From a virus: a DNA stretch of 27,719 bases. Position 1 is the stretch's first letter. The number at the start of each line of letters is the position of its first letter. The stretch spans positions 1 to 27,719 of the IMG/VR virus record IMGVR_UViG_3300023192_000576; one strand, 5' to 3'. The translations under genes and the position numbers were made by a program. The notes under the pieces were generated by a model. The model did no database searches and was not told the DNA's origin. It saw nothing but the letters and a program-made list of their open reading frames with translations. Shown piece after piece: positions 1 to 27,719 of this stretch.

Positions 1-37
1 AGGCAATTATCGACTATCTTTTACTGGAGGAGGAATA

Positions 38-463
38 ATGAAATTGCAGGAGGTGCGGGTACTTGGCCCTGACGGCAAACTAAAATTTTGTTTCAGCCAG
101 CAGGTCTTGATCAAAAAATTATACGAAGACTGTAGTGGCCTTGCCACCAATGTGAATATGCGCGGGCGGGAATCGAAGTTCAAGCGGAAGGCAAGACCTG
201 TGCGGTACTTGCAGTGCCACCACTGTGGCTGTAAGATTTCAACAAGGGTGCGGTTGCCGAAATATTATTGTCGCACGGCCTGTGGTGATCGGTACAGGGA
301 AGGAGTGCGAAAGGAGGGCAAGGTCTATGTTCGCAACTCCCTCAAGGAAATTCCTTGGCCTGTTATAGCCAAAGTGAAAACCGCCAGCGGTGCCGCCCAA
401 GACTGTGCATCCAAGCGTGGGGAGTCGAAGCTCATTCAGCGGCAGGGCAAGTATCACCCGTAA
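38..463 (+). CDS. small zinc-finger-like protein (141 aa)
   Basis: The start ATG follows a strong ribosome site (GGAGGAGG at about 26-33). The 141-aa product is basic. Its centre holds a cysteine cluster: C60-x2-C63-x-C65 and, 12 residues later, C78-x3-C82, in the context CHHCGC...YCRTACGDR. This spacing resembles the zinc-binding treble-clef fingers found at the front of some HNH-type and zinc-ribbon phage proteins, but I see no HNH catalytic motif after it. Function is unknown; a small nucleic-acid-binding or regulatory role is an inference from the basic charge and the metal-site pattern. It is followed by an 88-nt GC-rich, hairpin-forming spacer. Confidence 0.7.
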   Translation: MKLQEVRVLGPDGKLKFCFSQQVLIKKLYEDCSGLATNVNMRGRESKFKRKARPVRYLQCHHCGCKISTRVRLPKYYCRTACGDRYREGVRKEGKVYVRNSLKEIPWPVIAKVKTASGAAQDCASKRGESKLIQRQGKYHP

Positions 464-484
464 TAACCTCGGTCACAGGTGCCG

Positions 485-541
485 TGGCTGGCGCAAGCCA
501 ACTCCATTAACCGGGCGGGGGACCGGGTGGCATCATCCCCC
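485..541 (+). other. two hairpins in the spacer before the 63-aa ORF
   Basis: Two inverted repeats lie in the 88-nt spacer between the first two genes: TGGCT/AGCCA (485-489 and 496-500, 6-nt loop) and GGGGGA/TCCCCC (517-522 and 536-541). There is no T-run, so they do not look like a terminator. The second stem ends 10 nt before the next ATG and could affect its translation (inference). Confidence 0.4.
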
Positions 542-551
542 ACTGAAATAA

Positions 552-743
552 ATGCGAAGAGAAACAATAGAAGGTGAGGGTCTGATCAATCAAGCGAGAA
601 GGTATTACTTCTCTGTTATTTCATCTGGGTACTCGGGGGAGTCCAAGGGAAATGTGAACTTCCTGCCTGACTACACCCAGAGGATGGCAGACCCAAAGCG
701 ATTTGAAGTTTTTTTAGGAAAAAGGAAACAGCCGCCTGTTTAA
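552..743 (+). CDS. hypothetical protein, 63 aa
   Basis: This is an open frame of 63 codons from ATG to TAA, with a basic, aromatic-rich product that I do not recognise. No clear Shine-Dalgarno sequence precedes the ATG; the preceding bases are the C-rich arm of a hairpin. The stop codon lies in the loop of another hairpin (732-754). It fills the only space between the 141-aa gene and the terminator-like structure, which modestly supports it as a gene. It could also be chance coding in a structured leader. Confidence 0.4.
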   Translation: MRRETIEGEGLINQARRYYFSVISSGYSGESKGNVNFLPDYTQRMADPKRFEVFLGKRKQPPV

Positions 744-836
744 GGGGCAGGCGGTGGGGGCTGATCGGGCCGCAGTATTAGTTGAGTTGTTGTGGATACT
801 CTTTCGTGCTTAACCACAACCAGCCCCCTTTTTTTT
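732..836 (+). terminator. compound terminator-like RNA structure
   Basis: Three stems are visible. CCGCCTG/CAGGCGG (732-738/748-754) spans the stop codon of the 63-aa frame. GGGGGCTG/CAGCCCCC (756-763/821-828) encloses GTTGTGG/CCACAAC (789-795/814-820), whose 3' arm abuts the outer stem. The outer arm is followed directly by eight T (829-836). GC-rich stem plus T-tract is the standard factor-independent terminator layout, though the enclosed loop is unusually long. It would separate the first two genes from the oxygenase and lysis genes. Confidence 0.6.
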
Positions 837-856
837 CTAAGGCAATCCGTGATTCT

Positions 857-1474
857 ATGAAACTGCGTGTAGAAACTTACGACACACATTTTGATCTTGA
901 AAAAATATTTGACACGGTGCAATTGCTCCGCGACCACTGGGACAAACGCGCACCGAATATGGAATTTTATACTCTCGGCAAGGCTGTCTATTTGGATGGC
1001 AACACGCCAGCCTATTTTGAAGGAGCGAAGGAAAAGAACTTGGTCCTGTCACAGCATCTCGGTTTTATGTACAAGGAGCTAAGGGAAATGTTTTCCGTCA
1101 TTTTAGGCGAACCTGTTTTTTTCGACCACAACATTGCCCTGCCGGGGTTCCATGTCTTCCCGAGCGACCCGCAGTTCCTGTCCATGTCCGGTTCATGGCA
1201 CGTTGACCTTCCCCACAACACTCTGGGGCTGGGCGATCAAGACACGCAAGCCTTTACCATTGCCATCAAGCTCCCCACGGGGGGCGGGGGCATGGATATG
1301 AAGATCGGCGGTAAAGACGAATACGTTGAATATCAAGAAGGAAAAATGTATTTGCACCCCGGTACGAATGTGCATCGCATTTCGTGTTACAAGGAGTACG
1401 TTCCAGATGAATACCGGATAACCCTGCAAGGCCACCTTGTGCGGGACAACGGTAAACTCATAACATTTTGGTAA
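857..1474 (+). CDS. 2-oxoglutarate/Fe(II)-dependent oxygenase-like protein
   Basis: The product is 205 aa from ATG 857. An upstream TTG at 782 is rejected because it would start inside the terminator-like structure. The fold signature is that of the 2OG-Fe(II) dioxygenase superfamily: H115-x-D117 (in GSWHVDLP), a distal histidine H173 (NVHRI) and R187 fourteen residues later (EYRITLQGH), matching the two His and one Asp iron ligands plus the 2-oxoglutarate-binding arginine. Such enzymes hydroxylate proteins, nucleobases or small molecules; the substrate here cannot be read from sequence. The ribosome site is weak (TAAGG at 838-842, rather far). The gene sits between a terminator and the lysis genes, consistent with an accessory gene. 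Family call fairly sure, substrate unknown. Confidence 0.7.
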   Translation: MKLRVETYDTHFDLEKIFDTVQLLRDHWDKRAPNMEFYTLGKAVYLDGNTPAYFEGAKEKNLVLSQHLGFMYKELREMFSVILGEPVFFDHNIALPGFHVFPSDPQFLSMSGSWHVDLPHNTLGLGDQDTQAFTIAIKLPTGGGGMDMKIGGKDEYVEYQEGKMYLHPGTNVHRISCYKEYVPDEYRITLQGHLVRDNGKLITFW

Positions 1475-1507
1475 CCATCAATTCAGATTTTTGAGAAGAG
1501 GGGAAAA

Positions 1508-1924
1508 ATGAAAACGATAATCCTAAAGAGAGTATCGACAGGTGAGCGGGGGACATTCGGCGTTATTATGGAAGAGAATGAAGCCCCGTTCGCGTTGACG
1601 ATTGAACCCCCGTTTTTAGATAACCGGAGAAATGTTAGTTGCATCCCTGACGGGGAGTACTATTGTGCCGAGTACAATTCGCAGAGGCACGGTTACACAT
1701 ACGAGGTGACCCATGTAGTCAACCGCTCCGGGATATTATTTCACAAGGGGAATTACGGGGTCGATGACAAGGCGGTAGGTAGACAGGCCAACACGAAGGG
1801 TTGTATACTGGTGGGTGAACAGTTTGAGGACGATTGCCTCCGGGCCAGCCGCGCCGGGTATCGGGAATTCATGTTTCGATTAAAAGGCCAATCTGCATTC
1901 ATGCTGAATATCATAAACTGCTAA
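1508..1924 (+). CDS. DUF5675-family protein, possible lysis enzyme
   Basis: A good ribosome site (GAGGGGAAAA) precedes ATG 1508. The 138-aa product matches the DUF5675 pattern as I recall it: an N-terminal beta region with TIEPP, then CIPDGEYYC (45-53), SGILFHKGN (74-82) and NTKGCILVG (95-103). The ordered H79-x-G81-N82 ... G98-C99 pair recalls the His...Gly-Cys active-site layout of YkuD L,D-transpeptidases; I infer a possible peptidoglycan-active cysteine enzyme. It lies directly before a holin-like gene and the spanins, and no lysozyme, amidase or other endolysin is recognisable in the window. Family membership is likely; enzymatic function is an inference. Confidence 0.7.
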   Translation: MKTIILKRVSTGERGTFGVIMEENEAPFALTIEPPFLDNRRNVSCIPDGEYYCAEYNSQRHGYTYEVTHVVNRSGILFHKGNYGVDDKAVGRQANTKGCILVGEQFEDDCLRASRAGYREFMFRLKGQSAFMLNIINC

Positions 1925-1935
1925 GGAGAAACGTC

Positions 1936-2151
1936 ATGGAAGGAATGGTAGCATTTTTTATGAAGTGCCCGTACTGGACGGAAATCAGTACCGTGGTGAC
2001 GGTGGCAAGCATGGTCACCATGACAATGCGTGACCGTTACGCTCATAAAATTCCTATTCTGAATAAAATTTACCCCATCTTAAATTACCTCTCGCTGAAT
2101 GTTTTCCACAATGAAAATAAAGAGGCGGGTATGGATAAGAAAAAGAGATGA
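1936..2151 (+). CDS. small holin-like membrane protein (71 aa)
   Basis: The start is ATG 1936, preceded by AAGGAG (1923-1928). The product has a hydrophobic stretch at about residues 16-30 (rich in V, T, A and M) and a second amphipathic/hydrophobic one at about 38-56 (IPILNKIYPILNYLSLNVF), then a lysine-rich tail. Small proteins with a hydrophobic helix followed by a GKIY-like segment are common beside phage lysis genes and are usually labelled holin-like. The following i-spanin starts in the ATGA overlap at its stop. A pore-forming role that times lysis is inferred from position and topology. An upstream in-frame extension to 1834 is rejected because it lies inside the DUF5675 gene and lacks a ribosome site. 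Confidence 0.6.
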   Translation: MEGMVAFFMKCPYWTEISTVVTVASMVTMTMRDRYAHKIPILNKIYPILNYLSLNVFHNENKEAGMDKKKR

Positions 2152-2408
2152 GCCTCATCGGGACGATCATTGCGCTTGGCGTGGTAGCGGCATTATTCTG
2201 GATACTGCGTCAGGTGCGGAGGGTTGGCAAGCTGGAGCAGGAGATAGAAGAATCAAATAGAAAATTAATCGACACGCTCCGCAAGTGGAAGGCGGGGGCG
2301 GAGATGGAAAAGGAGTTTGATGAAGAAACTGAAAATATTTTGCGGGAGCTTGCTGATGACGATAATGGGAGCCGGGTGCGCTCACCAATCCACAGGCCCC
2401 CAGATTAA
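2148..2408 (+). CDS. i-spanin (Rz-like inner membrane subunit)
   Basis: The 86-aa product has one N-terminal transmembrane segment (about residues 3-20, LIGTIIALGVVAALFWIL) and then a highly charged, coiled-coil-prone helix (about 24-70), the usual Rz topology of an inner-membrane protein with a periplasmic helix. It starts within the ATGA overlap with the holin-like gene. The o-spanin gene begins inside it in another frame. Known role of the family: together with the o-spanin it fuses inner and outer membranes in the last step of lysis of Gram-negative cells. It is shorter than lambda Rz. The assignment rests on topology and the nested partner, not on sequence similarity. Confidence 0.75.
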   Translation: MSLIGTIIALGVVAALFWILRQVRRVGKLEQEIEESNRKLIDTLRKWKAGAEMEKEFDEETENILRELADDDNGSRVRSPIHRPPD

Positions 2409-2562
2409 AATTTATGCGGTCCCGTTTGAGCCTACCTGCGTGGTGGAACGCTACGATGTCCGAGACTGCGAAAGGCCCGAATTGAATATCCTGTTTATCA
2501 AGTGGAGGAGGCTGGCGGAAAAATATGTTAAACAGGCTGAGATTTATAATAGCGGTCCTTAG
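2320..2562 (+). CDS. o-spanin (Rz1-like outer membrane lipoprotein)
   Basis: ATG 2320 follows AAGGAG at 2310-2315. The product of 80 aa starts MKKLKIFCGSLLMTIMGAGC: a basic N-terminus, a hydrophobic core and a lipobox-like GAGC, with Cys20 as the predicted lipidated residue (Gly at -3 is unusual; Leu is typical). The first 89 nt overlap the i-spanin gene in a different frame, the nested Rz/Rz1 arrangement. Mature length about 61 aa fits an o-spanin. It is not proline-rich as in lambda Rz1. The next gene begins before its stop (38-nt overlap). Confidence 0.75.
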   Translation: MKKLKIFCGSLLMTIMGAGCAHQSTGPQIKIYAVPFEPTCVVERYDVRDCERPELNILFIKWRRLAEKYVKQAEIYNSGP

Positions 2563-2908
2563 TTTTTGGGGCCTGATGGCTCCCAGCGATACGTTTGTGT
2601 TTTCCGGGGTGATGACACGTACAGCGGAGGGGGAGCCATCGGGCGACACCCTTATAGATTGGAAAATAGAAGAAGGAACCGGACACTTGATAGCATGGTT
2701 CCCCCATATAGCGTACAGGTATTACGTTGAAGCGATCAGAAGGTTTGGGGATTGTAAGAAACCTAAAGAGGACGAGTATATTAGATGGACAGTGGGCTAC
2801 GGCGATAATGTAATCTGCTATTTTACGTTGCGGGAACCGGAGTGGGTCATGTGGAAGAGTGACGGCAAGTGGCTCTGGCTCGGCAAACGAATGAAAGGAG
2901 AGTTATGA
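2525..2908 (+). CDS. hypothetical exported protein (127 aa)
   Basis: The product begins with a signal-peptide-like segment (MLNRLRF then hydrophobic IIAVLSFWGLMAP, cleavage plausible near residues 20-24). The rest is rich in Trp and Tyr (for example WKIEEGTGHLIAWFPHIAYR) and probably beta-structured. A GGAGGAGG tract lies about 13 nt upstream of the ATG. It overlaps the end of the o-spanin gene, so it is probably part of the lysis transcript. I do not recognise the family. A periplasmic or envelope role (lysis control or superinfection exclusion) is inference from location only. Confidence 0.65.
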   Translation: MLNRLRFIIAVLSFWGLMAPSDTFVFSGVMTRTAEGEPSGDTLIDWKIEEGTGHLIAWFPHIAYRYYVEAIRRFGDCKKPKEDEYIRWTVGYGDNVICYFTLREPEWVMWKSDGKWLWLGKRMKGEL

Positions 2909-3165
2909 GTCACGAAGGTAACGATGAAATTATAGACAACGAGCGGGACAGCCTTGCCGGGGGAATTGTGAAAAAATACAGTCGAGTTCTGACCAAGCAT
3001 ATCGAGGCCCTGAACAGGCTTTACATGGAGCGGGACGCAGAAAAGTATGCATATAAGTTCAACCACCCAGCGTGGGTACTTATGCCCCCGGAGGAACAGT
3101 TGGTCAACCACCTCCTGAACGAATTAGAGGAATTGAGGGAAATACATGGTTGCCCACCAAACTGA
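2905..3165 (+). CDS. hypothetical protein, 86 aa, helical
   Basis: The start ATG 2905 is chosen because AAAGGAG (2894-2900) precedes it and it overlaps the previous stop in an ATGA; an upstream in-frame start at 2869 lacks both features. The product is charged and mostly helical (EEQLVNHLLNELEELREIH near the C-terminus). The family resembles small helper ORFs near phage packaging genes but cannot be named. It overlaps the next gene by 20 nt. Confidence 0.65.
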   Translation: MSHEGNDEIIDNERDSLAGGIVKKYSRVLTKHIEALNRLYMERDAEKYAYKFNHPAWVLMPPEEQLVNHLLNELEELREIHGCPPN

Positions 3166-3844
3166 CCCCATTCAAAAAGGGCTTGAGGTGCTTAAGGCCA
3201 TGTCCCCCTACGATGGCGGAGGACAACTACTGGCCCCTTTTTTTATTTCCCATATCAGATCACTGAAGAGAAAATTTCGCGTCTGCTTCGAGTGGTGCGC
3301 TGGCCCCGGATACATTGGGAGGGCGTTATTAAACGAGGGGCTGTGTGATAGTCTGGTGCTTGCCGATATTAACGAGGACAGCCTGCGCTACGGCGTTCAA
3401 AGATTCCCTTACTCATACTCAAAAGCCATATCATATTATGTGTCCGACAACTTAAAAAACATCCCGCCGTCACTACACGGGAGCCTTGACCTCGTGGTGG
3501 GGAATCCCCCGAACTATTTTAATATTTCATCCCAACATCCTATTGGCAAGCATATGCAAGATGACCTTAGACCCAACGACAGGGGCTGGGGAATACATAA
3601 GGACTTCTATAGCAATATCAAAGTATTCTTATCAAACAAGGCCACTATGGTGATCCACGAGATTCGCCCTTTTGATAAGCTCGTCTTTTTTGATTCGGAG
3701 ATTCCCTACGATAGCAGGCCCGACAAGCCCATCTCTGCGTTTTATGATATGATCGATTCTAGTGGGCTAGACTTGGTGTCTGTTACGAGGTCGGATAAGT
3801 CTGTAGGGGGATACTTTTTAACCATTTCGGAATCGCGGGCATGA
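3146..3844 (+). CDS. class I SAM methyltransferase, PrmC/HemK-like
   Basis: The 232-aa product has the hallmarks of an amino-methyltransferase of the Rossmann type: motif I EWCAGPGYIG (49-58), an acidic residue ending the next strand (VLADIN, D74), and a catalytic NPPNYF (120-125) matching the NPPY motif of N5-glutamine and N6-adenine methyltransferases. The arrangement with motif I before NPPY and no visible target-recognition domain is closest to PrmC/HemK-type glutamine methyltransferases, but small phage adenine methyltransferases look alike. Substrate is therefore undecided (release factor, virion protein or DNA). It sits just before the terminase genes and is translationally coupled (ATGA) to a 58-aa gene. 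Confidence 0.7.
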   Translation: MVAHQTDPIQKGLEVLKAMSPYDGGGQLLAPFFISHIRSLKRKFRVCFEWCAGPGYIGRALLNEGLCDSLVLADINEDSLRYGVQRFPYSYSKAISYYVSDNLKNIPPSLHGSLDLVVGNPPNYFNISSQHPIGKHMQDDLRPNDRGWGIHKDFYSNIKVFLSNKATMVIHEIRPFDKLVFFDSEIPYDSRPDKPISAFYDMIDSSGLDLVSVTRSDKSVGGYFLTISESRA

Positions 3845-4017
3845 CTGACCTGATGAGCGTTAAGCCGAAGCAAACCAAATGGAAGAAAACATTCCTGAAG
3901 AAAAAGAAAACACATCCATGTATAAAAGCGAAGCATGACGTTGTGAAGATATACATTAAGGCCCGGAAGGCAATACTCTGTCAAACCTGTAACCAATGGC
4001 TGGGGTCAAAAAAATGA
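3841..4017 (+). CDS. small lysine-rich CxxC protein (58 aa)
   Basis: This is a 58-codon frame starting in the ATGA overlap with the methyltransferase stop and ending in an ATGA overlap with the small terminase start, so both ends are coupled. The product is very basic (many Lys in residues 8-25, KKTFLKKKKTH) and has a single Cys at 27 and a CxxC at 47-50 (LCQTCNQW), possibly half of a zinc site. The double coupling and even spacing make it likely to be real despite its size. The function is unknown; nucleic-acid binding is a charge-based guess. Confidence 0.6.
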   Translation: MTDLMSVKPKQTKWKKTFLKKKKTHPCIKAKHDVVKIYIKARKAILCQTCNQWLGSKK

Positions 4018-4610
4018 ATGACCTAAACCCGAGGCAAAAGAAGTTCTGTGATGAATACCTAGTTAGCCTTAACGCTACGGACGCTTGTATCAAAGCTGGA
4101 TACTCCCTTAAGACCGCACGCTATATGGGGTACGAGAACCTTACAAAACCCCACATTCAAGGGTACTTGCAAGCACGCTTGAAGGTCCTTGCAACTAAAA
4201 CCGGGATCACCCAAGAGCGTATCATCAAAGAAATAGCCTCGATAGCCCTCCTGAACATCACCGACATCTGTACCATCGACAAGGACGGATCAGTCACCGT
4301 TAAAAGCCTAAGCGACATCCCTGAATCAGCACGAGCCGCCATCAAAGAGGTTACAACATTCCAGCTACCGGACGGCAATGGTATGGCCTACAAGATACAA
4401 TTCTGGGATAAGGTGAAGGGGCTGGAGATGCTGGCTAAGTATTTTGGAATGTTCATTGAGCGCAAGGAGATCGGTGCGCCCGGAGAGTTTGATAAATTAA
4501 GTGACGATGAACTCGACAATAGAATTAAGCAAGCGGAAGCGGAGTTTTTTGGAGCTTCGCAAGGAGCGAAGAAAAAGAAGGGCAAGCCACTCCCTGATCG
4601 ACTTCACTGA
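4014..4610 (+). CDS. terS: terminase small subunit
   Basis: The start at 4014 is chosen because it forms an ATGA overlap with the preceding stop and yields the classic N-terminus (MNDLNPRQKKFCDEYL); another in-frame ATG exists at 3996. The N-terminal region (about residues 4-55) has the Terminase_2-type pattern: LNPRQKKFCDEYL, then N-ATDACIKAGYS, a helix-turn-helix that recognises phage DNA. A helical central part (AKYFGMFI) and an acidic, then lysine-rich C-terminus follow, about 198 aa, typical for the family. Its last 104 nt overlap the large subunit gene. Role: binds the packaging site and regulates the motor. Confidence 0.88.
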   Translation: MNDLNPRQKKFCDEYLVSLNATDACIKAGYSLKTARYMGYENLTKPHIQGYLQARLKVLATKTGITQERIIKEIASIALLNITDICTIDKDGSVTVKSLSDIPESARAAIKEVTTFQLPDGNGMAYKIQFWDKVKGLEMLAKYFGMFIERKEIGAPGEFDKLSDDELDNRIKQAEAEFFGASQGAKKKKGKPLPDRLH

Positions 4611-5985
4611 ATACACCCTGCCGGTCTACACTACGGCAAGACATCACAGGTTGATTGCGGATAGGCTGGAGCGGGTCGAGAGCGGTGAAATTAGCCGACT
4701 TATGATCTTCATGCCACCACGGCATGGGAAATCAGAACTAGCCTCGAAACGGTTTGTAGGCTGGTACTTGGGCAAGAATCCGGGGAGGCAGATCATTGCT
4801 ACTTCGCATAGCACGGAACTGGCGGACGAGTTTGGCAGGGCGGTGCGGGACATCGTTGCCGACCCAAGCTACCAAGAGGTCTTCCCTGATGTTTACCTCC
4901 GACCAGATGCTAAGGCTATAGGGCGATGGAATACGACTACTGGGTCCATATACAAGGCCGCTGGGGTGGGTAAGGGGATAACCGGGTTCGGTTGCGATGT
5001 GTTACTGATAGACGATCCGGTGAAGGATCACGAGAGGGCGGACTCGGACTTGGACCGAGAAAAGGTGTGGAACTGGTACACCTCTACGGCGTACACTAGG
5101 CTGATGCCGGGGGCGGCGATAATAATCATAATGACCCGGTGGCACGATGATGACCTAGCCGGGAGACTGCTCGAAGAAGAAACGAAAGGCGGCGACAAGT
5201 GGGAGGTCCTTAAGCTCCCAGCAATCGATAAGGACGGTCAGGCACTCTGGCCTGAATGGTTCGATGAAGAAAAACTGGAGCAAACCCGAAGGGTTGTTGG
5301 TCCGAGAGATTGGTCCGCGCTATACCAGCAGGAGCCTGTCCCAGAAGGGGGGTCGTACTTTCAGAAGAGTTGGATACAGTGGTACGACATCAAGCCAAAG
5401 CACCTCCGGTACTACGGAGCCAGCGACTATGCAGTCACGGAGGAGGGTGGTGACTACACCGTCCACGGAGTTGCAGGCGTTGATCCAAATGATGACCTGT
5501 ACATTGTTGATTGGTATCGCGAACAGTCAGACCCGGAGGAATGGATTGACGAGTTACTTGATTTGATGCGACAATGGAAGACAATAGAGTGGGGCGAAGA
5601 AAAGGGGCAGATACAGAAGAGCCTCAACTCGCTGATCAGAAAACGGCAACAGGAGGAAAAGGTTTACTGCCACCGTGTTCAATACGCCTCGTCAAGGGAC
5701 AAGGTAGCAAGGGCACAGGCTATTCGTGGACGATGGGCGCAGGGGAAAGTGTTCCTACCTCGTACCGAATGGGCGAGGAAGATTGTTCACGAGCTATTGC
5801 GTTTCCCTGCGGGGAAGTGGGACGATCAGGTAGACACATTGGCGATCTTTGGGAGGATGTTGGATACGATGACGAAGGGAGCGAGGGACAACGCGATGGA
5901 AGGACCGAAGTTTGGTTTAGACAGGAGCTTTGACGAGATAAGGAATTCAATCACAAAACGGCGAGTCGAACAGGAGAACTGGTAG
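4507..5985 (+). CDS. terL: terminase large subunit (ATPase-nuclease)
   Basis: The product resembles the psiM2 ORF9/TIGR01630 terminase group. From ATG 4507 (492 aa): Walker A-like PPRHGKSE (70-77), Walker B DVLLIDD (164-170), coupling motif MTRWHDDD (209-216), then the RNase H-like nuclease with GASDYA (D307), a central acidic segment (EWGEEKG, about 361-367) and KWDDQVD (438-443). All expected ATPase and nuclease motifs are present. It powers DNA packaging and cuts the concatemer. The start is uncertain: GTG 4501, ATG 4507 or TTG 4549 are all in frame inside the small subunit gene, and none has a strong ribosome site, suggesting reinitiation or coupling. Confidence 0.95.
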   Translation: MNSTIELSKRKRSFLELRKERRKRRASHSLIDFTEYTLPVYTTARHHRLIADRLERVESGEISRLMIFMPPRHGKSELASKRFVGWYLGKNPGRQIIATSHSTELADEFGRAVRDIVADPSYQEVFPDVYLRPDAKAIGRWNTTTGSIYKAAGVGKGITGFGCDVLLIDDPVKDHERADSDLDREKVWNWYTSTAYTRLMPGAAIIIIMTRWHDDDLAGRLLEEETKGGDKWEVLKLPAIDKDGQALWPEWFDEEKLEQTRRVVGPRDWSALYQQEPVPEGGSYFQKSWIQWYDIKPKHLRYYGASDYAVTEEGGDYTVHGVAGVDPNDDLYIVDWYREQSDPEEWIDELLDLMRQWKTIEWGEEKGQIQKSLNSLIRKRQQEEKVYCHRVQYASSRDKVARAQAIRGRWAQGKVFLPRTEWARKIVHELLRFPAGKWDDQVDTLAIFGRMLDTMTKGARDNAMEGPKFGLDRSFDEIRNSITKRRVEQENW

Positions 5986-5986
5986 C

Positions 5987-6319
5987 ATGGACATTAACTT
6001 ATTTAGCCCACTGCCGTTGAAGGCCACGCAGGTGATGTCGGTAACGGCTACAACCAGCGTTATATCTTTAACGTCAATTGGTGCGAATTATCAGGCGAAC
6101 CTCGATGTGTACAATCAAGGAGGTGATCCGTGCTTTGTCAACATGGGCGCAAGCGCAACGACATCGGCATCGATCACTGGCGGGTTCGTGGTTGGCGCAG
6201 GGTTGCACGCTCATCTGGTTCGACCACCGGGTCCGACATGGTTCAGCGCGATCTGTTCCAGCGGCATCACCACGGAGTTATATGTTTCAACCGGGTTCGG
6301 GGTTCCATTTTCAGGTTAA
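5987..6319 (+). CDS. small beta-rich virion protein (110 aa)
   Basis: ATG 5987 follows an AGGAG at about 5971 and lies 1 nt after the terL stop codon. The product is Ala/Ser/Thr/Gly-rich with alternating hydrophobic strands and an NQGGDPCFVNMG segment in the middle. It ends with a strand-rich TELYVSTGFG. Small proteins of this type, about 100-120 aa, occur next to portal genes in many uncultured podovirus-like genomes and are thought to be structural (head decoration or fibre-base). This is known to me only as a recurring pattern; I cannot assign a precise function. There is no signal peptide. Confidence 0.65.
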   Translation: MDINLFSPLPLKATQVMSVTATTSVISLTSIGANYQANLDVYNQGGDPCFVNMGASATTSASITGGFVVGAGLHAHLVRPPGPTWFSAICSSGITTELYVSTGFGVPFSG

Positions 6320-6361
6320 GAGTAGTTCGGTAGGCAACAAGCGAGAATTGGTAGTAATACT

Positions 6362-8593
6362 GTGGCTGAGTACAACGAGTCAAGAGCGGATGTCCCTCTA
6401 GACGGGGCAATTGAGACAGTTGAAGATTTACCCGGCGAGGGTGACGAGCGGATAGTAACCTTCTGGATCAACCAGCTTGACCTGTCCCGTGCCGTTGTCA
6501 GGGATTGGCAGAAGACAGCCGGGAATGTAATAGAAAAATATAACGGGACCGGGTCGGATCGCAGAGCGCATCAGCATAATATTCTGTGGGCCAATGTGGA
6601 AACGCTTCGCCCAGCCCTGTACAACTCTACGCCAAAGCCAGATGTCCGCAGGCGGTTCCGTGACGAGGACCCTGTCGGCAAACAGGTGGCGGAAGCATTA
6701 GAGCGTGCGCTGGCTTACTCCCTCGATGCCTACAACTTCGATGAGACAGTGGACATGGCGGTACTGGACTACGTCCTTGTGGGCCGTCCGCTTATCAGAG
6801 TCAGATACAAACCTTCCTATCAAGAAATTCCAGAACGAAAAAGATACCTGAACCCCTACGAAGAGGGGGCCGAGTTTGAAAGCCAGTACCCGGAAGGATC
6901 GGAGTACGATGAGGACAGCGGCCTGCAATACACGATGGACCCTGCCACCAAGAAGCTCTCCTATGAAGAGGTCATGTGTGAGAATGTGGAATGGGACAGG
7001 TTCCTGCATGACCCGGCACGGGTGTGGGGGGATGTTGATTGGGTTGCATTTGAGCATCACCTCAACCGTGATGATCTTGTGAAGAACTTCAAGGACGGTC
7101 CCGCCGGTGACGAAGTTGAAACGATGCAGTTGAACGTGGAGATGAACGACAGACTCACCGATAAACAAAGAGAGACAGACATATTCAAGAAAATTTCAGT
7201 ATGGGAAATCTGGTCGAAGCTCGACAAGAAAATCTACTTCATTGCAGAATCGTACAAGCTATCACCACTTAAAGTTGAGGACGACAACCTCAACCTCAAA
7301 GACTTCTTCCCAATGCCTGCCCCAATCTACGCAGTTGAAAACACCACAAATCTCGTGCCCACCTGCGAGTATACCTTGTACAAAGACCAAGCAGATGAAC
7401 TTGATCGAGTGACGGCCCGGATTAACAAACTGATCCAAGGGTTGCGGCTCATCGGTGTTTACGATGGGACCATCCCAGAGATCGACAAGCTGAAGAACAG
7501 TGCCGAGAACGAACTCATAGCGGCAGAGAACGTAAACAGACTTAACGATATAGGCGGCTTGAAGAACGCCGTGTTCTTCTGGCCTATTGAGCAGGCATCG
7601 GCAGTGTTGGTGAACCTGTACAACCAGCGTGACCAGCTTAAGGTACTCATCTATGAGATCACCGGAATCTCCGACATCATGCGAGGAACTACCGACCCGA
7701 GAGAAACAAAAGGAGCGCAACAGATCAAGGCCAACTGGGGAGGGCAAAGAATATCGAGAAGGCAGAAGGCTGTGGCACGCTACGTCCGGGACATCATTCG
7801 GATCAAGGCGGAAATCATTTCTGAGAAATTTTCACCGCAGACCATCCAGTTAATGACCGGGAGGGAAGCCACCCCGGAGATGTTGAAGATCATGCGATCC
7901 GATGCACTGCGGGAGTACCGTGTTGACATCGAAACGGACTCAACCGTCCGGGCAACGCAACAGGAGGACCAGCAGGAGGTCGTGAAGTTCCTCGAAGGTT
8001 TCACCCGGTTCGTACAAGGGATCGGCCCGTCAGTGGAGGCTGGCTACCTCACAGCCAAGGCGGCGAAGTCTATGGTCATGGCGGCATCACGGCGGTTCAG
8101 GTTCGGGAGGGAAGTGGAGGATGCGCTCAACGAGATGGATGCCGAGCAGGCTGACCAAGGGCAGAAGAGGCCCAGCCCGGAAGAGCAGAAGATGCAGATG
8201 GAAGGCCAGAAGATGCAGGCGGATATGCAGATGAAACAGCAGGACCAGCAGATGAAGCAACAAGGACAACAGGCCGACCTCCAGATGAAACAGCAGGAGG
8301 GCCAGATAAAGGCGCAGGCCATGCAACAGGAACTGCAAAGCAAGCAGGCCAACCAACAGCAGGAGTTGGAGCTTAAGGCGCAGGAGGCCGCCGCCGAGAT
8401 GGAACTGAAACAGCAACAGGCTATCAAGGCGCACGAGCTTGCCGAGAGAGAGATGCTTTTGAAGATTGAACTCATGGAACGGGAGATGGAGGCGAAGCTG
8501 GGGATTGAAAGGGAGAAGGTGGCTGGACAGATAGAAGTGGCTCGGTACGTTGCCGAAAACAAACCTACACCAACCAATGGAGGCAAGAAGTAA
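6362..8593 (+). CDS. portal protein
   Basis: The 743-aa product, from a GTG start with only a weak ribosome site, matches the large podovirus portal type. Conserved-looking features are WANVETLRPALYNSTPKPDV in the N-terminal third, ITGISDIMRGTTDPRETKG in the middle, and helical stem segments. Residues about 600-735 are a glutamine/methionine/lysine-rich coiled coil (repeated MQMKQQ-type units), consistent with the C-terminal barrel of long portals such as P22 gp1. The portal forms the dodecameric ring at the head vertex through which DNA is packaged and ejected. Gene position, after terminase and before scaffold and capsid, fits. The GTG start lacks a close alternative. Confidence 0.9.
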   Translation: MAEYNESRADVPLDGAIETVEDLPGEGDERIVTFWINQLDLSRAVVRDWQKTAGNVIEKYNGTGSDRRAHQHNILWANVETLRPALYNSTPKPDVRRRFRDEDPVGKQVAEALERALAYSLDAYNFDETVDMAVLDYVLVGRPLIRVRYKPSYQEIPERKRYLNPYEEGAEFESQYPEGSEYDEDSGLQYTMDPATKKLSYEEVMCENVEWDRFLHDPARVWGDVDWVAFEHHLNRDDLVKNFKDGPAGDEVETMQLNVEMNDRLTDKQRETDIFKKISVWEIWSKLDKKIYFIAESYKLSPLKVEDDNLNLKDFFPMPAPIYAVENTTNLVPTCEYTLYKDQADELDRVTARINKLIQGLRLIGVYDGTIPEIDKLKNSAENELIAAENVNRLNDIGGLKNAVFFWPIEQASAVLVNLYNQRDQLKVLIYEITGISDIMRGTTDPRETKGAQQIKANWGGQRISRRQKAVARYVRDIIRIKAEIISEKFSPQTIQLMTGREATPEMLKIMRSDALREYRVDIETDSTVRATQQEDQQEVVKFLEGFTRFVQGIGPSVEAGYLTAKAAKSMVMAASRRFRFGREVEDALNEMDAEQADQGQKRPSPEEQKMQMEGQKMQADMQMKQQDQQMKQQGQQADLQMKQQEGQIKAQAMQQELQSKQANQQQELELKAQEAAAEMELKQQQAIKAHELAEREMLLKIELMEREMEAKLGIEREKVAGQIEVARYVAENKPTPTNGGKK
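8228..8298 (+). repeat. direct repeats in the portal coiled-coil tail
   Basis: An exact 17-bp repeat, CAGATGAAACAGCAGGA, occurs at 8228-8244 and 8282-8298 (54-nt period, 18 codons), with looser copies between. It encodes the Q/M/K-rich heptad-like tail of the portal. Expansion by slippage or unequal recombination is plausible. Confidence 0.6.
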
Positions 8594-9114
8594 TGCCAAT
8601 TGCAAACGAGTTTAATGTTGACCTCAATCCCGGAACCCTAGCTAGTTTCGGTAGGTTCGGATCGCATACCCCGTATGAGCCTTCCGCTATTAATCAGGTC
8701 GGTAACCAAGGGCAGTGGTGGACACAGCCCCCTGCATTGGAAGCACAACAAGCACAACAAGCACAGCTAGCGCAACAATTGTCAGCCCCGCCCGGTCCTA
8801 CACCGGGATCATTTCAAGACTTCACACAAGCTGGGGGCTATACCTCTCAAAGGATTCCGTGGTCCTTTGATTATGGACCCCCGGAGGTAGAGGACGCAGG
8901 AAACAGGAGGCGTTTCGCGACCCCAATGAACATAGGCGATCCGATGCCAGAGTACAGCCGGTACAATAATATTACAAACCAGCCAGATCGTTGGGGGTCA
9001 GCGGGTTGGTTTGACAAGGATGACAAGTTTGTTGGGTACGGTGAAGATGAAATGCGGAGGCGGTATGTCAACAATATAGGGGAACGGTTAGGCCAATTTG
9101 AGAGCCAGCTATAA
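8593..9114 (+). CDS. hypothetical protein, 173 aa, proline/glutamine rich
   Basis: The gene begins in a TAATG overlap with the portal stop; GGAGGCAAG upstream (8579-8587) may serve as ribosome site. The product is largely low-complexity: an N-terminal NEFNVDLNPGTLASFGRFG, a QAQQAQQAQLAQQ run (about 50-63) encoded by tandem AAGCACAAC units at 8741-8766, a Pro/Gly-rich linker, and a charged C-terminal part with GWFDKDDKFVGYGEDE. Predicted mainly disordered. Location between portal and capsid suggests a head-associated accessory protein, but no family is recognised. Confidence 0.6.
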   Translation: MPIANEFNVDLNPGTLASFGRFGSHTPYEPSAINQVGNQGQWWTQPPALEAQQAQQAQLAQQLSAPPGPTPGSFQDFTQAGGYTSQRIPWSFDYGPPEVEDAGNRRRFATPMNIGDPMPEYSRYNNITNQPDRWGSAGWFDKDDKFVGYGEDEMRRRYVNNIGERLGQFESQL

Positions 9115-9142
9115 AAATGCGAGAAACGAAAGGATGGAGGGT

Positions 9143-9184
9143 ATGCCAGCAAGCGAACTCAAGGGCCGTGTGTTAGATGGTTAA
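9143..9184 (+). CDS. 13-codon leader-like mini-ORF
   Basis: ATG 9143 sits behind a strong ribosome site (AAAGGATGGAGGG, about 9129-9141) and encodes a 13-aa peptide (MPASELKGRVLDG) that stops at 9182-9184, just past the ATG of the next gene (9177), which has no ribosome site of its own. It may be a coupling leader that delivers ribosomes to the zinc-ribbon gene. It may alternatively be a remnant of a longer start. Confidence 0.35.
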   Translation: MPASELKGRVLDG

Positions 9185-9440
9185 AACCAAACACAACTAC
9201 GCCAGCATCGAATGCCCGGACTGCGGGGAAGTGTGGGTGACCGACTACGAGCCTTGGGTCAAGTCTTTCAGGGACTACTGCCGGGAGAAGGCGTGCATGG
9301 CAAAGAGCGTTAAGGACGGAACGCATCCGAACTGGATCAAGGCATTTGATCGGGAGGACAAACCCCCAAAGGAGAGGCAGAAATTTGACCCGGCAACCGG
9401 GGAGTATGTTGACCTGATAGGGGATAAAGGTGATGCCTGA
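9177..9440 (+). CDS. small zinc-ribbon-like protein (87 aa)
   Basis: The product contains IECPDCGEVW (C13-x2-C16) followed by YCREKACMAK (about residues 34-43), giving four cysteines in two groups typical of a zinc ribbon, then a charged tail. The start ATG 9177 has no good ribosome site; translation is probably coupled through the preceding 13-codon ORF with a strong site. It overlaps the next gene by a few bases. Role unknown; small zinc-binding proteins of this kind are frequent between portal and scaffold genes in related-looking phages. Confidence 0.6.
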   Translation: MVKTKHNYASIECPDCGEVWVTDYEPWVKSFRDYCREKACMAKSVKDGTHPNWIKAFDREDKPPKERQKFDPATGEYVDLIGDKGDA

Positions 9441-9690
9441 TAATAATTGGGGTGAAGACTATTGGGCAAGCCACCCCACAAGAACTGTACGATCATCTGG
9501 CGGTGACCCCGGTGACCTAGATACCGAATGGGGTAAGGCCCGTGATGCCAAGATCGATGCGTACCAAAAGAAGAGCCGCAAACGATACAGGCGCAGACAA
9601 GCGGAACAGAAGATGGACCCGGAGTCCAAGGAGTTCTTCGAGGTCCCTAATCCAAAGAAGGTAGCGGCGAGGTTGTTGAATGGGGGCTGA
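9433..9690 (+). CDS. hypothetical basic protein (85 aa)
   Basis: ATG 9433 (a GTG lies one codon earlier) follows AGGGGA at about 9419-9424 and overlaps the previous stop by eight bases. The product is hydrophilic, with an acidic N-terminal half (NNWGEDYWASHPT, DPGDLDTEW) and a strongly basic middle (KKSRKRYRRRQAEQK). No family is recognised. The basic cluster could bind nucleic acid or capsid acidic surfaces (inference). Its stop overlaps the start of the following gene by 11 nt. Confidence 0.6.
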   Translation: MPDNNWGEDYWASHPTRTVRSSGGDPGDLDTEWGKARDAKIDAYQKKSRKRYRRRQAEQKMDPESKEFFEVPNPKKVAARLLNGG

Positions 9691-10036
9691 AGACGAGAGA
9701 AGGATGACCCCGCTCATGTTGAGCAACAAACGGGCGGTAGTCAGGATTAACAATATGATCGACTCGGTGTTTGGCGACATCGTATCAAGCGGGACGGGAG
9801 CCTACGATATAAAGGTTGGTGATGGTTTCTTGCTGGCACACAACGTGGGCCTGATGACCCTGCACACGGCATCGGGCAACGCCAACAACGGAGTGATTGT
9901 CAAGGCAGTGAACGGAGGGGTTCTGGTGGAGACAAAGCCGGGGCAGATGATTGATGACCGCTCAGGCGGTTTCTATGTGAAATCCCGCAACGCCATCCAC
10001 TTCAAGGCCGATGGCTCTAACTGGTGGGTGATATGA
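9680..10036 (+). CDS. beta-rich structural-type protein (118 aa)
   Basis: ATG 9680 is chosen for the GCGAGG upstream and the small overlap; ATG 9704 in the same frame is a possible alternative. The product has repeating short strands with glycines (GTGAYDIKVGDGFLLAHNVG, then NGGVLVETKPGQMIDD, ending GSNWWVI), a pattern found in phage fibre, spike or decoration domains with a beta-helix-like layout. It is followed in an ATGA overlap by a 48-aa gene. A virion role is inferred from the pattern and neighbourhood only. Confidence 0.55.
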   Translation: MGAEDERRMTPLMLSNKRAVVRINNMIDSVFGDIVSSGTGAYDIKVGDGFLLAHNVGLMTLHTASGNANNGVIVKAVNGGVLVETKPGQMIDDRSGGFYVKSRNAIHFKADGSNWWVI

Positions 10037-10179
10037 GTTACACGCCGGGGAGGGACGATGAAATAGTAGAACTTTTGGAAAAAACCGTGGAGCTACTGAG
10101 GATCGTGGTTCTGCATTTTGAAAACGAAACAGGAATAGAAATCAAGGAAGGGGAAGCTGAAGATGAAGATCACGGGTAA
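10033..10179 (+). CDS. small acidic helical protein (48 aa)
   Basis: The frame starts in an ATGA overlap with the previous stop and overlaps the next gene's start by 17 nt. The product (48 aa) has an amphipathic helix EIVELLEKTVELLRIVVLHF (residues 10-29) and a very acidic tail (EGEAEDEDHG). Short helix-plus-acidic-tail proteins with an LRIVVLHLE-like core recur beside phage structural genes. Coupling on both sides supports reality; function unknown. Confidence 0.6.
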   Translation: MSYTPGRDDEIVELLEKTVELLRIVVLHFENETGIEIKEGEAEDEDHG

Positions 10180-10735
10180 TGGTAATGACCTGAAAATTAC
10201 AAGGCAAGGCAAGGCCAAGGTTGACTCGGCTTCTCTCGGCTTTGTAGCTAGTAACTCACTCGAAGAGGGTGAAACTTATATCGTTACATCGGAGTCCAGT
10301 ATCGCCGCCTCGAAGGTGGTCGCGCTTCATATGACCAACAACTCCGATGTCTACGATCTGCTGATTCACAGGGTCACCGCGCATACGGTGGCGGAAGCCG
10401 CAACGACACCGGCTGTTGGTGTTTACTGGACGGCGGGGATAGATCGAACATATACCTCTGGGGGTGCGGCGGTTACACCCAAAAACATCTACTCCGATTC
10501 TGGCAAGGATGCACAGGTTACTGCATACCAAACCAGCCCGACAATTGGCGGAACGGATGCCGTGCTGGATAAGTATTATCCGAAGTTGGACGGGGAGCGG
10601 TATGAAATGACCCTGCCGAGGGACGGCGTTGTGCTTGGCCCGGACGGAACCTTCGAGGTGTCGTACACCAGTACCGGAACCGCAGGACGGGCACGGCAGA
10701 CAACGGTATTCAGTATGAAGCGCAGGGCCGTATGA
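10163..10735 (+). CDS. putative virion structural protein (190 aa)
   Basis: ATG 10163 follows a purine-rich AAGGAAGGGGAAG. The product is Thr/Ser/Gly-rich and beta-predicted, with no signal peptide or transmembrane segment: for example KVVALHMTNNSDVYDLLIHRV (residues 51-71, mostly strands), an acidic and Tyr-rich middle, and a C-terminal strand pair (GTFEVSYTSTGTAG). This looks like a beta-sandwich or fibre-type phage protein. It lies among head genes before the scaffold. The family is not recognised and assignment to head rather than tail is inference. Confidence 0.6.
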   Translation: MKITGNGNDLKITRQGKAKVDSASLGFVASNSLEEGETYIVTSESSIAASKVVALHMTNNSDVYDLLIHRVTAHTVAEAATTPAVGVYWTAGIDRTYTSGGAAVTPKNIYSDSGKDAQVTAYQTSPTIGGTDAVLDKYYPKLDGERYEMTLPRDGVVLGPDGTFEVSYTSTGTAGRARQTTVFSMKRRAV

Positions 10736-11064
10736 TAAAAAATAAGAAATGGATATGGGATGAGAAGAAGAACAGTCTCGTCCTTGAAAAGAATTATGCG
10801 AAACCCAGCCATCACTTTGTGATGAACGACACGCAGGACTACCTGTCCCCTTCCACCTATGACCCGGAGAGAGGGCATATGAAGTTGGTATCAGGGCGCA
10901 GGCAACGCAGGGAGGACCTCAAGGCAAATGATTGTCGAGAGGTCGATCCCGGTGAGAGACAGCGTATGATGAAGTGGAAGGACCGGAACGAGAAGGTCCC
11001 GGAAATTTTACAGAACGATAACTTTGAGCGATCAGTCTATCAGTCCCGGATATTAGGGACGTAG
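10732..11064 (+). CDS. hypothetical protein (110 aa) upstream of the scaffold
   Basis: It starts in an ATGA overlap with the previous gene. The product is basic and hydrophilic. The central part (about residues 28-72) has a sequence I associate with short phage proteins next to scaffold genes, of the form FVMNDTQDYLSPSTYDPERG followed by an SGRRQRREDLKANDCREVD segment. No catalytic motif. Possible assembly helper; function unknown. Confidence 0.6.
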   Translation: MIKNKKWIWDEKKNSLVLEKNYAKPSHHFVMNDTQDYLSPSTYDPERGHMKLVSGRRQRREDLKANDCREVDPGERQRMMKWKDRNEKVPEILQNDNFERSVYQSRILGT

Positions 11065-11077
11065 GCGAAAGGACAAC

Positions 11078-12193
11078 ATGGCAGAAGAAGAAGCAACGAC
11101 TGACGCAGGCGGCTTAGACACCACGGTATCCAATGATATGTTTGCAGGTTCGGACATTGCGGAAACGATGGATAAGGCGTTTGAAAGTCAGCAGGAACCC
11201 GGACAGCCGAGGGGCGAAGACGGTAAATTTGTCAGCAATAACCCGGCACCGGAACCACGGGAGGAGGAGGCGCAGGCCGCACCTGTAACCGAGGAGCCAG
11301 CCGGGGAAGAAACGCAACAGGAGGATGGCGGTACTGAGGAGTCGGAGTCTCAGGAAGACACGAAGACTATTCGTGATGTTCCGATAGGATGGGACAAGGC
11401 CGACAGCGAAGAGTGGGACACCCTGTCTAAAAAACAACAGGACCAGTTCCTCAAACGAGACAAACAGTATGCGTCCAAAATCCAGCAGAGCGTAGAGGGT
11501 AAGAAGTTTGCGGATTCCATACGTCAAGTGGAAGCACCCTATCAGGCGATGATTGATGCGGAAGGGGCAAACACAGTGACGGCGTATCAGGACTATCTGC
11601 GAACCGCTTACACGCTACGCAATGGAACACCAGAGCAGAGGGCAAACGTGGTGAGCGATCTTGTAAGGACCTTTAACGTCCCCATACAAGGTGCGCCCGG
11701 ACAGGAGCCAAATACCAACCAAGATGACATCTATATTGACCCGGATATTCAGGCAATGCAGAACGCATTGGCGCAAGCAAATAACCGGATCGCACAGATG
11801 GAACAACGGGCTAACCATCAGGATCAGTCAGCCGAAACCCGTGAAATCCAATCGATTGATGCCGAGATCGATAGCTTTTCCAAGGCGAAAGGGCATGAAC
11901 ACTTTAAAGAGGTGCGGCTCTTAATGGGCACACTTATGACAGGCGGTCAGGCCCAAGACATGGACGAAGCATATGATATGGCTATCAACGCCCATCCAGA
12001 AATCCGTAAGAAGGTAGTGGTGAAGGCCGATTATACCGAGCGGACGAAGAGGGCGCAGGAGGATGCGGACAGGGCACAGAAGACAGCCGGGACCAACCTT
12101 AAAAGCAAGGGCGGTGGCGGTAAAAAGATTGCTGTTGGTAAGACTATGGATCAAACAATGGAAGAGGCATACGACAGGGCGATGTCCCGGTAG
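11078..12193 (+). CDS. scaffolding protein (capsid assembly)
   Basis: AAAGGA (11068-11073) precedes ATG 11078. The 371-aa product has an acidic, Pro/Glu/Gln-rich, disordered N-terminal 95 residues, an RDVPIGWDKADSEEWDTL motif (about 99-116) that recurs at the start of the helical part of phage scaffolds, long helices with coiled-coil character (about 220-300), and a basic C-terminal end (about 350 on, GGGGKKIAVGK). Acidic-to-basic polarity, helical content and position just before the major capsid gene all fit a scaffold that directs procapsid assembly and is then removed. No protease motif was seen. Confidence 0.8.
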   Translation: MAEEEATTDAGGLDTTVSNDMFAGSDIAETMDKAFESQQEPGQPRGEDGKFVSNNPAPEPREEEAQAAPVTEEPAGEETQQEDGGTEESESQEDTKTIRDVPIGWDKADSEEWDTLSKKQQDQFLKRDKQYASKIQQSVEGKKFADSIRQVEAPYQAMIDAEGANTVTAYQDYLRTAYTLRNGTPEQRANVVSDLVRTFNVPIQGAPGQEPNTNQDDIYIDPDIQAMQNALAQANNRIAQMEQRANHQDQSAETREIQSIDAEIDSFSKAKGHEHFKEVRLLMGTLMTGGQAQDMDEAYDMAINAHPEIRKKVVVKADYTERTKRAQEDADRAQKTAGTNLKSKGGGGKKIAVGKTMDQTMEEAYDRAMSR

Positions 12194-12218
12194 CCTCCCT
12201 TAATATAGGAGCCAAGTT

Positions 12219-13205
12219 ATGGCATCTCCAAATAGTACATTTACGGAGATTGTCTCGACCACGCTTCGAGAACACCGGAAGAGTATTGCGGACAATGTGT
12301 CTAACAACAATGCTCTGCTTCAGCGGATCAACCGCAAGGGGCGCATGAGTGTTATCGATGGTGGTTACGAGATTGTAGAGCCGCTTGACTACGCCGAGAA
12401 CTCCACCTACCAACGGTACAGCGGGTATGACACCCTTGATGTTTCAGTCAGTGATGTCATTTCAGCCGCTAAATACGATTGGAAGCAGGCGGCAGTTCAC
12501 GTTTCAGCAAGTGGTTTGGAACTTCGTAACAACGCTGGCAAGAACCAGTTGATTGGCCTTGCCAAGTCTCGCATGACAAACGCCATGCGGACATTCAAGA
12601 ACAATATTTCATCGGATATTTATTCCGATGGAACATCGTCCAATCAGATCGGTGGCATCCAAGCCATCGTTTCTAATGACGGGACCGGAACTGTGGGTGG
12701 AATCAACTCTTCCACTTACGCATTTTGGGCGAATAATGTCCAGAGCGCGGCGGGTCCAATTCAAGGGGGCGGGGCAGTAACCGTTTCCAAATCCACGATG
12801 GCTTCTCTAATGCAACCGCTTTGGTTAGAGCTTGTTCGTGGTAATGATAAACCCGACCTCATCATGTCTTCCAATGACTACTTCACTTTTTATTGGAACA
12901 GCCTGTCCGATCTGCAACGGTATGAGTCAAACCATACCAACGCAGTAGACGGCTTTCAGAGCCTGAAGTTTGTCACGGCGGATGTGGTGTTTGACGGAGG
13001 CACATCATTTGGCGGCGGGATTCCTTCCTCCACGATGTATTTCCTAAACACGGATTACCTTCGGTTAGTTGTCCATCGTGACGCTAACATGACGGAAGTA
13101 CCAGAGCAACGGAGCATAAACCAAGACGCAGTGATCATACCGATCATCTGGCAGGGCAACATGGTTTGTTCCAATCGTAAACTTCAAGGCATCGTTAAAG
13201 CCTAA
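12219..13205 (+). CDS. major capsid protein
   Basis: AGGAG (12207-12211) is 7 nt upstream of ATG 12219. The 328-aa product matches a widespread phage major capsid type: an N-terminal FTEIVSTTLREHRKSIADNV, then NNALLQRINRKGRM, YQRYSGYDTLDVSVSDVISA, the KYDWKQAAVHVSASGLELRN segment, RGNDKPDLIMSSNDYFTFYW and a C-terminal WQGNMVCSNRKLQGIVKA. These fit an HK97-fold coat protein without a maturation protease region. It lies between scaffold and decoration-like genes. Recognition is from family pattern, high confidence. Confidence 0.93.
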   Translation: MASPNSTFTEIVSTTLREHRKSIADNVSNNNALLQRINRKGRMSVIDGGYEIVEPLDYAENSTYQRYSGYDTLDVSVSDVISAAKYDWKQAAVHVSASGLELRNNAGKNQLIGLAKSRMTNAMRTFKNNISSDIYSDGTSSNQIGGIQAIVSNDGTGTVGGINSSTYAFWANNVQSAAGPIQGGGAVTVSKSTMASLMQPLWLELVRGNDKPDLIMSSNDYFTFYWNSLSDLQRYESNHTNAVDGFQSLKFVTADVVFDGGTSFGGGIPSSTMYFLNTDYLRLVVHRDANMTEVPEQRSINQDAVIIPIIWQGNMVCSNRKLQGIVKA

Positions 13206-13221
13206 CCATAGGAGAAACGTC

Positions 13222-13737
13222 ATGGCAGTTGGATCAGCACCATCAAGAGCAATTGACGGGACCCTTGGTGTGAACTTGACGGAAACCATCTCTACTACCG
13301 CAGACTCAAGATTTGATCTTGGGCATAAGGTTAGATGTGATGGGAATTCTGAGTTCATGTACACGAGGGCCTTGTCAACCATTGCACAGTACGATGTTTT
13401 ATCGTTGACTGTAGACGGCACAGTAGCACCATTGACCATTGCCAATGCTTCGGCAAACGGCAAGGCTGTTGCCTTTTCACAGGTAGCAATTGCATCCGGT
13501 TCGTTCGGATGGGTTGCACTGAGCGGCAACAAGATCAGGTGTACCATCGAGAAGGATTCTGCGCTTGGCGCACCCTTGTTTGCAACAACCACAGGTGGAA
13601 AAGTGGATAACGCAACGGGCACATCCGGGCTAGGCTTCATAGCTGGCCTGTTTACCCTGTCATCCGCAACGACCATTAGTGCGTTGACTTGTATTGCACA
13701 AAACGCTCACGTTAGTTGGTTTGGGAACGTAGCGTAA
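13222..13737 (+). CDS. capsid decoration/DUF2190-like protein (171 aa)
   Basis: ATG 13222 is 7 nt after AGGAG (13210-13214). The Ala/Thr/Ser-rich product has a beta-sandwich-like repeat of strands: FDLGHKVRCDGNSEFMYTRA, ITQYD-like AQYDVLSLTVDGTVAP, GKAVAFSQVAIASGSFGWVA, and CTIEKDSALGAPLFATTTGG. The order (D/N-x-x-EFMY... QYD... AFAQVA...GWVA) fits the DUF2190-like decoration and structural proteins common directly after major capsid genes. It probably binds the capsid lattice. Its ribosome-site region is identical (16 nt) to that of the holin-like gene at 1924-1939. Confidence 0.7.
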   Translation: MAVGSAPSRAIDGTLGVNLTETISTTADSRFDLGHKVRCDGNSEFMYTRALSTIAQYDVLSLTVDGTVAPLTIANASANGKAVAFSQVAIASGSFGWVALSGNKIRCTIEKDSALGAPLFATTTGGKVDNATGTSGLGFIAGLFTLSSATTISALTCIAQNAHVSWFGNVA

Positions 13738-13806
13738 ATGTTGGAAGGGGGCAGACCCGAACTCGCCGGGATGTCCCCGACCTTCACCAATAGAGAAAGG
13801 AATTGC

Positions 13807-14700
13807 ATGACTGTCGAAGATGATACCATTACCGGAGACATACGAACGACAGCGGTCCCTGTACCGCTAAAAATTGAATCGAAGTGCATCTACGATGAAG
13901 AGCAACTGATAAAACAGATCGCAGGAAATCTGGAAAAGTACGAATCGCAGTTTCCCTCCTTCCAAGGCGCATACGTCCACAACGATGGCAATGCGGTACT
14001 GGTTGGATGTGGCCCCTCCATCGAGTCGGAGGAAGTAAAGAAATCGATACGAGGGCAGTGGCAGAAGGGCCGTCCTATATTTGCAATCAAGGGAGCGCAC
14101 GATTGGCTCATTCAGGAGATGTCCATCATCCCGGATTTATGTGTGTTCCTTGACCCGCAGGACCATATGATAGACCGGATACAGCTTGCAGGGCAGTGGC
14201 CCTATACGCATCGGGGCGTGGTGTATCTTTTAGCCAGCCAGTGTTCCCCGAAGATGTTTGAATTACTAAAGAAGTATAAGGTTGTAATGTGGCACGCCTT
14301 GTCGAATGTGGGGGAGAAGAAACTCCTAAAGGGTAGGCTCATGGTGGGGGGAGGTACGACATCAGGACTGCGGACCTTTAACCTTGCCTACCTGATGGGT
14401 TTTAAGCGGTTCCACCTGTACGGGTTCGACAGTTGCAACAAGGATGAGAATTCAAAGTACAAGCGGGTGAACATCCACACGGGCGGCGACCATGCGGTGA
14501 AGGTGATCAAGGTCCACAGTAATGGTAAGGACCACTGGTGCAACCCGGCGATGGCAGGACAGGCCAACGAGTTTCAGGATATGATAAAAATGTTTGGCGG
14601 TGATATACGAATCAAAGTCTACGGGGACGGGTTAATCTCCTCCCTGATGGAAGAGCGCAAGAAGAACGGTATTGTTGATTGGAACGAAGGTGAAGAATGA
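13807..14700 (+). CDS. DUF115/MptE-like Rossmann protein (putative sugar transferase)
   Basis: ATG 13807 is chosen for the AGAAAGGA (13793-13800); the upstream in-frame ATG 13738 has no ribosome site. The 297-aa product has the MptE/DUF115 pattern: AVLVGCGPSI (63-72, nucleotide-binding loop), IFAIKGAHDWLIQ (91-103), PDLCVFLDPQD (109-119), YLLASQCSPKMFELL, and GGGTTSGLRTFNLAY, with LYGFDSC after it. Family members act as pterin pyrophosphokinase-like enzymes or in flagellin glycosylation (Maf). It is translationally coupled (ATGA) to the following glycosyltransferase, so a sugar-modifying role is inferred; substrate is unknown. Confidence 0.7.
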   Translation: MTVEDDTITGDIRTTAVPVPLKIESKCIYDEEQLIKQIAGNLEKYESQFPSFQGAYVHNDGNAVLVGCGPSIESEEVKKSIRGQWQKGRPIFAIKGAHDWLIQEMSIIPDLCVFLDPQDHMIDRIQLAGQWPYTHRGVVYLLASQCSPKMFELLKKYKVVMWHALSNVGEKKLLKGRLMVGGGTTSGLRTFNLAYLMGFKRFHLYGFDSCNKDENSKYKRVNIHTGGDHAVKVIKVHSNGKDHWCNPAMAGQANEFQDMIKMFGGDIRIKVYGDGLISSLMEERKKNGIVDWNEGEE

Positions 14701-15755
14701 GAGTCTCCTTTGTAGGCTCGGCAATGTTCATGCACGCATCGTATCGGTACAGGACCCTGATGCCAGCCAGAGCGTTGCAGGAGGCCAAGGTTGAATGTGC
14801 CATTGTAACTTCCTACGATGGCCTTAACGCTGATGTTTTCGTGTTCAGCAAGCACTGGACCCCGGACAAGGACCGGGCCGCTATAGAGCAAATAAAAACT
14901 CCGGGGTTCATGGCTGGAAACCAGATAGCGGTTGTGGCGGAGGACCGCCCTGATCCAAAGGTGGTGTTCGATGTCTGTGACGATCACTTCGACCACCCGC
15001 AGTTGGGGGATCATTACCGCTGGATGTGTACCCACGCCGATCTGGTTGTTGCCAGTACCGACAGGATGAGAAAGATCATACTGGGAAAAGTGGTATGGAA
15101 CGCCCCTCCTCCTGAAGTCGTTGTCATCAACGATGCCTACGAGTTCCCGGAGCTTGCGCCCCGGCACAGGTGGGAGCAATGGACCCCAGAGAATGTTCTC
15201 TGGTACGGACACCCGACAAACTTTGAACACTTGCACCGGGTATGGAACCAACTCAAGGGTTATAACCTGATGGTCATAACGAACGGCATCGAGCTTACCG
15301 ACACGGTAGCCGGTAAGGATTTCCCGGTTGTACCGTGGAACCACGAGAACATGATGGACGGCTTCAAGCAGTCAGACATCGTTGTCATTCCTACCGGGGA
15401 TGAGGGATACAAGAGTCACAAGGGGGCAAACCGGATGCTCGAGGCAATCAGACAAGGGGTCTTCGTTGTGGCGGAACCACACCCTGAATATAATAAGTTC
15501 AAGGAATGGATGTACATCGGTGACATCGGAAAGGGATTGGCATGGGTTCAATCAAACAAGAAGTATATAAAGGGAAGGATCGAGTCGGCACAAAAATTCG
15601 TATCATCCAACTACCACCCGCAGATTATCGGGAAGAAGTGGATCAAGGCATTAAGCTCCATTTGGGGAGCGGAATCCAACGATGGAGCGGATGGACCAAC
15701 ATCGATGGCTTCGGTGGAGGCGGAACAAACCGCCACGATATCACCGGGGATATAA
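14697..15755 (+). CDS. glycosyltransferase, GT4-like (352 aa)
   Basis: It begins in the ATGA overlap with the DUF115-like gene. The N-terminus (MRVSFVGSAMFMHASYRYRT, about 1-20) has the first strand and a R-YR segment of GT-B transferases, followed by YRTLMPARALQ. The second half has the donor-binding region: SDIVVIPTGDEGYKSHKGAN (about 228-247) and RMLEAIRQGVFVVAEPHPEY (248-267), which correspond to the conserved E-x7-E region of GT4. It lacks a transmembrane anchor. The last natural-looking helix ends near IGKKWIKALSSIWG (about 319-332); the remaining 20 residues are low-complexity and overlap the methyltransferase. Family sure at fold level, sugar and acceptor unknown. Confidence 0.75.
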   Translation: MRVSFVGSAMFMHASYRYRTLMPARALQEAKVECAIVTSYDGLNADVFVFSKHWTPDKDRAAIEQIKTPGFMAGNQIAVVAEDRPDPKVVFDVCDDHFDHPQLGDHYRWMCTHADLVVASTDRMRKIILGKVVWNAPPPEVVVINDAYEFPELAPRHRWEQWTPENVLWYGHPTNFEHLHRVWNQLKGYNLMVITNGIELTDTVAGKDFPVVPWNHENMMDGFKQSDIVVIPTGDEGYKSHKGANRMLEAIRQGVFVVAEPHPEYNKFKEWMYIGDIGKGLAWVQSNKKYIKGRIESAQKFVSSNYHPQIIGKKWIKALSSIWGAESNDGADGPTSMASVEAEQTATISPGI

Positions 15756-16144
15756 CCAAACTTGAGGGGTACGAGAAGGATAGCGTGGAACAGATCGCAC
15801 TCGTTCATGTCTTCGAGCATCTTTACGTTTGGGAGGGCCGTGAGGCGATAAAGCGATGGTACGAGATATTACAGCCGGGAGGCAGGCTGGTCATCGAGGT
15901 CCCGTGTATCAACAAGATACTTGACCTCTTTGCCAAGGGAGAGAGGGACCCTTCTCTAACATATTATGGATTGTACGGGGAGCAAACATTTGGAGAAAAA
16001 GAGATGAATCATAAGTGGTGCTACTCGTACAACCAACTCAAGTCGGTGTTCAGAGAGGCTGGATTCAAGAAGGAAAACATAATTGTAACAGACCCGGTAT
16101 ACCACAAGGTGATACGGGATATGCGTGTGGTCGGGATCAAGTGA
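15542..16144 (+). CDS. class I SAM methyltransferase (Methyltransf_11-like)
   Basis: Motif I KLHLGSG (38-44), WTNIDG (51-56, acidic residue D55) and LVHVFEHL (about 87-94) followed by a YEILQPGGRLVIEVP (about 107-121) give a small-molecule or glycan type methyltransferase. From ATG 15542 the gene overlaps the glycosyltransferase by 214 nt in the -1 frame. The conserved part begins only at about residue 36, so GTG 15641 (MDQGIKLHLGSG) is an equally good start; either way overlap remains at least 115 nt. Possible roles: O-methylating a sugar made by the neighbours. In the overlap an A_AAG_GGA heptamer (15569-15575) is in the glycosyltransferase frame. Confidence 0.7.
   Translation: MGSIKQEVYKGKDRVGTKIRIIQLPPADYREEVDQGIKLHLGSGIQRWSGWTNIDGFGGGGTNRHDITGDITKLEGYEKDSVEQIALVHVFEHLYVWEGREAIKRWYEILQPGGRLVIEVPCINKILDLFAKGERDPSLTYYGLYGEQTFGEKEMNHKWCYSYNQLKSVFREAGFKKENIIVTDPVYHKVIRDMRVVGIK
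15569..15575 (+). promoter_or_regulatory. candidate -1 frameshift heptamer (A_AAG_GGA)
   Basis: The heptamer AAAGGGA is read as ATA-AAG-GGA in the glycosyltransferase frame, so it fits X_XXY_YYZ with a -1 slip into TAT-AAA-GGG of the methyltransferase frame. A slip would yield a fusion lacking the glycosyltransferase C-terminal helix. Pattern only; no stimulatory structure was verified and one such heptamer in a 214-nt overlap can be chance. Confidence 0.25.
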
Positions 16145-16171
16145 TGATAGACGAAAAAAGGAGACAATAAT

Positions 16172-16828
16172 ATGCCACGTTATTCAGGGGAGTCAGGAAG
16201 TTCACAGGTTATCCGTCCGGGATGGGGGCAGGACCCGTGGGGGGTCAGGATGCAGGAAGAAGAAGTAAAAGCCTTGCAGGCAAAGATGATGATGCTTGGT
16301 AGGCGGCTGGGGAAGAAAGGCGGAGAGGGGGTTGAATCAGAAGAAATCGATATGGATGAATTAATGGAAAGCGACCCTGACTTTGCCGAGTTTGAACCGG
16401 ATATAGAAGACGGTGCAATGCAGGAAACATCCCTAGCCGCAAGCGGAATGGAGGAGCAGGACCCGTTCTTTGGGGATGAAGGTGGAGCGGAGGAAATGTA
16501 CCCCGGCGGGGACGAGTTTGAATCAAGGGCGATGGATTTTGGAACAGATGACCCAAGGGTAAATGAAGAGAAGGCGGCACAATTGGCGGCGATGCAATTG
16601 GCAACCGGGAACCGACTCGGACAGGGTCCACGGGGAGAATACGAAATAGCACAATCACGGGCGCAGTTCGATCCACTGCAACAGACAGGACAGTATGCAG
16701 GCACGGGTCTGGCTCCAAGGCCTCCATCTCCAGAGCAGATAGCGATGGCGCAGTTTGATGAACAAAACCGTTACCGCCGAAGGATGGGAGGTATCGGTGG
16801 TGGCGGCAGTAGGTATCGGGGGTACTGA
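16172..16828 (+). CDS. acidic low-complexity protein (218 aa)
   Basis: AAGGAG (16158-16163) and an A/T-rich spacer give a strong start at ATG 16172. The product has a methionine-rich helix (EEEVKALQAKMMMLGRRLGK, 29-48), a long very acidic stretch (about 55-110, runs of E/D with FEPDIEDGAMQE and DPFFGDEGG), a mid-helix (EEKAAQLAAMQLATGNRLGQ) and a Gly/Arg-rich end. It looks disordered. It stands between the methyltransferase and the GT8-like gene and its stop overlaps the next ATG (TGATG). The role is unknown; an acceptor or chaperone role is speculative. Confidence 0.6.
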   Translation: MPRYSGESGSSQVIRPGWGQDPWGVRMQEEEVKALQAKMMMLGRRLGKKGGEGVESEEIDMDELMESDPDFAEFEPDIEDGAMQETSLAASGMEEQDPFFGDEGGAEEMYPGGDEFESRAMDFGTDDPRVNEEKAAQLAAMQLATGNRLGQGPRGEYEIAQSRAQFDPLQQTGQYAGTGLAPRPPSPEQIAMAQFDEQNRYRRRMGGIGGGGSRYRGY

Positions 16829-17574
16829 TGTTAAGGATTTTCATCGGTTATGACAGCAAGGAAATTGTCGCCTACCATACCTGCGTGCAGTCGATCATCG
16901 ACCATGCCACACAGCCGGTAGCGATCACCCCGGTCTGCCTCACCCACATGACGGAATATAGAAAGCCCCGGCACTCTACGCAAAGCACGGAGTTTTCGAT
17001 GTCCCGGTTTATGGTCCCATACCTGTGCGACTACCAAGGCACGGCTATCTTCGTGGACTGCGACACCATCTTTCGGGCTGACCCGGCGGAGCTTATGATG
17101 TTCGCCCATGAGGGGAGCTACCCGCAAAAGGCCGTGTATGTGGTCCATCATGACTACACCCCTAATAGCAAGGTAAAATTCCTCGACCAGATACAGACCA
17201 CATACGAAAAGAAAAACTGGTCCAGCGTTGTGGTCTTTAATAACTGGAAGTGCAAGAAATTATCCCCGAAATATATCAACAAGGCTACAGGATTGGAACT
17301 GCATCAGTTCAAATGGCTGGACAGTGACGATGATATAGGTGCGCTCCCAGTAGAGTGGAATCATCTTGTCGGGGAATACCTTGAACACCCGACAGCGAAC
17401 TTAGTCCACTTCACGCAGGGTACGCCGTGCTTCAGCGGATGGGAGAATCAGGAACATTCGGATGAATGGTTTGATGTAATGAAGAGAGCAATGAGTTCAA
17501 AAGAGTCAACGATAAAACTAATCACGAGGGAGATAAAATCCGACCCGGCACTGCAATACGGTGGCGAGTGGTAG
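16828..17574 (+). CDS. glycosyltransferase, GT8-like (248 aa)
   Basis: The product begins MLRIFIGYDSKEIVAYHTCV (1-20), a GT-A-type first strand, continues with FSMSRFMVPYLCDYQ (56-70) and has the metal-binding DxD motif in FVDCDTIF (D77-C78-D79). VVVFNNWKC (about 134-142) is at the position of the GT8 V-x-x-N segment. This is the pattern of GT8-like transferases using nucleotide sugars with Mn2+ or Mg2+. No signal or membrane segment: cytosolic. It closes the sugar-modification block. Acceptor may be a virion protein or cell glycan (inference). Confidence 0.78.
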   Translation: MLRIFIGYDSKEIVAYHTCVQSIIDHATQPVAITPVCLTHMTEYRKPRHSTQSTEFSMSRFMVPYLCDYQGTAIFVDCDTIFRADPAELMMFAHEGSYPQKAVYVVHHDYTPNSKVKFLDQIQTTYEKKNWSSVVVFNNWKCKKLSPKYINKATGLELHQFKWLDSDDDIGALPVEWNHLVGEYLEHPTANLVHFTQGTPCFSGWENQEHSDEWFDVMKRAMSSKESTIKLITREIKSDPALQYGGEW

Positions 17575-17590
17575 AAAGGAAAAAGAAATA

Positions 17591-18283
17591 ATGCCAGCGA
17601 ATCAAGAACTGTTAGCCGGTCTAAGAGAGAGGCCGAGAGAAACCTGTCACGTTTCTTTTGAGCTTCGCCCCTTCAAGGATGCGGACGCATCGAAGGAGGC
17701 AGGCCATGTAATTTATAGGGACGTTGAGTATGCGGTACTCACCCCTCCGGGTGGGCAGTTGGTGGTGAACAAGGAGGTCACCCCGCTACTGATCGAACGC
17801 TTCAGGCCGCAGTACGAGGCTTGGAAACGGGACGAGGAGTTACCAGAAAACGGCACGCACGTTAAGATGTGGCCCGTGATCACCCCGGCTGAAATCAAGC
17901 AATGCATGAACGCACAGGTTAGAACCATCGAGGCTGTGAGCGAAATGAACGAGTCCTGTATCAAGCAGGTGGGTATGGGGGGACGGGCATTAAAAGACAA
18001 GGCTATTGCATGGCTGGAAAGTGCTAAACTAAGTGGGATAACTGCCGAGCGGTTGCAGGCACTGAAGGTGGATAATGATGACCTTCGGACGCAAAACGAG
18101 CAACTAAATGCCCGGAACGAAGAACTAAAACTCCAGCTTACGAAGGAACGCCGGGAGAACAAGACAATCGACATCGGTGATCTTCAAGACGAGAATTCTG
18201 CGCTTAAGTTGGAGAACGCAGAGCTTCACGGGAAAATTAAATCCGCACCCAAAAGAAAGGCGGCTAAAAAGAGGAAAAGATAA
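17591..18283 (+). CDS. phage protein with C-terminal coiled coil (230 aa)
   Basis: ATG 17591 is chosen for AAAGGA (17575-17580), 10 nt upstream; a GTG at 17561 lies inside the preceding gene and has no site. The N-terminal half is beta-rich (CHVSFELRPFKDAD), with a phage-typical LIERFRPQYEAWKRD (67-81), then MWPVITPAEIKQCMNAQVRTIEAV (about 93-116), a helix-hairpin-like motif found in many phage head genes. The C-terminal third (about 150-215) is a leucine/asparagine coiled coil, ending in a basic KRKAAKKRKR. No enzymatic motif. It probably serves in head completion or assembly (inference). Its stop overlaps the adaptor start (TAATG). Confidence 0.7.
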   Translation: MPANQELLAGLRERPRETCHVSFELRPFKDADASKEAGHVIYRDVEYAVLTPPGGQLVVNKEVTPLLIERFRPQYEAWKRDEELPENGTHVKMWPVITPAEIKQCMNAQVRTIEAVSEMNESCIKQVGMGGRALKDKAIAWLESAKLSGITAERLQALKVDNDDLRTQNEQLNARNEELKLQLTKERRENKTIDIGDLQDENSALKLENAELHGKIKSAPKRKAAKKRKR

Positions 18284-19032
18284 TGTCATTGCTAACGCTT
18301 GTTGCAGACACCTATGAGGTCCTTGGTATCGGCGGGACAACACCCACCCTAGTTAGAGCGGGGGGAATTGTAAGTACGGAGGTTGCGGTCAGGCAGTTGT
18401 TCCGACTCGCCAACATTGAGGGCAACGCCCTGAATAGGCGATTCCGGTTTGAGCGGATGGTGGAAGAGGTAGTCTTTACCGTTTCTGCAACATCCAACCA
18501 CGGCTCCATCGCCTCCATCACATCGGTCACCGCCGCATCTGTTACCGGGATGTCTACCGGATTCGACTACATTCTCAACGATACAATTTGGAACAGGACC
18601 CTGCAACGCCCGGTATTCGGCCCCCTGAACCCCTCGCACAGGGCGGGTTTGAAGGCTTCTGCCGTTACAGGCCCCTACGCAGAATATTTCATCCGTGGTG
18701 GGGATCTGCATACCATACCCGCCACCACCACAGCATCCTATGCCTTCGAGTACAAATCAAAATTCTGGTGCGAGAATAGCACCGGACAGGGCCAGCCCTT
18801 TTGGCTTGCCGATTCGGATGTAGGCAGGCTGGATGAGTACGTCATGGGCCTCGGCCTGATCTGGCGGTGGAAGCAGTCCAAGGGGTTCGACTACGCCGAA
18901 GATTTCGCAACCTATGAGCGTGAGGTGGTCAACTACATGGCCCGTGACGGTGGCAAGCTGACTGTCAATATGTCTGGAGATGGCGACTACCGCCCCTTTA
19001 TCAACGTGCCTAGCGGATCATGGAACCTGTAA
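18283..19032 (+). CDS. head-tail adaptor / tail accessory factor-like protein
   Basis: The 249-aa product starts in a TAATG overlap. A helical N-terminal region (about 28-65) is followed by a beta region with TSVTAAS and NDTIWNRTLQRPVFGPL, then YAFEYKSKFWCEN and a C-terminal LDEYVMGLGLIWRWKQSKGF...AEDFATYEREVVNYMARDGG. This RWKQxKG...D-x-x-TYE pattern recurs in podovirus-type adaptor genes downstream of capsid genes. It would sit under the portal and link the tail. The call is by family pattern and gene order. It overlaps the next gene by 13 nt. Confidence 0.65.
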   Translation: MSLLTLVADTYEVLGIGGTTPTLVRAGGIVSTEVAVRQLFRLANIEGNALNRRFRFERMVEEVVFTVSATSNHGSIASITSVTAASVTGMSTGFDYILNDTIWNRTLQRPVFGPLNPSHRAGLKASAVTGPYAEYFIRGGDLHTIPATTTASYAFEYKSKFWCENSTGQGQPFWLADSDVGRLDEYVMGLGLIWRWKQSKGFDYAEDFATYEREVVNYMARDGGKLTVNMSGDGDYRPFINVPSGSWNL

Positions 19033-21290
19033 CAAATTATAACAAGACCCTCGGACAGCTTCTATACGGCCCGATTAAGAGGGGAATAGTAGACCCTGTC
19101 GCAAACCTTTTTAATCAAAGGGCGGCTGATACAGGCCGTCAGTTGAGCCAAGATGAAGTGTTCTCTCCCAACTGGCCCAAGTCAAGGGAGGAGATGAAGA
19201 GGCCGGGGATATATTTGCAGGACCCCGGATCAGAACAAGGGCAGGCGATGGAAGCGGGGTTGGGGCTGGCTGACGTTGCCGACATAGGGATGCTGGGCCT
19301 TGGTGTGAGGGGTGTAAAACAAGGGGCGGAGCTTGTTGGTGGTCAATTAAAGAAATGGGTTCCGCAAAAATGGATGTCGGGTAAACGGGAAGGACGCTAC
19401 CGTGGGGGACCAAATTGGGTTGACTCCCCGTACAACCTAAAGAAAATGAAAGGGATTGGTCAGGCCCTCGCAACAGAAGGGGCGGCGGGTAGATACTGGT
19501 ACGAGGACACTGGTAAACAGATTATAAAATACATGGGCGGAAACGTAAATGATGCGGAAGACTTCGTAAAGTTTCTTGCCGTAACTTCTTCGCAGACAGG
19601 GGTGCAAGCAAACCTCACCCACGCAATGAGAATGTATTCTCACTTCAAATCACTTAAAGCTGGCAAGGACACTATCTCTCCCTTGGTAAGGGCTGGGCGG
19701 TTCCCTGTCAGGATGTATGACGAATATTTAAAGCTGGTCAGTGGCGATAAACAATTTATAGATACGATCAAGCGTGGGTCCTTTTATAAAAACCTGATGA
19801 CAGAAATTGATCCAAGCAGGTTCGGCAAGGATGCGGATGTCACAGTGGATATGTGGATGATGAGGGCGTTGGGGTACGATACAGATGTCCCCGGTATGTC
19901 ATCGAAGGACAAGTCGGCGCAGTATGACTTTGTCAGAAATCATGTACGGGACGTAGCCAAGAATCTTGGATGGGAAGCGCATCAGGTGCAGGCGGCGATG
20001 TGGACAAGCATAAAGGCCCGGTCAGAGTCGAAGGTTGTTAAAGACCTGACAAAAACGATGGCGAAGAAGAGAGGCATTATAAAAAACGGCGAGGTAGTGA
20101 ACATGGATGCCTATAATGACCTCCTCTATAAGAACGCCATGAAGCACGAGCCGTCTGTTGGAGAAATAAAAAATGCGGCGAAGCATTATGGTGACTTCTT
20201 GAAGACCCATCACGCATTTTCCTCTACGGAATATATACCGTCCATAAATTCTGGAATACTACCAGAGCTTCACAAGGCCCCCTACCAAGTAAAGGTCCAG
20301 TTCACATACGATATGCAACGGGCCATGTCCCCTGAAGGGGTGGATGAGATAGCAAGCTACCTCGGCATACCCTCGCCGGGAGGGGGTTTGGCAGGCCCTT
20401 CGGGTCACTACGTTGAGACTGTTGGTGGAAAAGAAATAGCCTATAACTATCCGACAGTACAAAAGACAGTCACAGCACCGCTCCAAAGGGGGACTAATCT
20501 AGGCGTACAAATACCAACCGGGACATTTAGAGAAACAGTAAACAAAAAAGGTGAGGTGGTAAGAAAGGCGGTGATGAAAACAATCCAGCATGGCAGGGTT
20601 GAACCTTCTGCGGCAAGGCAGATGGATCAATACGCCGCCATGTATGGAGAGATTGCGAATCAGGATAGCCTTGGATGGTACAGGCTTATAGACGGGACCA
20701 CTGTAGAAGCATCCAGTGCCCTGCATATAAAGACAGGGCAATCGCTACAACCAAGTGAGGTGAAGGAGATAATGAGTCACTTGGAAAAAGACCCGTACCT
20801 AAATCAAAATGTATGGACCGCGCCCTCCCCGGACGGGGACGGGATATATGTGTTTCATATAAGAGGATACGAGGGGGGTAAGGTTGACCCACTGCCACCC
20901 GGAATCGAAGGCCCGACACGCACTGTCTTTGACCATACTGAGTTTGTGAGGCGTGTTGGCAAGGCCGCAGGAAAAAGTTCGCAAAAAAAATTAAAGATTG
21001 ATAGAATGGGTCACGATGGTAATTTAATAGGGGGTCCGCATGGCAAAGATAGAATGGGGTTATTACAAGAGTTCAGAAACGATCCAAAATTTAAGCGAAT
21101 TTCGGATAGCCTCACCGAGCGTGCTAGGGGAGTCTACCAGAAGTACGCCAAAAAACACGGATGGAACCCAAGCACCATCCCCGGATATAGCCAGCCGCAA
21201 CGACCTCCGAGCTTTGGCACTACGCCTGCAACGGCAGTAGCCACAGGCGCACGCCTTACACAACCACAGAATCTAGGGGGGCCACCATGA
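19020..21290 (+). CDS. large polyvalent/ejection-type protein with DUF7178-like region (756 aa)
   Basis: ATG 19020 lies within the last codons of the adaptor gene. Residues about 155-335 carry a motif set I associate with DUF7178-like modules in phage virion proteins: FLAVTSSQTGVQANLTHAMR (185-204), SFYKNLM (254-260), DVTVDMWMMRALGYD (273-287) and a C-terminal NHVRDVAKNLGWEAHQVQAA (about 307-326). The region resembles helix-hairpin DNA-glycosylase-like proteins, but I see no unambiguous catalytic residue. The C-terminal 400 residues are unassigned. It may be an injected virion protein, or a host-modifying one (inference). It ends in ...GGPP with a stop shared with the ART gene. Confidence 0.6.
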   Translation: MEPVTNYNKTLGQLLYGPIKRGIVDPVANLFNQRAADTGRQLSQDEVFSPNWPKSREEMKRPGIYLQDPGSEQGQAMEAGLGLADVADIGMLGLGVRGVKQGAELVGGQLKKWVPQKWMSGKREGRYRGGPNWVDSPYNLKKMKGIGQALATEGAAGRYWYEDTGKQIIKYMGGNVNDAEDFVKFLAVTSSQTGVQANLTHAMRMYSHFKSLKAGKDTISPLVRAGRFPVRMYDEYLKLVSGDKQFIDTIKRGSFYKNLMTEIDPSRFGKDADVTVDMWMMRALGYDTDVPGMSSKDKSAQYDFVRNHVRDVAKNLGWEAHQVQAAMWTSIKARSESKVVKDLTKTMAKKRGIIKNGEVVNMDAYNDLLYKNAMKHEPSVGEIKNAAKHYGDFLKTHHAFSSTEYIPSINSGILPELHKAPYQVKVQFTYDMQRAMSPEGVDEIASYLGIPSPGGGLAGPSGHYVETVGGKEIAYNYPTVQKTVTAPLQRGTNLGVQIPTGTFRETVNKKGEVVRKAVMKTIQHGRVEPSAARQMDQYAAMYGEIANQDSLGWYRLIDGTTVEASSALHIKTGQSLQPSEVKEIMSHLEKDPYLNQNVWTAPSPDGDGIYVFHIRGYEGGKVDPLPPGIEGPTRTVFDHTEFVRRVGKAAGKSSQKKLKIDRMGHDGNLIGGPHGKDRMGLLQEFRNDPKFKRISDSLTERARGVYQKYAKKHGWNPSTIPGYSQPQRPPSFGTTPATAVATGARLTQPQNLGGPP

Positions 21291-21294
21291 CCCC
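21278..21294 (+). repeat. 17-bp direct repeat, copy 1 (start of ART gene)
   Basis: GGGGCCACCATGACCCC spans the stop of the 756-aa gene and the ATGA start of the ADP-ribosyltransferase gene. The same 17 bases occur at 22294-22310 over the ART stop. The flanking base on each side differs. Confidence 0.85.
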
Positions 21295-22306
21295 CTACCA
21301 AATCAAGAAACAATACGATCTCGGAAGACGATTACAACAGAACGATCAGGGCCTGATCCGCCAAGAACCGTCCGGGTGGCAACGTGCCGTATCCAAGGGG
21401 AAGCGTTTGTTCTACGGTGACCAAGACCCGAGAAAGAAGAGCGTGTTCGACTCGAAGTTCATCCCGATGAAAGGTGCGCCTGCGAAATACGAAGGTGTGG
21501 GAATGGATATGGTTATGCCAGCAATAACAGCTTTTCACGCTTCACCACATAGGTTCAGCAAGTTTGATACGTCCAAGATAGGTACGGGAGAAGGCGCACA
21601 GGCTTATGGGCATGGGTTGTATTTTGCGGAGAACCCAGAGGTTGCCGGGGAGTATGCAAAAAGTTTTAAAAGACACGTTATTGACCCAAGAACCGGTGAG
21701 GCAATACGACCAAGATACCCTGCGGGAATTTATGCTTCTGAAATATTATCAGAATTTGGTGGAAGTTACGAAAAAGCGAAGAAGGTAATCAATCTGCGTG
21801 GTGGAACGCTACAACACCAAGAGAATGCTATTGAGGTTTTAAATAATTGGGAAAGAAATGGTATTAAACTTAGTCCCGCTCACACCTACAAAGTTGACAT
21901 CCCTGACGACCAGATAGCCAAGATGCTTGATTGGGATAAGCCTTTGAGTGGGCAATCCACACACATCAAATCATCTTTGAAAAAAATATTTAATAAGCAT
22001 TTGCGTAGCGGGGAAGATTTGGGTGATTACACACATTACGGCAGATGGGATGATGTGTTAGTGCAAGACCCCACTATTGAGTATATGATGCGTTCCGTTT
22101 TTCCAAATGTCGGCTTGGGAGCAAAACACGGCGGTGGGGCATCAAAGACTGCCGAGGTATTACTCAACGAGGGGGGAATCCCCGGCATCAAGTACCTTGA
22201 CCAAGGGTCGAGGCGGGGTGGTAAAGGCACATCAAACTTTGTCGTGTTCGATGAGCAGATACCGCAGATATTAGCGATTAACGATAAACCAATGGGGCCA
22301 CCATGA
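21287..22306 (+). CDS. ADP-ribosyltransferase, ART-PolyVal-like (339 aa)
   Basis: The N-terminal 80 residues are a basic leader. From about 81 on the sequence fits the ART-PolyVal domain: AFHASPHRFSKFDTSKIGTG (82-101, with candidate catalytic H84), GEGAQAYGHGLYFAENPEVA (101-120, candidate Tyr Y112), the KVDIPDDQIAKMLDWDKPLS segment (202-221), and a C-terminal GIPGIKYLDQGSR (297-309) with TSNFVVFDE (315-323). H-Y-[E/D] is the usual ART triad; D322 or E323 may be the third residue. Known role: transfer ADP-ribose from NAD+ to a target. In phages such domains are often fused into large virion proteins; here it is stand-alone. Likely injected host-takeover enzyme (inference). Confidence 0.82.
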   Translation: MTPYQIKKQYDLGRRLQQNDQGLIRQEPSGWQRAVSKGKRLFYGDQDPRKKSVFDSKFIPMKGAPAKYEGVGMDMVMPAITAFHASPHRFSKFDTSKIGTGEGAQAYGHGLYFAENPEVAGEYAKSFKRHVIDPRTGEAIRPRYPAGIYASEILSEFGGSYEKAKKVINLRGGTLQHQENAIEVLNNWERNGIKLSPAHTYKVDIPDDQIAKMLDWDKPLSGQSTHIKSSLKKIFNKHLRSGEDLGDYTHYGRWDDVLVQDPTIEYMMRSVFPNVGLGAKHGGGASKTAEVLLNEGGIPGIKYLDQGSRRGGKGTSNFVVFDEQIPQILAINDKPMGPP

Positions 22307-22310
22307 CCCC
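22294..22310 (+). repeat. 17-bp direct repeat, copy 2 (end of ART gene)
   Basis: Exact second copy of GGGGCCACCATGACCCC. It covers the ART stop codon and recreates an ATGA start, which opens an eight-codon frame (22303-22326, MTPERDA) that is a dead end. Recombination between the two copies would delete the ART gene and leave the 756-aa gene intact. Confidence 0.85.
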
Positions 22311-22327
22311 TGAACGTGACGCGTAGA

Positions 22328-22432
22328 ATGAGGTATACTAAGAAGCAGAGGAGAGAGGCTTTTCCTTACAGTACGCTTGATGTTGATAAAGGTGATTTAG
22401 TTTATAGTTACGGCAAGGCACTTATGAAATGA
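22328..22432 (+). CDS. small basic ORF (34 aa)
   Basis: ATG 22328, two bases after the stop of the MTPERDA mini-frame, encodes a 34-aa basic peptide starting MRYTKKQRREAFPY. It ends in an ATGA overlap with an ATG at 22429 that would begin the hub gene. No ribosome site is obvious. The conserved-looking ATGA junction supports reality, small size and the neighbouring broken frame argue for caution. Confidence 0.35.
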   Translation: MRYTKKQRREAFPYSTLDVDKGDLVYSYGKALMK

Positions 22433-22493
22433 GAAGACCACAAAGACCTAACCCACAACGACAGCCACTGGCGGGCTTAACGCCCGTGAATCC
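22429..22493 (+). other. probable N-terminal part of the tail hub gene, out of frame
   Basis: ATG 22429 (ATGA overlap with the 34-aa frame) opens a basic, proline-rich segment (MRRPQRPNPQRQPL) in frame 1, while the hub gene itself is open in frame 0 from 22452 and reads GGLNARESVSNMPE at 22470-22511. That motif is typical of the N-terminus of this family and normally follows a proline-rich start. One missing base near 22466-22470 would join the two. A CGGGC/GCCCG hairpin (72-76/82-86 of the 22400s) lies just downstream. Confidence 0.55.
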
Positions 22494-23963
22494 GTGTCAA
22501 ATATGCCAGAAACTGACTGCCTCGAAGCTCTAAATGTTATCTGTGATACCGATGCGATCCGCATCCGACCCGGTCACAAAGTCCACGCCTCTGCGCTAAA
22601 CGGGAATGTGGAATCACTTATGGAATGGAACGGTCCCGGCACACCCGCCAAACTTATTGCGGCCTGCGCCAGTTCAAATTCTGTATTTGAAGTGACCACA
22701 GCAACCGCCGCAGTCAGTGCCATAGCTGGTTCCGGGCTTAACAGCGCACGCTGGAATCACACCATTTTTGGCAACGGAGCAGGAACAAACTTTCTGGTCA
22801 TGGTAAACGATTCGGCAAGCGATGACGTTTATAATTATGACGGCACTACTTTCACCACACCATCTATAACAGGTAATGGGCTGGACCCGAAAAAACTGGT
22901 TCATGTCATGGAGCATAAGGAGCGGCTATTCTTTACCGAAGCCTCCTCAACCTCTGTGTGGTATCTCCCGGTATTTTCCATCGGAGGGGTAGCCGCAGAG
23001 TTCGATTTTGGCTCACAGTTCAACCTCGGAGGGACTGTAAGTAGTTGTTTTACTTGGACATTGGACGCTGGGAATGGAATGGATGACTTATTCTGTGTGT
23101 GGAGTACGAAGGGAGAAATAATTGTGTACTCGGGAAGCAACCCAGATTCTGCGTCAGATTGGTCCAAATCTGGGTCGTTCAGAATAGGTGCCCCGATTGG
23201 GCGAAAAAATTATTTTCAAGTTGGATCGGATGTCATTCTCCTGACTCAAGACGGCTTCGTGCCGATCTCTAAGGCCCTGCTATCGGGCAGGACAATGCTA
23301 CAGGAAGCCATCTCTGACAAGATCAGGGACACCATTCGAGTGATCACCGCTACGGCTAAATCCCGCTTTGGCTGGCAACCTATTTTGTGGCCTAAACGTG
23401 GACTTGGGCTTTTCAATGTTCCTGTTAAGGCAGAGGGTTCCGGGCAACAGCAGTTCGTGATCAACACCCTGAACCTTAGCTGGTCCCAGTGGACAGGATT
23501 GGAGGCGAACTGCTGGTCCCTCCTGAACGATGACCTTTATTATGGCGGGAAAAACACGGTCTACGAATTTGGATCAACAGCGGCAAGCGTGGGGAACACC
23601 ATAATGGCGGATGTCCAGCCTGCTTTTTCCTACATGGGGGATCGCACCGGGCTGAAACAGTTTCACATGGTACGCCCCACGATCTTAAGCTCCGCCAGCG
23701 TAAACCCTGTTCTTGTAATGAACGTGGACTTTGAGAATATTTTCCCACAGACGACCCCGACAATCTCGTTCTCGGGCGGGGATTGGGACGATACCTTTTG
23801 GGACACCACGTTATGGGCAGGATCGGTAACGAAAAAAACAGAGTGGATTGGGGTGACAGGTGTCGGATTTGCGGGTACACTAAGGTGGAGAGCGGTAACG
23901 GATGAGTCAGAGGTTGCTTGGCACGCAACAGACTACCTGTTCTCGACAGGAGAGTTTATGTGA
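22494..23963 (+). CDS. tail nozzle/hub-like protein (489 aa from GTG)
   Basis: The best open start is GTG 22494, but the family motif GGLNARES lies just upstream in the same frame, so this start truncates the protein (see separate entry). The sequence runs SNMPETDCLEALNVICDTD, RIRPGHKVHA, then repeated strand modules (KLIAACASSNSVFEVTTATA, HMEHKERLFFTEASS-like, GEIIVYSGSNPDSASDW, SWSQWTGLEANCWSL), ending in TDYLFSTGEFM. The pattern of repeated four-stranded blades is that of podovirus tail nozzle or P22 gp10-like stabilisation proteins. It would close the tail knob. Call by fold pattern and position. Confidence 0.6.
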   Translation: MSNMPETDCLEALNVICDTDAIRIRPGHKVHASALNGNVESLMEWNGPGTPAKLIAACASSNSVFEVTTATAAVSAIAGSGLNSARWNHTIFGNGAGTNFLVMVNDSASDDVYNYDGTTFTTPSITGNGLDPKKLVHVMEHKERLFFTEASSTSVWYLPVFSIGGVAAEFDFGSQFNLGGTVSSCFTWTLDAGNGMDDLFCVWSTKGEIIVYSGSNPDSASDWSKSGSFRIGAPIGRKNYFQVGSDVILLTQDGFVPISKALLSGRTMLQEAISDKIRDTIRVITATAKSRFGWQPILWPKRGLGLFNVPVKAEGSGQQQFVINTLNLSWSQWTGLEANCWSLLNDDLYYGGKNTVYEFGSTAASVGNTIMADVQPAFSYMGDRTGLKQFHMVRPTILSSASVNPVLVMNVDFENIFPQTTPTISFSGGDWDDTFWDTTLWAGSVTKKTEWIGVTGVGFAGTLRWRAVTDESEVAWHATDYLFSTGEFM

Positions 23964-24454
23964 CCTCCTTGGTTTATGGTATGGACCACGATGTGGTGGC
24001 GTGGGTAATGACCCGCATCCCCTACGTCAACAAGGAGGACATAAATTATTATTCGTATTCCGCAATTGGCCTTGAAGACGGCGGCACGCTTATCGCTGGT
24101 TGCTTATATTCTAACCATACGGGCCACGATATTTATATGCACTTTGCAACGGATTCCGCAAAGTGTGCGACAAAGAGGAATTTTAGGGCTTGGTTTTCTT
24201 ACCCGTTTATCCAGTTGGGGTGCAAGAGAGTTACTGCGCTTATCGCAAAACCGAATAAAAGGTCGAGGGCTTTTGTAGAAAGGGCTGGCTTCAAACTTGA
24301 GGGGACATCCCGGAAAGGATTTGACGGAATAAAAGATGTCTGCATCTACGGGATGTTATTTGAAGAGTGCAGGTATATAAAATCAGCGAGAGACAGGACA
24401 CGAGACAATGGGCAAGGGCGGCGGAGGGTCATCATCACCACCAGCACCACCTGA
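23960..24454 (+). CDS. GNAT-family N-acetyltransferase (164 aa)
   Basis: GTG 23960 forms a GTGA overlap with the hub stop and has AGGAG (23948-23952) 7 nt upstream, making it the best start. The product has the GNAT order: a central strand pair (TLIAGCLYSN), a helix with YPFIQLGCKRVTALIAKPNK (81-100) and SRAFVERAGFKLEGTSRKGF (102-121), the latter matching the motif NxxAx..kxGFx.eG of RimJ/RimL-like acetyltransferases, and VCIYGMLFEE. It transfers acetyl from acetyl-CoA, probably to a protein N-terminus or lysine. Target unknown; location among tail genes hints at virion or host protein modification. Confidence 0.75.
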   Translation: MTSLVYGMDHDVVAWVMTRIPYVNKEDINYYSYSAIGLEDGGTLIAGCLYSNHTGHDIYMHFATDSAKCATKRNFRAWFSYPFIQLGCKRVTALIAKPNKRSRAFVERAGFKLEGTSRKGFDGIKDVCIYGMLFEECRYIKSARDRTRDNGQGRRRVIITTSTT

Positions 24455-25577
24455 TCCAGTAGCTACGGCACAAGCCCAAGCGGGCATAAATAAAGAGACA
24501 GCCGTGGCGCAAGCGAGGCTAAATCGTATTGATGAAATAACGCCATATGGAAGCAGGATATACAATGAACGACAGGCTACAGGCGATCCTGAACTCTATC
24601 AGGCCACCGCTACGACCACCCTCAACCCGCTGGCGCAGGAGGCGTTTGATGCCGAGCAGAGGGTAGGCCGAGACCTTAATCTTCTCGGTGAACAACAGAT
24701 CGGGCGTGTTGGCGAAACAATTGGGGCAGACTTTGATCTTAGCGGTATTGCTGATATCAACAGGAACATCAACACCGCCGGTTTCACCAACTATGTCGGT
24801 GACCCCGGACAGAGCATGGAGGATGCCGTTTACGGCAGGCACACCGCTCGGTTGGACCCAAGGTTCCAGCAGGAGCAGTCTGACTTAGCAACGACACTTG
24901 CCAACCAAGGCATTACCACTGGGACTAGGGCCTATGACCGGGAGTTCGCAAACTTTGGCAGGTACAAAACCGATGCCTATTCGCAGGCTCGTAACGATGC
25001 AATCACGCAAGGGTTGCCGTTTGGGAATCAACAGCGCACCCAACAATTCAATGAAGCGATGCAACAGGCGAACCTCGCCAACGCATCCCGCACGCAGGAC
25101 ATCCAAGAAAGATCATTTCTTAGGAATATTCCATTAAATGACGTAGCCGCATTAATGGGCCAACAGCAGGTTCAAGTTCCGCAATTTGGTGCCCCGGCCC
25201 AGACCGGCGTAGCCCCAACCGACTACAGCGGAATCGTAAATTCCAATTATCAGGGACAACTCTCCGCCTATAACACCCAACAGCAAGCCGCCGCCGCAAA
25301 CCGTTCCGGTCTTTATGGCCTTGCCGGGTCTGGAATGATGGCCTATGGAATGGCGGCTTCTGACCGTAGACTCAAAGACAACATTCAGAAGATGGGGCAA
25401 CTGGCTAATGGCCTGTTCGTTTATGCCTTCAACTACATCGGGCACTTCGCAGAAATTTGGGGTGGTCAGCGCAGGTTTGGTGTCATGGCTGACGAGGTTC
25501 GGAAGATTATGCCTTGGGCCGTTTCGGTTGATGAGCATGGCTACGACATGGTTAACTACAACGAGGTTCTTAAATAA
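24408..25577 (+). CDS. tail protein with C-terminal peptidase S74-like domain (389 aa)
   Basis: The gene overlaps the GNAT gene by 47 nt. It starts MGKGGGGSSSPPAPPDP, a Gly/Ser/Pro-rich N-terminus typical of this podovirus gene type. The middle is Gln/Ala-rich and helical (about 150-300). The last 72 residues start SDRRLKDNIQKMGQLANGLF (318-337) and continue with RRFGVMADEVRKIMPWAVSV, the S74 intramolecular chaperone pattern; S318 and K323 would be the Ser-Lys dyad. S74 domains help trimerise tail fibres and then cut themselves off. This copy is shorter than typical, so self-cleavage is not certain. Confidence 0.75.
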   Translation: MGKGGGGSSSPPAPPDPVATAQAQAGINKETAVAQARLNRIDEITPYGSRIYNERQATGDPELYQATATTTLNPLAQEAFDAEQRVGRDLNLLGEQQIGRVGETIGADFDLSGIADINRNINTAGFTNYVGDPGQSMEDAVYGRHTARLDPRFQQEQSDLATTLANQGITTGTRAYDREFANFGRYKTDAYSQARNDAITQGLPFGNQQRTQQFNEAMQQANLANASRTQDIQERSFLRNIPLNDVAALMGQQQVQVPQFGAPAQTGVAPTDYSGIVNSNYQGQLSAYNTQQQAAAANRSGLYGLAGSGMMAYGMAASDRRLKDNIQKMGQLANGLFVYAFNYIGHFAEIWGGQRRFGVMADEVRKIMPWAVSVDEHGYDMVNYNEVLK

Positions 25578-27115
25578 TGCCAACTATACCCGTACATTCA
25601 AAGGCTTTATCCGGGGAGTTGGTAGACCCGTATGGCGTAGCCGCAGGGACACAGCCCAACCTCAAGCGATTACTGGCTAAAAGGCTACTTGGTAGACAAA
25701 AGTTCACACCAAGGGGGGGACAATACCCGCACACCCAAGGATTGGCAGACCTTGCTGAAACCGGGCTGGGTCTGTATGCCCACCACCTCGCCAACCAAGA
25801 AGGGTACGCCAAGGATGACCGTATTGCACAGGCACTCATTGGACAGATACGGGGTGGCGGGATTGGTCAGGCTGATATGCCGCAACGACAGCCTCGAGTG
25901 ATCCCGGCAGAACCGACTGATCGGTCAGAGATGGAACCCGATCCAAATCTTCCATCGATGGAACGTATGCCTCCACCACAGCAGACTTCCGGGTTCGATA
26001 CCTCACAGTATGACTCGCTTTTACAGCCGGGACCGAAGGGCCACTACAACCTGCCCGGAGTCCGCATGGCGCACCAGCAGTTCTTGGGGGACCGGAGGGA
26101 ATACAAGCAGAACATAAAGGCTGACAGGATCAGGAAAGAAGACCAGATCATAGCCGCACAGAACAAGCTGTATGACAGGGAGATAGCGGAAAAGAAATAC
26201 CGGCAGGGCGAAAGAAAGTACGAGGCGGCGCAGTTGTTAGGCCAGCAAAGGCTGTCTGTCTCACAAGAGAGACTAGAGAAAGCTAAGGCAAGCCTGTTGC
26301 TTCAAAAACAAAACTTCCAGCGCGGCGTTAAAAAGGACGCAGAGATAGTCTCACAACACGCCATCACTAATTCAAGGAGCGCAGACGAGTTCGGGGCTAA
26401 AGTTAACAAAACGTATATAGGACTCACTCAAGAGTTTCTTGAGATTCGGAGAAACTTTAACGTATTAACAAAGAACCTGAAACTCAACACTGGTGAGGGT
26501 GACTTTTTCGCTCTACAATCCCTGTTCCAGATGGTGGAGCCAAGTGGGCGCGGTATGACATCAGTGGGACAGATGCAAGAGGCTTATAACGCTCGGGCCA
26601 TACCTGAAAAGATTGCCATGTTCTTCAAGCAATTTTTGGAGAACGATAAACTAGGCGGGCCACAACGGCGGCAACTGATGAAGGTAGGAGGAAACATACA
26701 CGGCACGGAGATGCGTGAGGCGAAGATGTACCAAAAAATATACCGTGATGTATTGACGGACTCCGGTATGTTCAAGGGTAAACCGGATCGCATTAATAGG
26801 CTGATCCCCGACCTGACCACGATGAAGATGGAAACTATAACGGAAAAAGAATACGGGGATGAAGGACTTAATCTTCCGGGGGGTCTTCCTTCACTAACTG
26901 GAACCGGGGAACGGCCCGGAGTGAACCTACCGCTTGAGAAGGTTCAGGATAGCGGCCTCATTCAACCAACATCTCCAGAGCGGAAGGTCCCGGAGGGGTT
27001 ACAGAGCATTGCCAACGCTTGGGATGTAGACCAAATTACAGAGTTTGATGGAAGGCTTTATAAGGTTGTTGTGGAAAAAGGCAAGAAGGTATTTAAGGAG
27101 GTGTTTGGCAAATGA
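25577..27115 (+). CDS. putative internal virion / ejection protein (512 aa)
   Basis: It begins in a TAATG overlap. The N-terminal 170 residues are Pro/Gly/Gln-rich and probably disordered. Then follows a long charged coiled coil (about 170-260, with RIRKEDQIIAAQNKLYDREI and RLSVSQERLEKAKASLLLQK), and a helical domain with FFALQSLFQMVEPSGRGMTS (about 313-332) and VGQMQEAYNARAIPEKIAMF; this resembles the common phage motif FMKMLDPGSVVREGE-x-ATA seen in ejection/DNA-transfer proteins. It ends in a strand-rich tail. Likely injected with the genome. The next gene starts in the ATGA at its stop. Confidence 0.65.
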   Translation: MPTIPVHSKALSGELVDPYGVAAGTQPNLKRLLAKRLLGRQKFTPRGGQYPHTQGLADLAETGLGLYAHHLANQEGYAKDDRIAQALIGQIRGGGIGQADMPQRQPRVIPAEPTDRSEMEPDPNLPSMERMPPPQQTSGFDTSQYDSLLQPGPKGHYNLPGVRMAHQQFLGDRREYKQNIKADRIRKEDQIIAAQNKLYDREIAEKKYRQGERKYEAAQLLGQQRLSVSQERLEKAKASLLLQKQNFQRGVKKDAEIVSQHAITNSRSADEFGAKVNKTYIGLTQEFLEIRRNFNVLTKNLKLNTGEGDFFALQSLFQMVEPSGRGMTSVGQMQEAYNARAIPEKIAMFFKQFLENDKLGGPQRRQLMKVGGNIHGTEMREAKMYQKIYRDVLTDSGMFKGKPDRINRLIPDLTTMKMETITEKEYGDEGLNLPGGLPSLTGTGERPGVNLPLEKVQDSGLIQPTSPERKVPEGLQSIANAWDVDQITEFDGRLYKVVVEKGKKVFKEVFGK

Positions 27116-27719
27116 GCGACCTGATGGGGAAACAGGGCCTGCCTACATATAACAGCATTGACGAAGCTATGGAAGTGATTCGTAAAATGAAGGAGGCGAA
27201 CAAGGGCCTCCCCCCGGAACGTGCATACACTGGTGAAATGGTACGGATGCCCTACAAGGATAAATATGATGTCATGGCGGAGGACGAACAGTTATGGCCT
27301 ATATCTGAACGCCGCCCTCTGGGACCAAGAGGGGGGAGGCAACCACGGTCCACCTTTGCGAAGCAGGGGAGGGCGCACCTGATGGGTGCGGAGCAGAGCA
27401 TCGATGCGCTGGGGCAGTTCGGCGCAAACTATATTTACCCGTGGCTGAATAAGATTATCCCGGACGATTGGGAGATAGACCGGGAGGCTGTTAACCGACA
27501 GGTTGCAGAGAGACAAAAAATGAGGGATGCCCGGATGCGCCGATCTGGCTGGCCCGAAAAGATATCACACTTTGTTGGTAGCTTGGGTTTTGATCCAACC
27601 ACCTACGTTCCCGGTATGCCGAAAGGATCGAGGTTCTTACAGCGTGGCGCGGCAAACACGGCAGAGGCTATCATGTCAGACCAGTTCACCAACCCGGCAA
27701 CCGACCCGGATAATTACTA
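27112..27719 (+). CDS. large virion protein, 5' part (runs off window)
   Basis: An open frame begins at ATG 27112, in an ATGA overlap with the preceding gene and 10 nt after AAGGAGG (27095-27101). It has no stop before the window end: 202 codons visible. The product starts MSDLMGKQGLPTYNSIDEAM, is hydrophilic, and near residues 145-165 has WPEKISHFVGSLGFDPTTYVPG, a segment I associate with the N-terminal region of large phage ejection/polyvalent proteins. The 3' part, and thus the domain set, is outside the window. Function inferred from position after another ejection-type gene. Confidence 0.7.
   Translation, partial: MSDLMGKQGLPTYNSIDEAMEVIRKMKEANKGLPPERAYTGEMVRMPYKDKYDVMAEDEQLWPISERRPLGPRGGRQPRSTFAKQGRAHLMGAEQSIDALGQFGANYIYPWLNKIIPDDWEIDREAVNRQVAERQKMRDARMRRSGWPEKISHFVGSLGFDPTTYVPGMPKGSRFLQRGAANTAEAIMSDQFTNPATDPDNY

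What the first reader, a model, noticed from the sequence alone, without database searches (positions are those of the whole stretch)
21278..22310. Stand-alone ADP-ribosyltransferase gene bounded by an exact 17-bp direct repeat
The ART-PolyVal-like gene (21287-22306) starts and ends in identical sequence (GGGGCCACCATGACCCC at 21278-21294 and 22294-22310). Each copy holds an ATGA start-stop. Deletion by recombination between the copies would remove the gene without harming its neighbour, and the second copy creates a useless start (MTPERDA). This suggests a swappable cargo cassette or a duplication during gain. ARTs are usually fused into large virion proteins, so a separate gene next to the 756-aa protein hints at a split polyvalent protein or an injected effector.
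Basis: partly seen in the sequence, partly recalled or inferred. Interest (0 to 1): 0.68.

Follow-up and report, generated by a model that had tools for sequence, protein, structure and literature searches.

The report
Repeat-flanked phage ADP-ribosyltransferase cargo gene
A short-tailed phage carries a probable ADP-ribosyltransferase enzyme as a separate gene beside another 'injected effector' module, in a spot between two tail genes where related phages park varied accessory genes; the exact 17-base repeat around it is real and unusual, but nothing shows that it makes the gene a removable cassette.

Summary
Observation confirmed: GGGGCCACCATGACCCC occurs exactly at 21278-21294 and 22294-22310, at both ends of ORF 21287-22306. 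Of 802 distinct genes tested, only this one has a boundary repeat of 17 bp or more. The ORF belongs to a large, mostly stand-alone phage family related to ART-PolyVal: weak direct Pfam hit, but a homologue passes the cut-off and the model matches ART-PolyVal proteins in BFVD. H84 and Y112 are invariant; the acid position appears to be an invariant Asn317.

The upstream 756-aa protein is a DUF7178 module that in 31 of 33 other contigs lies in ORFs of 915-3305 aa; three of these also contain ART-PolyVal. 'Split polyvalent protein' is well supported. The pair sits between tail-tubular-A and gp10-like genes, which abut in 52 of 59 relatives and enclose other cargo in seven; a separate phage group has an ART there.

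The excision-cassette idea is not supported: relatives' ART genes lack boundary repeats, ART cores moved with breakpoints inside the gene, and no single-copy empty site was found. No same-species contig covers the locus, so it is not excluded. Most likely the repeat is an insertion scar or doubled start-stop junction.

The parts
18283..19032 (+). tail-tubular-A-like gene, left border of the cargo slot
   Evidence: phrog_6013 tail protein E=8e-32; abuts the gp10-like gene in 52 of 59 relatives
19020..21290 (+). 756-aa protein with DUF7178 core (about 19464-20018), solo version of a polyvalent-protein module
   Evidence: PF23802 E=8e-11; relatives lie in ORFs of 915-3305 aa; with ART-PolyVal in one ORF in L130, L144, L159
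21274..21297 (+). predicted hairpin (stems 21274-21280 and 21291-21297) with the stop-start ATGA in its loop; possible translational coupling site
   Evidence: -12.8 kcal/mol, z=-2.0; prediction only
21278..21294 (+). repeat copy 1; holds the 756-aa gene's stop and the ART start
   Evidence: exact match
21287..22306 (+). 339-aa ART-PolyVal-like gene; ART domain about residues 80-335 (21524-22291); H84 at 21536-21538, Y112 at 21620-21622, N317 at 22235-22237
22294..22310 (+). repeat copy 2; holds the ART stop and the start of MTPERDA
   Evidence: exact match
22303..22326 (+). 7-codon ORF MTPERDA opened by copy 2; no evidence that it is used
   Evidence: sequence
22429..23963 (+). gp10-like tail gene, right border of the slot; main frame opens at 22494, the conserved N-terminus begins in another frame at 22429
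   Evidence: phrog_5107 E=8e-96; N-termini of relatives compared

Best explanation
The gene encodes a stand-alone, ART-PolyVal-like ADP-ribosyltransferase. With the upstream gene, whose stop overlaps its start (a solo DUF7178 polyvalent module), it forms a two-gene, split counterpart of a polyvalent effector protein. The pair is accessory cargo in a slot between the tail-tubular-A-like and gp10-like tail genes. Because it lies among late virion genes, the proteins are most likely made late, packaged and delivered with the DNA to modify host targets early in the next infection, in the manner of T4 Alt. Shown: family, neighbour module, slot, repeat. Inferred: catalysis, packaging, delivery and target. 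The 17-bp repeat is most likely a scar of how the ART reading frame was joined to the 756-aa gene (an insertion or template switch that doubled the start-stop junction); copy 1 now serves as an ATGA stop-start junction, perhaps inside a hairpin. It is not a demonstrated excision site.
For: Family: 28 of 29 aligned members hit ART-PolyVal, L014 above cut-off; BFVD fold matches to ART-PolyVal proteins down to E=2.6e-14; H84 and Y112 invariant. Split polyvalent: 31 of 33 other DUF7178 contigs have it in ORFs of 915-3305 aa and L130, L144, L159 hold both domains. Slot: 52 of 59 relatives empty, 7 with other inserts; an ART but no 756-aa gene in the L004 group, not one clade with the window ART (AU p=0.004). 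Late virion setting: family members beside portal, terminase, virion structural or endolysin genes, as published for phage ARTs (PMC9503650). Repeat private to this locus.
Against: Direct Pfam score is below the cut-off; the model is of middling confidence (pLDDT 67) and no PDB fold match is significant. Asn at the presumed acid position could mean altered or lost catalysis. No packaging data were available. The window is the only genome seen with this gene pair. The scar reading rests on absence of alternatives.
Confidence: 0.6

Rival explanations
1. The repeat is an active exchange boundary: recombination between the two copies deletes or swaps the ART gene and leaves the 756-aa gene intact.
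For: Exact repeat exactly at the gene's ends; ART has the lowest GC3 of the genes measured; the surrounding slot is variable between phages.
Against: None of 42 related ART genes has such a repeat; no repeat copy in a related phage context; ART cores moved with breakpoints inside the gene; 17 bp is short for homologous recombination (general knowledge); no relative carries the 756-aa gene without ART.
Confidence: 0.12
2. The repeat is functional rather than historical: the same stop-start (ATGA) coupling sequence with its hairpin is used at both gene ends for translation of the next reading frame.
For: Copy 1 overlaps stop and start and is predicted to fold with the ATG in the loop (z=-2.0); overlapping starts are common in this late cluster.
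Against: Copy 2 shows no excess stability (z=+0.4) and opens only a 7-codon ORF; no other junction in the window uses the sequence; related ART genes do not share it.
Confidence: 0.15
3. The repeat is a chance match helped by both genes ending in -GPP-stop and overlapping an ATG.
For: A longer 19-bp repeat without evident meaning exists in the same window; a portal gene in L106 has a 16-bp boundary repeat.
Against: 1 of 802 genes; about 0.007 expected per window at this spacing; both copies lie exactly on start and stop codons.
Confidence: 0.13

Closest known systems
ART-PolyVal (PF18760; placed with the Tox-ART-HYD2 clade, Iyer et al. 2017, PMC5512222)
   Same: H and Y motifs, start of the domain, fold match in BFVD, phage late-gene setting
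   Different: mostly stand-alone; larger insert between the motifs; published H-Y-D acid appears to be an invariant Asn here; direct Pfam score below cut-off
Stand-alone phage ARTs of the same family, e.g. phiGT1_5 (QLB38217.1) of Sulfitobacter phage phiGT1 and uncultured Caudovirales proteins in BFVD
   Same: Same family (34% identity to phiGT1_5), similar size, beside head or tail genes
   Different: phiGT1_5 lies near the portal and scaffold genes, without a DUF7178 neighbour and without a boundary repeat in the sequences tested
Large polyvalent proteins with DUF7178 and ART-PolyVal (L130, L144, L159)
   Same: Contain both modules; DUF7178 before ART in L144 and L159
   Different: One long ORF of 1816-2884 aa (L159 cut) rather than two overlapping genes; their ART domain is of the typical ART-PolyVal type
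T4 Alt
   Same: Proposed mode of action: ART packaged and injected with the DNA (what it works like)
   Different: Alt belongs to the R-S-E Alt/VIP2 clade (PMC5512222); this protein has H and Y, so it is not a member

Membership tests
ART-PolyVal (PF18760) | Profile score over the curated cut-off | tested here: inconclusive
   Window protein 21.8 bits against 31.2; homologue L014 37.1 bits, aligned with the window over residues 13-329 at 36%
ART-PolyVal (PF18760) | Conserved H in strand 1 and Y in strand 2 | tested here: met
   H84 (strand 80-86) and Y112 (strand 111-114) invariant in 29 members
ART-PolyVal (PF18760) | Aspartate in strand 5 | tested here: inconclusive
   Start of the last motif strand (317-320) is an invariant Asn317; D305 is also invariant but lies in a low-confidence loop
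ART-PolyVal (PF18760) | ART fold | tested here: met
   BFVD proteins named ART-PolyVal matched at E down to 2.6e-14; PDB search not significant
Polyvalent protein | Several effector domains in one polypeptide | tested here: not met
   Two separate overlapping genes, one recognised domain each; a split counterpart, not a member
Alt/VIP2 clade | R-S-E active site | tested here: not met
   H84 and Y112 occupy the motif positions
Virion-packaged, injected effector | Protein present in virions and delivered to the host | not testable with these tools
   Only genomic position supports it; phiGT1 virion mass spectrometry exists (Table S3 of PMC10386132) but supplements could not be opened
Repeat-bounded exchangeable cassette | Empty site with one repeat copy, or boundary repeats around the same cargo elsewhere | tested here: not met
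   No boundary repeats in 42 related ART genes; no repeat copy in related phages; empty-slot relatives lack both genes. Same species could not be tested

The most novel reading that the evidence does not exclude
The tail-A/gp10 interval is a general cargo slot in this podovirus family, where polyvalent effectors occur taken apart into coupled single genes. The doubled start-stop junction around ART would be a captured intermediate of effector-by-effector assembly, carrying an ART whose catalytic acid is replaced by Asn and which may do different NAD chemistry.
Probability: 0.2. Interest if true: 0.6.

Novelty: new variant of a known kind. Interest (0 to 1): 0.38.

Why it matters
If right, it gives a concrete locus for watching how phages shuffle probable injected effectors: one slot between two tail genes that holds ARTs, a DUF7178 module, HNH endonucleases or a pectate-lyase-like protein in different phages, and a case where two modules that elsewhere share one polypeptide are encoded separately. 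It also flags a large stand-alone ART family (252 confirmed stretches in IMG/VR) with an unusual invariant Asn that is open to simple biochemistry.

Tried and rejected
gp10-like protein as a single-sequence probe in IMG/VR found no relatives; an alignment of major capsid proteins was used instead. Near-identical contigs L092 and L093 and the 91%-capsid relative L162 stop before the locus, so presence/absence within the species is untested. Genome-contig scan with the DUF7178 alignment: no relatives. PDB by sequence and by fold for ART: nothing significant; RES, exotoxin A and pertussis S1 folds appear only at E>1. Shared N-terminal leader between the 756-aa protein and the ART family: not detected. 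34-aa ORF after ART: no convincing match. Tandem duplication of ART as the source of copy 2: no similarity beyond 17 bp. Mobile 17-mer: three exact hits in IMG/VR, about as many as chance would give in a collection of that size by my estimate, none with ART or tail genes of this phage beside it. Inserts in the slot of other phages: no repeat between the slot's two borders, 6-8 nt at most. Profile comparison of the ART family with one fused ART-PolyVal domain: only the first motif aligned.

Full report
Observation. GGGGCCACCATGACCCC is present exactly twice, at 21278-21294 and 22294-22310, at the two ends of the ORF 21287-22306. The ATG of the ORF is in copy 1 and its TGA in copy 2. An order-3 Markov model of the window gives 0.007 repeats of this length at this spacing. 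Over 802 distinct genes from the window and fetched loci, only this gene has a boundary repeat of 17 bp or more; a portal gene in related locus L106 has one of 16 bp. The window also holds a 19-bp exact repeat between the inside of ART and the lysis region. The repeat is real and rare, but length alone does not prove function.

The gene. Pfam ART-PolyVal is hit weakly (E=3.5e-4, below cut-off). The protein has many relatives in IMG/VR: 252 stretches were confirmed and the best 80, at 33-43% identity, kept. Most are stand-alone ORFs of about 300-430 aa. In an alignment of 29, H84, Y112, D305, S308, R309 and N317 are invariant; 28 of 29 hit ART-PolyVal, L014 above the curated cut-off. The AlphaFold model (pLDDT 67) matches BFVD models named ART-PolyVal-like or PolyVal ADP-ribosyltransferase, at E down to 2.6e-14, although no PDB match is significant. 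The published active site of the family is H-Y-D (PMC5512222). Here the strand 317-320 starts with an invariant Asn where, by motif, the acid is expected; the fused ART-PolyVal domain of L062 has Glu in the comparable motif. This rests on motif reading and is a hypothesis.

The neighbour. The 756-aa protein holds DUF7178. The two scans for it cover 33 distinct contigs; in 31 the match lies in an ORF of 915-3305 aa, several of them cut by contig ends. The exceptions are L157 (511 aa, cut by the contig end) and L160 (176 aa, a weak short match). L130, L144 and L159 carry DUF7178 and ART-PolyVal in one ORF, both above cut-off, with DUF7178 first in L144 and L159; L128 has a partial ART match at the cut end of its ORF. 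None of 46 other ART contigs tested has DUF7178. The window is the only case seen with the two modules as adjacent separate genes.

The slot. The pair lies between a tail-tubular-A-like gene and a gp10-like gene. In the annotated phages MW202489, phiGT1, EBPR podovirus 2 and ppBjS10J-1 these genes abut or nearly so. Of 59 IMG/VR relatives found through the capsid protein that hold both genes, 52 have at most 260 nt between them and 7 have inserts of 0.5-2 kb: two HNH endonucleases, one pectate-lyase-like protein and four proteins without a Pfam match. The L004 group has an ART in the same slot and no 756-aa gene. A tree that holds that group and the window's ART together is rejected (AU p=0.004; the window is on a long branch, so this is moderate evidence). 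ART has the lowest GC3 of the genes measured and the 756-aa gene is near the bottom. I read this as a cargo slot filled more than once.

What the repeat means. ART cores do move: 98 contig pairs, many from near-identical contigs, share ART DNA but little or no flanking DNA, for example the L004 group and L069 at 91% over 475 nt. The shared stretch starts and ends inside the gene, and none of 42 related ART genes has a boundary repeat. So mobility in this family does not use such repeats. Copy 1 could fold into a hairpin with the stop-start in its loop (z=-2.0); copy 2 shows no excess stability. An insertion or template-switch scar fits best; translational coupling, chance and an active exchange boundary follow with similar, low weight. 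The direct test needs genomes of the same species: L092 and L093 (near-identical) and L162 (capsid 91%) stop short of the locus.

Function. ART genes of this family sit beside portal, terminase, virion structural or endolysin genes. This matches the published view that phage ARTs encoded near head genes are packaged and injected (PMC9503650). Packaging, target and catalysis of this protein are inferred, not shown. Stand-alone phage ARTs near head genes are already described, so the novelty lies in the split DUF7178-plus-ART pair, the tail-gene slot and the apparent Asn in the active site.

Noticed in passing
22429-22533 and 22494-23963: The conserved N-terminus of the gp10-like tail protein (MRRPQRPNPQRQP...) starts at 22429 in a different frame from the main ORF; the frames change at about 22465-22470, upstream of the annotated GTG start. 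Either an assembly error or a broken or shifted gene.
   Followed up: partly
2436-2454 and 21794-21812: An exact 19-bp direct repeat links the inside of the ART gene with an unrelated, probably spanin-like lysis-region sequence, in different frames; elsewhere in IMG/VR it occurs only in the near-identical contigs L092 and L093.
   Followed up: partly
19464-20018 (DUF7178 core of the 756-aa protein): Top PDB fold matches are 8-oxoguanine DNA glycosylases (HhH type), not significant (E=0.27, probability 0.85); K251 and D277 are invariant, as a Lys/Asp pair would be in such enzymes. DUF7178 may be a glycosylase-like domain of polyvalent proteins.
   Followed up: partly
L106:10028-12139: The portal gene of a related phage is bounded by a 16-bp direct repeat (ATCCCTGCCTCTTTCG), so near-equal boundary repeats occur around essential genes too.
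   Followed up: no
L127:1838-1854: The same 17-mer, with the same loop, sits in a longer hairpin downstream of a capsid-like gene on the other strand in a phage contig with only a distant capsid match (27% identity) to the window.
   Followed up: no
13738-17574: A block of glycosyltransferase-like genes lies between capsid and tail genes; it is shared with L162 (capsid 91%) but not found in most other relatives looked at.
   Followed up: no
L232:16509-17726 and 18849-19514: Another relative has an ART gene just upstream of the tail-tubular-A gene and an HNH endonuclease in the tail-A/gp10 slot.
   Followed up: no
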